DNA from: Alphaproteobacteria bacterium
GTDB lineage: Bacteria; Pseudomonadota; Alphaproteobacteria; Rhizobiales; Aestuariivirgaceae
Assembly: GCA_024642465.1 (NCBI GenBank)
Contig: JAHEBA010000005.1
Location: forward strand, 1-64,000
Direction: 5' to 3'
DNA length: 64,000 bases
Shown: piece by piece, positions 1-64,000 of the stretch
Numbering within the stretch: position 1 is the stretch's first letter
Layout: each line of letters starts with the position of its first letter
The notes under the pieces: generated by a model
What the model saw: only the letters and a program-made list of their open reading frames with translations
Told to the model about the DNA's origin: nothing
Databases searched by the model: none
Program-made: the position numbers and the translations under genes

Positions 1-2258
1 CCGGCGAAGCAGCCGATGGCGAGGAAGATGGCGAAGACCGCGACGAAGACGACGAGGTCGATACCGTTGCCGAAGACGCCGAGGAAGAAGCCACCGCTTC
101 CGCCCCCAAGCCGCGCAAGCGTGCGCCGCGCAAGGTCTACAAGATCCAGGAAGTCATCAAGCGGCGCCAGGTGCTGCTGATCCAGGTGGTCAAGGAAGAG
201 CGCGGCAACAAGGGTGCTGCACTCACAACCTACCTGTCTCTGGCGGGCCGCTATTGCGTGCTGATGCCGAACACCGCCCGGGGCGGCGGCATTTCGCGCA
301 AGATCGCCGACCCGGCAGACCGGCGCCGGCTGAAGGACGTGATCAAGGAGATCGACGTACCGGAAGGCATGGGCCTGATCGTGCGCACGGCAGGCGCCCA
401 GCGAACCAAGACCGAGATCAAGCGCGACTACGACTACCTGCTGCGCATGTGGGAATCGGTTCGCGAGCTGACGTTGAAGTCGTCCGCGCCCAAGCTCGTC
501 TACGAGGAAGGCGACCTGATCAAGCGGTCGATCCGCGACCTCTACTCCAAGGACATCGACGAAGTTCTGGTGGAGGGCGAGGAAGGCTACAAGGAAGCCA
601 AGGACTTCATGAAGATGCTCATGCCCAGCCATGCGCGCAACGTGAAGCTCTACAAGGACACCCGGCAGCTGTTCACACGCCACCAGGTTGAAAGCCAGCT
701 CGACGGGCTGTTCACCCCCACCGTCACCCTGCCCTCGGGCGGTTACATCGTGATGAACCAGACCGAGGCGCTGGTGTCGATCGACATCAACTCGGGCAAG
801 GCGACGCGCGAGCACAACATCGAGGACACCGCCCTCAAGACCAATCTCGAGGCGGCGGTCGAAATTGCCCGCCAGCTGCGCCTGCGCGATCTGGCCGGCC
901 TGATCGTCATCGACTTCATCGACATGGAGGAGAATCGAAACAACCGGGCGGTGGAGCGCAAGCTGAAGGACGCGCTCAAGAACGACCGGGCGCGCATCCA
1001 GGTTGGCCGCATCTCGCATTTCGGCCTTCTGGAAATGTCGCGCCAGCGGCTGCGCCAGGGCATGATGGAAAGCTCCACCCGCCAGTGCCCGCATTGCGAA
1101 GGTACCGGCGTCATCCGCGCCGTGTCGAGCTGCGCGCTGTCGGTGTTGCGCGGCATCGAGGAGCACCTGCTGTCGCGCAAGGCCGAGAGCCTCGACGTGA
1201 GGGTGCACCCGGACGTTGCCATCTACATCTTCAACGAGAAGCGCGAGGCGCTGCTGTCGCTGGAGCAGAACTACGGCATCTCGATCTGGATCATCCCTGA
1301 ACGCGAATGCGCCCAGGCCGAAAGCCGCATCGAGCGCAAGCCCGACCGCAAGGGACCGGCGGTGCGCCCGGCCGCGTCTGCGACTGCTGTCGCCATGGGC
1401 GACGAACTGGAGGCGGTCGAGGAAGAACCGGTCATCGAGGACGAGGAAGACGAGGAAGAAACCGCTGCATCGGCCGATGCAGAAGCTCGTGGCGATGAAG
1501 ACGGCGAGCCTCGCAAGAAGCGCCGCCGCCGCCGTGGCCGCCGTGGCGGACGCCGCCAGCGCGAACAGCGTGATGGCGACGAGGCAATGGAAGGTGACGA
1601 ACTGGCCGCCGAGTCTGATGCCGATGAAGATGGCGACGACTCGCAAGCAGCAGCTTCGGGCGAAGAGGCCCGGGACGGCGACGGGGAAAGCAATGGCGAA
1701 CAGCGCAAGAAGCGCCGCCGCTGGCGTGGTGGCCGTGGTCGTGGCGCAAAGTCTGCCGAGGCTGACGAATCCGCCGCTGACGCCGGATCGGCCGACGATG
1801 AAGGTGATGCCAGCGAAGACGCCATGGCTGCCGAGGCCGAAGAACCGGCAACCGAACCGGCCGAAGCCGCGGCAGAAGAAGACGAAGACGCAAAGCCTGC
1901 GAAGAAGCCGCGCAAGCGTGCCGCCAAGAAGGCTGCAGCAGCCGATGAGGCGGTTGCATCCGACGCGGATGGCGACAGCAGCGATGATGCCAAGCCTGCC
2001 AAGAAGCCGCGCAAGCGCGCCGCCAAGAAAGCCGCCAAACCCGCTGACGACGAGACCGGCACCGAACAGCAGTCAGAGCCGGAATCGGAAGCACCAGCTG
2101 CAAGCAATGGCAGCCATGCCCCCGCACCGGACGAGCCGGCCAAACTGGAGTTGGTTGCTGCCGAGGAGCCTGCGGCACCACGCTGGCAGCCGCCTGCCCC
2201 GACGGTAGACCCGTCCAGCGCACCGAAGAAATCGGGATGGTGGGGCAAGCGGTCCTGA
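1..2258 (+). CDS. rne: Ribonuclease E (Rne/Rng family), 5' end outside window
   Basis: Endoribonuclease of mRNA decay and rRNA processing, normally the degradosome scaffold. The frame is open from base 3, so the N-terminus lies upstream; 751 residues are visible. The first part is a run of Asp/Glu followed by Lys/Arg inserted near the S1 RNA-binding domain, as in alphaproteobacterial homologues. The catalytic acidic residues sit in SIDINSG (nt 775-800) and VIDFID (nt 905-922), and the Zn-link CPHC is at nt 1086-1097. From about nt 1380 the protein becomes a disordered acidic/basic tail with Arg-rich patches and two copies of a KPAKKPRKRAAKKA block (nt 1890-2040), probably for RNA and partner binding. 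The family call is secure; the true start cannot be seen. Confidence 0.96.
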   Translation, partial: GEAADGEEDGEDRDEDDEVDTVAEDAEEEATASAPKPRKRAPRKVYKIQEVIKRRQVLLIQVVKEERGNKGAALTTYLSLAGRYCVLMPNTARGGGISRKIADPADRRRLKDVIKEIDVPEGMGLIVRTAGAQRTKTEIKRDYDYLLRMWESVRELTLKSSAPKLVYEEGDLIKRSIRDLYSKDIDEVLVEGEEGYKEAKDFMKMLMPSHARNVKLYKDTRQLFTRHQVESQLDGLFTPTVTLPSGGYIVMNQTEALVSIDINSGKATREHNIEDTALKTNLEAAVEIARQLRLRDLAGLIVIDFIDMEENRNNRAVERKLKDALKNDRARIQVGRISHFGLLEMSRQRLRQGMMESSTRQCPHCEGTGVIRAVSSCALSVLRGIEEHLLSRKAESLDVRVHPDVAIYIFNEKREALLSLEQNYGISIWIIPERECAQAESRIERKPDRKGPAVRPAASATAVAMGDELEAVEEEPVIEDEEDEEETAASADAEARGDEDGEPRKKRRRRRGRRGGRRQREQRDGDEAMEGDELAAESDADEDGDDSQAAASGEEARDGDGESNGEQRKKRRRWRGGRGRGAKSAEADESAADAGSADDEGDASEDAMAAEAEEPATEPAEAAAEEDEDAKPAKKPRKRAAKKAAAADEAVASDADGDSSDDAKPAKKPRKRAAKKAAKPADDETGTEQQSEPESEAPAASNGSHAPAPDEPAKLELVAAEEPAAPRWQPPAPTVDPSSAPKKSGWWGKRS

Positions 2259-2289
2259 CATCTGACCCGAACAGCCGGAGGCGGTTTCA

Positions 2290-2922
2290 ATGACATGGAA
2301 CCGCCTTCTGCTTTTGGCGATGGCGCTGGTGGCTATCTGGCTTGGTCACGGCATCTACCAGGAAGCACGCGTCAACAAGGGCCGGCTTACCGTCAGCCAG
2401 ACTGGCGATGCAGTGGTGCTTGCCTGGTGGTCCGGCATCGACATCCCGCTGGTCACCCGGTTCACCGAAGCCTTCGACGCCTGGAACGGCCGCACCGGGC
2501 GATACATCATCCAGCTGGATTCTCCTGGCGGGTCGATCCGCGAGGGGCGTGAACTGATCGAGCTGATCCAGCGCGTCAAGCGCACCCACCGGGTCGATAC
2601 GCTGGTAGCCGATGGCGACATTTGCGCCTCCATGTGCGTGCCGGTTTTCCTGCAAGGCGGGTCCCGGATCGCCGGGCGCAATGCACGGTTCATGTTCCAC
2701 GAACCGGCCCGATATGACAGCCTCACTGACGAGCGCGTCGATGGCCCCGCCTTCGAGCAGCGGGCCATGTCGCGCCGCTTCTTCGAACGCTATTACGTCA
2801 ACTCGCCGATGACGCCGGCCTGGCGCGAGCAGCTTGAAAGGCAGTGGATTGGCAAGGACATATGGAAGACGGCTGCGGATCTGATTCAGGAAGGTTCCGG
2901 CGTCGTAACGGACATCCGCTAG
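2290..2922 (+). CDS. ClpP/crotonase-fold membrane-anchored protein (COG3904-like)
   Basis: A 210-residue protein with one N-terminal hydrophobic segment (residues 5-20, signal anchor), so it is probably periplasmic and membrane-tethered. The rest looks like a ClpP-type serine protease fold: LDSPGGSIREG (strand-turn and oxyanion region), then DGDICASMC, where the Ser is the likely nucleophile, and FMFHEP, which carries a candidate catalytic His. The ATG follows a CCGGAGG Shine-Dalgarno (SD) sequence and lies 31 nt after rne. The substrate is unknown, and proteolytic activity is inferred only from motif order. Its last codons overlap the convergent argO by 4 nt. Confidence 0.75.
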   Translation: MTWNRLLLLAMALVAIWLGHGIYQEARVNKGRLTVSQTGDAVVLAWWSGIDIPLVTRFTEAFDAWNGRTGRYIIQLDSPGGSIREGRELIELIQRVKRTHRVDTLVADGDICASMCVPVFLQGGSRIAGRNARFMFHEPARYDSLTDERVDGPAFEQRAMSRRFFERYYVNSPMTPAWREQLERQWIGKDIWKTAADLIQEGSGVVTDIR

Positions 2923-3527
2923 ATCAGGTCCTTCACCAGCTTCGCCGCCAGCACCCACATTACCAGCCCGATCAGGATATCGAGCATCTGCCAGCTTTTC
3001 GGCCGGGCGAATACCGGTGCCAGCAACCGCGCACCATAGCCCAGCGAGAAGAACCAGGTGAACGAGCCTGCACAGGCGCCCACCGCATAGGCCAGCCGGT
3101 CCGGCCCCTCACAGACCGCCGACAACCCGCCCAGCAATACCACCGTATCGAGGTAGACGTGCGGATTGAGGAAGGTGAAGGCCAGGCATGCGGCCACCGC
3201 CTGTTGCAGCGGCAGGGCCGGCCCTGCCCCCGCGTTGAGCGCGTCCGGATGCAGCGCGCGCCGGAACGCCAACACGCCATAGACGAGCAGAAAGACCACG
3301 CCACCGGCGGTCACCAGGTTCAGCAATACCTGCACCTGTTGGATCAGAGTGCCGAGACCGGCAACCCCTGCTGATATCAGCAGCGTATCGGCCAGCGCGC
3401 AGATCAGGCAAAGGATGAACACGTGCTTGCGCTTGAGGCCCTGGCGCAGGATGAAGGCGTTTTGCGCGCCGATCGCCATGATCAGTGAAATGGCCAGCAC
3501 GTAGCCTGCCATTGCGGCAGCAATCAT
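2919..3527 (-). CDS. argO: LysE/ArgO-type amino-acid exporter
   Basis: Inner-membrane exporter of basic amino acids (arginine or lysine) of the LysE superfamily. It has about six hydrophobic segments, the family signature SLIMAIGAQNAFILRQG near the N-terminus and FTFLNPHVYLDT in the middle. The start is set at the second Met (MIAAAM, nt 3527) because GGGGGAAG lies just upstream of it; a longer start at 3545 is possible. It is transcribed divergently from an argP-type regulator, the classical arrangement in which ArgP senses Lys/Arg and activates the exporter. Its 3' end overlaps the preceding gene by 4 nt tail to tail. Confidence 0.9.
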   Translation of the reverse strand: MIAAAMAGYVLAISLIMAIGAQNAFILRQGLKRKHVFILCLICALADTLLISAGVAGLGTLIQQVQVLLNLVTAGGVVFLLVYGVLAFRRALHPDALNAGAGPALPLQQAVAACLAFTFLNPHVYLDTVVLLGGLSAVCEGPDRLAYAVGACAGSFTWFFSLGYGARLLAPVFARPKSWQMLDILIGLVMWVLAAKLVKDLI

Positions 3528-3626
3528 CGTCTTCCCCCGGTTCAAGGCTCAATCCGTGCGTCACCCCTAGCGCATCGAAGCAGAATTAGCCAAACTGCTT
3601 TATCTTAATCTGCTTCAGTTTTTCTA
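3528..3626. promoter_or_regulatory. argO-argP divergent control region
   Basis: This short gap is markedly A+T-rich close to argP (nt 3585-3626, including GCTTTATCTTAATCTGCTT) in an otherwise G+C-rich neighbourhood. It must contain both promoters and, by analogy with ArgP systems, the ArgP operator. I cannot pick a single LysR T-N11-A box with confidence. Confidence 0.5.
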
Positions 3627-4511
3627 ATGCATCTCGATTACAACCACCTAGCCGCTTTGGCCGCCGTCATCCGCACTGGAAGCTTCGAGAAGGCAGCGCA
3701 GGCAATCGCCGTGACGCCATCAGCCATATCGCAGCGCATCAAGCTGCTGGAAGAGCGCACCGGCACCGTGCTGGTGGTGCGCGGCCAGCCATGCACGGCC
3801 ACCGCCGCGGGCCTGCGCCTGTGCCGCCACGCCGAGGAAGTGTCGGCGTTGGAGGGCGCACTTGGTTCTGATCTCGGCAAGCTTCAGGCCGGAGACGAGC
3901 GCACCACGCTGCGCATCGCCGTCAACGCCGACTGCCTTGCCACCTGGTTCATCCCGGCGCTGGCGGCCACCTCCGGCTTCCTGTTCGACCTGGTGGTGGA
4001 CGACGAAGGCCACAGCACGGACTGGCTGCGGCGCGGCGAGGTGTCCGCCGCCGTCACCAGCACGGCACGTGCCGTGCAGGGCTGCGATGCGCGCGCGCTG
4101 GGCGACATGCGCTACGTCGCCACCGCCACGCCCCAATTCGTGGCGCAGCACTTCAAAACCGGCATCACCGCCGCCACGCTGGCCCGTGCGCCTGCGCTCA
4201 CCTTCTCGGTCAAGGACACCTACCAGCAGGCGTGGGTGCGCAAGGTCTGCGGGCGCAACGTCACGCTGCCAAGTCACTGGCTGCCGTCGAACCACGGTTT
4301 CGTGGACGCCTGCCTGGCCGGGCTCGGCTGGTGCATGCATCCGCTCGCCATGGTCAAGCCGCACCTCGATGCTGGCCGATTGGTGGAAATGGTGCCCGGC
4401 AGCCACATGGACGTGCCGCTCTACTGGCAGTGGAACCGCATCGTGTCAGGCGCGCTGAAGGGGCTCAACAAGGCGGTCATCGAGGCCGCGCGGGCGCGAA
4501 TGAACCCTTGA
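3627..4511 (+). CDS. argP: LysR-family regulator ArgP (IciA-like)
   Basis: LysR-type transcription factor of 294 residues, with an N-terminal winged helix-turn-helix (residues 5-62: YNHLAALAAVIRTGSFEKAA, then TPSAISQRIKLLEE) and a periplasmic-binding-protein-like effector domain. Sequence and length match ArgP, which controls argO in response to lysine and arginine. It is divergent from argO with about 100 bp between start codons. No clear Shine-Dalgarno precedes the ATG; the leader is T-rich. The 3' end overlaps the convergent aminotransferase gene by 35 nt, so both C-termini are read from the same DNA. Confidence 0.9.
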   Translation: MHLDYNHLAALAAVIRTGSFEKAAQAIAVTPSAISQRIKLLEERTGTVLVVRGQPCTATAAGLRLCRHAEEVSALEGALGSDLGKLQAGDERTTLRIAVNADCLATWFIPALAATSGFLFDLVVDDEGHSTDWLRRGEVSAAVTSTARAVQGCDARALGDMRYVATATPQFVAQHFKTGITAATLARAPALTFSVKDTYQQAWVRKVCGRNVTLPSHWLPSNHGFVDACLAGLGWCMHPLAMVKPHLDAGRLVEMVPGSHMDVPLYWQWNRIVSGALKGLNKAVIEAARARMNP

Positions 4512-5679
4512 AGCCCAACCCTTGGCCGGGCAGCCACTTCGCCAGCCGCTCCACTGCCTGCTGCATGTGCTCCATGGAGCCTGCAAACGACATGCGGATG
4601 AAGCGGTTGCCGCGTTGCGTATCGAAGTCCGCCCCCGGCGTCACCGCAACGTGCGCCTCCTGCAGCATCTGGCGCGCAAAGGCATAGCTGTTATTGGTCA
4701 GGTTGCCGACGTCGACATAGAGGTAGAACGCCCCGTCCGCCGGCGACAGGTTGCCCATGCCGAGCCCTGGCAGTTCCTTCAGCAGGAAGTCGCGGTTGGC
4801 GCGATAGTCGGCCTTGCGCTCCTCCAGTTCGTCGGTCGCGTCGAACGCAGCGATTGCCGCGTACTGCGACAGGGTCGGCGCGGAAATGTAAAGGCTCTGC
4901 GACAGGCACTCGACGGTGCGCCGCAGCACCTCCGGCACGATCATCCAGCCGATGCGCCAGCCGGTCATGCAGTAGTATTTCGAGAACGAGTTGATGACGA
5001 TGGCGTCCGGGTTCGTCGTCAGCGCGCAGGCCTGCGGCATCTCGTAGTTGAGCCCGTGATAGATCTCGTCGGAGATGAACCACACGTCGCGCCTGGCGCA
5101 CGTGGCGGCAACGTCGGCCAGCGCGTCGGGCGTCAGCATGGTGCCGGTCGGGTTGGCCGGGCTTGCCAGCAGCAACCCGTTCAGCCCCTCGTCGCACGCG
5201 GCTTCGATCTGCGCACGGGTCGGCGCCCAGCGGCTTCGCGCATCGACGGGGATGTCCTTCACCCGGATGCCGAGTGCTTCGAAGATGTTCCGGTAGGCCG
5301 GATAACCCGGCATGGTCAGGCCCACCTGGTCGCCCTGGTCGAAGCACGCCGTGAAGCCGATGACGAACGAGGCCGACGAGCCGGTGGTGATGGCGATGTT
5401 GGCGGGGTTCACGCTGACGCCATAGGCCGCGTCATAGTGGGCGGCAATGCGCTCGCGCAGCAGCATCAGGCCGAGCGAGTCGGTGTAACCCATGTACGCG
5501 CCATCGAGCGCCGCGCGCGCGGCCTCGACCACCTTGCGCGGCGGCCCGCCGCCCGGCTGTCCGGCCGACATGTGCACCACGTCATGGCCGGCGGCGGCCA
5601 GCGCATTGGCCTCGCGGAAGAAGTCCATGACGATGAACGGCTGCACCTTCGCGGCGCGGGCGGAGGGTTTGAGCGGCAT
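4477..5679 (-). CDS. PLP-dependent aminotransferase, class I/II
   Basis: Fold-type I aminotransferase of 400 residues, related to aspartate and broad-specificity aminotransferases. Visible motifs are NPTGTMLTPDAL (substrate/cofactor loop), SDEIYHGLNYE (PLP-ring Asp and Tyr), SFSKYYCMTGWRIGW (the Lys forms the Schiff base) and the C-terminal RFIRMSFAG, whose Arg binds the substrate carboxylate. The amino donor and acceptor cannot be read from sequence. The last 35 nt overlap argP in antisense. It lies upstream of nothing on its strand that would define a pathway, so the substrate stays open. Confidence 0.87.
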   Translation of the reverse strand: MPLKPSARAAKVQPFIVMDFFREANALAAAGHDVVHMSAGQPGGGPPRKVVEAARAALDGAYMGYTDSLGLMLLRERIAAHYDAAYGVSVNPANIAITTGSSASFVIGFTACFDQGDQVGLTMPGYPAYRNIFEALGIRVKDIPVDARSRWAPTRAQIEAACDEGLNGLLLASPANPTGTMLTPDALADVAATCARRDVWFISDEIYHGLNYEMPQACALTTNPDAIVINSFSKYYCMTGWRIGWMIVPEVLRRTVECLSQSLYISAPTLSQYAAIAAFDATDELEERKADYRANRDFLLKELPGLGMGNLSPADGAFYLYVDVGNLTNNSYAFARQMLQEAHVAVTPGADFDTQRGNRFIRMSFAGSMEHMQQAVERLAKWLPGQGLGFKGSFAPARPR

Positions 5680-5750
5680 GGGAATCGCCTTTGCCCGGTT
5701 GAACTCAGGTCCCTGCCTAGCAAAAGCGCGATGGATAGGGAACCGCCCCC

Positions 5751-6512
5751 TCAGAAATCCTTCAGCAGCCTTGTCGTCTCCGGGTCGAGGAAGCTGGCGA
5801 CCGTCGCGTCGGTCTCAAGCTGGAGCGCGCGCCACAGGTCCGCCGTAGCCACCTGGTTCAGCACCCGCTTCATCGCCCGCACCGACAGCGGCGGCAGGCC
5901 GGCCAGTTTCGCCGCCACGGCCTGCGCCTCCGGCATCAGGTCGGCGTCCGGCACCACCTTCCACGCCACGCCGATGTCCGCCAGTTCCCTGGCGCCATAG
6001 CGCTGGCCCAGGAACAGCATCTCGCGCGCCTTGTGCAGGCCGACGAGGCCCGGCAGCAACGCCGTCACCGCGCCGGTCACGAACAGGTTGAGCGAGACTT
6101 CCGGGAAGAAGCCCTTGGCGCTTTCCGCCCAGATGGGGAAGTCGCAGTTGATCGCCCATTCGAAACCGCCCCCGACGGCCCAGCCGTTGATGGCGCCGAC
6201 CACCGGCTTCGGTCCCATGACGATGGCGACCGTTGCCCGCTGGATCGCCTCGACCAGGTCGCGCGCCTGCTCTTCATTCTCGGGGTGCACGTGCTCGTGC
6301 CGGTCGTCGCCGGCGCAGAAGGCGCTGCCCTCGCCGGTGAACACGATGGCGCGGGTGGCCGCGTCCCTGTTGGCGTCGTCGAAGGCCAGCGCCACGTCGT
6401 CGATCAGCTGCCGGTTCATGGCGTTGAGGCTGCCCGGCCGGTTGAGCGAGATGGTGCGCACGCCCTCAGCCCTAAGTTCGCTCTTCACCGTGTCGTACTG
6501 GAACCCGCTCAT
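5751..6512 (-). CDS. Enoyl-CoA hydratase/isomerase family protein
   Basis: Crotonase-family enzyme of 253 residues acting on acyl-CoA thioesters. The oxyanion-hole segments are GSAFCAGDD (residues 55-65) and GWAVGGGFEWAINCDF, where the downstream Glu of the GG.E pattern could act as catalytic acid/base. The ATG at 6512 overlaps the stop of the upstream CoA-ligase gene (TGATG), so the two are translationally coupled. The pairing suggests activation of a carboxylic acid to its CoA ester followed by hydration or isomerisation, but the substrate is unknown. Confidence 0.87.
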   Translation of the reverse strand: MSGFQYDTVKSELRAEGVRTISLNRPGSLNAMNRQLIDDVALAFDDANRDAATRAIVFTGEGSAFCAGDDRHEHVHPENEEQARDLVEAIQRATVAIVMGPKPVVGAINGWAVGGGFEWAINCDFPIWAESAKGFFPEVSLNLFVTGAVTALLPGLVGLHKAREMLFLGQRYGARELADIGVAWKVVPDADLMPEAQAVAAKLAGLPPLSVRAMKRVLNQVATADLWRALQLETDATVASFLDPETTRLLKDF

Positions 6513-7813
6513 CAATATGTCCTTATCACGCGCTTCGTCTTGCCTTCGGTCACCGGCAGGCTCTTGGGCGGCAGCACGGTGACGCGCGCGGTGGCGCCGA
6601 GCTTCTGCTTCATTGACTTCTCCGCCGCCGCTCCAATGCCTTCCGCGCCGCCCTCTCCCTCCGCCAGTTCCACCTCCACCGGCAGCACGTCGTAGGGCGG
6701 CTTGGTGTCCAGCACGATGCGGTAGTTGCCGCTGAGTTCATCGAACTCGCTGATGACCGCGGAGACCATGGTCGGAAACAGGTTCAGGCCCCGCACGACC
6801 ACCATGTCGTCGCTGCGCCCGATCACCCGGAAGCGGAAGCCGGTGCGCCCGCATTGGCACGGCCCGGTCTCGTCCACCGCGATGATGTCGCCGGTGCGGA
6901 AGCGCACCAGCGGCTGGCACTGGCGCTCGAGATGGGTCAGCGCAAGTTCGCCCTCCGCACCGTCGGTCAGCGACAGCGGCTGGGCCGTGTCCGGGTCGAT
7001 CAGTTCCGGGTAGAGCACGTCGGAGGCGAGATAATGCAGCCGCGTGTCATGCTCGCACTGGGCGGCGAAATTGCAGAACACGTCCGACACGCCATAGTTG
7101 GCGTTGCGCGGCTCCATGCCCCAGACCGACCTGATGCGCTCGCGCAGCGCCGGGTCGTCCAGCCCCGCCTCGCCGCCGAACAGGCCGAGCTTTAGTCCCA
7201 GGTCGCGCGGTTTAAGGCCGGGGAATTTCTCCGCGATCACCCGCTCCAGCACCGCCGGATAGGACGGTGTGCACGAGATGGCGGTAACGCCGACTTCCTG
7301 GATGGTGCGCACCAGAAGCTCGGTATTGCCGACGCCGAACGGCACCACCAGCGCGCCGGTGCGCTCCAGCGTCATGTGGTCGGTCAGCCCGCCCATCCAC
7401 ATCTGGTAGTTGAGGCAGTGCACCGCCACGTGACCCGGCCCGAGCCCCGCGGCAGACTGGCAGCGCCCGCCGACGATCTCGGTTAGCTCGCAGTCGCGCG
7501 CCGACATGGCGAGGTTCATGGCCTGTCCCGTGGTGCCGGAGGTGCGGTGCAGCCGCGTGGCCTGGCCCTTGCGGGCGGCGAGGTAATTGCCAAACGGCGG
7601 ATGGTCCGCTTGCGAAATGCGCAGCATCGCCTTGTCGGACAGCGGCAGTTCGGGCAGATCGCGCAAGTCCTGGGGCGGTGCCTTGCCGGCCCACAGCTCG
7701 CGATAGAAGTCCGAGTTCTGCGCCACGTACGCAGCTTGCGCCGGCCAGCTATCCTGCTGGTGCTTCGCCACCGCGTCCGCCGATGCGGTAACCGCATTGT
7801 CCAGCAGCGCCAT
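6512..7813 (-). CDS. Phenylacetate-CoA ligase-like (PaaK family) adenylate-forming enzyme
   Basis: Adenylate-forming acyl-CoA ligase of 433 residues. The P-loop motif HRTSGTTGQAMNLA is at about residue 90. A Cys pair appears in GPCQCGRTG near residue 315, as in PaaK-type enzymes; the ribose-binding Asp is in RTGDI; and the C-terminal lid begins around RFRVIGRSDDMVVVRG. PaaK homologues activate aromatic or other carboxylic acids, so phenylacetate should not be assumed here because no paa genes are nearby. AAGGGGCAAGG precedes the ATG. It forms a two-gene operon with the crotonase-family gene. Confidence 0.87.
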   Translation of the reverse strand: MALLDNAVTASADAVAKHQQDSWPAQAAYVAQNSDFYRELWAGKAPPQDLRDLPELPLSDKAMLRISQADHPPFGNYLAARKGQATRLHRTSGTTGQAMNLAMSARDCELTEIVGGRCQSAAGLGPGHVAVHCLNYQMWMGGLTDHMTLERTGALVVPFGVGNTELLVRTIQEVGVTAISCTPSYPAVLERVIAEKFPGLKPRDLGLKLGLFGGEAGLDDPALRERIRSVWGMEPRNANYGVSDVFCNFAAQCEHDTRLHYLASDVLYPELIDPDTAQPLSLTDGAEGELALTHLERQCQPLVRFRTGDIIAVDETGPCQCGRTGFRFRVIGRSDDMVVVRGLNLFPTMVSAVISEFDELSGNYRIVLDTKPPYDVLPVEVELAEGEGGAEGIGAAAEKSMKQKLGATARVTVLPPKSLPVTEGKTKRVIRTY

Positions 7814-8002
7814 GATTGCCTTGCCCCTTGAGTATTGCCGGCGATCATCATCTGCGGCGGCCGGATCAAGTCAAGCGGCAACCCACCTTACCCATTTGTA
7901 ACGCCCCCGCACCTCGCCCGCCCCCATGGTTTTGCCGTATTGTTGACGGCATAAACGGTGACATCGAACCGCCATTGCCCGATCCGGATTCTGCCCGAGC
8001 CC

Positions 8003-9397
8003 ATGTTTGCCAACGCCCTCAAATCCCTGCTCTCGCTCGTTTGCGCGCTCAGCCTGCTGCTGGTGCAGGCTGCCCATTTCGCGCCGCCCGCATACGCGCA
8101 GCAGCGTGGCAACGACCTGCGCCTCATCCGCGACGAGGAGATCGAGGAGCTGATGCGGCGCTACCTGAAGCCGATTTTCAAGGCGGCCGGCATCAACCCG
8201 GGCGCGGTACAGATCCACCTGATCAACGACAGTGCCATCAACGCTTTCGTGGCCGGCGGGCAACGCATCTTCATCCACACCGGCCTGATCGAGCAGGCCT
8301 CGAGGCCCAATGAAGTGATCGGCGTGCTGGCGCACGAGACCGCCCACGTGGCCGGCGGTCACCTGGCCCGGCTCGGAGTGGAAGTGGACAAGGCCTCGAC
8401 GCAGGCGATCATTGTCATGCTGCTGGGCGCGGCGGGCGCAGTGGCGGCTGCTTCATCGGGCGCCAGGGGCGCCGGCCAGGCGGGCAGCGCCATCATGATG
8501 GGCGGCCAGTCGATGGTCCAGCGCAACCTGCTCAGCTACGTGCGCGCCCAGGAAGCGGCGGCGGATGAAGGCGCGCTGCGCTATCTCGAGGCCACCGGCC
8601 AGTCAGGCAAGGGCATGCTTGAGCTGTTCCAGAAGCTTTACAACCAGTCGATCGGTTCGTTGCAGTACGTCGACCCCTATGCGGTCAGCCACCCGCTGCC
8701 GCTGCAGCGCATCCGGGTGCTGGAAGAGCGCGTGCGCGCCTCGAAGTACTATGGCAAGAAGGACGAGGACTTTCTCGTGTTGCGCCACCGGATGGCGCAG
8801 GCCAAGCTGGCCGCCTTCACCCGCGACGCGCAAGCCGTCTACAACGCCTATCCGCCTTCCGACAATTCGCTGCCGGCGCAGTATGCCCGCGCCATCGTCG
8901 CTTACCGGCTGGGCGACATGAACAGCGCCATTCCGCAGATCGACCGGCTGATTTCAATCATCCCGAAGAACCCGTATTTCTGGGAACTCAAGGGCCAGGC
9001 GCTGCTTGAGAAAGGTAACCCGGCAGAGGCCATCGAGCCGCTGAAGCAGGCCGTGAAGCTGGCGCCGAAGAGCGGGCTGATCAAGATCATGCTGGCGCAG
9101 GCGCTGCTTGCATCGGACTCCAGGCCGGCCGCGAAGGAAGCGCTCGCCGTGCTTGCCAAGGCCGAGACCGTTGAAGGACAAAGCGCGCAGCTGCACCTGT
9201 TCAAGGCGCGCGCGCACGGCATCATGGGCGACCTGCCCCGCGCTGAGCTTGCGACAGCTGAAAGCGCCATGCTGCGCGGCGACAAGAAGCTCGCCAAGGA
9301 AAAGGCCCAGGGCGCGCTGGACAGGTCTTCGCCCGGCTCGTCGGTGCGTATCCGTGCTAACGACATTTTGAATGCACTCAAGCAGAAAGACAGCTAA
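8003..9397 (+). CDS. M48-family periplasmic metalloprotease with TPRs (BepA/YfgC-like)
   Basis: Secreted zinc protease of 464 residues. The start at 8003 gives a clean signal peptide (FANALKSLLSLVCALSLLLV ending near AYAQ), whereas a start at 7958 adds a polar extension. The catalytic HETAHVAGGH motif is at about residue 110 and the third ligand is probably the Glu of AQEAAADEGAL. The C-terminal half (residues 280-450) is made of TPR-like helices. E. coli BepA clears misassembled LptD and BAM substrates, so a role in outer-membrane quality control is likely. A gene for a DsbA-type oxidoreductase follows. Confidence 0.88.
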   Translation: MFANALKSLLSLVCALSLLLVQAAHFAPPAYAQQRGNDLRLIRDEEIEELMRRYLKPIFKAAGINPGAVQIHLINDSAINAFVAGGQRIFIHTGLIEQASRPNEVIGVLAHETAHVAGGHLARLGVEVDKASTQAIIVMLLGAAGAVAAASSGARGAGQAGSAIMMGGQSMVQRNLLSYVRAQEAAADEGALRYLEATGQSGKGMLELFQKLYNQSIGSLQYVDPYAVSHPLPLQRIRVLEERVRASKYYGKKDEDFLVLRHRMAQAKLAAFTRDAQAVYNAYPPSDNSLPAQYARAIVAYRLGDMNSAIPQIDRLISIIPKNPYFWELKGQALLEKGNPAEAIEPLKQAVKLAPKSGLIKIMLAQALLASDSRPAAKEALAVLAKAETVEGQSAQLHLFKARAHGIMGDLPRAELATAESAMLRGDKKLAKEKAQGALDRSSPGSSVRIRANDILNALKQKDS

Positions 9398-9446
9398 ACA
9401 GGTCCGCAACCACGATATCGGACCCAAAGCCCCTGGAGCACAACTC

Positions 9447-10229
9447 ATGCGCAAGTCCTTCACCGCCAGCATCCTCGCCATGGCGATGACCGCCTCCACC
9501 ATCGCCATGCCTCTGAGCGCGACCGCAGCCGAGGACCAGTTCACTGCCGCCCAGAAGAACGAGCTGCACAACATCATCCGCGAGTACCTGCTGGAAAATC
9601 CGCAGATCCTCAACGAAATGATCGAAAAGCTGCAGATGGCCGAGCGCCAGCAGCAGGAACAACAGGCCAAGCAGGTCATCGCCAGCAATGCACACAAGAT
9701 CTTCCGCAACCCGAACGACATCGTCGTCGGCAATCCGGATGGCAACGTCACCCTGGTCGAGTTCTTCGACTACAATTGCGGCTACTGCAAACGGTCGATG
9801 GCCGACGTTCTGCGCCTGACCGAGGAAGACAAGGACGTGCGCGTGGTGATGAAGGAATTTCCGATCCTGTCCGAGGGATCGGTGATCGCGGCGCACGCGG
9901 CGCTGGCGGCGCGCAACCAGGACAAGTACTGGGAACTGCATCTGGCCCTGATGGGCGCACAGGGCGGCGTCGACAGCCTTGAGAAGGTGCTTGAAATAGC
10001 CGGCAAGACCGGGCTCGACGTCGACAAGCTGAAGGCCGACATGGAAGCTGCCCGTGCCGAGCATGACAAGATCATCGACGAGACCCGCAATCTCGCCCAG
10101 GAACTCGGCATCAACGGCACGCCTGCGTTCATCATCGACGGCACGCTGGTACCAGGTGCAGCGCCCTATGACCAGCTGGTTGCCAGCGTGAAGGGCGTTC
10201 GCGAGTCGGGCGGCTGCAAGTACTGCTGA
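9447..10229 (+). CDS. DsbA-family thiol:disulfide oxidoreductase (Com1/ScsC-like)
   Basis: Periplasmic thioredoxin-fold protein of 260 residues. The start at 9447 places a signal peptide (RKSFTASILAMAMTAS to ATAAEDQ) at the N-terminus; CTGGAGCA is its likely ribosome site. A helical N-terminal region (residues 30-85, Gln/Glu-rich, possibly for oligomerisation) precedes the fold. The active site is NCGYCKRSM near residue 110 and the cis-Pro loop is GTPAFIIDG. The adjacent periplasmic protease suggests both serve envelope protein folding. It could be an oxidase or an isomerase; the sequence does not decide. Confidence 0.88.
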   Translation: MRKSFTASILAMAMTASTIAMPLSATAAEDQFTAAQKNELHNIIREYLLENPQILNEMIEKLQMAERQQQEQQAKQVIASNAHKIFRNPNDIVVGNPDGNVTLVEFFDYNCGYCKRSMADVLRLTEEDKDVRVVMKEFPILSEGSVIAAHAALAARNQDKYWELHLALMGAQGGVDSLEKVLEIAGKTGLDVDKLKADMEAARAEHDKIIDETRNLAQELGINGTPAFIIDGTLVPGAAPYDQLVASVKGVRESGGCKYC

Positions 10230-10235
10230 GTTCGG

Positions 10236-10258
10236 GCGCGCCTTGCAGGGCGGCTTTT
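10236..10258 (+). terminator. Possible weak terminator after the DsbA-type gene
   Basis: A short G+C hairpin (CGCC/GGCG arms with a six-base loop) is followed by CTTTT, seven bases after the stop codon. The stem is only about four pairs, so this is a weak call. Confidence 0.35.
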
Positions 10259-10381
10259 CATCCACAGGCCGGCTGGCGGTAACGCTTGGCCGCGTCAAGG
10301 TTTTGTGGCAATAACGGCCAAATTCAGCGGTGCGCATCCTGCTGCGGCACGCGCGCCATCCGTTTCGAGGAGTTCCCGTCT

Positions 10382-10846
10382 TTGGCTCACAAGGTTCTGA
10401 TACTCAACGGACCGAACCTGAACATGCTGGGCACGCGTGAACCGGCCATCTATGGCGCGACCACGCTGGGCGACATAGAGGCCAACTGCAAGGCGCACGC
10501 CAAGGGGCTCGGGCTGACGGTGGATTTCCGCCAGTCCAATCACGAGGGCAAACTGGTGGACTGGATCCAGCAGGCGCGCGGCAAGGCGAACTGCATCATC
10601 ATCAATCCGGCTGCCTACACGCATACCTCGGTGGCCATTCTCGATGCGCTGAAGATGACGGACCTGCCGATCATCGAGCTGCACATGTCGAACGTGCATG
10701 CGCGCGAACCGTTCCGGTACCACAGCTACGTATCGCCGGTGGCGACCGGTGTGTTGTGCGGCTTCGGCGCTGACGGATACATCATGGCGCTCGATGCAGC
10801 CGCCCGGTTGATCGCGGCACAGACAAGCAAACAGAACAAGAAATAG
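10382..10846 (+). CDS. aroQ: 3-dehydroquinate dehydratase, type II
   Basis: Shikimate-pathway enzyme that dehydrates 3-dehydroquinate to 3-dehydroshikimate. The 154-residue length is typical for the dodecameric type II family. Signature pieces are [19 protein letters not shown] (catalytic Arg and Tyr loop), [13 protein letters not shown] and [17 protein letters not shown] (catalytic His). The start is taken as TTG at 10382 after CGAGGAG, since homologues begin immediately before the first beta strand; the longer reading from 10286 adds an unconserved Cys-rich stretch. It sits just before accB and accC, an order common in alphaproteobacteria. Confidence 0.93.
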
Positions 10847-10871
10847 AACGAGCAACGGACCGGAAGCAGAC

Positions 10872-11342
10872 ATGGGCAAGGACTCAAAGACGTTCGACCA
10901 CGAACAGATCCGCATCCTGGCAGAGATCCTGGCCGACACCGGGCTGACCGAGATCGAGGTCGAGCAGGACGGGCTGAAGATCCGCGTGGCGAGAGAGGTC
11001 ACCGTATCCTATGCCCCTGCCCCGCAACACATAGTGGCAAGCCCGGCGCCGGCCGCCGCTGCGCCTGCACCGGAGGCCCCGGCTGCCGCTGCGCCAGCCG
11101 GCAACGCCGCGGGAACCGTCAAGTCGCCGATGGTGGGCACCGCCTACTTCTCGCCCTCGCCGGGTTCGGCGCCGTTCGTGCAGTTAGGCTCGCAGGTTAA
11201 AGCCGGCCAGACCATCATGATCATCGAGGCAATGAAGACCATGAACCAGATCCCCGCGCCACACGCCGGCACGGTCAAGCAGATCCTGGTCAGCAACGGC
11301 GAACCGGTCGAGTTCGACCAACCGCTGATGATCATCGAATAG
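10872..11342 (+). CDS. accB: Biotin carboxyl carrier protein of acetyl-CoA carboxylase
   Basis: Carrier subunit of acetyl-CoA carboxylase, the first committed enzyme of fatty-acid synthesis. The 156 residues divide into an N-terminal domain, an Ala/Pro-rich linker (about residues 50-80) and a biotinyl domain. The lysine to be biotinylated is in IEAMKTMNQI, and the thumb loop is SPGSAPFVQLG. It is followed 19 nt later by accC, and the two are surely co-transcribed. Confidence 0.96.
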   Translation: MGKDSKTFDHEQIRILAEILADTGLTEIEVEQDGLKIRVAREVTVSYAPAPQHIVASPAPAAAAPAPEAPAAAAPAGNAAGTVKSPMVGTAYFSPSPGSAPFVQLGSQVKAGQTIMIIEAMKTMNQIPAPHAGTVKQILVSNGEPVEFDQPLMIIE

Positions 11343-11361
11343 CGGGCGGGCCACACACCAC

Positions 11362-12711
<1,350 letters not shown>

Positions 12712-12774
12712 CATTCGCGTGAGCAAGACTGGGAAGCGGCAACCGGCATACCCATATAACCGTTGCTGATGAGT

Positions 12775-12797
12775 GCCGCCGCAGGGGCGGCGCCTTT
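12775..12797 (+). terminator. Possible terminator after accC
   Basis: GCCGCC (12775-12780) pairs with GGCGGC (12786-12791) around a five-base loop and is followed by GCCTTT. The T-run is short, so termination would be inefficient or Rho-assisted. Confidence 0.4.
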
Positions 12798-12821
12798 GGA
12801 TTTCCAGGGGAACCAGCCTGC

Positions 12822-14132
12822 ATGACACCGGCGTATCTAGATCCGGCCCCGCGCCAGTATCCAACTTTCGTGCATCTGCTTGCGCGTTCGGCCCGCGGAT
12901 TGCCGTCTGCTGGCGAAACCCGCTCCTTCAAGGACGTGGAGGATTGGCTGCTGGGAGACGCCATCAACGAGGAGTCGATGCTGTCGCTGGCGGAGTCGCT
13001 GGCCTGGCGCATGGTCGCGGCAGGCTTGCCGGTGGACCGCGCCACGATCCACGCCGGAACACTGCATCCCCAGCTTAGCGGCTTTGCGTGGGGCTGGCAG
13101 AAGTCGGATGGCTTGTGCGACGAAATCGTGGTCAAGGCCATGAACACCCAGACCGACGCCTATCTCAAAAGTCCGCTTCGTACCCCAATCGAGGAAGGCA
13201 AGCCTCTTGTTCTCGATGCCCGGGTTCCAGGCATCAAGGAACAATTCCCGATCCTTGCCGAACTGGCCGAGCAAGGAATCGTGCACTATGCGGCGCTGCC
13301 CATGCCGAAGCGGATCGGCGCCAACCGCTATGACGTTGCCACCATCGCCACCAGCAACCCGGATGGTTTCACGCCTGAACAGCAGGACCAGCTTGACCGC
13401 ATCCTGAAGTACCTGTCGCTGCACGTGCACCGGCACGTGGCGCGGCGTATCGCTGAAAACGTGCTCAACGTGTATCTCGGCCACAATGCCGGCCGGCAGG
13501 TGCTGGAAGGCAGCATCGCGCGCGGCGCCGGCCAGCCCATCAACGCGGTGATCTGGTTCGCCGACATGCGCGGCTTCAGCCACCTGTCGGAGACGTTTCC
13601 GGCACCGGACGTCAACCTGCTGCTCAACGGCTTTCTGGATCAGCTTGTCAGCGCAGTGACGGCGCACGGCGGCGATGTGCTGAAGTTCATGGGCGACGGC
13701 ATACTGGCGGTGTTTCCGTTCACTGATGAGGCAGGCGAGCGGACGGCCTCGAACGATGCCATGGCGGCTGCAGACATGGCGCTTCGCAATCTCGAGGCGT
13801 TCAACACCAATCCGCCACCGGACGTTGCCGCCATCAAGGGTCGCCAGCCGCTGCGCTGCGGCATCGCCATGCATACCGGAGAGGTCTTCTTCGGCAATGT
13901 GGGTGGTCAGGACAGGCTCGACTTCACGGTCGTCGGCAGCGCCGTCAACGAAGCGTCACGGCTTGAACAGCTGACCAAGCGGCTGATGCGGCCAGTGCTG
14001 GTTTCCGAACAGGTGGCGCGGCTGCTCGATGCCAGCATGGATGATTGCGGCGAACACGAGCTAAAAGGCTTCTCAAGGCCGGTAAGGGTGTTTGCACCCA
14101 GACACTGGAAGTCCAGCGCAATACTCTTATAA
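12822..14132 (+). CDS. Class III adenylate/guanylate cyclase
   Basis: Soluble nucleotide cyclase of 436 residues. The N-terminal half (about 1-225) is a sensory region with no clear transmembrane segment. The C-terminal catalytic domain begins near residue 240: IWFADMRGFSHLSE and KFMGDGILAVF supply the two metal-binding Asp, and LDFTVVGSAVNEASRLE carries the purine/transition-state part. Lys before FMGDG and Asp before FTVVG fit ATP specificity, so cAMP is the probable product. This is relevant because Crp/Fnr-like sites occur elsewhere in the window, but no link can be shown. Confidence 0.88.
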   Translation: MTPAYLDPAPRQYPTFVHLLARSARGLPSAGETRSFKDVEDWLLGDAINEESMLSLAESLAWRMVAAGLPVDRATIHAGTLHPQLSGFAWGWQKSDGLCDEIVVKAMNTQTDAYLKSPLRTPIEEGKPLVLDARVPGIKEQFPILAELAEQGIVHYAALPMPKRIGANRYDVATIATSNPDGFTPEQQDQLDRILKYLSLHVHRHVARRIAENVLNVYLGHNAGRQVLEGSIARGAGQPINAVIWFADMRGFSHLSETFPAPDVNLLLNGFLDQLVSAVTAHGGDVLKFMGDGILAVFPFTDEAGERTASNDAMAAADMALRNLEAFNTNPPPDVAAIKGRQPLRCGIAMHTGEVFFGNVGGQDRLDFTVVGSAVNEASRLEQLTKRLMRPVLVSEQVARLLDASMDDCGEHELKGFSRPVRVFAPRHWKSSAILL

Positions 14133-14199
14133 TGACCGGACATGCCGGAAGGGCCGGGCCGGCAAACCATTAACTCTGTTCATCCAGGAGATGGCCCGC

Positions 14200-14949
14200 A
14201 TGCGTTCCGCAACGGCTTCATTGATTGTCTTTCTTGCTCTTTGCGCCCTCGCAGTCCCGGCATCGGCAGACTGCAAGGACCCGGTGAAGCCGGGTGTCGA
14301 CTGGAGCAACTGCAGCAAGAAGCTGCTGATGCTGCCTGGCGTCGATCTCGAGAAGGCGATCCTGGCTTATGCGAACCTGACCAGCACCGACTTTGAAGGC
14401 GCGAAAATGATGTTCGCAAACTTTGATCGAGCCGACATCAGCTACGCCTCGTTCCAGAATGCCGACCTGACCTCCGCCTCGCTGCAGAAGACGCTTGGCA
14501 ACCGGACCAACTTCTCCGGCGCCCGGTTGGACAAGGCAAACCTCGACGCCATTGAACTGTTCCGCGGCGACTTCACCGAAGCGAACCTCATCGAAACAAA
14601 CCTGTCGCGGGCCAGCATGCCGCGTGCGGTGTTCGCCAAGGCCAACATGAAGGGCGCGAGCCTGATCAAGTCGGACATGATCCGCAGCAGCTTCCAGGGC
14701 GCTGACCTGTCGAACGCCACGCTGACCTTCGCCATCCTTGCCCGCTCGGAATTTGCCGGGGCAAAGCTTGACGGCTCCGACTGGTCACACACCTACCTGT
14801 ACCGCGCGCGCCTGCAGGGCGTGGACCTTTCCGGCGTCACCGGTCTGACCAGCGAGCAAATAGCGCTGGCGTGCGGCAATGATGAAACAAAACTTCCGCC
14901 GGGCGTGGAAAAGCCCGAACGCTGGCCCTGCAATCCGCAGGAAGATTGA
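14200..14949 (+). CDS. Secreted pentapeptide-repeat protein
   Basis: Protein of 249 residues with a signal peptide (ATASLIVFLALCALAVPASAD) and then many A(N/D)LXX-type pentapeptide repeats from about residue 45 to 230 (ANLTSTDF, ADLTSASL, ANLIETNL, ADLSNATL). These repeats fold as a right-handed quadrilateral beta-helix. The exported location suggests an envelope structural or binding role rather than gyrase protection. AGGAG at 14186-14190 is best spaced for ATG 14200; ATG 14191 is too close to it. The specific function is unknown. Confidence 0.82.
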   Translation: MRSATASLIVFLALCALAVPASADCKDPVKPGVDWSNCSKKLLMLPGVDLEKAILAYANLTSTDFEGAKMMFANFDRADISYASFQNADLTSASLQKTLGNRTNFSGARLDKANLDAIELFRGDFTEANLIETNLSRASMPRAVFAKANMKGASLIKSDMIRSSFQGADLSNATLTFAILARSEFAGAKLDGSDWSHTYLYRARLQGVDLSGVTGLTSEQIALACGNDETKLPPGVEKPERWPCNPQED

Positions 14950-15032
14950 CCGCTGGCGGGTTGCCGCCTGCTCAACCTGTTGCACGCAGCGCTTGCTGAA
15001 TCCCGCTTGCCACCGGTATTCATGTCAGTGCC

Positions 15033-15710
15033 ATGTCATCCATCACGCCACAGCTTCTGTTGAGAGCCTACACGGCCGGCATCTTTCCGATGGCCGAGAG
15101 CGCGCAGGACAATGCGCTGTACTGGGTTGAGCCCGAGATTCGCGGGATCATTCCGCTGGAGAGCTTTCACGTGCCGCGCAGGCTTGCGCGCCAGATCCGG
15201 CAGCGCACGTTCCAGGTCACCGTGGACCAGTCGTTCGACGAGGTTATCGCGGGCTGCGCGGGCGCCCCGGTCAGCGCCGGCGCCGATGCAGTGATCGAGC
15301 GGCCCTCGACCTGGATCAACGCCCGCATCGCTGCACTCTACTCGCAACTCCACAAGATGGGGTGCTGCCATTCCATCGAGGTGCGCCGTCACGACGGCTC
15401 GCTGGCAGGCGGCCTCTATGGCGTCCGGATCGGGGCAGCGTTCTTCGGCGAGAGCATGTTTTCCGCCGAAACAGGTGCATCGAAGGTTGCACTGGTGCAT
15501 CTGGTGGCGAGGCTTCGCGCCGGCGGCTTCAGGCTGCTGGACACCCAGTTCGTTACCGATCACCTGATGCGGTTCGGCTGCATCGAGGTGGCGAAGGAAG
15601 CCTACAGGCAACTGCTCGACGAGGCGTTGCTGCAAGATGCCGACTTCTCGGCCTTCACCGGCGACGACGATCCTGAAGCGGTACTAAGCGCCGCTGTCAC
15701 CGGCGCCTGA
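15033..15710 (+). CDS. aat: Leucyl/phenylalanyl-tRNA--protein transferase
   Basis: Cytoplasmic N-end-rule enzyme that adds Leu or Phe to proteins with N-terminal Arg or Lys, marking them for ClpAP. The 225 residues carry the typical [16 protein letters not shown] start, [20 protein letters not shown], the central [18 protein letters not shown] and FFGESMFS motifs, and [19 protein letters not shown]. The family assignment is secure. The Shine-Dalgarno is weak. Confidence 0.95.
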
Positions 15711-15794
15711 GTGCGGCAAGCCCATTGGCGGCAACGCTTGGTTGACGTAACCTTCTGATTCCGGGCAGGCGCCCGGTAAGCGAGGCCGTATCCA

Positions 15795-16247
15795 ATGAAA
15801 TCCGCGATAACAAGCATCATGACTGCCCTGACCTTGCTGTTCGCGGCTGCGCCGGCTCACGCGGCTGAACTGAATGTCAACATCACCGGCGTGCGCAATG
15901 CTAATGGCACCATTATCGTCTGTTTGTGGACCAGCGGCTGGGGCTTTCCGGATTGCGACCACACGCGCGACAACGTGGTGATCCTGCGGCAACCGGCACA
16001 GCCCGGCACGATGACATTCGTGTTCCCGGGCATCGCCCCCGGGCGGTATGCGATTTCCGCGGCTCATGACCAGAACAACGACGGCAAGCTGGAACGTCAC
16101 AAGTTCCTGAAGTATCCACTGGAAGGTGCGGGTGTATCGAACTACCTGCAGCCGCCGCGGTTCGCGCCGTTCCACCATGAAGCGCTGTTCGACGTGAGCG
16201 ACCCCAGCGTCAGCATTGCGGTGCCGATGCACTATCCGCCGGAGTAA
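15795..16247 (+). CDS. Secreted DUF2141-family protein
   Basis: Small exported protein (150 residues) with a signal peptide ending near AHAAEL. The mature part is beta-rich and matches DUF2141: an N-terminal strand VNITGVRNANGTIIVCLW, FVFPGIAPGRYAISAAHDQNNDGKLER in the middle, then YLQPPRFAPFHHEALF. The DQNNDGK segment resembles an acidic loop. The function of DUF2141 proteins is not established. It stands alone, preceded by GAGG. Confidence 0.8.
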   Translation: MKSAITSIMTALTLLFAAAPAHAAELNVNITGVRNANGTIIVCLWTSGWGFPDCDHTRDNVVILRQPAQPGTMTFVFPGIAPGRYAISAAHDQNNDGKLERHKFLKYPLEGAGVSNYLQPPRFAPFHHEALFDVSDPSVSIAVPMHYPPE

Positions 16248-16260
16248 CGCCGGCTACTGG

Positions 16261-16650
16261 CTAGCTGTCGAGTTGACCCGGGCAGCCGGCTGCAGACCAG
16301 CGCTTGTTGATGTCGTAGATGGCTTGCGAGGCGGTGTTCATCTCGGCCGCAAACTTCTTGCACTTGGCATTGCCTGCGCAATAGTCGAGCATCTGATTGT
16401 AGGTAGACTGCATTGCCTCAAGTGTCGGATGCTTGCTGCCCTTGTGCTCGCGCTTGAGCGTGGCGTGGTACCAGTTTGACCAGTGGAATTCCTTCTTCGC
16501 CAGCCGGAGAATGCGCGGGCGCAGCTTCTTGGTGAACTCGCTGCGCAACGTGTCACATGCGCCTGCAGCCGGGGCCTCGGCTGGGCTGCCAGTCAGCACG
16601 GCAACCGCCACAAGACCAGCCGCCACAGGGTAGATGTATCTGAATTTCAT
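16261..16650 (-). CDS. Hypothetical secreted cysteine-containing protein
   Basis: A 129-residue protein with an N-terminal signal peptide (KFRYIYPVAAGLVAVAVLTG). The mature part is helical and basic with four cysteines (ACDTL, DYCAGNAKCKK, AAGCPG), enough for two disulfides in the periplasm. I do not recognise a family. It faces the DUF2141 gene tail to tail with a 13-nt gap. Confidence 0.6.
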   Translation of the reverse strand: MKFRYIYPVAAGLVAVAVLTGSPAEAPAAGACDTLRSEFTKKLRPRILRLAKKEFHWSNWYHATLKREHKGSKHPTLEAMQSTYNQMLDYCAGNAKCKKFAAEMNTASQAIYDINKRWSAAGCPGQLDS

Positions 16651-16778
16651 GCTCTTCGCCAGATTGTGCAGGAACCCCTCCCCACCCTGACTACATGAAT
16701 GGACTTCGTGGCGAAACTGCGATCTGCCGGGAATCTACAGAAAACGGATCAATCTGCCGGTTGAGGCTGCACGGTGCC

Positions 16779-17231
16779 CTAATCGTCCTGCGACGACTTT
16801 GGCGCAGAGACGGCGGGCGCTTCCTCGCGTTCGGGCACCGCCGGCCGGTTCGGATCGAGACAACCGATCAGCCACACGTCATAGACCGGATGCTCGACGG
16901 CGTTGAGGCCAGGGCTTTCCGCCAGCATCCAGCCGGAGAAAATGCGCCGTGTACCGCCATTGATCAGGTTCTCGTCAACCTGCACGAACGAGGTGGTCTT
17001 CGGTTCCTCGGTCGGGGGCCTGGAGTTGCAGACGCGCGGATAGACGTTGAGCGCGCCGAAACGGCGCACCTCGTTGACCGGGATCTCGAACGTGGTAATG
17101 CGGCCGGTGATCTTGTCGAGACCGGCAAATACCGCAATCGGGTTCTCGATGGCTTGCGCAGCGGCAGGCATCATGCCGGCGCCAAGGCACGCCAGCACTG
17201 CCGCTGCCGCTGTTGCAGTCCGCCTGCTCAT
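16779..17231 (-). CDS. DUF2155-domain secreted protein
   Basis: A 150-residue protein, exported by a signal peptide beginning SRRTATAAAAVLACLG. The conserved DUF2155 core is visible as AVFAGLDKITGRITTFEIPV, FGALNVYPRVCNSRPP and RRIFSGWMLAESPGLNAVEHPVYDVW. The start at 17231 overlaps the stop of the upstream methyltransferase gene by 4 nt (ATGA). DUF2155 genes are commonly near the NDUFA12 and aat genes in Rhizobiales; function unknown. Confidence 0.82.
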   Translation of the reverse strand: MSRRTATAAAAVLACLGAGMMPAAAQAIENPIAVFAGLDKITGRITTFEIPVNEVRRFGALNVYPRVCNSRPPTEEPKTTSFVQVDENLINGGTRRIFSGWMLAESPGLNAVEHPVYDVWLIGCLDPNRPAVPEREEAPAVSAPKSSQDD

Positions 17232-18004
17232 GCCGGCTTCACCGCTTCGACCCGCAAGCGCACATAATCCGCCGTCCAGTTGCCGCGCGCATCGCACAGG
17301 CAAGGCCTGAGCAGGTCCTCGACCTCCTGGAGCACGTTCTCCATGTCATCGCCGAACTGCTCGAAGAACGGCTTGCGGAACACCTTGAGCCAGACCTTCA
17401 TGCCGGTCTTGAGCGGCGTCGGCCGCGGGAACAGGCCGATCCGCTTCACCCCGAAACCAGGGGCCGCCAGCATGTCCGCAAAGACTTCCGGCGAGGGGAA
17501 GAACCACGGCCCGGCCAGCGTCTCGTCGCCGCCGCGCATCATGCCCACTGCACGCATTGCCGTAACGATGGCCGCCACATTGCCGTGACCGCCAAACTCG
17601 GCCACGAAGCGGCCACCGGGCTTCAATGCCCGCCAGACGCCGTCGATCACCTTTTCGGGCTGGTTCATCCAGTGCAGGGCCGCGTTGGAAAACACCGCGT
17701 CGAACTCGTTGTCGAAGCTGAGTTCATGACCATCGCCCTCTTCCACATCGAGACTGAGCGCGACAGCGGCAGCCAGCAGGTCAGGGCTCTTGTCGACGCC
17801 CTTCACGATGGCGCCCGCATCGGCAATCTTGCGGGTCAGCGCGCCATCGCCGCAACCGAGATCAAGAATGCGCTCACCCGGCTTGACAGCGAGCCAGTCC
17901 ACCACGGCACCGGCCAGGTCGGCCACGAAACGGGCATGGGTCGAATAGCTGTCAGCCGACCAGGTCTGACGAGACTGGGGAGCAGTATCGGTGGCTGTGG
18001 TCAC
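17228..18004 (-). CDS. Class I SAM-dependent methyltransferase
   Basis: Rossmann-fold methyltransferase of 258 residues. Motif I is RILDLGCGDGALTRK (SAM glycine loop), followed by the acidic residue in GVDKSPDLL and the motif IV region FDAVFSNAALHWM. The pattern is close to trans-aconitate methyltransferase and related small-molecule methyltransferases, but the acceptor cannot be told. It overlaps mlaD upstream (4 nt) and the DUF2155 gene downstream (4 nt), so the three form a tight operon. Confidence 0.83.
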   Translation of the reverse strand: MTTATDTAPQSRQTWSADSYSTHARFVADLAGAVVDWLAVKPGERILDLGCGDGALTRKIADAGAIVKGVDKSPDLLAAAVALSLDVEEGDGHELSFDNEFDAVFSNAALHWMNQPEKVIDGVWRALKPGGRFVAEFGGHGNVAAIVTAMRAVGMMRGGDETLAGPWFFPSPEVFADMLAAPGFGVKRIGLFPRPTPLKTGMKVWLKVFRKPFFEQFGDDMENVLQEVEDLLRPCLCDARGNWTADYVRLRVEAVKPA

Positions 18005-18534
18005 TGGGCCGAAGTGCCTTCTGCCGGCGGCTCTTCCTGCTGGGCGCCGCTGCCCGCATCGCCACCATCGGAGGAGCCGTTCTCGGACTTCTTGTTGCTG
18101 CCAAGAACGAACTGCGACACCAGTCCGAAAATGTCGATCGGGTCCTGGGTAAATGCGATCTCGCCACCGGGCTCGATCATGGTCTCGCTGCCGCCGGGAG
18201 AAAGTTCGACGAAATTGCCGCCCAGAAGGCTTTCCGAGCCGATCTTCGCCGTCGTGTCGTCCGGCAGCTTTACCGTCGAGTCCACGTCCATGACGATATT
18301 GGCGCGATAGGTTTCGCGGTCCAGGGTCTGGCCGACGACGGAGCCAATCTTGATGCCTGCCATGCGCACGTCGGTGCCGACGCTGATGCCCTTGACTGAA
18401 CCGAACGTTGCATTGACCTGATAGCCGGAAGCCGGGCCGCCAAGGCCGCCCAACGAATACATGAAGATGAAAAAGCCCGTGGCGATGGCAATAACGAAGG
18501 CGCCGACTGCGGCCTCGACCATTGAATTGTTCAT
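18001..18534 (-). CDS. mlaD: MlaD-type MCE-domain lipid transport protein
   Basis: Inner-membrane-anchored MCE protein of the Mla pathway, which moves phospholipids between the inner and outer membranes. It has one N-terminal transmembrane helix (AAVGAFVIAIATGFFIFMYS), then the MCE domain (YQVNATFGSVKGISVGTDVR, GIKIGSVVGQTLD, AKIGSESLLGGNFVEL) and a polar Gln/Glu-rich tail. The 177-residue length is normal. Its ATPase partner is probably the MlaF-like gene on the other strand at 19184; no MlaE permease gene is in the window. Confidence 0.88.
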   Translation of the reverse strand: MNNSMVEAAVGAFVIAIATGFFIFMYSLGGLGGPASGYQVNATFGSVKGISVGTDVRMAGIKIGSVVGQTLDRETYRANIVMDVDSTVKLPDDTTAKIGSESLLGGNFVELSPGGSETMIEPGGEIAFTQDPIDIFGLVSQFVLGSNKKSENGSSDGGDAGSGAQQEEPPAEGTSAQ

Positions 18535-18602
18535 CGTCAGCTTCTCCCCTCAGTGTCTCACAGGATGACGCATGTTGCCATTCATGGTGCTCTCCGGTCA
18601 GG

Positions 18603-19004
18603 CTATTCCGGCTGCCAGGCTTCGTAATCGGGTTTTGCCGCCTGCTTGGGCGTCGGGCCCAGGATACTGCCTGCCGGGCGGTAGGCCGCGGCCGAACCGG
18701 TCAGGTTCGGCTGATGCGGCTTCTGCCACTCGCGCGCATTGTATTTCACCTCGGTGGGCGGCGTGTCGGTGCGGTGATGCATCCAGCCATGCCAGCCGGG
18801 CGGAATCATCGAGGCTTCAGCGTAGCCGGAATAGACGACCCAGCGCCGCTCCGGAATCGAGTCAGGCAGCTTCGACGGAGCGCGGTAGTACTTGTTGCCC
18901 ATCTGGTCTTCGCCGACGAACTCGCCGTGGCGCGCGGTAAACCACCGCGTTCCCATGGTCTGTCCGTTCCACCAGGTAAACAGTTGCAGCAAGAGGTTCT
19001 TCAT
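18603..19004 (-). CDS. NDUFA12-family NADH:ubiquinone oxidoreductase accessory subunit
   Basis: A 133-residue homologue of mitochondrial NDUFA12 (B17.2), an accessory complex I subunit kept in alphaproteobacteria. Matching stretches are LFTWWNGQTMGTRWFT, GEFVGEDQMGNKYYR, ERRWVVYSGYAEAS and PPGWHGWMHHRTD. It supports the alphaproteobacterial assignment. It starts the minus-strand cluster NDUFA12, mlaD, methyltransferase, DUF2155. Confidence 0.93.
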   Translation of the reverse strand: MKNLLLQLFTWWNGQTMGTRWFTARHGEFVGEDQMGNKYYRAPSKLPDSIPERRWVVYSGYAEASMIPPGWHGWMHHRTDTPPTEVKYNAREWQKPHQPNLTGSAAAYRPAGSILGPTPKQAAKPDYEAWQPE

Positions 19005-19183
19005 GGATGCTTCAGCTTAGGCTTTGCGCGGGACGCTGGCGGCCCGCAACGGGATTCCCGGATTGCGGCTGTTCTTATGGCCCAACCGGGCGGGACAAGT
19101 CCAGTGGCTTTCGGGCCTCTTGCACACGCGATTGTTGCGAAGTTACAACAGGGCTCCCGCCTGCAACTCCCGGAAGCCTCGAC

Positions 19184-19972
19184 ATGATCAGCAACGCACC
19201 GGCCATAAAGCTCCGCCTCGACGGCGTCGGCAAGCGGTTTGGCCGAACGCAGGTGCTGCACGACATCGCGCTTGCGGTGCCCGCCGGCGCCAAGACCGTG
19301 CTGATCGGACCGGCCGCGTCCGGCAAGACGGTGCTGATGAAGTGCATTGCCGGGATCCATGAACCGGAGACGGGCAGCATCACGCTCGACGGCCAACAGC
19401 TAACCGGCATCAGCGTGCGCGAACGCAATGAGCGGCTGCACTCAACGGGCGTCCTGTTCCAGCAGGGCGGACTGTTCGACAGCCTCACTGTGTGGGAGAA
19501 CATCTGCTTCCGGCTGATCAACAACGAGGGCATGAGCCGCAAGGATGCCCGCGAGCTTGCCATCCAGACGCTGGCGCAGGTCAACCTGCCCGCCGCCAAT
19601 GCCGACCTGCTGCCGTCGGAACTGTCGGGCGGCATGCAGAAACGCGTCGGCCTTGCCCGGGTGTTTGCAGGCTCGCCGTCGCTGATGCTGCTGGACGAAC
19701 CGACTGCAGGCCTCGACCCGATCACCACCAAGGCGATCTACCGGGTGCTTGACCGGATGATAGACCAGACCCACGCCACGGTGTTCGCCATTACCTCGGA
19801 CATGGACGCCGCCCGGCACGAGTATGACTACATGATCATGCTGCACGAAGGCCGCGTGGTCTGGCACGGCCGCACGTCCGAGATCGACGCCTCCGGCAAT
19901 CCGTATGTGCTGCAACTGGTCAATGGCCGCGCCGAGGGTCCGATCAAGATGCGGCTGAAGGCTCGGGTGTGA
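19184..19972 (+). CDS. mlaF: ABC transporter ATPase, MlaF-like
   Basis: Cytoplasmic ATPase of 262 residues, probably energising Mla-type lipid transport. Walker A is GPAASGKTV, the signature is LSGGMQKRVGLARVF, Walker B is LMLLDEPTAGLDP, and the switch region is FAITSDMDAAR, an MlaF-like D-loop/H-loop variant in which the usual switch His is not obvious. The start is ATG 19184; the upstream in-frame codons are not family-like. It is divergent from the NDUFA12/mlaD cluster with a 179-bp gap, and mlaE is absent nearby. Confidence 0.83.
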   Translation: MISNAPAIKLRLDGVGKRFGRTQVLHDIALAVPAGAKTVLIGPAASGKTVLMKCIAGIHEPETGSITLDGQQLTGISVRERNERLHSTGVLFQQGGLFDSLTVWENICFRLINNEGMSRKDARELAIQTLAQVNLPAANADLLPSELSGGMQKRVGLARVFAGSPSLMLLDEPTAGLDPITTKAIYRVLDRMIDQTHATVFAITSDMDAARHEYDYMIMLHEGRVVWHGRTSEIDASGNPYVLQLVNGRAEGPIKMRLKARV

Positions 19973-20554
19973 TCACTGCGCGGCGATACTGCCCAGCACC
20001 TTCACCACGCCGCTTACGTCCCGGTCCACCACCACGATCTCGCCGGACGAGGCAAAATCCCCGGTAAGCGCGGTTATGTTGACCTGGTGCGTGACGAGCA
20101 CCAACGGCGCGCTGCCCGTGTGCGCGGCAAGCCACTGTTTGAGAGCCTCCGTCTGCGGGTCGCGCTGGCCACGATTCTGGAAAAACGAATTGAGCGGCTC
20201 CAGCACCTCGGGCGTGCCGAGGTTCATGAGGCTCGCCGTATCCCTGCATCGGCACCAGGCACTGGTCTTCACGTCAGCCAGCATGATGCCATTGTCGCGG
20301 AAGGCATCGCCGGTGCGGCGCGCCTGCTCACGCCCCTCGACCGACAGATTGCGCTGGGTGGTACAGTCGCTGACATCGAAATTGGCCGGGTCTCCGGTGC
20401 CAGGCGCCAGCGCATGGCGTATCATGGCGAAGGCCCTGCCCTCGCGCAGCGCAGCCCAGAGCTCCTCGCTGGCTTTGGCAGGCCCGGCAAGCGATATCAG
20501 CGGCACGCACAGGCATGCCGCAATGGTAAACCGGATTAGTGATCTGCGATTCAT
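19973..20554 (-). CDS. Secreted histidine-phosphatase-superfamily protein
   Basis: A 193-residue protein with a signal peptide (RRSLIRFTIAACLCVPLISL to AKAS), so it acts in the periplasm. The phosphatase core starts with AMIRHALAPG, an RHA in place of the more usual RHG, then NLSVEGREQARRTGDAFR, TSAWCRCRDTASLM and the second catalytic His in VLVTHQVNITALTG. The start at 20554 is chosen for the signal peptide; a start at 20929 would add 125 unrelated residues. The substrate is unknown. Confidence 0.82.
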   Translation of the reverse strand: MNRRSLIRFTIAACLCVPLISLAGPAKASEELWAALREGRAFAMIRHALAPGTGDPANFDVSDCTTQRNLSVEGREQARRTGDAFRDNGIMLADVKTSAWCRCRDTASLMNLGTPEVLEPLNSFFQNRGQRDPQTEALKQWLAAHTGSAPLVLVTHQVNITALTGDFASSGEIVVVDRDVSGVVKVLGSIAAQ

Positions 20555-20672
20555 CAGCCGTGAAACGCAACACGAGCATGAAGGTTCCCCGCCGCCACTA
20601 TCCCTTCCGCGACATTGCGGCTGCCGCTTTTGAACGCGACACGGCCTTGACCCGGCTGGCACCTTGGCGCGC

Positions 20673-21656
20673 ATGTCTTCGCCTTCCACCACATCCGCCG
20701 GACTCAACGACACCTTCCGGGGTGTGCTGTACCTGTGCGCGGGTCTGTTCATCTTCGCGTTCCAGGACGTCATAATAAAGCTCCTGTCGGACAAGTACCC
20801 GGTGCACCAGCTGGTGTTCGCGCGAGGCCTGATCGCGCTTCCGATCATCTTCATGATCGTGCACTTCGAGTCGGGGCTTGGCACGCTGGCCACGCGGCGG
20901 CCCGGCATGCATGCGTTGCGCTCGTTCATCGGCTTTGGGGCATTTTTCTTCTACTACCTCGCCCTGCCCGCCATGCCGCTCACCGCCGTGGTGGCGATCT
21001 GGTTCACCTCACCGCTGTTCATCACAGCACTTGCGGTGCCGGTGCTGGGTGAAAAGGTGGGCTGGCGGCGCTGGTCCGGCATCCTGTTCGGCTTTGCCGG
21101 TGCGATTGTCATCATCCAGCCCGGCGCGGATACCTTCCAGCCCGCCGCCCTGCTGCCCATGCTGGCCGCCTTCTGCTACGGCGTGTCCACCGTACTCGGC
21201 CGCAAGATCGGCATCACCGAATCCGGTTCGGTGATGGCGTTCTACATGATGCTGACGTTCTTCTACATGGGCGTGGGCCTCGGCGTCGGCGTGGCACACC
21301 TCGGCCTGCCTGTGCCGGAAGAGGGGCCGATGCGGTTCATGCTGCAACCCTGGCACATGCCGACCGGCGTCGAACTCGGCATGATCATCATGGTCGGCAT
21401 CATTTCCGGTGCCGGGTTCTGGATGCTGGCCACTGCCTATCGCGTGGCCCGCGCGCCCGTGGTGGCGCCGTTCGAATACACCGCCATGTTATGGGTCTCG
21501 ATCCTGTCGTACCTGCTGTGGGGCGAGATCCCCAAGCTCACCACCGTCATCGGCACGCTGATGATCATCGCCTCCGGCGTCTACGTGCTGCGCCGCGAGG
21601 CCATCGTGCGCGAACGCCCGCTTGCCGGCAAGGGCGTGTGGCGGTCGCGGAACTGA
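20673..21656 (+). CDS. DMT-superfamily transporter (EamA, ten TM)
   Basis: Inner-membrane drug/metabolite transporter of 327 residues, built from two EamA repeats with about ten hydrophobic helices. Typical pieces are FAFQDVIIKLLSDKYPVHQ in TM1-2, WFTSPLFITALAVPVLGEKV closing repeat one, and PFEYTAMLWVSILSYLLWGE in repeat two. The substrate cannot be predicted. It is divergent from the phosphatase. ATG 20673 is preferred over TTG 20664. Confidence 0.87.
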   Translation: MSSPSTTSAGLNDTFRGVLYLCAGLFIFAFQDVIIKLLSDKYPVHQLVFARGLIALPIIFMIVHFESGLGTLATRRPGMHALRSFIGFGAFFFYYLALPAMPLTAVVAIWFTSPLFITALAVPVLGEKVGWRRWSGILFGFAGAIVIIQPGADTFQPAALLPMLAAFCYGVSTVLGRKIGITESGSVMAFYMMLTFFYMGVGLGVGVAHLGLPVPEEGPMRFMLQPWHMPTGVELGMIIMVGIISGAGFWMLATAYRVARAPVVAPFEYTAMLWVSILSYLLWGEIPKLTTVIGTLMIIASGVYVLRREAIVRERPLAGKGVWRSRN

Positions 21657-21807
21657 GGCTGCCTCCGCCTGACCGGGCAAGCGCCAGCTTTCATGACGGC
21701 GATTTAATCCAATCTCACACGAGCGTTACCGCGCCGTGGGCTGAAACCCACCGCAGTCATGCCTATGTCCGGCTGGTCCCCACAACCAGGTCGAGGAAAT
21801 AGAGCCG

Positions 21808-22029
21808 TTGCAATATGACACCATTGAAACGAAGCAGATGCAGTTCCTGTCCGAGACGGCCAGGGCAAGGCTGAGAGAGCTGGAAGCCCGGGCCGCACTT
21901 GTACGCATGCAGGCTGCGGCCGGCGTGGACGGCGGTTCATTTGTGGCCGAGCGCGCAGAGGCTCTGCAGAAGAGCATCAAGCAGCAACTTGCCGGCAGTG
22001 ACCGGAAAGCCTCCACGGACGAGGCATAA
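21808..22029 (+). CDS. Small hypothetical helical protein, partner of a DUF1476 gene
   Basis: A 73-residue charged, probably coiled-coil protein (ETARARLRELEARAALVRMQ, then AERAEALQKSIKQQ). The start is taken as TTG 21808 with GAGGAA seven bases upstream; ATG 21838 is an alternative. It ends six bases before the DUF1476-like gene, so the two are almost certainly co-translated. I do not recognise a family. Confidence 0.55.
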   Translation: MQYDTIETKQMQFLSETARARLRELEARAALVRMQAAAGVDGGSFVAERAEALQKSIKQQLAGSDRKASTDEA

Positions 22030-22035
22030 TCGGCA

Positions 22036-22326
22036 ATGGATCAGCTTGAGATCGAAACACGCGCCAGCGGCCAGGTGATCGCGCGGCGCAACTACCTTCT
22101 TGCAATCTGGGCCGGCAGACAGATGGCGTTGAGCGCCACGGAACTTCCGGACTATATCGACGCGTTGATGAAATCGAACTTTGAAGAACCGGGGCCACAG
22201 GACGTGATCCGGAAACTGCAATCCGATTTCAGCAAGCGGGGAATGCCGGTTGGCACGTCGCAGCTGCTTTCCCAGTTGCAGAAAATCGAGAAAAGCGTTC
22301 GCGCAGAACTTCTGACCACCGACTAG
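22036..22326 (+). CDS. DUF1476 / F1-ATPase zeta-subunit-like protein lacking the inhibitory N-terminus
   Basis: A 96-residue helical protein that aligns with the alphaproteobacterial zeta subunit (DUF1476). The matching core is ARRNYLLAIWAGRQMALS, then SNFEEPGPQDVIRKLQSDF and a final helix. Canonical zeta proteins have about 27 residues before ARRN, including the segment that blocks F1 rotation; here there are only about 15 and the conserved Phe/Glu/Arg pattern is not seen. It may therefore be a divergent paralogue with another role. No ATP synthase genes are nearby. Confidence 0.7.
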   Translation: MDQLEIETRASGQVIARRNYLLAIWAGRQMALSATELPDYIDALMKSNFEEPGPQDVIRKLQSDFSKRGMPVGTSQLLSQLQKIEKSVRAELLTTD

Positions 22327-22437
22327 CCGTGATGGACACGGCTGGCAAAGGCGGACAAACGGCGGCTAGACTGGCGCCCGGCAATGCCCGACAGCGTCGG
22401 TTCGACCGGCCGTACTGACGCAGGAGAAACGAGAACA

Positions 22438-23358
22438 GTGATCGCCAGGCGCGACTTCATGAAGGTTTCTGCTGCTGCCGCGCTGAGCGCCAGTTCAGCC
22501 AGCACCTTGCTGGCCGCGCCGTCTGCGCGCCCCATGACAAGGCGAATTCCCTCGTCCGGCGAAGAGATTCCATGCGTCGGGCTGGGCTCATGGATCACCT
22601 TCAACGTGGGCAGCGATCCTGACCTGCTGGATGAATGCGCCGGGGTGATAAAGGCGTTCGCAGATGGCGGCGGAAGGATGATCGACAGTTCGCCAATGTA
22701 CGGCTCGTCGCAATCGACAATCGGCCATGGCCTTGCCAAACTGGACGACGCAAGCACCATCTTTTCCGCCGACAAGGTCTGGACCAGCGACACCGGCGGT
22801 GGGCGCGGCCAGGTCGAAGCCTCGCGGCAAGCCTGGCGCATTGCGGGGTTCGACCTGCTACAGGTCCATAACCTCGTTGCGTGGCAAGCGCACCTTGCAA
22901 CCCTGTTCGACATGAAGGCGCGGGGCCAGCTCAAGTACGTCGGCGTCACGACCTCGCACGGGCGCCGGCACGAGGATCTCGAGCAGATCATGCAGAGCCA
23001 GCCTCTCGACTTTGTACAACTCACCTACAATGTTCTGGACCGCGAGGCCGAGCACCGGCTGCTGCCGCTGGCCCGGGACCGGGGAATTGCGGTGATCGTC
23101 AACCGGCCTTACCAGCGCGGCCGCCTTGTCGAGCAGATGTCGCGCCGCCCCCTGCCTGACTGGGCCGAGGCAGAGGCCGGGGCGACGAGCTGGGCGCAGT
23201 TGCTGTTGAAATTCGTTGTTGCCCATCCGCACGTCACCTGCGCCATTCCGGCAACGACGCGGGTGGACCACGTGCGCGAAAATCTTTCGGCAGGATCGGG
23301 AGAACCGCTTGCCGCGCAAATCCGGCAGAAGCTGATCGGCTACGTGCAGTCGCTGTGA
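22438..23358 (+). CDS. Tat-exported aldo/keto reductase
   Basis: NAD(P)H-type aldo/keto reductase of 306 residues. A GTG start at 22438 with AGGAG 11 bases upstream puts a twin-arginine signal at the very N-terminus (ARRDFMKVSAAAALSASSAS). The AKR catalytic tetrad is present: Asp in RMIDSSP, Tyr in MYGSS, Lys in ADKVWTSD and His in LQVHNL. Tat export implies folding with cofactor in the cytoplasm before transport. The next gene, a membrane protein, overlaps its stop (TGATG), suggesting a two-component periplasmic redox unit. Substrate unknown. Confidence 0.85.
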   Translation: MIARRDFMKVSAAAALSASSASTLLAAPSARPMTRRIPSSGEEIPCVGLGSWITFNVGSDPDLLDECAGVIKAFADGGGRMIDSSPMYGSSQSTIGHGLAKLDDASTIFSADKVWTSDTGGGRGQVEASRQAWRIAGFDLLQVHNLVAWQAHLATLFDMKARGQLKYVGVTTSHGRRHEDLEQIMQSQPLDFVQLTYNVLDREAEHRLLPLARDRGIAVIVNRPYQRGRLVEQMSRRPLPDWAEAEAGATSWAQLLLKFVVAHPHVTCAIPATTRVDHVRENLSAGSGEPLAAQIRQKLIGYVQSL

Positions 23359-24044
23359 TGGAAACGTGGCTGAGCTACGATCTGTCCGACCTGCTGATGT
23401 TCTCTCCGCGGGTCTATTACCGCCAGCTTGAACTGGCCAACGCCGCCGCGTGGCCGTTGCACTTCGTCACCGTGGCAGGCGGGCTGGTGCTGGCGTTGTG
23501 CATGGCCTCACCGTCGGCAATCCGCAACCGGATCGCCGCTGCGGTACCTGCTGCGGCATTTGCATCGAGTTGCTGGTTGTTCGTGCTGCCCGCCTACGCC
23601 GAAATCCACGTGGCCGGCAGATACATGGCAGATCTTTTCCTCATCGAAGCAGCAGCACTCGCCGGTCTTGCGATACTTACCGGCGGCCTGAGAATCGACC
23701 ACGACGCGAAGCTGTTGTGCTGGGGCGCGGCCGCCTCGTTGATCGCCACCTCGTTGGCCTATCCGGCGTTGGCCATCATGTCTGGCAGAAGCGCTGCCTC
23801 AGCCGAGGTTTTCGGCATTGCTGCCGACCCCACTGCGCTCGCAGCCCTCGTCGTCATCGCATCTGGCGCGAGGGGATGGCAGTTGCTGCTTGCAATTGCG
23901 CCGTGGCTCTGGCTCGCCTTCTCGGCAAGTTCCCTGTGGGTGATGGACGCGCCGGAGGTCTGGATCATCCTGCCAGCCCTGCTCGCCGCCCCTTCAATAT
24001 TGTTGGCGCGCGGCGTCAAGCGCCGTGATGCAACGGCTGGATGA
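23358..24044 (+). CDS. Multi-pass membrane protein coupled to the aldo/keto reductase
   Basis: A 228-residue integral membrane protein with about six hydrophobic segments (PLHFVTVAGGLVLALCMA, ASSCWLFVLPAYAEIHVAG, ALAGLAILTGG, AASLIATSLAYPALAIMSG, LLLAIAPWLWLAFSAS, LPALLAAPSILLA). The ATG overlaps the TGA of the preceding gene. No family is recognised. The coupling suggests a membrane anchor or electron-transfer partner for the exported reductase, which is inference only. Confidence 0.68.
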   Translation: METWLSYDLSDLLMFSPRVYYRQLELANAAAWPLHFVTVAGGLVLALCMASPSAIRNRIAAAVPAAAFASSCWLFVLPAYAEIHVAGRYMADLFLIEAAALAGLAILTGGLRIDHDAKLLCWGAAASLIATSLAYPALAIMSGRSAASAEVFGIAADPTALAALVVIASGARGWQLLLAIAPWLWLAFSASSLWVMDAPEVWIILPALLAAPSILLARGVKRRDATAG

Positions 24045-24221
24045 GGGCACGGCCCGCTGCCGCAAGACGCCCTGCAACCGCGCCCCAGCCTGCCATATCG
24101 TTTGAACGGTGGATGAACGGACCAACCAGGTTTCACTCATCTGCAGTGTGGCAAGTCTGTGCCAATCACCCGGGGGAGTGATGCCTAAGGACGCAACTGC
24201 CGATTAAGGGACCACCAGCCA

Positions 24222-24533
24222 ATGACCACTGCAAGCCTGCTTCGCAACGCTCTCGCCGCCCCGATGATGGCCATTGTACTTGGCGTCATCGCCACAGCGG
24301 CCACTGCAGCCGGTCAGGCCCACGCCGCGGGTCCGGCCACCCCATCGCCTCACCGGTTCATCTATCCGGTCTACAAGCCGGAGATAGCCCGCCAGTTGAA
24401 CCTCAAGTGGCGCAAGGCTGTCACGAATGCCGGCAAACTGCTGAGCAAGACGCGCTGCAACGCTAACCCGGCGGGCAGGCATTGCATCAAATCTCACCGC
24501 AACCGCATCTCACCGATTGTCAAAAACCCGTAG
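24222..24533 (+). CDS. Small hypothetical secreted basic protein
   Basis: A 103-residue protein with a signal peptide (hydrophobic residues 10-32, ending AHAAG) and a basic mature part with two Cys (TRCNANPAGRHCIK). AAGGGA lies 11 bases before the ATG. No family is recognised. It converges on the LysR gene with a 19-nt gap. The 177 bp upstream hold nothing I can name. Confidence 0.55.
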   Translation: MTTASLLRNALAAPMMAIVLGVIATAATAAGQAHAAGPATPSPHRFIYPVYKPEIARQLNLKWRKAVTNAGKLLSKTRCNANPAGRHCIKSHRNRISPIVKNP

Positions 24534-24552
24534 CATGTTGGCGCTCCGCGGA

Positions 24553-25425
24553 TCAGCCGCCGGCCCTCAGCCATTCGCTCACCCGCGCCGCTGCGCTGCC
24601 CTTCGCCAGCGGCTGGTCCGACCATAGCCGCAAGTATCGGTCCAGCGTCACGCGCACCTCGAATGGCGCGACCAGTTCGCCCCGCCTGAGGTGATCAGAC
24701 ACCAGACTTTCGTGACCGATCATAAGCCCTGCCCCGTTCACCGCCTCGGCCACCGCCAGTGTATAGAGCGAGTAGGTGGGCCCACGCGGCGAGAACCCCT
24801 CGCCTGGCATGGCCTGTGCCGCCCAGGCTGCCCAGTCGTCGGCCCACGCGGCATCGGAGATGCAGGTGGCCGTGGCAAGGTCCGCAGGCGTTTTCAGCCG
24901 TTGCGCCATGGCCGGCGCGCACACGGGAAAGATCACGTCCCTTGCCAGCGCGCCCTGCCCATCCTCGCCATAGAACAGGCACAGGTCATGGGGCGCGCGC
25001 TTCAGGTTGGGCGGTTGCTCCATGGCGGTGATGGATATCGAGATGCCGGGTGCGGCTTCGCGCAGCGCCGGCAGGCGCGGCGACAGCCAAAGCTGGGCAA
25101 TGGAGGGCAGCGTGGCGACATGCACGGTTCGCGGCGCCGCTTCCGACCGCAGCGTCTGCACCGCTTCGCCAAGCGCATCGAACGCATCCATGAAGCCCGG
25201 CAGCACCCGTTTTCCCAGGTTGTTCAGTTCAACACCACGCGCCGTGCGCTCGAAAAGGGCCGCGCCCAGTTGCGTCTCAAGCGCCTTGACGTGCGCTGTC
25301 ACCGCCCCGGGCGTCACGCCCAGCTCCTGCGCAGCCGCCGCAAACCCGCCCAGCCGCGCTGCCGCCTCGAATGCCCTCAGCGCATTCAGCGGTAAGTCTT
25401 TCGGACGCGGCGGCGAGACAGCCAT
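24553..25425 (-). CDS. LysR-family regulator, GcvA-like
   Basis: LysR-type transcription factor (290 residues) with an N-terminal wHTH (LPLNALRAFEAAARLGGFAA, TPGAVTAHVKALETQLGAAL) and an effector domain. The N-terminus is of the GcvA type. It is divergent from an SHMT-like gene 114 bp away, the standard LysR layout, and so probably controls that gene. GcvA proteins respond to glycine, which would fit a one-carbon/serine-type target, but the ligand is not shown. Confidence 0.85.
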   Translation of the reverse strand: MAVSPPRPKDLPLNALRAFEAAARLGGFAAAAQELGVTPGAVTAHVKALETQLGAALFERTARGVELNNLGKRVLPGFMDAFDALGEAVQTLRSEAAPRTVHVATLPSIAQLWLSPRLPALREAAPGISISITAMEQPPNLKRAPHDLCLFYGEDGQGALARDVIFPVCAPAMAQRLKTPADLATATCISDAAWADDWAAWAAQAMPGEGFSPRGPTYSLYTLAVAEAVNGAGLMIGHESLVSDHLRRGELVAPFEVRVTLDRYLRLWSDQPLAKGSAAARVSEWLRAGG

Positions 25426-25440
25426 GATCGTGAGCCTTAA

Positions 25441-25482
25441 ATTTGCTGAGCCTAATATTTCGCAAATCTAGTTTGCATGCAA
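25441..25482. promoter_or_regulatory. Candidate LysR operator between the regulator and SHMT-like gene
   Basis: ATTTGC (25441-25446) and GCAAAT (25462-25467) form an interrupted inverted repeat, and the palindrome TTGCATGCAA follows at 25473-25482. The stretch is A+T-rich and lies between the divergent starts at 25425 and 25540, where a LysR regulator would bind. Confidence 0.5.
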
Positions 25483-25539
25483 TCTGAAGGACTGCTTGTC
25501 TGGCGGCAATCGATCATCAGACCACCGGACCTTATCGCC

Positions 25540-26862
25540 ATGCCCAACCTCTCTCCCCGCCCCTGGGTGCCCGCTCCGTGCGAAACCCTTGTCCAGCGCT
25601 ATACCGACGGGGCAGCGCGCGGCAGCAACGCAGCCATCGCCGCCCGCCTCGACACGCTGGTGGACGTGAACCGCCAGATCCATGAGCGCGACTGCTTCAA
25701 CTTGAACCCCGCCACCAACGTGATGAACCCGCGCGCCGAAGCCATGCTCGCCTCCGGAATCGGGTCACGGCCCTCGCTGGGTTATCCGGGCGACAAATAC
25801 GAGATGGGCCTCGAGGCCATCGAGGAAATCGAGGTCATCTGCGCCGAGCTGGCGGCGGAAGTGTTCAACGCGAAGTACGCAGAGATCCGCGTGCCCTCAG
25901 GCGCCATCGCAAACCTTTACGGCTTCATGGCGTTGACCAAACCGGGTGACGCCATCATCGCACCGCCCGCCTCTATCGGCGGCCACGTCACCCACCATGA
26001 CGCCGGGTGCGCCGGGCTCTATGGCCTCAACATCCACCACGCGCCCGTCGCGGCGGACGGCTACACGGTGGACGTGGGCAGGCTGGCAATGCTTGCCCGC
26101 GAGGTGCGCCCCAAGCTCATCACCATCGGCGGCAGCCTCAACCTCGAGCCGCACCCGGTCGCTGCCATTCGCGCCATCGCCGACGAGGTTGGCGCGCACG
26201 TGCTGTTCGACGCCGCCCACCAGTGCGGCATCATTGCCGGGGGCGCCTGGCCCGACCCGCTGGCCGAAGGCGCGCACCTGATGACCATGAGTACCTACAA
26301 GTCACTGGGCGGGCCGGCCGGCGGGCTCATCGTCACCAATGACGCTTCCATCGCCGAACGCCTCGACCACATCGCGTTTCCCGGCATGACCGCCAACTTC
26401 GACGCCGCCAAGTCGGCCGCGCTGGCCGTGACCCTGCTCGACTGGCGCGAGCATGGGCGCGATTATGCCGCCGCCATGGTGACGCTTGCCCGGGCGCTGG
26501 CTGACGCGCTCGAACGCGAGGAACTGCCCGTGTTCGGCAAGACCTCCGGCTTCACGCAATCGCACCAGTTCGCCATTGCTGCAGCACGCTTCGGCGGCGG
26601 ACAGGCTGCCTCGAAGACCTTGCGCAAGGCGGGCTTCCTGGCCTGCGGCATCGGCCTGCCGCTCGAACCGGTTAATGGCGGCATGAACGGGCTTCGCATC
26701 GGCACGCCGGAATTGGTGCGCTGTGGCGTGAAGCCGTCCGACGCGCCGCGCCTGGCCAACCTGATTGCCCGCGCGCTCACCACCAACGACCCTGCTTCGC
26801 TGGCTGAAGAGGTGGGCAACTGGCGAAAGTCATTCGACAAGCTGCATTTCATCCGCCAATAA
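25540..26862 (+). CDS. Serine hydroxymethyltransferase-like PLP enzyme
   Basis: Fold-type I PLP enzyme of about 440 residues from the SHMT family. The PLP lysine is in STYKSLGGPAGGLIV, matching THKTLRGPRGG of true SHMT, and SRPSLGYPGDKYEMG and FDAAHQCGIIAGG are also family-like. It differs enough from housekeeping GlyA (Tyr-Lys-Ser instead of His-Lys-Thr at the active lysine) to suggest a specialised aldolase or an alpha-methylserine-type hydroxymethyltransferase. The start is probably ATG 25540; 25477 is possible. It is adjacent to a divergent GcvA-like regulator. Confidence 0.82.
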   Translation: MPNLSPRPWVPAPCETLVQRYTDGAARGSNAAIAARLDTLVDVNRQIHERDCFNLNPATNVMNPRAEAMLASGIGSRPSLGYPGDKYEMGLEAIEEIEVICAELAAEVFNAKYAEIRVPSGAIANLYGFMALTKPGDAIIAPPASIGGHVTHHDAGCAGLYGLNIHHAPVAADGYTVDVGRLAMLAREVRPKLITIGGSLNLEPHPVAAIRAIADEVGAHVLFDAAHQCGIIAGGAWPDPLAEGAHLMTMSTYKSLGGPAGGLIVTNDASIAERLDHIAFPGMTANFDAAKSAALAVTLLDWREHGRDYAAAMVTLARALADALEREELPVFGKTSGFTQSHQFAIAAARFGGGQAASKTLRKAGFLACGIGLPLEPVNGGMNGLRIGTPELVRCGVKPSDAPRLANLIARALTTNDPASLAEEVGNWRKSFDKLHFIRQ

Positions 26863-26869
26863 GGGCGGC

Positions 26870-27775
26870 ATGAGCGCAAGTCACGGGTTTTCCAGCAGCA
26901 TGAAGCTCGCTGTCGGCAGCATTGCCGTCGGCCTGATCGTGCTCGCCATCAAGCTGCTGGCCTGGTGGATGACCGGCTCGGTCGCGCTGTTCTCCGACGC
27001 GCTGGAGAGCATCGTCAACGTCGCCGCCGCCGTCGCTGCCCTGATTGCCGTCTACTACGCCGCGCAGCCCGCCGACGAACGTCACCCCTACGGCCACCAC
27101 AAGGCCGAGTTCTTCTCCGCCGTGCTGGAGGGCGCGATGATCATCGTCGCCGCGCTGGTCATCTTCCACGAGGCCTGGCAGGCCTACCAGAACCCGCGCC
27201 CGCTGGATGCGCCGGTCGAGGGCCTGCTGGTCAACTGGTCGGCCAGCGTGGTCAACGGCTTCTGGTGCTGGATGCTCATTTCGCGCGGGCGCAAGCTTCG
27301 CTCGCCAGCACTGGTGGCCGACGGCAAGCACCTGCTCTCTGACGTGGTCTCGTCGGTCGGCGTCACCTTCGGTGTGCTGCTGGCCATTGTTACCGGCTGG
27401 CACGTGCTCGACCCGCTGCTGGCGGGCCTCGTCGCGCTGAACATCCTGTGGTCAGGCTGGAAGGTGATGAGCCAGTCGCTGTCCGGGCTCATGGACGAGG
27501 CAGTGCCGGAAGACACGCTCACCTCCATCCGCGCCATCATTTCCGACAAGGCCACCGGTGCCATCGAGGCGCACGACCTGCGCACCCGGCACGCAGGCCC
27601 GGTCACCTTCATCGAGTTCCACCTTGTCGTCGATGGTCAGACCACCGTGTCGGACGCACACGACATCTGCGACCGCACCGAGGCTGCCATCAAGAAGGAA
27701 GTGCCGGACGCGCGCGTGACCATCCACGTCGAGCCGGAGAACAAGGCCAAGCACAAGGGCGTCATCGTGGTGTGA
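26870..27775 (+). CDS. Cation diffusion facilitator family transporter
   Basis: Metal-proton antiporter of 301 residues with about six transmembrane helices and a cytoplasmic C-terminal domain. TM2 has ALFSDALESIVN and is followed by HPYGHHKAEFF; TM5 carries the metal-site VADGKHLLSDV (His and Asp). Where FieF has a second Asp in TM2 this protein has Ser, so metal preference (Fe, Zn or Mn) is uncertain. It begins 7 nt after the SHMT-like gene and is 4 nt before a ferritin-like gene, suggesting metal export linked to that protein. Confidence 0.87.
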   Translation: MSASHGFSSSMKLAVGSIAVGLIVLAIKLLAWWMTGSVALFSDALESIVNVAAAVAALIAVYYAAQPADERHPYGHHKAEFFSAVLEGAMIIVAALVIFHEAWQAYQNPRPLDAPVEGLLVNWSASVVNGFWCWMLISRGRKLRSPALVADGKHLLSDVVSSVGVTFGVLLAIVTGWHVLDPLLAGLVALNILWSGWKVMSQSLSGLMDEAVPEDTLTSIRAIISDKATGAIEAHDLRTRHAGPVTFIEFHLVVDGQTTVSDAHDICDRTEAAIKKEVPDARVTIHVEPENKAKHKGVIVV

Positions 27776-27779
27776 GCAC

Positions 27780-28277
27780 ATGGGTACCGTCTCCCCGGAC
27801 ATTCTCGCCCGCATCGAAGCGGCATATCAGGGCGAAGTGTTCGGCCTTGCCATGTACGCCGCCATGGCCGATGCGCAGGTCGACCCTGTCCGGCGCTGGA
27901 AGTGGCAGGTGCTCACCCAACTCGAGGCCGAGACAAAGGCGCACATGGCGGGCCTGCTGCAGCGGCTTGGCGGCGATACCGTCGAGCAGGAGCAGCCGCG
28001 GCAGGACGGTTTGAGGGAGGCCCGCGCCATCATCTCCCTGCCCTGGCTTGAGATGATCGAAGCGTTCAAGGCGGACCTTCCCGGCCTGATCAACGACTAT
28101 GCCTGCCTCGAACGGCAGGCGGCACTGGCCGGCGAGGACGCCGCCGTGCTGTCCCGGCTTACCCTGCACGAAGCGGCTACGCTTGAGTTCTGTGAGCGCG
28201 AGATTGCCGGTGACGGGTCAACGGCGATCCTTCCCGTGCTGACCATGCTAGCTTCGCCGCCACCCGGCCCGGTTTGA
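27780..28277 (+). CDS. Ferritin-like/helical-bundle protein
   Basis: A 165-residue all-helical protein. Acidic and His residues are spaced as in diiron four-helix bundles: YQGEVFG, then LEAETKAHMAGLL, then LPGLINDYACLERQAAL and LHEAATLEFCERE. This suggests a ferritin or rubrerythrin-like fold, although I cannot match a named family. It follows the cation transporter gene by four bases, so metal handling is a reasonable inference. Confidence 0.6.
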   Translation: MGTVSPDILARIEAAYQGEVFGLAMYAAMADAQVDPVRRWKWQVLTQLEAETKAHMAGLLQRLGGDTVEQEQPRQDGLREARAIISLPWLEMIEAFKADLPGLINDYACLERQAALAGEDAAVLSRLTLHEAATLEFCEREIAGDGSTAILPVLTMLASPPPGPV

Positions 28278-28292
28278 CGATCGGGCCCCGGT

Positions 28293-28664
28293 TCAAATTC
28301 CCTGCAATTGCAACACGACCGACGAGCCGGTGAACATCATGGTGATGACCGACGCCTTCTGGGCGAAAAACAGGTAAGCGTCTTTCAGGGCAGTGCCCAC
28401 CAGCCGTTGCGCCAGTTCCGCCCTGGGGCGGTCGCCCTTGCGCAGGATCAGCCAGGTCTCTGTGCGTTTGTAGGGCTGGCGCAATGCAAACCGGGCCCGC
28501 ACAAGCAGTATTAGACAGATGATCAGTGAGAGCGCGCCGCCTGTGCGAGCCGCCAATGCCGGCTCGAAGCTGAGGCCCAGCACAACGCACAACACGCCCA
28601 GCCCGGCGAACCCGCAGGCCCGTCCGACGGATACATAAGCAGCATTCTGCACAGGATTGGACAT
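28293..28664 (-). CDS. Hypothetical membrane protein
   Basis: A 123-residue protein with two N-terminal hydrophobic segments (ACGFAGLGVLCVVLGLS and TGGALSLIICLILLVRA) and a basic soluble part. The start at 28664 is preferred because GGAGG lies 11 bases upstream; 28691 is possible. No family is recognised. It converges on the ferritin-like gene with a 15-nt gap. Confidence 0.58.
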   Translation of the reverse strand: MSNPVQNAAYVSVGRACGFAGLGVLCVVLGLSFEPALAARTGGALSLIICLILLVRARFALRQPYKRTETWLILRKGDRPRAELAQRLVGTALKDAYLFFAQKASVITMMFTGSSVVLQLQGI

Positions 28665-28850
28665 GGCGCGCGTCGCCTCCAGATTGCGCACTGCCCCTCT
28701 TTACCCTTTTCAACATTTCATCATGCAGCCGCACCGGCACGCAAGCAAAATGCAGCGCGCGGCTGGCGCATGCCGCCCATGCCCTGATGCCGCTTGCCGT
28801 ACGCCCGCCGGCCATGCACCATCGTCGTCAAAAACCGGAGGCAACGCCGA

Positions 28851-29996
28851 ATGGCCGCATATGATCTCGTGCTCAAGGGCGGGCACGTCATCGATCCTGC
28901 CCAGAACATCGATGCGGTGATCGACGTGGCCTTCGCCGGCGGCAAGATTTCCGCCGTGGGCAAGTCGCTCGACACCTCGGCTGCGAAGGACGTGCGCGAC
29001 GTGTCCGGCAAGCTGGTCACGCCCGGCCTCATCGACATGCACACGCACGTCTACTGGGGCGGCACGTCGCTCGGCATCGACGCCGAGGACTTTTGCCGCA
29101 AAAGCGCCGTCACCACCGCCGTCGACACCGGCTCCGCCGGCCCCGGTAATTTCGCGGGCTTCCGCAAGTACGTCATCGAACCCTCCGCCGTTCGCATCCT
29201 CGCCTACCTGCACATCTCTCATGCCGGCATCTTCGGCTTCTCCAACCGCATCATGGTGGGCGAAAGCGAGAACCTCGCCCTGATGGACCCGGAGACGGCG
29301 GTCGAGGTGGCGCAAGCCAATCGCGACGTGATCATCGGCATCAAGGTGCGGCTTGGCCGGCATGCCTCGGGCATTCACGGCATGGCGCCGTTCGAGCACG
29401 CGATCCAGGTGGCGGAAGAGGCCAACATGCCGCTGATGGTCCATATTGACGAACCGCCGCCTTCCTATGCCGAGGTCTTGTCGCGGCTCAGGTCAGGCGA
29501 CGTATTAACCCACTGCTTCCGCCCCTTCCCCAACTCGCCCGTCGGCCCGGACGGCAGGGTCAGGCCGGAGGTATTGGCCGCGCGCCAGCGTGGCGTGCTG
29601 TTCGACATCGGCCACGGCATGGGATCTTTCTCGTTCAAGACGGCGCGCGCCATGCTGGAAGCAGGCTTCATGCCCGACACCATCTCGTCCGATATCCACG
29701 CGTTGTGCATCAACGGTCCTGCCTTCGACCAGGTCACCACGCTGTCGAAGTTCCTCTGCCTCGGCGTACCACTGAAGGAGGTTATCCGCGCCAGCACCGA
29801 GAACGCCGCGCGCGCCCTGTCCCGGCCTGACCTGGGCACGCTGAACCCGGGCAGCGCGGGTGATGCTTCCATCCTGTCGCTGGACGAAGGCGCGTTCGAC
29901 TATGTGGACGTGGTTGGCGAGCACGTGACGGCTGACAAGAAGATCAACGCCCGCGGCGTGGTGCTCGGCGGGCGCTGGTGGCATCCCGCGGCATAG
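28851..29996 (+). CDS. Amidohydrolase/deacetylase-family metallohydrolase
   Basis: TIM-barrel amidohydrolase of 381 residues, related to dihydroorotase-like enzymes. Metal ligands are visible in order: HTH in DMHTHVYWG, a Lys (probably carbamylated) in GIKVRLG, His in MVHIDEPP, His in VLTHCFRPF and the catalytic Asp in SSDIHAL. GGAGG at 28837-28841 sets the ATG at 28851. The substrate is not known; members hydrolyse N-acetyl or cyclic amide compounds. A DMT transporter and a cupin gene follow, probably as one transcript. Confidence 0.85.
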   Translation: MAAYDLVLKGGHVIDPAQNIDAVIDVAFAGGKISAVGKSLDTSAAKDVRDVSGKLVTPGLIDMHTHVYWGGTSLGIDAEDFCRKSAVTTAVDTGSAGPGNFAGFRKYVIEPSAVRILAYLHISHAGIFGFSNRIMVGESENLALMDPETAVEVAQANRDVIIGIKVRLGRHASGIHGMAPFEHAIQVAEEANMPLMVHIDEPPPSYAEVLSRLRSGDVLTHCFRPFPNSPVGPDGRVRPEVLAARQRGVLFDIGHGMGSFSFKTARAMLEAGFMPDTISSDIHALCINGPAFDQVTTLSKFLCLGVPLKEVIRASTENAARALSRPDLGTLNPGSAGDASILSLDEGAFDYVDVVGEHVTADKKINARGVVLGGRWWHPAA

Positions 29997-30014
29997 GCAG
30001 CAGAAGCGACACCC

Positions 30015-31016
30015 ATGACCCTCCGCTCCGCCAGCAGGCTCACGCTGCCCAACGCACCCCGCCAGGACCGGCCGGGCCTTGCCGTGCTGTCGCTGTGCAC
30101 CGCCGTGGCGCTGGCCTCGACAATGGATGCGGTCATCAAGTTCCTGTCCGGCGGCTATCCCGTGCACCAGTTGCTTGCGGTGCGTTGCGGGCTGGCGCTG
30201 CCGCTGCTTGCAGCCTTCGCCTTGTGGCGCGTCGGCAGCTTGCGGGTCGAGCGGTCGAAGTGGATGCTGGTGGCATTTCGCGGTTTCATCATGTGCACCG
30301 CATACCTGGGCTTTGCCATGGCGGTGGCCACGCTGCCGCTGGCATCGGGCGTGGCGATATACTTCACCATGCCGCTGTTCGTGGCCGCGCTCGCCGGCCC
30401 TGTGCTGGGCGAGTACGTGCCGGTCTGCCGCTGGCTGGCCATCGCGGCCGGCTTCATCGGCGTGATCATCATGATAAGGCCGGGCTCGTCAGTGTTCGAG
30501 CCCGCCGCCCTTCTGGCACTCTACTCCGCACTTGGCTACGGCGTCAGCCAGACCATCACCCGCTCGCTCAGCGCCTTGGTGCCCAGCCCGGTGCTGGCGT
30601 TCTGGGGCAATTTCGCCTACGTGGTGCTGGCCCTGCTGCTTGCCGCCGCGTTTGCCGGCGCCGAAGTGAATGAAGCCGGGCACCCCTCCGTCGCCTTCCT
30701 GATGCGCGGCTGGGCCATGCCGCCTCTGAGGGATCTGCTGCTGATGTGCGCCACCGGCGTCATGTCGTCCATCGCAATGGTTTGCTTCGCCACCGCCTAC
30801 CGGCTGGGCGAGGCCAACTTCGTCGCGCCGTTCGAGTACTCGGCAATGCTGTGGGCCACGATCTTCGGCATCGTGCTGTTTTCGGATTTTCCGGATATAT
30901 GGACCATCATGGGCGGCAGCATGGTGGCGGCGGCCGGCCTTGTCATGCTGTGGTTCGACCGGCAGCGCCGTCGCACCGTCGTGTTGCCCCCCGAAAAAGC
31001 CGCCGACGCGGCCTGA
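30015..31016 (+). CDS. DMT-superfamily transporter (EamA)
   Basis: Membrane transporter of 333 residues with two EamA repeats (about ten helices): MDAVIKFLSGGYPVHQLLAV, YFTMPLFVAALAGPVLGEYV and APFEYSAMLWATIFGIVLFS. It resembles the other DMT transporter of this window (20673-21656). It starts 18 nt after the amidohydrolase gene, so it may import or export that enzyme's substrate or product. The N-terminal 35 residues are polar. Confidence 0.86.
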   Translation: MTLRSASRLTLPNAPRQDRPGLAVLSLCTAVALASTMDAVIKFLSGGYPVHQLLAVRCGLALPLLAAFALWRVGSLRVERSKWMLVAFRGFIMCTAYLGFAMAVATLPLASGVAIYFTMPLFVAALAGPVLGEYVPVCRWLAIAAGFIGVIIMIRPGSSVFEPAALLALYSALGYGVSQTITRSLSALVPSPVLAFWGNFAYVVLALLLAAAFAGAEVNEAGHPSVAFLMRGWAMPPLRDLLLMCATGVMSSIAMVCFATAYRLGEANFVAPFEYSAMLWATIFGIVLFSDFPDIWTIMGGSMVAAAGLVMLWFDRQRRRTVVLPPEKAADAA

Positions 31017-31045
31017 ACCCCTCACCACCAACGGAGACATGCCCC

Positions 31046-31396
31046 ATGAACCTGCCCTTCATCCCGTCCGTCGCAGCACCCGAACACCTGGAACTGACGC
31101 CTGCAGGCGTGCGTGCGGGCTTCGACTCCGGCCATCCGGAAACGTCGGTCCGCGAGATGTACTCGGGCGGCGGCATCGATGTGGGGGTGTGGGAATGCAC
31201 GCCGGGCGGCTGGGCCATCGAAAACCGGCCCAACACCGAGATTTGCTCGATCGTGTCCGGCACCGGCGTCATCACCGATGCCGACGGAAGCCAGCGGCAA
31301 CTGGTGCCGGGCACCGTGCTGACATTGCCCAAGGGCTGGTCCGGGCGATGGGACATCACCCAGACCCTGCGCAAGGTCTACGTAATCGTCGAGTGA
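31046..31396 (+). CDS. Cupin-domain protein (EutQ/DUF861-like)
   Basis: A 116-residue single-domain cupin. The core reads VGVWECTPGGWAI, then RPNTEICSIVSGTGVITDAD and VPGTVLTLPKGWSGRWD. The usual metal-binding His residues of cupin motif 1 are not obvious, so it may be a binding rather than a catalytic cupin. It lies 30 nt after the transporter gene, with CGGAGA upstream of the ATG. Confidence 0.78.
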   Translation: MNLPFIPSVAAPEHLELTPAGVRAGFDSGHPETSVREMYSGGGIDVGVWECTPGGWAIENRPNTEICSIVSGTGVITDADGSQRQLVPGTVLTLPKGWSGRWDITQTLRKVYVIVE

Positions 31397-31412
31397 CCCC
31401 GCGGCGGCAGCC

Positions 31413-31523
31413 TTATTTGTTCTGGTTGCGCAGCTGCTGCAACATCAGCGTCGTCGCGAATGTCACAAAGCCTGCCAGCACCATAATCAGGTAGAGCTCT
31501 TCATAACCGGTCATGTCCTTCAT
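31413..31523 (-). CDS. Single-helix mini-membrane protein (36 aa), Fnr-type promoter
   Basis: A 36-residue ORF starting MKDMTGYEELYLIMV, with one predicted transmembrane helix (residues 11-28) and a basic tail LRNQNK. CAAGGAG lies just upstream of the ATG. Its promoter region holds a perfect Fnr/FixK consensus palindrome, centred 63 bp upstream of the start codon. Such mini-proteins are often accessory subunits of terminal oxidases or other membrane complexes; no partner is visible here. The gene is short, but SD, helix and promoter agree. Confidence 0.65.
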   Translation of the reverse strand: MKDMTGYEELYLIMVLAGFVTFATTLMLQQLRNQNK

Positions 31524-31579
31524 CTCCTTGAGGAATCTTGAACCGATGACGATTTTTTGCGCGTCCCGCCGGACTGGCC

Positions 31580-31593
31580 TTGATTCAAATCAA
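31580..31593 (-). promoter_or_regulatory. Fnr/FixK box upstream of the 36-aa gene
   Basis: TTGATTCAAATCAA is a perfect TTGAT-N4-ATCAA match to the Fnr/FixK/FnrL consensus. On the minus strand an AAAAAT hexamer begins 29.5 nt from its centre, as expected for a site at -41.5. Confidence 0.75.
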
Positions 31594-31769
31594 GCCCGGC
31601 GACCCCGCGTACGTATTTTCCGTGCGGCAAAACGCGCATTCCATGCAACAGAAAATATCATGGACGATCAGTAAAACGCATAGCAATATGCGCTCAAGTC
31701 ATCGCGGCATTCGTTTGCCGCATGATCACCGGGCCAAATCATCGTTCAACACCTCTTGGAGACCTCGAC

Positions 31770-31970
31770 GTGAGCTACAATCCGACGTTCCGCCTGAACC
31801 CCAAGCAGCTTTCCCTGATCGAAGATGCATTGCGCGCCGAAATGAGCCGCACGGCCCGCCCCGACTGTCAGCAGTCGGTGCAAAGCGCCAGGGAAATCAA
31901 CGATCTGCTGGCGCACCTGCATCACCAGAAAAGCTGGTATCAGCCGAAGCAGCCTGTGCCGCTGGGCTAG
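31770..31970 (+). CDS. Small hypothetical protein
   Basis: A 66-residue protein if it starts at GTG 31770, which has TTGGAG about nine bases upstream; ATG 31722 would add 16 residues. It is helical and polar (KQLSLIEDALRAEMSR, INDLLAHLHHQKSW). No family is recognised. The 150 bp before it hold a long-range inverted repeat (TGCGGCAAA near 31623 and TTTGCCGCA near 31712) that could fold in the leader. Confidence 0.5.
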   Translation: MSYNPTFRLNPKQLSLIEDALRAEMSRTARPDCQQSVQSAREINDLLAHLHHQKSWYQPKQPVPLG

Positions 31971-31986
31971 GCCTGAGCCGGCCACC

Positions 31987-32565
31987 CTACTGCAGGCCTC
32001 TCTCCTTCAGCCGCGCGGCGATGAGCTGCGCGGCCGTTCCGTCTCTGGAGAAGCATGATTCGATGTTGCGCAACCGGCTCGAGACGCTGATCTCGGGAAA
32101 GCCGATGCCCTTCATGTCGGCGGCCAGGGCTTCGCTGACCTGCTTCAGGCCCTCCTGGCCGAAGCCCTCCTCGTCGCGCAGCCGCAGCATGGCGATGCAG
32201 TCGGCCACCGCCTCGTTCATCAGATGCTCCGGTCCGTTGCGGGGCGGATGCGGCATGTCAACGTCGCCGGTCTGGTGGTGGGCGCACTCGTGCCGATCGA
32301 TGAATTTCTGGAACGCTTCCGGCGCTGCGGCATAGTTGGCGCGCATCACCACCGGACGGCCCTCACCGTCACGCCGCGCCATGCCGGCGGCAAGCCCCTG
32401 TCGGCCCGCCTCCACGGATTCGAAGGAGACGGTTACACCCTTGTTGTTGACGCACGATGGCGGCGGCGCCACCTGATGGGCGCCGTCCTGGGCCAGCGCC
32501 GGCAGGCTGCTGCCGGGCAGACACGCGCACAAGGTCGCCAGTGAAATCGCTATCAGCCTGTGCAC
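31987..32565 (-). CDS. Secreted HExxH-type putative metallopeptidase
   Basis: A 192-residue protein with a signal peptide (RLIAISLATLCACLPG to ALAQDG). A zinc-peptidase motif HECAHH is followed about 30 residues later by NEAVADC, the order expected for a gluzincin with Glu as third ligand. Four Cys may form disulfides. I cannot match a named family, so proteolytic activity is inferred from the motif. A small membrane-protein gene lies immediately upstream on the same strand. Confidence 0.62.
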   Translation of the reverse strand: MHRLIAISLATLCACLPGSSLPALAQDGAHQVAPPPSCVNNKGVTVSFESVEAGRQGLAAGMARRDGEGRPVVMRANYAAAPEAFQKFIDRHECAHHQTGDVDMPHPPRNGPEHLMNEAVADCIAMLRLRDEEGFGQEGLKQVSEALAADMKGIGFPEISVSSRLRNIESCFSRDGTAAQLIAARLKERGLQ

Positions 32566-32583
32566 GCGTCCTCCGGTTTAGCC

Positions 32584-32775
32584 TCAGTTGGCCGGGGCAG
32601 AGTCTGCCGCAACCGGGGTGGCCGGGGCAACACCCAGTTCGCCGGAGCCGCCACGGGCCATGTCGATGATGCCCAGCACCAGCGACGTGAGGTAGTAGTA
32701 CATCACCCAGCCAGTCACCACGACCATGGCTACGAGTGTCACGACGATGGCAATCTTGTCGAAAATCTCGATCAT
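32584..32775 (-). CDS. Small hypothetical membrane protein
   Basis: A 63-residue protein (start MIEIFDK) with one strong transmembrane segment (IAIVVTLVAMVVVTGWVMYY) and an Ala/Pro-rich tail. A longer reading from 32847 adds 24 residues without a better ribosome site. It precedes the metallopeptidase-like gene by 18 nt and is probably co-transcribed. No family recognised. Confidence 0.52.
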   Translation of the reverse strand: MIEIFDKIAIVVTLVAMVVVTGWVMYYYLTSLVLGIIDMARGGSGELGVAPATPVAADSAPAN

Positions 32776-33001
32776 TTGCGAATATTCCACCAGCAAGTGC
32801 GCCCGCAGGACCATCCTGCGGAGCGGGAAGACGGCGAACGGCTTCATCAGTCAATTCGTCGGGAAACGGTGCCTGCCGCGTTGAGCGCACCCTGGGCTGG
32901 AAGGCGCTGCAGACCTGATCACGCTACACCTGGCCGGGGCGGCGCAAAAGCGGGATTCAGGGTGCATTTTCGAGCCATGCAGAAGACGCATTGCTTGAGG
33001 G

Positions 33002-33017
33002 TGTGACGATCGTCACT
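33002..33017 (+). promoter_or_regulatory. Crp-type palindrome with class II promoter geometry
   Basis: TGTGACGATCGTCACT matches the Crp consensus TGTGA-N6-TCACA in nine of ten positions. A CATACT hexamer (33039-33044) starts 29.5 nt from the dyad centre, placing the site at -41.5. Confidence 0.65.
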
Positions 33018-33140
33018 TGCCCGCGGTGCCGCGCGCTCCATACTGTTGCGTAACGACAGATTCACACCGGAGGCAACACCACATGAACCGGATTTCCGAC
33101 GCTATGGCTCTGGCGGCCTGCCCTTGCGCAGGAGCGCGAG

Positions 33141-33587
33141 GTGACGCCTGCCGATTTCACCGGGCGTGACGGCCTTGTCACCCAGTGCGTCACCTTCGTG
33201 AAGGACAAGAGCTGGAACTCCATCTGCCCCAAGGTGCTGGAGGGTGCCGGCAAGCTGGCAGAGAAGAGCGGCATCTCCCACCGCCATCTCGGCCAGGCTA
33301 AATGGGGCTATGGCAGCGACAAATACCTGCCGGTGCCGGACGATCTGGCGATCAGCTCACCGCTGTTCCTGACCATCTATACCCGCGGCACCCGAAAACC
33401 CGACAGCGTGGCCATCTGGGTTTCGGCATATACCGCGCAGGACGGAAACCGGCTGGTCGTTTGGGAGGATTCAGGCATTCGCGCCGGCCAGACGCGAACC
33501 ATCGTCAACGGCCTGTCCAGCGGTCTGCTTGACAAGCTCGAACCCGTCATTGCGGCGCTGACCGAGGCCGCCAACGCCGCACAGTAG
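33141..33587 (+). CDS. Hypothetical protein whose signal peptide appears frameshifted
   Basis: A 148-residue protein read from GTG 33141 (GGAG six bases upstream). A better ribosome site (CCGGAGG) precedes ATG 33083, whose frame encodes NRISDAMALAACPCAG, the start of a signal-peptide-like segment. That frame ends soon after, whereas the coding frame just before 33141 reads PALAQERE, a typical cleavage site. An indel of one base or more has probably separated the secretion signal from the mature part. The mature sequence (VTQCVTFVKDKSWNSICPK) is not recognised. Confidence 0.6.
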   Translation: MTPADFTGRDGLVTQCVTFVKDKSWNSICPKVLEGAGKLAEKSGISHRHLGQAKWGYGSDKYLPVPDDLAISSPLFLTIYTRGTRKPDSVAIWVSAYTAQDGNRLVVWEDSGIRAGQTRTIVNGLSSGLLDKLEPVIAALTEAANAAQ

Positions 33588-33596
33588 CGTCAGGCG

Positions 33597-33959
33597 TCAG
33601 GCCTGCTCGATCATGTCCTGGAAGCGCTGGAAGTTGGGGCAGAAGGTGTTCGGCCCCTCGTTCACCGGCTTGCCGTTCAGGTATTTCCGGCAGTTGCGCA
33701 CGTCGCCGCACTGGCTGCAGGCCTGGGCCATTTCCAGCTCGCGCCAGCGGTCGCGCCCGATCTCTGCCGGGTCCAGGCCGAGCGAGCGGGACATGGCTTC
33801 CATGCATTCGCGCGTATCTGCGGGCGCATTGGTGATCCAGTCCCGGTCGGCTGGGGTGATCCCGGCGTCGGACAAGTCTGACCGGCCGAGCGCCATGATG
33901 AACTGGCGGTCGCGCTGGCGGGCAAGCATCTGGCGCACCTTGCCGGCGATTGTTTTCAT
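33597..33959 (-). CDS. Small cysteine-motif protein (DUF6455-like), Fnr-type promoter
   Basis: A 120-residue soluble protein. The N-terminal half is helical and basic (KVRQMLARQRDRQFIMALG, then LSDAGITPADRDW). The C-terminal half has a Cys cluster ACSQCGDVRNCRKYLNG, with another Cys in TFCPNFQRF, suggesting a zinc or iron-sulfur site. It resembles the DUF6455 family, whose role is not established. An Fnr-like palindrome is centred 62 bp upstream of its start codon, so regulation by oxygen or redox is likely. Confidence 0.68.
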   Translation of the reverse strand: MKTIAGKVRQMLARQRDRQFIMALGRSDLSDAGITPADRDWITNAPADTRECMEAMSRSLGLDPAEIGRDRWRELEMAQACSQCGDVRNCRKYLNGKPVNEGPNTFCPNFQRFQDMIEQA

Positions 33960-34014
33960 GGGCGAAGCTCCTCCTCTACGCGAGTGAGGATGGCCGGTTT
34001 CGCGTCAAGCAGCC

Positions 34015-34028
34015 TTGATCGAGGTCAA
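34015..34028 (-). promoter_or_regulatory. Fnr-like box upstream of the Cys-motif gene
   Basis: TTGATCGAGGTCAA differs from TTGAT-N4-ATCAA at one base. On the minus strand CATCCT (33992-33987) begins 29.5 nt from the centre, matching a class II promoter for the gene starting at 33959. Confidence 0.6.
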
Positions 34029-34186
34029 CCCCGCGCGCACCGCCGCCTGCCCTCCTTGCGCGAGGGTACAGGCCGGATCGGGGACACACGCTCCCGTCGC
34101 TGGCACCGGCGCCGCGATGGGTCCACCCTTGTGGCGCACTCGAAACGGGGGGTTGAAGGAACACCCAGACGAAAGGAGCGCAAATC

Positions 34187-34816
34187 ATGGCTGGCTGGAA
34201 AATCGAAGGCGACTACATGGAAACCTGCAACTGCACGTTCCTGTGCCCCTGCATCACCAGCAACCTGGCTGCCGTGCCCACCGAGGGTGACTGCAAGGCC
34301 GTCATCACCATGAAGATCGACAAGGGCGAGAAGGACGGCGTCAAGCTGGACGGGCTGTCGTTCATGGTGGTGCTGCACTCGCCGGGCGCGATGATCGACG
34401 GCAACCTGAAGGTCGGGCTGATCGTCGACGAGAAGGCCGACGACGCGCAGACCGCGGCCATCGCCGCCATAGCGACAGGCGAGGCCGGCGGGCCGATGGC
34501 CCATCTCGCACCACTGGTGTCGGAAGTTGCCGGCATCGAGAAGCGGCCGATCGACTTCTCCGCCAACGGCCTGTCCTACAGCTCCAGCGCGAAAGGCCTG
34601 ATCGACCAGGAAATCGCGGGCGTGGCCAGCATGGCGGACGAGACGAAGGCGGTCAGCATCGACAATACCGGCCACCCGGTGAACACGCGGCTGAACCTGG
34701 CAAAAGCGGTGCGCAGCATGTTCAACGCCTTCGGCATCACCTGGAAGGACGACACCGGCACCCGCAACGGCCACTTCGCACCGTTCAGCTGGTCGGGCGG
34801 GCAACAGGCCGCCTGA
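34187..34816 (+). CDS. DUF1326-domain protein
   Basis: A 209-residue soluble protein. The DUF1326 hallmark is the N-terminal Cys motif ETCNCTFLCPC (residues 12-22), probably a metal site, followed by GDCKAVITMKIDKG and an alternating strand pattern. GAAAGGAG sits eight bases before the ATG. The function of DUF1326 is not known. It is divergent from the Cys-motif gene, so the Fnr-like box at 34015 lies between both starts. Confidence 0.82.
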   Translation: MAGWKIEGDYMETCNCTFLCPCITSNLAAVPTEGDCKAVITMKIDKGEKDGVKLDGLSFMVVLHSPGAMIDGNLKVGLIVDEKADDAQTAAIAAIATGEAGGPMAHLAPLVSEVAGIEKRPIDFSANGLSYSSSAKGLIDQEIAGVASMADETKAVSIDNTGHPVNTRLNLAKAVRSMFNAFGITWKDDTGTRNGHFAPFSWSGGQQAA

Positions 34817-34842
34817 CGGCGGGCGCGCTCCGGCACAGCCCT

Positions 34843-35080
34843 GTGCCCCGGACACCGTTCCGGGGTCCAGTCCATGTGTGTCACCCGCGCGGTAAATCCT
34901 CGTGCCCCGGATTCACTCCGGGGCCCAGCCCTTTAGTAAACCGCCTTCGTCGGGCAAGAGGCATAGCCCCGCGACCCGAGGACCCAACTTCACGGACCCT
35001 CGGGTTAAACCCGAGGGAGGCAGTTGTACAGGAAGCTATCCCCGCCTCTCCCCTATCGTCCCCGCGAAAGCAGGGGGCCA
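34843..35080. repeat. Cluster of extragenic palindromic repeats
   Basis: Four hairpin units stand in a row in this non-coding gap. Two are near-copies of GTGCCCCGGA..TCCGGGG (34843-34865 and 34903-34923). One is a perfect 10-bp palindrome CCCTCGGGTT/AACCCGAGGG (34997-35017). One is CCCCGCGAAAGCAGGG (about 35059-35074), a form common between alphaproteobacterial genes. They resemble REP-type mobile or termination elements. Confidence 0.65.
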
Positions 35081-35142
35081 ATGCTCCTGGCGGCAACCGA
35101 GGCGCGGGAACGGGCGAAAATTCGTTACTTTTCAACGTGCTT

Positions 35143-35481
35143 TCAGGAAGGGATTGCGCCAACCTTCTTCGCCCTTTCTAAGAGCACGGCATATGTTGCA
35201 CCGTTCCCGGATGGGAAATGCGCGCACCACGCCGCCAAAAACTCCCTCTCTCGATTGAAGTCCTTGGCCTTACTTAGAAGCACGGCGACGCGCATCGTAT
35301 AGTGAGGTGCCGGTGTCTCGCCAATTTCGAGATAACGCTGGAACGCGTCCGAAACCGTATTGCATTGCCATGCGAGATCCTGATCGGCCTCTTTCATGAA
35401 AGTTCGAAAAGTCTCCTCGTCTTGGGTGAGAAACTCCGGCGCTCGGGATGCCTGACAGTAGGTAGCTCCGCCGTCGAACAT
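35143..35481 (-). CDS. Orphan hypothetical protein
   Basis: A 112-residue protein (start MFDGGATYCQ). The sequence is helix-rich (QDEETFRTFMKEADQDLAWQ, AVLLSKAKDFNREREFLAAW) with two or three Cys. Codon third positions are less G+C-rich than in neighbours, and it is bordered by palindromic repeats on one side and a long non-coding stretch on the other, so transfer is possible. The open frame extends back to 35739 but that part is low-complexity and not protein-like. No family recognised. Confidence 0.48.
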   Translation of the reverse strand: MFDGGATYCQASRAPEFLTQDEETFRTFMKEADQDLAWQCNTVSDAFQRYLEIGETPAPHYTMRVAVLLSKAKDFNREREFLAAWCAHFPSGNGATYAVLLERAKKVGAIPS

Positions 35482-35835
35482 CTTTCCGGTGCTGTTACGT
35501 ATCGCGCGGCGGTATCGGCTTCCCCTCTCACCCCACCCTGAGTCCCGCCCGATTCCCCCTCTCCCACCACCTCTCCACAACCCCCGCTTGCAACCCGCAC
35601 CCCCTCCCCACGTCTCGCTCACACCCGTTAACCATCTGTTAACCGAAAAAGTATGGGGTCTCGACGCCCCTTCACCCCCAACATCTGGTGGTTTTAACCC
35701 GGTTGTAACGACCATGACGGGTGTGTGACGGTGCGCCATCCACGCTATCCCCAGCCCTAAGCCCGCAGAATTCTTGAGGTCTGTCGCCGAATCGTGGCTT
35801 GCTCAGGGTGTCAACAAGGCCTGTCAAGGCTGTGG
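35482..35835. other. Non-coding C-rich stretch upstream of nrdJ
   Basis: No convincing gene is present. Bases 35520-35620 are strongly C-rich on this strand (runs of CCCC with CTC). GANTC methylation-type sites occur at 35540, 35551 and 35789, and a CtrA-like box at 35628-35643. Confidence 0.6.
35628..35643. promoter_or_regulatory. CtrA-like binding box
   Basis: TTAACCATCTGTTAAC matches the full CtrA consensus TTAA-N7-TTAAC, including the TTAACCAT form of the first half. It lies between the orphan gene (start 35481) and nrdJ (start 36218). Confidence 0.65.
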
Positions 35836-35906
35836 ACACAATATCTAGTAGTAGGGTTTCATTAACACACTAGGTATTGACGCGCGGGGCGCGACGGCAC
35901 TACAGT
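35836..35906 (+). promoter_or_regulatory. nrdJ promoter with NrdR-like boxes
   Basis: ACACAATATCTAGTAG (35836-35851) is close to the NrdR box ACACWATATATWGTGT, and a weaker copy starts at 35865 (ACACACTAGGTATTGA). Next to them lies TTGACG (35877-35882), 18 bp before TACAGT (35901-35906), a plausible housekeeping promoter for nrdJ. Confidence 0.55.
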
Positions 35907-35912
35907 CACCAT

Positions 35913-36217
35913 CAAGGGTAAGGGGCAAGGGACGGCCCTGAGTAACGGCCTTCCCGGCGGCGACACGAAAAGCCGAACTCCAACAATAACCAGCGGGCAG
36001 CGCGGCAAAACCGGTCTGTCCGGACAGGGAAATCATGTCTGTTCGTGCCGGGCGCACCCGAAGGTGCCTGGCAGGAGGCAGGGCGTGGGCTGTCCATGTG
36101 CGTGTGGGCGCGGGCGTTTGAGGATCAGGGCGCCGTCCCGGTGGCGGCAGGAAATGAACATCAAGAATGGCGAGGGGCCGGGCCCGGCGGGCCGACCCTC
36201 GAAAAAAGGGGACTAAA
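35913..36217 (+). other. Long predicted 5' leader of nrdJ
   Basis: About 305 nt separate the predicted transcription start from the nrdJ ATG. The stretch is G+C-rich and has several hairpins, such as CTGTCCGGACAG near 36015 and CACC-CGAA-GGTG near 36055. I looked for cobalamin-riboswitch consensus blocks and did not find them; no known RNA family is assigned. Confidence 0.45.
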
Positions 36218-39200
36218 ATGCGGGTAGAACGCCAATTCACCACTGCGAGCAAAGGGCCATACGACGGCATCGAATTCCGCAATGCCACCAGCGAGATCCG
36301 TAATCCGGATGGCTCGATCGTGTTCCAGCTGAAGGACATCGAAGTCCCGGCGGCGTGGAGCCAGGTCGCCTCCGACATCCTGGCACAGAAGTATTTCCGC
36401 AAGGCCGGCGTGCCCGCGCGGCTGAAGAAGGTCGAAGAGACCTCCGTGCCGTCCTGGCTGTGGCGTTCCGTGGCCGACGAAGAGGCGCTGGCCGCCCTGC
36501 CCGAGGCCGAGCGCTATTCCTCTGAAATGTCCGCCAGGCAGGTGTTCAACCGTCTCGCCGGCACCTGGACCTACTGGGGCTGGAAGGGCGGCTACTTCGC
36601 TTCCGAGGAAGACGCCCTCGCCTTCTATGAAGAACTCGTCCACATGCTGGCGACCCAGCGCTGCGCGCCCAATTCCCCGCAGTGGTTCAACACCGGCCTG
36701 CACTGGGCCTATGGCATCGACGGCCCCGGCCAGGGCCACTACTACGTCGACTTCGAGACCGGCAAGCTGACCAAGTCTGCCTCGGCCTACGAGCACCCGC
36801 AGCCGCACGCCTGCTTCATCCAGTCCATCTCCGATGACCTGGTCAACGAAGGCGGCATCATGGACCTGTGGGTGCGCGAGGCGCGCCTGTTCAAGTACGG
36901 TTCCGGCACCGGTTCCAACTTCTCCTTCATTCGCGGCGAGAACGAGCCCCTGTCTGGCGGCGGCAAGTCTTCGGGCCTGATGTCGTTCCTGAAGATCGGC
37001 GACCGCGCTGCCGGCGCCATCAAGTCGGGCGGCACCACGCGCCGCGCGGCCAAGATGGTCGTCGTCGACATCGACCACCCGGACATCGAGGCCTACATCG
37101 ACTGGAAGGTGAAGGAAGAAGAGAAGGTTGCTGCTCTCGTCACCGGCTCGAAGGTCGTGCAGAAGCACCTCAAGTCGATCATGAAGGCCTGCGTGAACTG
37201 CGAAGGCCCGGCCAATGACTGCTATGACCCGGCCAAGAACCCGGCCCTCAAGCGCGCCATCAAGGACGCCCGCAAGTCGCACGTGCCGGATGCCTACATC
37301 AAGCGCGTGCTGCAGTTCGCCGAGCAGGGCTTCACCGAGATCGAGTTCGACACCTACGACACCGACTGGGACGGCGAAGCCTACCGCACCGTGTCGGGCC
37401 AGAACTCCAACAACTCGGTGCGCGTCACCGACGAGTTCCTGCGCGCGGTCGAGAACAGCACCTCGTGGGACCTGAACTGGCGCATGCGCGAAGGCGTTGC
37501 GCGCACCGTCGATGCGCGCGAACTGTGGGGCAAGGTGGGCAATGCAGCTTGGGCCTGCGCCGACCCCGGCATCCAGTTCCACACCACCATCAACGACTGG
37601 CACACCTGTCCGGCGTCCGGTGAAATCCGTGCGTCCAACCCGTGCTCGGAATACATGTTCCTGGACGACACGGCGTGCAACCTGGCCTCGCTCAACCTGC
37701 TCACCTTCCTCGACCGCGAGACCGGCGCCTTTGACGCCGCCCGCTTCGAGCATGGCGTGCAGCTGTGGACCATGGTGCTGGAAATCTCCGTGCTGATGGC
37801 GCAGTTCCCGTCGAAGGAAATCGCCAAGCTGTCCTACGAGTTCCGCACACTGGGCCTCGGCTTTGCCAACATTGGCGGCCTGCTGATGACCATGGGCCTT
37901 GGTTACGACAGCGACGAAGGCCGCGCGCTGTGCGGCGCCATCTCGGCCGTGATGACCGGCGTGTCCTACGCCACGTCCGCTGAAATGGCGGGCGAGCTGG
38001 GCACCTTCCCCGGCTACAAGAAGAACGCGAGCCACATGCTGCGCGTGATGCGCAACCACCAGCGCGCCGCGCATGGCCGCCACGAGGGGTACGAGGGCCT
38101 GTCCATCACCCCCGTCCCGCTTGACCACGCCAACTGCCCGGATGCGGACCTCGTGGCCCGCGCCAAGGCGGCCTGGGACAGGGCGGTGGAACTGGGCGAG
38201 AAGAACGGCTACCGCAACGCGCAGTCGACCGTGATCGCGCCGACCGGCACCATCGGCCTCGTCATGGACTGCGACACCACCGGCATCGAGCCTGACTTCG
38301 CGCTGGTGAAGTTCAAGAAGCTGGCCGGCGGCGGGTACTTCAAGATCATCAACCGCGCGGTGCCGGCAGCGCTGAAGGGCCTGGGCTACACCGACGCCGA
38401 GATCGAGGCGATCATCAAGTACGCCGTCGGCCACGGCACGCTGGCCGATGCGCCCGGCATCAACCATGCCGCGTTGAAGGCCAAGGGCTTCACCTCGAAG
38501 GAGCTGCAGGCAGTCGAGAACGGGCTGGCGTCGGCATTCGACATCAAGTTCGTGTTCAACAAGTGGACGCTGGGCGAGGAATTCTGCACGCAAACCCTCG
38601 GGATTCCGGCGGAGCGTCTCGACGACTTCGACTTCGACCTGCTCACGCACCTGGGCTTCTCGAAGAAGGACATCGAGGTCGCCAACATCCACGTTTGCGG
38701 CGCGATGACCCTCGAGGGTGCGCCGGGCCTTGCCGACGAGCACCTGCCCGTGTTCGACTGCGCCAACCCGTGCGGCCGTCTGGGCAAGCGCTACCTGTCG
38801 GTGGACAGCCACATCCGGATGATGGCCGCCTCGCAGCCGTTCATCTCGGGCGCCATCTCCAAGACCATCAACATGCCGAACGACGCCACGGTCGAGGACT
38901 GCCAGGCTGCCTACATGCTGTCCTGGAAGCTCGCGCTCAAGGCCAACGCGCTCTACCGCGACGGTTCGAAGCTGTCGCAGCCGCTGTCCGCCGCCCTCAT
39001 CGAGGACGAGGACGAGGACATGGACGACCTGATCGAACAGGTCGCCTCCAACCAGCCGGCTGCCCAGCGCGTCGAGAAGATCGTCGAGAAGATCGTCGAG
39101 ATCGCCGCCAAGCAGGAGCGCGAGAAGCTGCCGCAGCGGCGCAAGGGCTACACCCAGAAGGCCATCGTCGGCGGCCACAAGGTGTACCTCCGTACGGGTG

Positions 39201-39937
39201 AATATGACGACGGCCGCCTCGGCGAGATCTTCATCGACATGCACAAGGAGGGTGCTGCCTTCCGTGCGATGATGAACAACTTTGCCATCGCCGTGTCGCT
39301 GGGCCTGCAGTACGGCGTGCCGCTGGAGGAGTACGTGGAGGCGTTCACCTTCACCCGCTTCGAGCCGGCCGGCATGGTGCAGGGCAACGACGCCATCAAG
39401 AACGCCACGTCGATCCTCGACTACGTGTTCCGCGAGCTCGCCGTGTCCTACCTCTCGCGCAACGATCTCGCCCACGTCGAGCCGCAGGACCTGCGCTTCG
39501 ACACCATCGGCAAGGGCGCGGACGAGGGCAAGACTGATGCTGCCGCCCCCTGCCCGCCCGGCGGCCTGCCGGCGGCGGCGGTGGCCTCGTCCGGCTACAC
39601 CCGTCAGAAGCTGTCGGACAACGTGTTCGTCATCGGCGGCGCGGCAGTGGCCTCAAGCCACGGCAACCCGGTGGCGGTCATGCAGCACCGCGCCGAGGCG
39701 AGCTTCGTGGCGGACGGCACCGCGGCCCTGAGGGTCGGCTTTGCCGAGGAAACCCAGATGGCCATCCTCGACATCGACTCGGACGGCAAGGCGATGACCG
39801 ACGCCGAACGCCGCGTCGAGGCCCGCATGAAGGGCTACGAGGGAGAGAACTGCGGCGAATGCGGTAACTTCACCATGGTTCGCAACGGCACCTGCCTGAA
39901 GTGCGACACGTGTGGAAGCACGAGTGGGTGTTCATAA
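36218..39937 (+). CDS. nrdJ: Vitamin B12-dependent (class II) ribonucleotide reductase
   Basis: Adenosylcobalamin-dependent enzyme that reduces ribonucleotides to deoxyribonucleotides, independent of oxygen. The 1239 residues fit the long NrdJ form. Visible signatures are [16 protein letters not shown], the active-site [20 protein letters not shown], the phosphate loop [20 protein letters not shown], and a C-terminal tail with paired Cys ([21 protein letters not shown]) for reduction by thioredoxin. AAGGGGA precedes ATG 36218. No nrdAB or nrdDG genes are in the window. The upstream region suggests NrdR and possibly CtrA control. Confidence 0.96.
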
Positions 39938-39962
39938 CACCTGACCGCTAACAATTACCCGG

Positions 39963-39982
39963 CCCGGAGGAAGACCTCCGGG
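39963..39982 (+). terminator. Strong hairpin after nrdJ
   Basis: CCCGGAGG (39963-39970) and CCTCCGGG (39975-39982) form a perfect eight-pair stem with an AAGA loop, 25 bases after the nrdJ stop. There is no T-run, so it may act with Rho or as a 3' stabiliser. Confidence 0.55.
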
Positions 39983-40172
39983 TCGAAACGATGAAGGAAC
40001 ATAAAGTGAACTTTATGTAATAACGCCTCAAGAAGCGGTGTTGAATTAAAGAATGGCGATCAAAAAGAGGTAAAGTAGAATTTAGAAAATGATGTACTTA
40101 CTTTCTATAATTCATATAGAATTAAATCGCCAAAATTTGGCCGTATTATATACTTATAGTGCAAGAATTACA
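39983..40172. other. A+T-rich island with palindromes
   Basis: About 190 bp of unusually A+T-rich DNA in a G+C-rich region. It contains ACATAAAG-TGAA-CTTTATGT (39999-40018), a perfect palindrome, and AATTC/GAATT repeats near 40110. I see no gene. It may be a remnant of transferred DNA or a protein-binding region. Confidence 0.55.
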
Positions 40173-40435
40173 AAGCCGGGCTTTAGCCCGGCTTGTGACC
40201 CGCAAATCCCGGTCCGGGCCGCCTGCGGGCGGCAAGTGAAGAAAGCATCTGCTCCCTGCCACAGGCCCACCGTGTAGAACATGCCGCCAATGCTGCGCGC
40301 CTCGGCCGACAGGCAGCCTTCCGCCGCGCGCGCCTGCTTCATCGAGCGGCTGGCGTGCCAGGCAAAGCGCGGCCAGTGCCGCCAGTGGTTCAGCCGCAAG
40401 CCGGTGATCGAAACGTATTTGGAGCCCTCGCCCAT
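40154..40435 (-). CDS. Truncated monooxygenase-like (dimeric alpha/beta barrel) protein
   Basis: A 93-residue ORF. The first 65 residues (VSITGLRLNHWRHWPRFAWH, SMKQARAAEGCLSAEARSIG, GMFYTVGLWQGADAFF) look like the small antibiotic-biosynthesis-monooxygenase/spheroidene-monooxygenase-like proteins of alphaproteobacteria. The rest (CRPQAARTGICG...) is unlike them and reads through a strong hairpin into the A+T-rich island. The gene has probably lost its true 3' end and may be inactive. Confidence 0.45.
   Translation of the reverse strand: MGEGSKYVSITGLRLNHWRHWPRFAWHASRSMKQARAAEGCLSAEARSIGGMFYTVGLWQGADAFFTCRPQAARTGICGSQAGLKPGFVILAL
40173..40194 (-). terminator. Strong hairpin at the end of the truncated gene
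   Basis: AAGCCGGGC (40173-40181) pairs perfectly with GCCCGGCTT (40186-40194) around TTTA. On the minus strand it is followed by TGTAATTC, so it can act as a terminator; the truncated ORF runs through it. Confidence 0.6.
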
Positions 40436-40469
40436 GCGGGCCAGTCTAGCCGGTTTTCCGCCCCGTGGG

Positions 40470-40866
40470 TCACTGTTTCTGCAACACCTTGCCCCTGACC
40501 GTATCGGCGTTCAGCGCCATGGTGCCTGCCGGGTAGCCGTTCTTCGACAGGATGTGGGCGGTGATGGTCCAGTACTGGCCCGGCTGCAGCGAGCCGGGGT
40601 TCACACCCGGCATCTTCGGAGTGCTCGAAGCCGTACAGGTCGGTCAGCGGCTTGCCGCCCCAGTGCTGGACGAAGGTATCGCCCTTCAGCGCCGCGCCTG
40701 CCGCGCCGGTCAGGTCTGGCCGGTGGCACTCGGCGCAGTAGTTGTTGAACAGCTGGTGGCCTTGCGTCGCCTGGTCTGCGCTGTACCAGCCATCGGTGGC
40801 GGCGGCCTGGGCCGCGCCGCTGCCGAGCATCAGCGCAAGGGCGAGAACGAGTGAACGGGTAGTCAT
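40470..40866 (-). pseudogene. Cytochrome c with a frameshift
   Basis: A small periplasmic c-type cytochrome. The N-terminus has a signal peptide (TTRSLVLALALMLGSGAAQA) and the heme motif YCAECH. Up to FEHSE (about nt 40613) the reading is normal; then the frame runs into Arg/His-rich nonsense to 40390. Moving one base gives MPGVNPGSLQPGQYWTITAH, then LSKNGYPAGTMAL and a stop at 40470, which is a normal cytochrome c ending with candidate axial Met residues. One extra base near 40612-40625 (true mutation or sequencing error) explains this. GGAGG precedes the ATG. Confidence 0.8.
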
Positions 40867-41000
40867 GAGGGGGCCTCCTTTCGAGGCGGGTTCGCTCTGT
40901 CAAAGCGCCACACGGCTCAAACGGCTGGCTGAAAGGCCCGGTTCCGGCGCCGGCAGCTTAACTTTTGGACATGCCCGCCTGCCAGGCAATTTCCGCAAAT

Positions 41001-41020
41001 CCGTCACGCATTTGTGACGG
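41001..41020 (+). promoter_or_regulatory. Crp/Fnr-type inverted repeat upstream of a 34-aa gene
   Basis: CCGTCAC (41001-41007) and GTGACGG (41014-41020) form a perfect seven-base inverted repeat around GCATTT. A CATTCT hexamer (41040-41045) begins 29.5 nt from the centre, the same spacing as in the 33.0 and 34.0 kb promoters. Confidence 0.55.
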
Positions 41021-41095
41021 GATGCACATCGCCTTGGCTCATTCTTCGGGCATCGTCTGCCTCAACAACACAACAGTTTTTGAGGGAGCCGTCCC

Positions 41096-41200
41096 ATGAA
41101 CCAGATCCAGAGCCTCAGTTTCTCCGCCCGCCTGTTTGCCTTCGCGCTCGTGGTTGCGCTGGCCATCGGCGCACTCACCGCCGCCGCCACGGTGGTGTGA
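41096..41200 (+). CDS. Single-helix mini-membrane protein (34 aa)
   Basis: A 34-residue ORF (NQIQSLSFSARLFAFALVV, then ALAIGALTAAATVV) that is almost entirely one hydrophobic helix with a short polar N-terminus. TGAGGGAG ends eight bases before the ATG, a strong ribosome site. It has its own candidate Crp/Fnr promoter. No family is recognised; it could equally be a cleaved leader, but the SD and promoter support translation. Confidence 0.58.
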   Translation: MNQIQSLSFSARLFAFALVVALAIGALTAAATVV

Positions 41201-41410
41201 GGCGGGGCTGGCGCACCCCACCTGAGCAGAGCCTCCTGTGCGCCGTACCTGTTCCGTGACACAGGATTTCAGCCTAGCACCTGATTCAACCCCTCCAAGG
41301 CAGGGTAAGCGCGCGACAAGAGGCGAGCAGGAGCGCAGCTCCGGCAGGGAGCCGATCAGAGCGTCGCGCCAGCCCGCGAACGAACGGCGGCACGGACGTG
41401 TCGGCGGAAA

Positions 41411-41677
41411 CTAATTGATGAGCGCCTGCGTCTTGCGCGAGCCGTGGCAGCCGTGCCCGCCCCCGCCGATGGCCGACAGGTCGGGTGCCGCCTTCGACTG
41501 TTCCAGTCCGGTTGCCGGTTCAGTGGTCACCGTTGCCGCTGCGGTGGCTTCGGTGTTTCCGGGTGCGGGGGTGATGTTCACCTTGTTCGGCGCGGCCGGC
41601 GCAGTGGCGGTGTCGTTGGACATCGCGGGCAGCGCCAGGACGCCAAGCAGTACGGGAACGAGGAAAAGCTGTTTCAT
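41411..41677 (-). CDS. Small secreted Ala/Thr/Pro-rich protein
   Basis: An 88-residue protein with a signal peptide (KQLFLVPVLLGVLALPAMS) and a low-complexity mature part rich in Ala, Thr and Pro, ending in a GGGGHGCHG motif that could bind metal. GGAGGTAATG lies before the start. A palindrome TTCACG-ATTTA-CGTGAA (41740-41756) is 71 bp upstream and may be its operator. No family recognised. The 210 bp downstream (41201-41410) hold nothing I can name. Confidence 0.52.
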   Translation of the reverse strand: MKQLFLVPVLLGVLALPAMSNDTATAPAAPNKVNITPAPGNTEATAAATVTTEPATGLEQSKAAPDLSAIGGGGHGCHGSRKTQALIN

Positions 41678-41757
41678 CTGACATTACCTCCGTTAGCCAT
41701 CATGCCGGTCAGGATAGCGTGAAATTCTGTCAGACGCGATTCACGATTTACGTGAAG

Positions 41758-42207
41758 TCAGCCGATCCGCTCGGCTTCGGCGCGGGTTGGCACCTTCACC
41801 AGCGCCTCGCCTTCCAGCACCAGCGTGCCGTCCACCTCGCAGGTGCAGTGCAGCTTGACCCGGTGTCCGCGCTCGCTGAGTTCGGTCACCTCGACCCGGG
41901 CGGTCACCGTGTCGCCGATGCGCACCGGCGCCTTGAAGTTCAGCGTCTGCTGCATGTAGATCGCGCCGGGGCCCGGCAGGCGGGTGCCAATGACGGCGGA
42001 GATCAGGCTGGCGGTGTAGAGGCCGTGGGCGATGCGGCCCTTGAACGGCGTGCGCGCGGCGAAGTGTTCGGACAGGTGGATCGGGTTGCGGTCGCCGGAG
42101 ATCTCGGCAAAGCCGATCACGTCGGAGGACTTGACCTCCTTCGAGTACGTCTCCGACTGGCCGAGCGAGAGGTCCTCGAAGTAGAGCGTCTGGGTGGTGG
42201 GCAGCAT
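41758..42207 (-). CDS. MaoC-family (R)-specific enoyl-CoA hydratase
   Basis: Hot-dog-fold dehydratase of 149 residues. The catalytic pair is in FAEISGDRNPIHL (Asp and His), followed by RIAHGLYTASLISAVIG. Such enzymes hydrate trans-2-enoyl-CoA to (R)-3-hydroxyacyl-CoA, feeding polyhydroxyalkanoate or fatty-acid metabolism, or act in other acyl-CoA pathways. The start at 42207 (MLPTTQ) is preferred over 42252. No pha genes are adjacent. Confidence 0.88.
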   Translation of the reverse strand: MLPTTQTLYFEDLSLGQSETYSKEVKSSDVIGFAEISGDRNPIHLSEHFAARTPFKGRIAHGLYTASLISAVIGTRLPGPGAIYMQQTLNFKAPVRIGDTVTARVEVTELSERGHRVKLHCTCEVDGTLVLEGEALVKVPTRAEAERIG

Positions 42208-42306
42208 GGACGGTGGCTCCGCGGTTCGTTTTGCGGTGCAACAGTAACGCAAGGGGGCGTCAAGTCCATTGGCCAGATGTCCGGGTATCCCGGGCCAGAA
42301 ACAAGA

Positions 42307-42346
42307 AACCCCGGAGCGCTAGAGCCCCCTCATGCGCTCCGGGGTT
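42307..42346 (-). terminator. Rho-independent terminator of the L,D-transpeptidase gene
   Basis: AACCCCGGAGCG (42307-42318) and CGCTCCGGGGTT (42335-42346) are perfect 12-base inverted arms with a 16-base loop. On the minus strand they are followed by TCTTGTTTCT. Confidence 0.75.
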
Positions 42347-42393
42347 CAGGGACCCCCCAAGGCTCCCCTGCATGTTCTGTTCGCGTGGGCCGG

Positions 42394-43053
42394 TTAGCGG
42401 CGCACGATGACCTTGGCGCCAACCTTGGCGCGGTTGTAAAGGTCGATGATGTCGGTGTTGGTCAGCCGGATGCAGCCCGAGGACACCGCCCCGCCGATCG
42501 AGGCCGGGTTGTTGGTGCCGTGCAGGCGGTAAAGCGTGCCGGAGATGTACAGGGCGCGGGCGCCGAGCGGGTTGTTGGGGCCGCCTTCCATGCGCGCGGG
42601 CAGGATGACGCCTTTCTTCTTCTCGCGCTCGATCATGGTCTTGGGCGGCGTCCAGGTGGGCCATTCCGCCTTGCGGCCGATGCGCGAGGTACCGGACCAC
42701 TGGAAGCCGTCGCGGCCAACGCCGACGCGGTACTTGTAGGCCTTGCCGCCGCCCTGCACGAGGTAAAGATTACGCTCGGAGGTATCGACGACGATGGTGC
42801 CGGGTGCGTGGCCTTCAGAGAAGGAAACCAGCTGGCGGGTGCTCGGCCCGTAATTGCCGCCGCCACTGGAACGGGACGTGGCCGAACCGCCGGAGCGGTT
42901 GGAACCATTGTTGATGCCGCCAAACAGGCATTCAAGGAAGTTGCCGCACTGCTGGCCGGCGCGCGACGCCGCCTGCGATGCGGTGGCCATGCCTGCAACG
43001 GCAACGGTTGACGCGATAACGAAGGCAAAAACTGGTGTTGTGACGCGCCGCAT
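42394..43053 (-). CDS. L,D-transpeptidase (YkuD domain)
   Basis: Periplasmic peptidoglycan cross-linking or protein-attaching enzyme of 219 residues. A signal peptide (RRVTTPVFAFVIASTVAVAG) is followed by a Gly/Ser-rich linker and the YkuD domain. The active site is HGTNNPASIGGAVSSGC, with catalytic His and Cys, followed by IRLTNTDIIDLYN. GAAGGAGG precedes ATG 43053. It ends in a strong terminator. Confidence 0.92.
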   Translation of the reverse strand: MRRVTTPVFAFVIASTVAVAGMATASQAASRAGQQCGNFLECLFGGINNGSNRSGGSATSRSSGGGNYGPSTRQLVSFSEGHAPGTIVVDTSERNLYLVQGGGKAYKYRVGVGRDGFQWSGTSRIGRKAEWPTWTPPKTMIEREKKKGVILPARMEGGPNNPLGARALYISGTLYRLHGTNNPASIGGAVSSGCIRLTNTDIIDLYNRAKVGAKVIVRR

Positions 43054-43206
43054 GGTGCCTCCTTCAAGCGATTCCCCAATGTCCCCTGACCCCCGGGTCT
43101 GTACTGACCATAGCCAGCCAGCGCGGAGGTTCAAGGACAGATCGCGCTCTTACGGCACAATTTCGGGAAGTGTTGCAAATCGGCAACGGTTGCCGGACAA
43201 GGCCCG

Positions 43207-44112
43207 TCAGGCCTTGTCGCGAGCCTGACGGTTCGCGGTCTCGACGATCTCGCCGATGAAGCGCGGCAGGGCGAAAGCCGCCTTCTGCACCTCGGGCGTA
43301 TAGTAACGGCAATCCTGCAATCCGGCAGCCTCATAACGCTGCTGCAGGGTGCCGAGCGGCACATCGCGCAAGCCAGCATCGTCAGTGCCCCAGCCCAGCG
43401 CCATGAACCCGCCCGAGTAGGTCGGCACCACGGTGACGTAGCACCCGGCATCGGCAAACAGGCCGGCGAAGTTGTAGACGGTGTTGTGCAGTTCGTCGGG
43501 CTGGAACCACGTGACGCCGTTCTGGGTGACCAGCACTCCGCCCTCGTTCAGCATCCGCTTGCAATCGCTGTAGAAAGAGCGGGTGAACAACACCTCGCCG
43601 GGGCCCACGGGGTCGGTCGAGTCGACGATGATGAAGTCGAAAGTGTCCTTGCAGGTGGCGGCAAAGTCCTTACCGTCGGCAATCACCAGCTCGAAGCGCG
43701 TGTCGTCGAAGCAACCCTTGTTGATCGAGGCCAGGTGCTCCTTGGCGAAGTCGATCACGCCGGGGTCGATCTCGACCATGACAAGGCGTTTGACGCCCTT
43801 GTGCTTGAGGACTTCCTCGGCCATGCCTCCGTCACCGCCGCCGACGATCAGCACGGTCTCGACCGCGCCGTGCGCCAAAATTGGCACGTGCGCCAGCATC
43901 TCGTGATAGCAGAACTCGTCGCGCTCGGTGACCTGTGTCACCCCGTCCAGCCACACGACATTGCCGAAGGCGACGGTGCTGCCCACGACGAGGCGCTGGT
44001 GCGGCGTGTTCGAATCGAACAGCGTCTGCTCCACCCGGTAAATGGTGCCGTAGCCGGTGTGGAGGCGTTCATACATCCACACCGTGCCGTCGTCTTCGGT
44101 CTTCAGGCTCAC
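43207..44112 (-). CDS. speE: Spermidine synthase (polyamine aminopropyltransferase)
   Basis: Transfers aminopropyl from decarboxylated SAM to putrescine. The 301 residues include DEFCYHEMLAHVPI, the SAM-binding loop VLIVGGGDGGMAEEVLKH, the acidic EIDPGVIDF and the catalytic VDSTDPVGPGEVLF. A GTG start at 44112 overlaps the TGA of speD (GTGA); the longer open frame to 44370 encodes Arg-rich nonsense. It forms an operon with speD, giving the complete spermidine step from SAM and putrescine. Confidence 0.93.
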   Translation of the reverse strand: MSLKTEDDGTVWMYERLHTGYGTIYRVEQTLFDSNTPHQRLVVGSTVAFGNVVWLDGVTQVTERDEFCYHEMLAHVPILAHGAVETVLIVGGGDGGMAEEVLKHKGVKRLVMVEIDPGVIDFAKEHLASINKGCFDDTRFELVIADGKDFAATCKDTFDFIIVDSTDPVGPGEVLFTRSFYSDCKRMLNEGGVLVTQNGVTWFQPDELHNTVYNFAGLFADAGCYVTVVPTYSGGFMALGWGTDDAGLRDVPLGTLQQRYEAAGLQDCRYYTPEVQKAAFALPRFIGEIVETANRQARDKA

Positions 44113-44624
44113 AGGTTGGAGCCCCGCAGCAGTTCGTTGACGCGAACCTCGCCGGCGTTGAAGCGGCGGCGGAGAACCTCCACGCACTTCTCTGGCATGG
44201 CGTCGCCGCACATAAACACGTCCAGCGCCGCATAGCGCCGCTCGGGCCAGGTGTGGATGGAGATGTGGCTTTCGGCCAGCACCGCCACACCCGATACGCC
44301 GGCCACGCCTTCGGGAGTGAACGGATGCAGGTGGATGTGCAGCAGGGTTGCGCCTGCTGCCTCGACGCACTCGCGCATGGCGGCGTCGATCAGGTCGACA
44401 TCAGCGAGTCCATCGGCGTCCACCAGGTCGATGATCAGGTGAGTGCCGGCGCAGGCCACGCCGTTCTTGATGATGAAATGATCGGCCAGAAGGTCTTCAC
44501 CAGTCTCTGCGGCCTGATCGTTGCGTGCAAAAGGCACCACGTTGTTATTGTATTCTTCCTCACGGGTGGTGCCTGGAACGTCCAGGTCCATCCCCAGTTG
44601 GAAGAGGGCGGAATTGTCAGTCAT
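44109..44624 (-). CDS. speD: S-adenosylmethionine decarboxylase proenzyme
   Basis: Pyruvoyl-dependent enzyme that makes the aminopropyl donor for spermidine. The 171 residues begin MTDNSALFQLGMDLDVPG after GGGGAGGG. The self-cleavage site is LAESHISIHTWPE, where the Ser becomes the pyruvoyl group. The rest (GTHLIIDLVDADGLADVDLI, CGDAMPEKCVEVLRRRF) is family-like. An upstream in-frame extension to 44798 is not protein-like. It overlaps speE by 4 nt. Confidence 0.93.
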   Translation of the reverse strand: MTDNSALFQLGMDLDVPGTTREEEYNNNVVPFARNDQAAETGEDLLADHFIIKNGVACAGTHLIIDLVDADGLADVDLIDAAMRECVEAAGATLLHIHLHPFTPEGVAGVSGVAVLAESHISIHTWPERRYAALDVFMCGDAMPEKCVEVLRRRFNAGEVRVNELLRGSNL

Positions 44625-44891
44625 TGGGAACCCTCCCCAGCCAGTAGATGATCCATCCCTGAAGCCCCAAGCGGACCCCAGAACGCACAAAAGCCGGCGC
44701 ATGGTCGCCACCCCAGCTTGCCAACCCCGGGCTGCCCCGGGACCTACCGCTGCGCCAACCGCAGCAATGGCTCTCCACGCGATAGTGGAGAATGACAAGC
44801 CGGTGTCTCCATGTTGCCGGCTTGTGCGGGGACGATTTAGGGATTCGGGGCGTCACATGCAAGGGGAAAATTGGCGCGTGTGGCTCCTTTC
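44625..44891 (-). promoter_or_regulatory. speD leader with hairpins
   Basis: This 267-bp gap precedes speD. On the minus-strand transcript ACAAGCCGG pairs with CCGGCTTGT (44795-44825), then TCTCCAC pairs with GTGGAGA (44772-44791). A later CCGGCTTTTGT (near 44688-44700) could compete for the first arm. The arrangement could allow attenuation; no known riboswitch is recognised. Confidence 0.42.
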
Positions 44892-45227
44892 TCAACAGCC
44901 GCCCGGCAGCAGTTCGCAGCGATCATGCTTCTTGCGACTGAGCAGCATGGAGACGACACCCGGCGGCAGGTACGGGCCCATCGCTGCCGTGCGGCGGTCT
45001 CCTTGCAAGCCGAGGCGATTGCCCCGGTGCTTGCGCTGGACCGTACGATAGCGCTTGCCTGCTCGCCGCTTCACCTTCCAGCCAGCCTTGACGACGACGG
45101 GCATGGCGGTCTCTGCGTGGGTCACGCCGGCCTTTCCCAATGATGCAATGGGCTGGGCTTGGGCCGCGCCGGCGGCAGCAGCGAACATGGCTGCAGCAGC
45201 AAGCTTGAAAAAACGGGATCGTTTCAT
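44892..45227 (-). CDS. Hypothetical secreted basic protein
   Basis: A 111-residue protein with a signal peptide (RSRFFKLAAAAMFAAAAGAA to AQAQP). The mature part is Arg/Lys-rich (VKAGWKVKRRAGKRYRTVQR) and ends PPGVVSMLLSRKK with two Cys. AAAGGAATG lies upstream of the start. No family is recognised. It is divergent from the lytic transglycosylase gene. Confidence 0.55.
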   Translation of the reverse strand: MKRSRFFKLAAAAMFAAAAGAAQAQPIASLGKAGVTHAETAMPVVVKAGWKVKRRAGKRYRTVQRKHRGNRLGLQGDRRTAAMGPYLPPGVVSMLLSRKKHDRCELLPGGC

Positions 45228-45463
45228 CCGGGCATTCCTTTCGTTAAGGGTGGCAGTGTGGAACTGTCCGCAGTTACTCGCGTGGACTGGTTCGCTTCGT
45301 CAGATATGGATAGTGGTCATGGAAACGGTCAGCCGCTGTGAGGATACTCACAACGCGTTCCGCGGCGTCATGTGGGAACGGGAACCGAGGCACTTAACAA
45401 ATCGGTGGCCGCATGGCTAAAGTTGACCCTCACGGCAATCTTTGCGCACTGGAGACGAATGGC

Positions 45464-46252
45464 ATGAGGACGATCAAGGGGCTTTTCGTCGCGCTGGCGC
45501 TGACGGCGGCGGCGGGAGCCACACCGGCTTACGCGGTGAAGTGCGGCAACAGCGCATCCGGCTATGAGGCCTGGAAACAGGCGTTTGCGGCGGAAGCCAA
45601 GGCCAACGGCATCAACAACAAGGCGATATCGGCGCTGATGGCCACCGGCTATGCCTCCAAGACCATCCACGCCGACCGCAACCAGAAAAGCTTCAAGCTG
45701 TCATACGAGAAGTTCAAGCAGGTGCGCGGCACGGCCACCATCGTCAGGATGGGCAAGGGGCTGAAGAAGAAGCATGCCGCCATGTTCCAGAAGATCGAGG
45801 CGAAGTACGGTGTGCCGGCAGGCCCGCTGATCGCCATCTGGGGCATGGAGACGGCGTTCGGCAAGTTCACCGGCAACCAGAACGTACTCGCCGCCGTGGC
45901 GACGCTGGCCTATGACTGCCGCCGCTCGGAGTTCTTCACCGAGCACCTTTACCACATGCTCCGCCTCGTCGGATCAGGCCGCATTTCGCCCAGTGCCAAG
46001 GGCGCGATGCACGGCGAACTGGGCCAGACGCAGTTCATGCCCAAGTCGATCGCACTCTACGCCGTGGGCGATCTGAACAGCCGCGAGGGCGCGCTTGCCT
46101 CCACCGCCAACTTCCTCAAGGCGCATGGCTGGCGGCGCGGCGCGGGCTACCTGCCGGGTCAGCCGAACTATGGCGCCATCCAGGGCTGGAATGCGGCCAG
46201 CGTCTACCAGCGGGCGATTGCCGAGATGGGCGCCGCCATCGACGGCGGCTGA
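45464..46252 (+). CDS. Lytic murein transglycosylase (MltB-like)
   Basis: Cleaves peptidoglycan glycan strands to anhydromuropeptides in the periplasm. The 262 residues have a signal peptide (RTIKGLFVALALTAAAG to AYAVKCG), then YEAWKQAFAAEAKANGI, the catalytic Glu in IWGMETAFGKF, and GELGQTQFMPKS, all typical of family 3 (MltB/SltB) enzymes. GGAGACG precedes ATG 45464. It is shorter than some relatives and lacks a C-terminal peptidoglycan-binding domain. Confidence 0.88.
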   Translation: MRTIKGLFVALALTAAAGATPAYAVKCGNSASGYEAWKQAFAAEAKANGINNKAISALMATGYASKTIHADRNQKSFKLSYEKFKQVRGTATIVRMGKGLKKKHAAMFQKIEAKYGVPAGPLIAIWGMETAFGKFTGNQNVLAAVATLAYDCRRSEFFTEHLYHMLRLVGSGRISPSAKGAMHGELGQTQFMPKSIALYAVGDLNSREGALASTANFLKAHGWRRGAGYLPGQPNYGAIQGWNAASVYQRAIAEMGAAIDGG

Positions 46253-46259
46253 AGCCGGA

Positions 46260-46955
46260 TCAGCAATCCGGGTTGCCTGCGCAGACCGCGTCGCGAAACG
46301 CCTTGAAGATGCGGCGTTGGGCGGCGCGGTAGATCATGAACTCCGGGTGCCACTGCACGCCGAGCAGGAAACGGCCGTCGAGGTCCTCGCACTCCACCGC
46401 CTGGATGATGCCGTAGCGGTCGTGGGCGCTGACGCGCAAGCCCTTGCCCAGCCGGTCGACGGACTGGCGGTGCAACGAGTTGGCACGAAAGCGGGTCTTG
46501 CGCATGATGCGATGCAGCGCCGTGCCGGTCTCCACGGTAACCTGCTTCGAGGGCAGCGGCGTCCACATGCGCGGTACATTCTCGTACGCGGAGTGGATGT
46601 CCTGGTGCAGCGAGCCACCACGATGCACGTTGACAATCTGGGCGCCGCGGCAGACGCCGAGCACCGGCAGGCGTCGCTCTTCCGCCGCCTTCAGGATGGC
46701 AAGTTCGAGCAGGTCGCGGTCCGGGTCGATCTTCACGTCGAGGGTCAGGTCGCCCTGGCAAATCCCGGCGCCGATATTGTCACCGCCGCCAATGACGAAG
46801 CCGTTGAAGGTGTCGAGGTCATGGACGTGGGCGTTGGCGCTGGTGAGCCGGACCGGAGAGAGCCCTGCCAGCCGCAGGGCCAACCAGTAGAACACCCACA
46901 TTGAGGTGCTGCCGTGCACCGAAGTGGTGACGCCAACCTTGCGGACACTGCTCAT
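46260..46955 (-). CDS. Gamma-glutamyl-gamma-aminobutyrate hydrolase family (class I GATase-like)
   Basis: Class I glutamine-amidotransferase-like hydrolase of 231 residues (peptidase C26, PuuD-like). The nucleophile is in PVLGVCRGAQIVNV, and the His-Glu pair in LLGVQWHPEF completes the triad. The family cleaves gamma-glutamyl amides such as gamma-glutamyl-GABA. Its ATG overlaps the stop of the amidoligase gene (ATGA), a pairing described for amidoligase systems, which suggests that it removes or edits the bond made by that enzyme. Confidence 0.85.
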   Translation of the reverse strand: MSSVRKVGVTTSVHGSTSMWVFYWLALRLAGLSPVRLTSANAHVHDLDTFNGFVIGGGDNIGAGICQGDLTLDVKIDPDRDLLELAILKAAEERRLPVLGVCRGAQIVNVHRGGSLHQDIHSAYENVPRMWTPLPSKQVTVETGTALHRIMRKTRFRANSLHRQSVDRLGKGLRVSAHDRYGIIQAVECEDLDGRFLLGVQWHPEFMIYRAAQRRIFKAFRDAVCAGNPDC

Positions 46956-47920
46956 GTCAGCAGCCAGCCGGTTGACATGATGGCCCAGTTGCCGGGCACC
47001 AGCCGGGCGTCGTTTTCCTTCCACGCCTTGCCCATTCCGGCCAGCCTGTCCCGATCAGCGGCAAGGCGCTCCACCACGCACCAGCGGTTCCACTCCAGCG
47101 CCAGGCTCCAGCCGGGCTGGCCGATCCTGGCGTCGGGCAGCCGGTAGTGGAAGGTGGGGCGCGCCTTGATGCGGGCATCGTTCACGCGCGAACGCACGCG
47201 CGGCCCGTCGATCCACGCGAACAGCGGCAGCATGTCGAGCTCGCGGTTGCGGGTCGGGTTCCAAGCCAGGTAATCGTCGATCAGCTGGTCCATGTGCGGA
47301 GCATAGCCCGGATCGAGGATGCAGCGCGCGTAGTCGGCCGGGAACGGGTCAGCGAAGCTGGCCAGGCGGCGGGTGAAGTCGAGCTCTATGATGGCACGCA
47401 GCCACGGCGACATCAGCACGTAGGCGCGCAACATGGCGAGGATCCAGCCGGCCTCGCGCGAAGCGATCTCGGGGTTGAGTTGGCAGCCGAAGGCATAGAG
47501 CGGGCTGGCGGATGAGCCGCTGGCGCCGATGTCGACAAGCGCTTCGGTGAGCGCTTCCAGCTCGGGCAGCCGGTCCAGCTCCACCGGCGGGCAGACGATC
47601 TCGTTGGGCACCACGAGCTCGGAGATGTTGACCAGGATGCTGCGCAACCGGTCAGCAAACTCCTGCTTGTCATTTACCGCGCCGGGTACGCGATGCACGT
47701 ACTGGCTGTCGAGCTCGATCAGGAAGTCGCCCAGCCCGGTGCTGCGCACGCGATAGCAGTGCTGGTCCTCCCGCTCGAGGTTGCCGCCGAACAGGGCATG
47801 CACCTTTTCGGCGGCGTTCTGGGTGGATACCGAGCCAAACTCGATCTCGACCCCGACATGGCGGGGCTTGCCCTCCTGGTTGAGCGTTTCGGGCGGGGTG
47901 GCGAAGGTATGCGAAGTCAT
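46952..47920 (-). CDS. Amidoligase-family protein
   Basis: ATP-dependent amidoligase (glutamine-synthetase/carboxylate-amine-ligase-like fold) of 322 residues. The family E-x-E is in HVGVEIEFGSV, with further acidic strands FLIELDSQYVH and a PNEIVCPPVEL motif. The usual His-rich strand appears as FGCQLNPEI, a Q/N variant. Such enzymes join an amine to a glutamate-type carboxylate; the substrate is unknown. It is translationally coupled to the downstream hydrolase and lies about 3 kb from speDE. The Fur/Mur gene is 4 bases upstream on the same strand. Confidence 0.8.
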   Translation of the reverse strand: MTSHTFATPPETLNQEGKPRHVGVEIEFGSVSTQNAAEKVHALFGGNLEREDQHCYRVRSTGLGDFLIELDSQYVHRVPGAVNDKQEFADRLRSILVNISELVVPNEIVCPPVELDRLPELEALTEALVDIGASGSSASPLYAFGCQLNPEIASREAGWILAMLRAYVLMSPWLRAIIELDFTRRLASFADPFPADYARCILDPGYAPHMDQLIDDYLAWNPTRNRELDMLPLFAWIDGPRVRSRVNDARIKARPTFHYRLPDARIGQPGWSLALEWNRWCVVERLAADRDRLAGMGKAWKENDARLVPGNWAIMSTGWLLT

Positions 47921-47924
47921 GCCG

Positions 47925-48365
47925 TCAGCGCCGCTTCCCGGCCTTGCGCTTGCGGCCGTACAGTTCGAGCCGGTGGTGGACGATCTCGTAGCCGAGCTCG
48001 CGGGCGATCTCTTCCTGCAACTGCTCGATCTTTTCCGAGTGGAATTCGATGACGTCGCCGGTGTCCATGTCGATTAGGTGATCATGGTGCTCGCCGGCGG
48101 CGGGCTCATAGCGCGAGCGCCCGTCGGAGAAGGCGTGGCGCTGGATGGCGCCCTGCTCTTCCAGCACCTTCAGCGTGCGATAGACGGTGGGCAGCGAGAT
48201 GCGGCTGTCCTCGCGCACCGCGCGGCGGAAGATGTCCATCGCGTCGGGGTGCTGACCGCCCTTCTCGGCGAGGATCCTGACGATCACCCGGCGCGGCTTG
48301 GTGATGCGCGCACCTGAAGCCTTCAGCAGGTCGAGAAGATGGTCGCTGTCGGTGCTCGTGGTCAT
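47925..48365 (-). CDS. mur: Fur-family metalloregulator, probably Mur
   Basis: A 146-residue Fur-superfamily repressor with a winged helix ([36 protein letters not shown]) and metal-binding dimer domain ([20 protein letters not shown], then [15 protein letters not shown]). It lacks the C-terminal CxxC pairs of zinc-structured Fur. In rhizobia this form (Mur) senses manganese and represses the divergent sit genes, and sitABCD is divergent here, so Mur is preferred over iron Fur. Three genes follow in the same direction. Confidence 0.88.
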
Positions 48366-48383
48366 GCTGCGAAACTGGAGCAG

Positions 48384-48450
48384 ATGATAATGATTTTCAA
48401 TACTGCAGCATGAATCTCCTTATTGCAAATAGTTTGCATTTGCATAAACT
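48384..48450. promoter_or_regulatory. mur-sitA operator region
   Basis: TGCAAA-TAG-TTTGCA (48424-48438) is a perfect palindrome of the kind bound by Mur upstream of rhizobial sit genes. A Fur-box-like GATAATGATTTTCAAT (48385-48400) lies nearer mur. Both are in an A+T-rich gap between the divergent starts. Confidence 0.7.
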
Positions 48451-48485
48451 ACCTGCCAGACGCTGATCTAGGAGCCTTGTTTTCG

Positions 48486-49379
48486 ATGCTGAACCGACTG
48501 GTCATGCTTGTGACTGCAGCCCTGCTGGCGCTGGCCGGGTTCGCCCTGCCCTCGCTTGCGGCCGAGCGGCTCAAGGTCGTCACCACCTTCACCATCCTCG
48601 CCGACATGGCCGCCAACGTGGCCGGGGACAAGGCCGACGTGGTGTCGATCATCAAGCCCGGCGCTGAGGTCCACCAGTACCAGCCGACACCTAAGGACAT
48701 CGTGCGCGCACAAGGTGCGGGCCTGATCCTGCGCAACGGGTTGAACCTGGAGCTGTGGTTCGAGAAGTTCCTGGCAAACCTATCCGGCGTGCCGTCGGTG
48801 ACCGTGACCGACGGGGTTGAGCCGATGGGCATCGGGCAAGGCCCCTACACCGGCAAGCCCAACCCGCATGCCTGGATGAGCCCGCAGAACGCCAAGATTT
48901 ATGTCGACAATATCGCCCGCGCATTCGCCCAGGCCGATCCGGCCAATGCGGACGCCTACGCTGCGAACGCCAAACGTTACAAGGTCGAGATTGATGCGGC
49001 CGCAGCACCGGTGCGCGAGGTGCTTGCATCCATCCCGGAACAGCGGCGCTGGCTGGTCACCAGCGAGGGCGCGTTCTCATACCTTGCCCGCGATTTCGGC
49101 CTGAAGGAGCTTTACCTGTGGCCGATCAATGCCGACCAGCAGGGCACGCCGCAGCAGGTGCGCGCAGTCATTGACCAGGTGCGGGAACATGATATTCCCG
49201 CCGTTTTCTCCGAAAGCACGGTGCCGGACGGGCCGGCCAGGCAGGTGGCCCGCGAGACCGGCGCGAAGTACGGCGGCGTGCTGTATGTTGACTCCATCTC
49301 CGATGCGGGCGGGCCTGTGCCAACCTTCCTCGACCTGCTGACGGTGACGGCAAACACCATCGCCGAAGGGTTGAAATGA
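48486..49379 (+). CDS. sitA: Manganese ABC transporter substrate-binding protein
   Basis: Periplasmic cluster-9 metal-binding protein of 297 residues with a signal peptide ([17 protein letters not shown] to SLAAER). Metal ligands are His in EVHQYQPTP, His in NPHAWMSP, Glu in [16 protein letters not shown] and an Asp near YVDSISD; Glu/Asp with two His points to Mn (or Fe) rather than Zn. [12 protein letters not shown] is typical of SitA/MntC. First gene of sitABCD; overlaps sitB by 4 nt. Confidence 0.9.
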
Positions 49380-50245
49380 TGCTGAAATCTGCAGAAGCTG
49401 GTGTTGCCGGGCTGGCGGTGCACGACGTTACCGTCACCTACCGCAACGGCCACACCGCGCTTTGGGATGCCTCGATCGCGCTGCCGGAAGGCACCATCAC
49501 CGCGCTGGTGGGGCCAAACGGTTCAGGCAAGTCCACCCTGTTCAAGGCGATCATGGGCTTCGTGCCGCTGGCGCGCGGCAGTGTCGACATTCTCGGGCGG
49601 CCGGCGGCAGACGCGCTCAAGGCCAATGACGTGGCCTACGTGCCGCAGGCCGAGGAAGTGGACTGGAACTTCCCAGTGCTGGTGGAAGACGTGGTGATGA
49701 TGGGCCGGTACGGCCACATGAACTGGCTGCGTATCCCCGCGGCCAAAGACCGTGAAATCGTCACCGCCTCGCTCGACCGGGTGGACATGACGGAGTTCCG
49801 CAAGCGCCAGATCGGCGAGCTGTCGGGCGGGCAGAAGAAGCGGGTGTTTCTGGCCCGCGCGCTGGCGCAGGAAGCCCGCGTGATCCTGCTGGACGAACCA
49901 TTCACCGGCGTGGACGTGAAGACCGAGACGGCGATCATCCAGCTGCTCGAAGAGCTTCGCGACGAAGGCCGCATCCTGCTGGTGTCCACCCACAACCTCG
50001 GCTCGGTCCCGCAGTTCTGCGACCGGGCAATCCTGATCAAGGGCACCATCCTGGCGGAAGGCCCCACGTCGCAGGTGTTCACCCGCGACAACCTCAAGCA
50101 GGCATTCGGCGGGGTGTTGCGCCAGTTCACCCTGGGCGGTGACGAGTTGCACGACGATGACGACCCGCGTGCCGTAACCGTGCTTACCGACGATGAACGC
50201 CCGTTCGTGCTGTACGGAGACGAGGCGAAGGGGCCGCGCAAGTGA
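49376..50245 (+). CDS. sitB: Manganese ABC transporter ATPase
   Basis: ATP-binding subunit of 289 residues. Walker A is [11 protein letters not shown], the Q-loop is [14 protein letters not shown], the signature is [15 protein letters not shown], Walker B is [12 protein letters not shown], and the switch His is in STHNLGS. The C-terminal extension of about 40 residues (His/Asp-rich [10 protein letters not shown]) may bind metal. The ATG overlaps the sitA stop, and the 3' end overlaps sitC by 4 nt. Confidence 0.92.
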
Positions 50246-51108
50246 TCGACGCCCTGCTCGAGCCGTTCACCTACCAGTACATGGTCAACGCCATGTGGGC
50301 CTGCGCCATGGTAGGCGCGGTGTGCGGGTTCCTGTCTGCCTACCTGATGCTCAAGGGCTGGTCGCTGATCGGCGACGCGCTGTCCCACGCCATCGTGCCC
50401 GGTGTGGCGGGCGCCTACATGCTCGGCCTGCCGTTCTCCATCGGCGCGTTCTTCTCGGGCGGGCTGGCGGCGGCGGCGATTCTGTTCCTGAACCAGCGCA
50501 CCAAGCTGCGTGAGGACGCCATCATCGGGCTGATCTTCACCTCGTTCTTCGCGCTGGGGCTGTTCATGGTGTCGCTCAGCCCGACATCGGTGGACGTGCA
50601 GAAGATCGTGCTGGGCAACATCCTGGCGGTATCGCCGGAAGACCTGGTGCAGCTGTTCATCATCTGCGCGGTGTCGCTGACGGTACTGACGCTGAAGTGG
50701 AAGGACCTGATGGCCAGCTTCTTCGATGAGACGCACGCCCGCTCGCTGGGCATCAATACCGGGCTCCTGCGTGTCGTGTTCTTCACGCTGCTGGCAGCGT
50801 GCACGGTGGCCGCGCTGCAGACGGTTGGGGCGTTCCTGGTCATTGCCGTGGTGGTGACACCCGGCGCAACTGCATACCTGCTGACCGACCGGTTCGGCTT
50901 GTTGATCGTGCTGTCGATTGCCATCGGCACCGTCACATCGGTGTTGGGAGCCTACCTCAGCTACTTCCTGAACGGGGCGACCGGAGGCATCATCGTGCTG
51001 CTGATGACGGCGGTGTTCCTGACCGCGTTCGTGTTCGCACCCAAGCACGGGTTGCTGGCGGCCCGCGCCAAGGCCAGGGCAGCACTTGAACGGGGGCCGC
51101 TGGCATGA
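50242..51108 (+). CDS. sitC: Manganese ABC transporter permease
   Basis: Integral membrane permease of 288 residues with eight or nine hydrophobic segments, of the ABC-3 family: [20 protein letters not shown] (coupling region) and [20 protein letters not shown]. It overlaps sitB and sitD by four bases each. It pairs with SitD to form the Mn channel. Confidence 0.92.
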
Positions 51109-51944
51109 GCGAATGGCTGTCCCTGCTGGCCGAGCCGTTCCAGTTCGCGTTCATGCTGAAGGCGATGCTGATTGCCGTGCTGCTGGCCATCCCGATGGGC
51201 ATCCTGTCGTGTTTCCTGGTGCTGAAGGGCTGGTCGCTGATGGGCGATGCGGTGAGCCATGCGGTCCTGCCGGGCGTGGTCCTGGCCTACATCCTCAACC
51301 TGCCGCTGGCGGTTGGCGCGTTCGCGGCCGGCATGGCCTGCGCGCTGGCGACTGGCTATCTGGACAGCAACTCGCGGCTGAAACAGGACACGGTCATGGG
51401 TATCGTGTTCTCATGCATGTTTGCTGCCGGCCTGGTGATGTACGTCGCCATCCAGACCGACGTCCATCTGGACCATATCCTGTTCGGCAACATTCTCGGA
51501 ATTTCCACCGCCGACATCTGGCAAACCGGTATCATTGCCGCGGCCTGCACGGCGGGCCTGATCATCTGGCGCAAGGACCTGCTGCTCAATGCCTTCGACC
51601 CGCAGCATGCCCGTGCCATCGGATTGCCGACCGGCTGGCTGCACTACGGGCTGCTGGCGGCGCTGTCGCTCACCATCGTCGGCGCACTGACCGCTGCCGG
51701 CATCATCCTCGCCATTGCCTTCCTGATCGGACCAGGCGCCACGGCGTCCCTGGTGTCGCGGCGGTTCCCTGCCATGCTGGCCACCGCGGTTGGCGTGGCA
51801 ACGTTCTCAAGCCTAGCCGGAGTCTATCTCAGCTATCACATTGACTCCGCCCCTGCCCCAACGATCGTGCTGGTGATGACAGGCCTTTTCGTTGCGGCGT
51901 TCCTGCGGTATCTGGCAAGCAGCTCGCGGCCCTCTCCAATCTGA
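51105..51944 (+). CDS. sitD: Manganese ABC transporter permease, second subunit
   Basis: ABC-3 family permease of 279 residues, homologous to SitC (CFLVLKGWSLMGDAVSHAVL, ALTAAGIILAIAFLIGPGAT). Two permease genes in tandem are the SitC/SitD arrangement. A hairpin GCTGACA/TGTCAGC follows at 51951-51969, so the operon probably ends here. Confidence 0.92.
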   Translation: MSEWLSLLAEPFQFAFMLKAMLIAVLLAIPMGILSCFLVLKGWSLMGDAVSHAVLPGVVLAYILNLPLAVGAFAAGMACALATGYLDSNSRLKQDTVMGIVFSCMFAAGLVMYVAIQTDVHLDHILFGNILGISTADIWQTGIIAAACTAGLIIWRKDLLLNAFDPQHARAIGLPTGWLHYGLLAALSLTIVGALTAAGIILAIAFLIGPGATASLVSRRFPAMLATAVGVATFSSLAGVYLSYHIDSAPAPTIVLVMTGLFVAAFLRYLASSSRPSPI

Positions 51945-51950
51945 CAGAAT

Positions 51951-51974
51951 GCTGACAGGCAGTGTCAGCTTGTT
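51951..51974 (+). terminator. Hairpin ending sitABCD
   Basis: GCTGACA (51951-51957) and TGTCAGC (51963-51969) form a perfect seven-pair stem followed by TTGTT. Confidence 0.55.
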
Positions 51975-52028
51975 GCCAGCCTCCTTGTGAGAACTTGACC
52001 ATGTCTTGAACTCTTGGAGGACTTAATC

Positions 52029-52385
52029 ATGGACGACATTACACGCAGACTGGCACTGCGGCTGGCCGGGATGAGCCTGCTGGCACTGGTGCCGGCTACA
52101 GCAGCCCTGGCAAAGGACGGCGGCGACGACAATGGCGGCGACAGCGATGGCGGCCGGGGCCGCGGCCGTGGCCGTGGCCGCAGTGGCGACGACGATGATG
52201 GCGATGACGACAGCAGCTCGAACGACGATCCCAGCAGCAGGTCTGGAGGCAATACCAATTTCCGCGCGGGCTCCAGCTTCGACGACGATACGCCGGGTCA
52301 CACGCGGCGCGGTCGCGGCACGGACGACGGGCTACTTCATGATCTCAACGACGACAACGGCATACACGCCCCTGGTCACACCTGA
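52029..52385 (+). CDS. Exported Asp/Gly/Arg-rich protein
   Basis: A 118-residue protein with a twin-arginine-like signal (DITRRLALRLAGMSLLALVP to ALAKDGG). The mature part is low-complexity: acidic GGDDNGGDSDGG, a block of four or more Gly-Arg repeats, then a run of Asp. Asp-rich segments may bind divalent metal. GGAGG is eight bases before the ATG. Its mature N-terminus AKDGGD is shared with the next gene, so the two look like relatives, but this one lacks the PepSY domain. No family recognised. Confidence 0.6.
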   Translation: MDDITRRLALRLAGMSLLALVPATAALAKDGGDDNGGDSDGGRGRGRGRGRSGDDDDGDDDSSSNDDPSSRSGGNTNFRAGSSFDDDTPGHTRRGRGTDDGLLHDLNDDNGIHAPGHT

Positions 52386-52526
52386 GATTTAGAGTACACA
52401 GGTCCCGGGTTTCTGCGGCTCGCTGGCATGCGATAACCACGGAAGGCGGGTAACTGGGCCAGTCGCTGTCGGACCCCCTTGGACAGCGGCTGGTCCACTG
52501 CGTTTGACAATGCTAAGACATGTATC

Positions 52527-52994
52527 ATGGAAACCAAGTTCACCCGTAGGTTGCTTCTGAAGGCACTGCTTGCAGCGTGGACGGCGGCGCTTGTCCATCC
52601 GCAGGCGGCGATCGCCAAGGATGGCGGAGACGGCGGTGGCGGTGGCGGTGGCGGCGGTGATGACGGCGGCGGTGATGACGGCGGCAGCTACAGCGGCAGC
52701 GGCGGCGGTGACGATGGCGATGACGGCAACGACGATAACGGCGGAAAGGGCAGAGGCCGTGGCAGGGCACGCCGCGGCAGTGACGATCGGGCATGGCGCA
52801 GTGGCGAGGGGGGCCTCAAGACGGCACTGAAAAACGTCCGCACGCGCTATTCCGGGCGGGTCGTGGAGGTGGAACTGAACAAGCTTCGTGGCCGCCGGGT
52901 CTACGAAATCAAGGTGATCGACAACCGAGGCCGTCTGTTCGAGGTCTATTGCGACGTCAGGAACGGCAACATCCTCAAGGTGGACAGGAACTGA
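52527..52994 (+). CDS. Exported Asp/Gly-rich protein with C-terminal PepSY domain
   Basis: A 155-residue protein. A Tat-type signal (FTRRLLLKALLAAWTAALV) leads to a Gly/Asp-rich linker (about residues 32-85) and a PepSY-type domain (VVEVELNKLRGRRVYEIKV, then FEVYCDVRNGNILKVDRN). PepSY proteins often bind peptide or inhibit proteases and are often encoded beside two-component systems, as here: the response-regulator ATG overlaps its stop. It may act as the periplasmic input of that system. Confidence 0.72.
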   Translation: METKFTRRLLLKALLAAWTAALVHPQAAIAKDGGDGGGGGGGGGDDGGGDDGGSYSGSGGGDDGDDGNDDNGGKGRGRGRARRGSDDRAWRSGEGGLKTALKNVRTRYSGRVVEVELNKLRGRRVYEIKVIDNRGRLFEVYCDVRNGNILKVDRN

Positions 52995-53665
52995 TGCGGA
53001 TTCTGGTGGTCGAGGACGAGATCAGGGTTGCCGCAGACATTGCCGCCGGGCTGGACAGTCTCGGGTTCCTGGCGGAAACCGTGCATGATGGCGAAGCAGC
53101 ATGGGAACGCGGCGGAACCGAGACCTACAGCACCATCGTGCTCGACCTCGGACTTCCGGGCGTCGACGGACTGACGGTACTGCGGCGATGGCGCGACGAG
53201 GGCGTCACGACGCCGGTTCTCATTCTCACCGCACGTGGCAGCTGGCCGGAACGGGTGCTGGGCATCGACAGCGGCGCTGATGACTACCTGGCCAAACCGT
53301 TCCAGATGGAAGAGCTGCTGGCAAGGGTGCGCGCGCTTGTGCGGCGCAACACCGGCGCGACGGGCACCGCCTTTTCGCATGGCACCGTGAACCTCGACAT
53401 GCGGACCATGCGGGTCAGTGTCGAAGGCCGCCCGATCAATCTCACGCCGCTTGAATTCCGGCTTATCAGCCAGTTGTTCCACAATCAGGGCAAGGCGCTG
53501 TCGCAGCACGAACTGGCAGACGCAATCTACGGCATCAACAACGACCACGACGCCAACGCCATCGAAGCCATCGTGGCGCGCATCCGGCGCAAGCTTGGCG
53601 CCGCCTGCATCGAGACCAAGCGCGGCTTTGGCTATTTCATCCCGGTGGCAGGCAATGACGGCTAA
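52994..53665 (+). CDS. OmpR/PhoP-family response regulator
   Basis: A 223-residue transcriptional regulator. The receiver domain has VVEDE, the phospho-acceptor Asp in IVLDLGLPGVDG and Lys in DDYLAKPF. The DNA-binding winged helix follows (NLTPLEFRLISQLFHNQGKA, ANAIEAIVARIRRKLG). Its ATG overlaps the stop of the PepSY gene, and its end overlaps the kinase gene by 11 nt, so it is part of a tight PepSY-regulator-kinase operon. Confidence 0.92.
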   Translation: MRILVVEDEIRVAADIAAGLDSLGFLAETVHDGEAAWERGGTETYSTIVLDLGLPGVDGLTVLRRWRDEGVTTPVLILTARGSWPERVLGIDSGADDYLAKPFQMEELLARVRALVRRNTGATGTAFSHGTVNLDMRTMRVSVEGRPINLTPLEFRLISQLFHNQGKALSQHELADAIYGINNDHDANAIEAIVARIRRKLGAACIETKRGFGYFIPVAGNDG

Positions 53666-55046
53666 CAGTTCGCTCAAGTTCCGGCTCTATGCCACTGCGG
53701 TCATTGCAATCGTGCTGGCGCTGGGCATCGCCGCGGTGGCACTGACGGGCATCTTCGAAAAGCAGGTGCAGCTGCGCATGAGATCGGAACTGGGCAACCA
53801 TATGCTGCAGCTCATTTCCAAGGTGGACCTGACCGGCAACAGCTCCGTGCTGAGCGACGAGGACATGGCCGATCCGCGCTTCGACAAACCCTATAGCGGT
53901 CTGTACTGGAGCGTAGAGCCCGAAGGCAGCGAAGCAGCCAATTCGCGCTCTCTGTGGGACCAGACGCTGGCGGGCGCCAGCAAGGAGTCCGCTCCGGGGC
54001 GGCCGGCCTATTTCGAAATGATGGGACCAGACGGCCAGGAACTCTACGTGATGCAGGAGACCATCATCGCGGCTACGGCCTCCGGCGACCGCAAGGTGGT
54101 GCTGAACGTCGCCATCGACCATGCCGAACTCGACGAGGCGGTGGCCGGCTTCAAGAAGGACCTGCTGGGCTATCTCAGCATCATCGCCGCATTGCTGATG
54201 GCTGCAACATGGCTTCAGGTCGGCATCGGCCTGTCCCCACTGCGCACGGTTCGCAACCGCATCAGCGACATCCGTAGCGGCGAGGCGCATCTGCTGGACG
54301 GCATCTTTCCGAGCGAGGTGCGTCCGCTGGTCGATGAGATCAACGAACTGGTGGCCGCGCGTGATGAAGACCTCGACCGCGCCCGGGCGCGGGCTGGTGA
54401 CCTGGCGCATGGGCTGCGCACGCCACTTACCGTGATGGGTTCGCTGGCCATCGATATCGAACGCGCGGGCAAGGCGGATATCGCCGATGCATTGCGGGAG
54501 CAGACCGAACTGATGCGGCGGAACGTGGAGCGCGAACTGGCGCGCGCCCGCATGGCGAGTGGCCGCGCGACCGCGCTGTTTTCCGCCAACGAGGCGCTGG
54601 AACGCATGATCAAGGCCGTGCGCCGCATGCCGCGTGGCGGCGATATCACCTGGCAGATCGGCTCCCTGCCCCGTCAACAGGTGGCGGTGGATGGCGATGA
54701 CCTGCTGGAGCTGTTCGGCAACCTGCTCGACAACGCCCGCAAGTGGGCATCGTCCAGGGTGCGTATCTCGATGGAGACCAACAGCAAGTCGCTGCTGGTG
54801 ACCATCGAGGACGACGGGCCGGGCGTGGCGGAAGAGAAGCTGATGGCCATCACCGCGCGCGGCCGGCGGCTTGACGAAAGCCGCCAGGGCTCGGGGTTGG
54901 GGCTGGCCATCGTCGATGACCTCGCCAGCGCGTACGGGCTGAGCCTGGGGTATTCGCGCTCCATGCTTGGCGGGCTTGCGGCGACGGTGTCATTTCCGCT
55001 GCAAGCCGATGCCAGGGCCACCCGGCCCGGCGCAGAAGAACCTGGC

Positions 55047-57359
<2,313 letters not shown>

Positions 57360-57597
57360 GTCAGGCGGTTCTTCCCGTGAACGTTCTTGTTGTCAGGGCC
57401 GGAGATATAACGCAAAGCCTACAGGAGCGCGAAACCGCATTCCACAGGATAGATTGCGCCATCGCCGCAGCATGTGCGCCAGTGCAGCCCTGGTCCGCGA
57501 ATTTGCGCATTAGCCCAGCTGGCAGCCGCAGTGTACGATCTAACGCAAGGGCGGCCAGGTCAGGCCAAAGGCCCGATCATCAGGGAAGGAGAGTTCC

Positions 57598-58245
57598 ATG
57601 ACACGCATCATCACCGCAGCCGTGATCGCACTGTTCGCCACAACGCCAGCCCTCGCGCAGGATGCAAAGCCGATGGGCTTTTTCGTCACCTCCGTCGGCA
57701 TGGGTGATGGCGGCAACCTGGGGGGACTGGACGGCGCGGATGCGCACTGCGCCAAGCTGGCCGAGGCGGCAGGCTCTACCGGCCGCACCTGGCGGGCTTA
57801 TCTCTCGACCTGGGAAGGCAAGGAAAAGCGCGGCACTTCGGCCCGCGACCGGATCGGCACGGGGCCGTGGTACAACGCCAAGGGCGAGCTGATCGCCGAA
57901 GACCTCGACCAGCTGCACATCATGCCCAACCTGGTGAAGAAGACCGCGCTGGATGAGAACGGAAACGTCATCAAGGGCCGCGGTGACAAGCCGAACGAAC
58001 ATGACATCCTGACCGGCACCAAGGACGACGGCACGGCCTACTTCCCGTGGGAAGACGGTTCCGACAAGACCTGCAAGAACTGGACGTCGAGTTCAGACGA
58101 GGACAAGGCAACCGTGGGCCATCACGACCGGCATGGCGGCGGCAACGTGTCGTGGAACAATGCCCACGGCACGCGAGGATGCAGCCAGGAAGCGCTGAAA
58201 GGCACCGGTGGCGCCGGCCTGCTCTACTGCTTCGCGGCAGACTGA
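57598..58245 (+). CDS. Secreted lectin-like (DUF1554/CTLD-type) protein
   Basis: A 215-residue protein with a signal peptide (TRIITAAVIALFATTPALAQ). The mature domain has the GGLDGADAHCAKLAEAAGS and RTWRAYLSTW motifs, then PWEDGSDKTCKNWTSSS and a final GGAGLLYCF, typical of the C-type-lectin-like/endostatin-like fold of bacterial secreted proteins. GGGAAGGAG precedes the ATG. Ligand unknown. The 238-bp gap upstream is shared with maeB and holds no evident site. Confidence 0.75.
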   Translation: MTRIITAAVIALFATTPALAQDAKPMGFFVTSVGMGDGGNLGGLDGADAHCAKLAEAAGSTGRTWRAYLSTWEGKEKRGTSARDRIGTGPWYNAKGELIAEDLDQLHIMPNLVKKTALDENGNVIKGRGDKPNEHDILTGTKDDGTAYFPWEDGSDKTCKNWTSSSDEDKATVGHHDRHGGGNVSWNNAHGTRGCSQEALKGTGGAGLLYCFAAD

Positions 58246-58332
58246 TTTGCCGCCGTCAGGTGTCCCGCACATGTAGCGGCACGCAGTCTGGCCCCTGGAA
58301 CATCATCCCGGGCACAGGTAGCAAGCAGGCCC

Positions 58333-60117
58333 CTACTCCTTCGGCAGGGAGAGCCGGATGTGCAGTTCGCGCAGCTGCTTCGGCCCGGCCTCAGACGGTG
58401 CGCCCATCAGCAGGTCAGCCGCCTGCTGGTTCATCGGGAACAGCGTGATCTCGCGAAGGTTCCGCGTGCCGCACAGCAGCATGACGATGCGGTCCACGCC
58501 TGCGGCCATGCCGCCATGGGGCGGTGCGCCATACTGGAAGGCGCGGTAGAGGCCGCCGAAGCGTTCTTCCACCGTCTCGCGCGACAGGCCGGCAATCTCG
58601 AACGCCTTGACCATGGTCTCGGGCTTGTGGTTGCGGATCCCGCCGGAAGCGATCTCGAAGCCGTTGCAGACGAGGTCGTACTGGAACGCCTTGATGGTGA
58701 GCGGGTCCTTCGTTTCCAGTGCCTCAAGCTCGCCTTGCGGCATCGAGAACGGGTTGTGCGAGAAGTCGACCCTCTTGTCCTCCTCGTTCCATTCGTAGAA
58801 CGGGAAGTCGACGATCCAGCACAGCTCGAAGCGGTTCTCGTCGATCAGGCCCTGCTCTGCCCCTGCCCGGTCGCGGGCCGCGCCTGCGAACGAGTAGAAC
58901 TTTTCCGGGCGCCCCGCCACGAAGAAGCAGGCGTCGCCGTCGGCAAGGCCCACCTGCGTGCGGATGGCCTCGGTGCGCTCTGGGCCAATGTTCTTGGCGA
59001 TGGGGCCTGCGCCTTCGAGGTTGTCGCCTTCGGTGCGCCAGAAGATGTAGCCAAGGCCTGGCTGACCCTCGCCTTGCGCCCATGAGTTCATGCGGTCGCA
59101 GAAGGCGCGCGAGCCGCCGCCCTTCACCGGAATGGCCCAAACCTCGACCTTCGGATCGGATGCGATCATGCCGGCAAACACCTTGAAGCCGGAGCCGGCG
59201 AAGTGTTCGGTCACGGCCTGCATCTCGATCGGGTTGCGCAGGTCCGGCTTGTCGGAGCCGTACTTGCGGATGGCCTCGTCGTAGGCAATGCGGCGGAAGC
59301 CTTCGGTGACCGGCTTGCCGACGGCGAAAGCCACGAACACGTCGCGCAGCACCTTCTCCATGGTGGACAGCACGTCGTCCTGGGTGACGAAGCTCATCTC
59401 CAGGTCGAGCTGGTAGAACTCGCCCGGCAGACGGTCGGCGCGCGGGTCTTCATCGCGGAAGCACGGCGCGATCTGGAAATAGCAGTCGAAGCCCGACACC
59501 ATCAGAAGCTGCTTGTACTGCTGCGGCGCCTGGGGCAGCGCGTAGAACTTGCCCGGGTGAATGCGGCTCGGCACCAGGAAGTCGCGCGCGCCTTCCGGCG
59601 ACGAAGCGGTCAGGATCGGGGTGGAGAACTCGGTGAAGCCGGCATTGGCCATTTCGGCGCGCATCTTGGCGATGATGGCAGTGCGCTTCATGATGTTGGC
59701 GTGCAGCGTCTCGCGGCGCAGGTCGAGGAAGCGGTACTTGAGGCGGATGTCTTCCGGGTAGTCCGGCTCGCCGAACACTGGCAACGGCAGTTCGCCGGCC
59801 TTGGACAGCACCTCGACGTCGCGGGCGAACATCTCGATCTCGCCGGTCGGCAGGTTCGGGTTGACGGTCTCTGCCGAGCGCGCCTTGACCTCGCCATCGA
59901 CGCGGATCACCCACTCGCCGCGCACCGTCTCGGCGGTCTTGAAGGCAGGGCTGTCGGGGTCGGCTACGATCTGGGTCATGCCATAGTGGTCGCGCAGGTC
60001 AATGAACAGCAGGCCACCATGGTCGCGCACGCGGTGCACCCAGCCGGACAGGCGGGCGGTTTCGCCGACGTTTGACTTGTTGAGCTGGGCGCAGGTGTGG
60101 CTGCGATAGGCGTGCAT
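58333..60117 (-). CDS. aspS: Aspartyl-tRNA synthetase
   Basis: Class II aminoacyl-tRNA synthetase of 594 residues. The N-terminal OB-fold anticodon domain starts [15 protein letters not shown]; motif 2 is [19 protein letters not shown]; a GAD insertion domain covers about residues 280-420; motif 3 is [17 protein letters not shown]. The start at 60117 follows CGAGGGG; the open frame to 60486 is not protein-like. In bacteria without AsnRS this enzyme may be non-discriminating, but that cannot be told here. Confidence 0.96.
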
Positions 60118-60279
60118 GGGAAAACCCCTCGTGGCGGCAAGACTTTGATGTGCTGGACAAGCGCCGCGGAAAAGCGCACGGAGGAGCATATTTGTCAAGG
60201 TTCCGGCTTGAGGTGAAGGGTAATCAGGCGTAGGACGGATGGGCGCATCAAATCCGCGCCTGCAAAGCCCAAAAGGCCG

Positions 60280-61527
60280 ATGAAAGCCCTCCTGCCTCTT
60301 TCGCCGCTGCTCGCCGCCGCCGCCATCCTGCTGGCAGGCAACGGGCTGCAAGGCACCCTGATCACCTTGCGCGCCGGCCAGGAAGGCTTCGACGCATCGC
60401 TGATCGGCCTGATGGGCACCGGCTATTATGGCGGCTTCCTGCTGTCGTGCCTGTTCACCACGCGTCTCATTCGTGCTGTTGGCCACATCCGGGTATTCGC
60501 CGGGCTGGCTGCCATTGCCGCGTCGGTCTCGCTCACCATGGTGCTGTGGATCGAACCGCTGTCGTGGATCCTGCTGCGGTTTCTGGCCGGTTACTGCTTT
60601 GCCGGGCTGTTCATGGTCATCGACAGCTGGCTCAATGCCGCTGTAAGCAACGAGGCGCGGGCGCGCACCCTTTCGGTCTACCGGCTGCTGGACCTTGCCG
60701 CCGTCACCGGCTCGCAGTTCCTGCTGCCGGTGTTCGGGGCGGAAGGCTTTGCGATCTTTGCGGTAATGGCCATCCTGACCACGCTGTCGCTGGTGCCTGT
60801 ATCACTTATGGACCGCTCGTCGCCGGCGCTGCCGGAAGAGTCGCGGTTCTCCATCAAGGCGGTGTGGGATATCTCGCCGCTGGCCTGCATCGGCTGCATC
60901 ACCATCGGGCTGACCAATTCAACCTTCCGGCTGATGGGGCCGCTCTACGCCTCGGAGATCGGCTTCGACACGGCCGGCATTGCCACCTTCATGTCTGCCG
61001 GGATCATCGGCGGGGCGGTGTTGCAGCTGCCGCTGGGCTGGCTGTCAGACCGGCTGGACCGGCGCTGGGTCCTGCTGATCGCGACGCTGGGTGCTGCCGG
61101 GTCCGGTTTCCTGCTGTCCTGGGCGGGCGGATCATCGCACGTCATGGCTCTGACCGGCATCTTCCTGTTCGGCGCCTTCGCGCTGCCGCTCTACTCGCTT
61201 TCCGCCGCCCATGCCAACGACCGGGCAAAGTCCGGCCAGTTCGTGCTGATTGCGGCGGGCCTCAGCTTCTTCTTCTCGATTGGTGCCATGGCCGGCCCGC
61301 CGATTGCCGCCGGGGTCTTGAAACTGTTCGGGCCGGATTTCTTCTTTACCTATACCAGCCTCATTCACCTGGCTTTCGTCGGCGCCACCCTGTGGCGCAT
61401 GGCAGCACGCGGAACGCCGGACATGAAGGCCAAGAAGCGCTACGCGACGCTGCTGCGTACTTCGCCGTTCATGTACAAGCTGGCGCATCAGCGCTCGGCC
61501 GCGCGTACCGAGAAAAAGCACCATTAA
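60280..61527 (+). CDS. Major facilitator superfamily transporter
   Basis: A 415-residue MFS permease with 12 predicted helices. Characteristic segments are [20 protein letters not shown] after TM1, [12 protein letters not shown] as the repeated loop 8-9 motif, and [20 protein letters not shown]. It is YcaD-like in overall pattern. Substrate unknown. It is divergent from aspS by 162 bp. The basic tail (AARTEKKHH) is cytoplasmic. Confidence 0.85.
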
Positions 61528-61579
61528 CCGCGCTGCTGCTTGCAATCGTTGAGCGTTTGGTGTCTTTCTCCCGCCAGCC

Positions 61580-62731
61580 ATGCAGATCATTACAACGACA
61601 CAAGCCCTGGGCGAGCTTTGCAAGCGGCTGTCGAGCGAGACATTCGTCACCGTCGACACCGAATTCATGCGCGAGCACACGTTCTGGCCGATCCTGTGCC
61701 TGATCCAGATCGCCGGACAGACGGAAGAAGCCATCATCGACCCGATGGCGAAGGGGCTGGACCTTGCCCCGTTCTACGAGCTGATGGCCAACGAGGCCGT
61801 GCTCAAGGTGTTTCATGCCGCGCGCCAGGACGTTGAAATCTTCGTTGCCGCCACCGGCGACACGCCAAAACCGCTGTTCGACACCCAGGTTGCGGCGATG
61901 GTGTGCGGCTTCGGTGACCAGGTCGGCTACGAGGCGCTGGTGCGCAAGCTGGCCGGCGAGCAGATCGACAAGTCATCGCGCTTCACCGACTGGTCGCACC
62001 GGCCGCTCTCGGACAAGCAGCTCAGGTACGCCCTGTCGGACGTGACCCACCTTCGCGTGGTGTACGAGAAGCTGCAGGCGATGCTGGAGAAGAACGGCCG
62101 CACCTCGTGGCTGTCGGAAGAGATGGCGATCATTGCTTCTGCCGACACCTACAAGTCTAATCCGGACGAGGCTTGGAAGCGGCTGAAGTTCCGGCCGCGC
62201 AACGCCCGCCAGCTTGGCATTGCCATTGCCGTGTCGCGCTGGCGCGAAGAGCGCGCGCAAGCCAAAAACATGCCGCGCCAGCGCATCGTCAAGGACGACG
62301 CGATCATCGAGATCGCGACCCAGGCACCCGCCGACAAGGCCGCCCTGTCCAAGCTGCGCGCCCTGCCCAAGGGGCTGGCGGAGGGCGGGCTCGGCGATGA
62401 AATCCTCAAGGCCATCCAGGCAGGCATCGCCATGAACAAGGACGACCTGCCCGAACTGGAGCCGCAGAAAGGTCCGCAACCCGAAGGCGCCTCGGCAATC
62501 GCGGACATCCTGAAGCTCGGTCTCAAGGTGGTCGCCGAGCGCGAGAACATAGCACCCCGGCTGATCGCCAATGCCGCCGACATCGAGGAGATGGCCGGCA
62601 ATGGCGGTGACCATCTGCCGATGATGCACGGCTGGCGGCGTGAGCTGTTCGGCAATATCGCGCAGGGGCTGAAGCAGGGAAAGCTGATGATCGGCATACA
62701 CAACGGGCGTCCGGACATCTTCGAGGCCTGA
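61580..62731 (+). CDS. rnd: Ribonuclease D
   Basis: 3'-5' exoribonuclease involved in tRNA maturation, 383 residues. The DEDDy exonuclease domain is complete: Exo I FVTVDTEFMRE (Asp and Glu), Exo II FHAARQDVEIF, and Exo III YALSDVTHLRVVYEKL with the Tyr and Asp. An HRDC-like helical region follows (residues 205-290, ARQLGIAIAVSRWREERAQ). It begins 52 nt after the MFS gene and converges on ppx with a 12-nt gap. Confidence 0.94.
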   Translation: MQIITTTQALGELCKRLSSETFVTVDTEFMREHTFWPILCLIQIAGQTEEAIIDPMAKGLDLAPFYELMANEAVLKVFHAARQDVEIFVAATGDTPKPLFDTQVAAMVCGFGDQVGYEALVRKLAGEQIDKSSRFTDWSHRPLSDKQLRYALSDVTHLRVVYEKLQAMLEKNGRTSWLSEEMAIIASADTYKSNPDEAWKRLKFRPRNARQLGIAIAVSRWREERAQAKNMPRQRIVKDDAIIEIATQAPADKAALSKLRALPKGLAEGGLGDEILKAIQAGIAMNKDDLPELEPQKGPQPEGASAIADILKLGLKVVAERENIAPRLIANAADIEEMAGNGGDHLPMMHGWRRELFGNIAQGLKQGKLMIGIHNGRPDIFEA

Positions 62732-62743
62732 GCGGCCAGTGCT

Positions 62744-64000
62744 TCAGCGCCGCACCTGCGCCTCAAGCCCCATCACGCCGGCAAGCTGGTTGAGCCGCTT
62801 CTGCACCGACTCGCCGTACAGGTCCGAAAGCTTGTTCGGCATGGCCAGCACCAGCTTCTTGTCCTCGACGAACAGCTTGATCTTGGGCAGCAGGCCGGTC
62901 ATCGCACCGGTCAGCACGTAAGCCAGCCGCATGGCGCCTGCCAGCACGCGGGCGCGTTCAAGCTCGTCCTCGGTAATCAGTTCGGCCAGTTCGCGTGGCG
63001 CCTGCTTGGTGTTGACGCCCTGGTAGCGGAAGAACACCGCCAGGGCGAGGAACACCCGGCCCGGATGGTCGACACCCACTATGGAGGCCTGCGAGATAAT
63101 GGTCAGGGCGCGGCCCGAGCGATAGTCGGGATTTGCGCGCCACGAGATGTCGGCCAGCATGCAGGCGGCATGGCGCAGCCGGGTCTCGAGCGGCGCCTCG
63201 GCCATCTTGCCGCGGTTGAACAGCGGGTCGGTCCATTTGCACAGCTCAAGCTCGTGGTTGGGCGAGCGCGCATAGCGCCTGGCAAAGTCCCAGCAGGCGT
63301 TCAGCAGCGGGTCGGTATCGCGCACCCGCTTGTTGAGCTGCTTGTACAGCACGCCTTCGCGAACGCCATAGACAGAGGTGGTGAATTGCCCCGGCGTGCT
63401 GCGGGCAAGAATGCGCTCCAGCACCAGTGCCGACAGGGGCAGCGTCTCGGCGCGGCTCTTGGACACCGACTCGATGCCGTTGAGCGTGTCCGGCGAGAGC
63501 TGCGACACGAAATTGGCGAGCGAGCGGGCGGTCGAGTGGTCGAGCGAGTAACCCTGGACGATGGTCAGCGGATAATGCACCTGCGCCATGTGCAGCCGGG
63601 CAAGGTTGCGCCATGCGCCGCCGACTGCATACAGCGTGCGCCCATGCAGGCCGGCGAGAAGCCCTGCCCTGTCGAGCTGCTCGTCGATGAACCCGCGCGC
63701 GATATCGGGATCGGTGCTGCCGATCTCGCCAATGATGCGCAAGGGCCCAAGCGGCAGCGTCACGCCGTCGCGCAGCTTGCCGCCACGCACGTCGACCAGT
63801 TCGAGGCTGCCGCCGCCAAGGTCGCCCACAACGCCGTCGGCATCAGGCGTGGCCGACAGCACGCCGTGGGCGGCAAAATTGGCTTCCTGCTTGCCGGTCA
63901 GGACAGAGATGTTCGCTTTCAGGCACTTTTCGGCGCGCTTGATGAAGTCGCGGCCATTGCTTGCATCGCGCACGGCTGCGGTGGCGACGGCAAACACCTC
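62744..64000 (-). CDS. ppx: Exopolyphosphatase/GppA family, 5' end outside window
   Basis: Ppx/GppA phosphatase hydrolysing polyphosphate (or pppGpp). At least 417 residues are visible. The ASKHA-type phosphate loop is VVGDLGGGSLELVDV, preceded by a helix with KRAEKCLKANISVLTGKQEA, and the C-terminal HD-like region is DISWRANPDYRSGRA with FLALAVFFRYQG. Relatives have about 110 more residues before the first visible one, including the first phosphate-binding loop, so the gene extends past the window edge. Ppx is preferred over GppA only by length. Confidence 0.9.
   Translation of the reverse strand, partial: EVFAVATAAVRDASNGRDFIKRAEKCLKANISVLTGKQEANFAAHGVLSATPDADGVVGDLGGGSLELVDVRGGKLRDGVTLPLGPLRIIGEIGSTDPDIARGFIDEQLDRAGLLAGLHGRTLYAVGGAWRNLARLHMAQVHYPLTIVQGYSLDHSTARSLANFVSQLSPDTLNGIESVSKSRAETLPLSALVLERILARSTPGQFTTSVYGVREGVLYKQLNKRVRDTDPLLNACWDFARRYARSPNHELELCKWTDPLFNRGKMAEAPLETRLRHAACMLADISWRANPDYRSGRALTIISQASIVGVDHPGRVFLALAVFFRYQGVNTKQAPRELAELITEDELERARVLAGAMRLAYVLTGAMTGLLPKIKLFVEDKKLVLAMPNKLSDLYGESVQKRLNQLAGVMGLEAQVRR

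Follow-up and report, generated by a model that had tools for sequence, protein, structure and literature searches.

CydX (YbgT family) is a protein of about 37 aa with a single helix that is tied to the respiratory oxidase cytochrome bd, and YohP of Escherichia coli is reportedly linked to adverse conditions. CcoM is described as a 36-aa subunit of the cbb3 oxidase (PMC10433244, PMC9264385), and one of these accounts also places YnhF in bd oxidase (PMC9264385). Besides, a study of small proteins in S. meliloti mentions SEP20 as another small protein encoded in an oxidase operon (PMC10117765). The annotated targets named in a comparative analysis of the FNR/FixK regulon include, e.g., cbb3 subunits, UspA, RSP2984 (glutamyl-tRNA reductase) and OmpW (PMC2908626). 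In Rhodobacter sphaeroides, 13 FnrL ChIP-seq sites were reported upstream of no annotated gene, two of them near small RNAs (PMC4263372).

Here we describe a small gene found in a 64,000-nucleotide stretch of alphaproteobacterial DNA (the window). An earlier note on this DNA, made from the letters of the sequence, had pointed to a short membrane protein behind a perfect Fnr/FixK box. No description of the protein was found in a literature search confined to article texts; the excerpted text of PMC6515984 does not mention it, and the terms sought did not occur in PMC4999443.

Results

The Small Gene and Its Product

The open reading frame 31413-31523 on the minus strand was listed at 36 aa. The AAGGAG that had been noted ahead of it was present (Table 1); it directly adjoins the ATG at 31523 (0 nt), whereas the ATG at 31514 follows at a distance of 9 nt. 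In an alignment of the starts of the family, the nearest relatives were shown to initiate at the equivalent of this second Met, with the sequence M-T-x-x-E. Because of this spacing and of the start used in the relatives, the protein is most likely 33 aa long, not 36, and the second Met is most likely the true start.

Table 1. Features of the small gene, numbered from the first letter of the window.
Feature	Position	Strand	Basis
Predicted CDS of the 33-aa membrane protein MTGYEELYLIMVLAGFVTFATTLMLQQLRNQNK, including stop	31413..31514	-	Start alignment of the family, dN/dS of the relatives, helix
Shine-Dalgarno AAGGAG	31524..31529	-	Sequence reading
Fnr/FixK box, TTGATTTGAATCAA on the strand of the gene, 5' end 79 nt before the ATG	31580..31593	-	Sequence, conservation, shuffles
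Predicted -10 element AAAAAT, class-II spacing (site centred at -41.5)	31552..31557	-	A/T conservation and letters of the window

Among the copies of four sister species (G001-G004), dN was 0.027-0.083, and dS was 0.67-1.28 in the four pairs where it was defined and saturated in two pairs. Third codon positions held 84 of the 106 pairwise differences, and mean identity was 0.82 for the reading frame and 0.89 for the box compared to 0.38-0.39 for the 100-bp flanks. By these measures the sister copies evolve under purifying selection. The window copy was found to have diverged from the sisters, with amino-acid changes at 17-19 of 33 codons (dN 0.59-0.69; dS 1.8-2.9 for three pairs, with saturation in a further one). 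Conservation of the frame among relatives had been set beforehand as the test of the gene, and the proposal survived it, the frame being open, kept and under purifying selection. Thus, what had been put forward as an unlisted 36-aa reading frame is, by its coding pattern, a real gene with a conserved frame, although its length probably needs to be corrected to 33 aa with a start at 31514. Genes of this type tend to be overlooked by annotation.

The single hydrophobic helix that had been proposed was borne out by a hydrophobicity peak of 2.16 over residues 7-25 (19-residue scan) and by an AlphaFold2 model consisting of one helix, residues 3-32, with a mean pLDDT of 90.5. When the two ends were compared, net charge was greater at the C-terminal side for 47 of the 56 members and smaller for two, which by the positive-inside rule suggests a topology with the N-terminus out and the C-terminus in. 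Conservation along the helix showed a periodicity peaking at 100 degrees, a strength equalled by 22 of 20,000 permutations for columns 5-29 and by 564 of 20,000 for columns 8-26. The most conserved positions include E5, Y8, L9, V12, F16, F19, L23 and Y/W25. This pattern points to a single conserved helix face that would pack against another helix, either of a partner or of the protein itself.

The Promoter

The box claimed upstream of the gene was confirmed as a perfect palindrome, TTGATTCAAATCAA. It is the sole perfect TTGATN4ATCAA in the window, in which three matches were found with one mismatch allowed compared to 0.61 expected, and the whole genome (3.85 Mb, 85% complete) contains nine perfect sites. 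A box with at most one mismatch to TTGAT-N4-ATCAA was present within 170 nt upstream in 39 of 47 loci found by protein search, a set that includes near relatives, so that the loci are not independent, and to which L133 and L134 (score 18 or less) were admitted partly for their box. The best boxes of these 47 loci showed no mismatch in 22, one in 17, two in six, three in one and four in one. In the controls, shuffled sequences reached one mismatch or fewer in 0.66% of trials, and downstream stretches did so in 0 of 47. The two poorest boxes belong to L116 (three mismatches, genome G541) and L123 (four mismatches, genome G494); neither ccoN nor cydA was found in these two genomes, and at a threshold of 1e-20 the latter showed no Fnr-like hit and the former a weak one.

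In the full set of 63 loci, the best box (at most two mismatches) begins 60-125 nt before the ATG in 60 and 66-81 nt before it in 56. When the promoters were aligned on the box and numbered from it, position 38 was an A in 36 of 60 and position 42 a T in 40 of 60, and this conserved A/T pair falls at the -10 place expected for a site centred at -41.5 (class II). A box centred about 41.5 bp before the predicted start, together with a -10 element, was found both in the window and in the family, and the implied transcription start lies near 31545, with a leader of about 31 nt. The promoter travels with the gene and looks like one under direct control of an Fnr/FixK-type regulator.

The boxes of the family were also found to be followed by a conserved N-G-C (G in 51 and C in 43 of 60), which lies outside the usual palindrome. 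Perfect boxes followed by NGC were searched for hidden equivalents of the gene in the 14 Fnr-positive genomes without the family; 31 such boxes were present in 12 of these genomes, two having no match, and no hydrophobic reading frame of 20-80 aa was found at the class-II position in 30 loci.

Distribution of the Family

When the 33 residues were used as a query against 60 related genomes, 10 gave matches at E ≤ 1, and eight of the 10 matches, including that of the own genome, showed an exact TTGAN6TCAA box upstream of the ATG. Two matches without a box (L009, L010) were judged to be chance and were dropped. Apart from the window genome, five genomes of its genus were covered, and four of them contain the gene. 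The order (397 genomes) and the class (240 genomes) were searched with stepwise profiles (A1, A3, A4). Members, judged by sequence, were found in at least 24 GTDB families (counted as family labels) of one class, which is named Alphaproteobacteria here from record titles reading alphaproteobacterial or plain "Proteobacteria". Of the 240 class genomes, 22 scored E < 1e-8, each with one strong match, and this count is a lower bound because four weaker matches (G461, G653, G645, G542) each carry a box with at most one mismatch. Another weak match, G483, carries a box with two mismatches, and L161 and L165 carry none. In a phylum sample, six of 398 genomes matched at E ≤ 1e-4, all six within the same class.

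When 84,980 species were searched with a DNA pattern combining box, spacer and five coded residues, 20 contigs matched; all 20 encode the family, and four are loci also found by protein. Strains of the culturable Aquibaculum arenosum and Denitrobaculum tricleocarpae were among the matches. The pattern matched no viral contig, and the family was not found on plasmids, either by tblastn or by DNA search. No convincing match was obtained in Pfam and NCBIfam for 28 members each, in PHROGs for the window protein, or in a profile search of the PDB with the family (best E 0.28). As far as these searches tell, the family is absent from the libraries used and conserved across many Alphaproteobacteria. 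Before the counts on 63 loci were made, the duplicates L078, L087, L088 and L089 were removed; L108, a true member with a box, was left out by the filter on reading-frame length, and the weak matches L136 and L137, where no family member was found, were dropped.

Genomic Neighbourhood

According to crude gene calls, the downstream neighbour is convergent in 47 of the 63 loci, and a same-strand gene lies within 100 nt downstream in five. On these calls, the gene is predicted to be monocistronic in most loci examined. When the proteins of the neighbourhoods (up to about 10 kb on each side; 17 of the 63 stretches 8 kb or shorter) were clustered, no cluster occurred in more than 10 loci or at a fixed position across families, and position-stable clusters were shared only by loci whose genera were identical or closely related. 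A Pfam scan of 79 immediate neighbours, covering proteins of 120-700 aa with the window and 16 near-duplicate loci left out, showed no respiratory family among the best 25 of 73 families matched. CcoN was found in one of the 63 neighbourhoods. The nearest cydAB genes seen were those of three sister species, about 20-22 kb away.

A few loci showed a different setting. At L282 of genome G201, a locus outside the 63, the small gene is directly flanked by an fnrL-like gene on one side and by ccoN on the other; it has a box of its own 68 nt before the ATG, and another box precedes ccoN. This large genome contains a second copy (L283) near nifN. In genome G012, narG, narK, cco genes and a gene for an FtrB-like regulator form an island to which locus L095 belongs, about 9 kb from ccoN. 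At L133 (genome G628) one box is common to the small gene and a divergent Usp gene, and L093 (genome G022) has Usp and baeRF-family genes close by, together with three further boxes.

Around the gene in the window, the reading frames 31722-31970(+), 31987-32565(-) and 32584-32847(-) showed no Pfam match. In three sister species the second of these, of 192 aa, recurs at a distance of about 4.5 kb from the small gene.

Relation to Terminal Oxidases

The statement that no oxidase gene is nearby holds for cbb3 and bd: a tblastn search of the window with CcoN, CydA, CydB, CcoP, NarG, HemN and the FnrL-like protein found nothing. Elsewhere in the same genome, ccoNOQP with the following cco genes (contig C217) and cydAB (contig C99) were present.

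The test of co-occurrence with possible partners covered ccoN and cydA. Among the 53 carriers of the family, ccoN was found in 43 (15 of 22 in the class sample and 28 of 31 in the order sample) and cydA in 34. For ccoN the class carriers were enriched compared to the other genomes (15 of 22 vs. 83 of 218; Fisher p = 0.011, not corrected for phylogeny). For cydA no enrichment was seen (34 of 53 carriers, including 10 of 22 class carriers, vs. 16 of 27 non-carriers). Of the 98 class-sample genomes with ccoN, the majority lack the family, which was found in 15 at E < 1e-8, and ccoN was present in 12 of the 14 Fnr-positive genomes without the family. No ccoN was found in 10 of the 53 carriers, of which G428, G111 and G396 are the three under 85% complete. 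Six carriers showed neither ccoN nor cydA, one 77% complete (G428) and five 97-100% complete (G446, G494, G541, G628, G385), so a cbb3 or bd oxidase was not seen in all carriers. The existence of such carriers, together with that of non-carriers with ccoN, indicates that cbb3 can do without the gene and that the gene is not limited to cells with cbb3 or bd. An obligatory cbb3 or bd partner was accordingly rejected, neither ccoN nor cydA being obligatory by co-occurrence. Two 100% complete genomes in which neither gene was found, G446 and G628, have a good box and the small gene; G628 contains 15 perfect boxes and showed no Fnr-like hit at 1e-20.

At the level of the protein, none of 28 members matched the Pfam or NCBIfam models for CydX, CcoS (FixS) and CcoQ (FixQ) at E ≤ 1, the Pfam families being those that we take to stand for these proteins. 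The family profile scored at noise level against E. coli CydX, and the small gene was not found encoded with cydAB, as CydA and CydB occurred in none of the 63 neighbourhoods nor in the window. Comparison with a profile of 26 CcoQ sequences, extracted from 26 of 42 cco regions (the rest having no reading frame under the filter), gave a score of 19.2 and a probability of 24%. CcoM of P. stutzeri scored 18.6 against the family profile, a value reached by two of 152 random membrane helices, and four members kept outside the profile as positive controls scored 29-43. The resemblance to CcoQ and CcoM thus falls at the top end of what random membrane helices reach, and may be taken as a hint and no more.

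The Regulator and Other Boxes

A matching activator was found in the window genome, namely an FnrL-like protein with C-X2-C-X7-C encoded about 0.7 kb before ccoN. It scored 217 bits against the NCBIfam FnrL model, below the curated cut-off of 300, and contains an E-T-V-S-R recognition helix. An Fnr-like hit at 1e-20 was obtained for 47 of 53 carriers vs. 14 of 27 non-carriers (Fisher p = 0.0006, not corrected for phylogeny). Other boxes in this genome precede ccoN (one mismatch), hemN and a Usp-like gene (Usp named by eye).

Within the window and 2.4 kb away from the small gene, a DUF6455 gene, 33597-33959(-), encodes 120 aa with five Cys. It has an Fnr-type box at 34015-34028, 69 nt before the ATG (TTGACCTCGATCAA on the strand of the DUF6455 gene), which makes the gene a candidate second Fnr target in the window. 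On contig C76 of the same genome, a secreted-looking protein of 486 aa with Gly/Ser/His repeats and no Pfam match (L201) stands 91 nt behind a perfect Fnr box.

Discussion

The computational analysis supports a conserved gene under selection that carries an Fnr-type promoter, is mostly monocistronic and encodes one helix with one conserved face. We consider it about an even chance (probability roughly 0.5) that this is a stand-alone gene activated by Fnr, FnrL or FixK, whose helix acts in trans on an inner-membrane respiratory complex encoded elsewhere and tunes its stability or activity. When oxygen falls, an Fnr-type activator would bind the box at the class-II promoter and a short transcript would be made; the helix translated from it would insert alone in the membrane, and its conserved face would pack against the larger inner-membrane respiratory complex encoded elsewhere, adjusting the stability or activity of that complex at low oxygen. 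The topology, induction by low oxygen, binding of a protein through the conserved face and the respiratory nature of the partner are what we infer. Most often the helix would act in cells that contain cbb3, and the cbb3 branch is the first candidate partner because of the enrichment of ccoN and the arrangement at L282. Since carriers without cbb3 and bd exist, the partner must be broader or differ between lineages.

Read more narrowly, the product would be a true accessory subunit or an assembly factor of cbb3 whose gene stands apart from those of the oxidase, the alphaproteobacterial equivalent of CcoM; to this we give perhaps one chance in a few. Both the presence of ccoN in 43 of 53 carriers with its enrichment in the class (p = 0.011) and the position of the gene between an fnrL-like gene and ccoN at L282, or about 9 kb from ccoN at L095, argue for it, as do the 36 aa of CcoM and its score of 18.6, reached by two of 152 random membrane helices. 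The true members outside the profile scored far above CcoM, however, the family is missing from the majority of class-sample genomes with ccoN, and ccoN was not found in 10 carriers of which three are under 85% complete. The proposal of the earlier note, an oxidase accessory of CydX/CcoS type, finds support only in part: the real single-helix protein, the Fnr-type promoter, the regulator, the enrichment of ccoN and L282 agree with it, whereas no model was matched and six of 53 carriers showed neither ccoN nor cydA. Those carriers, and the stand-alone position of the gene, would suit a modulator of another low-oxygen membrane system, be it bc1, aa3, complex I, a sensor or a transporter, or else a general membrane stress peptide like YohP, as would the box common with a Usp gene at L133 and the surroundings of L093, with Usp and baeRF-family genes and three further boxes. 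This reading indicates no specific partner, however, its support being mostly the absence of oxidases, and we regard it as somewhat less probable still than a cbb3 accessory.

Two further readings carry very little weight. A small hydrophobic helix encoded by a stand-alone gene might be the low-oxygen-induced membrane toxin of a type-I toxin-antitoxin pair, but an activator-type promoter position kept across families, a single strong match in each of the 22 carriers of the class sample and a conserved helix face make this improbable in the extreme. The very short frame could also have arisen by chance, or lie incidentally on an RNA; with dN well below dS in the sisters, a conserved start, helix and codon-position pattern, and a reading frame conserved beyond the flanks, such a non-functional origin is the least credible of all.

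Returning to a helix that acts in trans on a respiratory complex, a further version of this reading, which we put forward tentatively and with the odds against it, is that of a hitherto undescribed, class-wide alphaproteobacterial microprotein added at low oxygen in trans by Fnr to a constitutive respiratory complex common to all carriers. If true, the protein would be an oxygen-conditional subunit, working even in species without cbb3 or bd, and would count among the unlisted targets that explain Fnr-family sites upstream of no annotated gene. The small gene is in any case a concrete candidate of the kind that Fnr sites without an assigned gene may serve, and it adds to the alphaproteobacterial low-oxygen response a conserved gene that annotation is prone to miss.

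Compared to known systems, the family is like CydX, the bd subunit of the YbgT family, in being a small single-helix protein, but differs in that it matched no model, was not accompanied by cydAB in 63 neighbourhoods and showed no enrichment of cydA. CcoQ/FixQ is a small single-helix component of the cbb3 operon, and that of the window genome, a separate gene inside ccoNOQP, contains a superficially similar LYL..AGFV, whereas the family lacks the R-P-G and the acidic tail of most of the 26 aligned CcoQ sequences. YohP and YnhF of E. coli are also small single-helix proteins, likened here by description. Although the family also occurs in genomes where ccoN was not found, and its profile score lies within the upper tail of random helices, it is like CcoM (the 36-aa subunit of the Pseudomonas stutzeri cbb3, PDB 5djq chain N) in length, in its single helix, in its basic C-terminus and in its low-oxygen setting.
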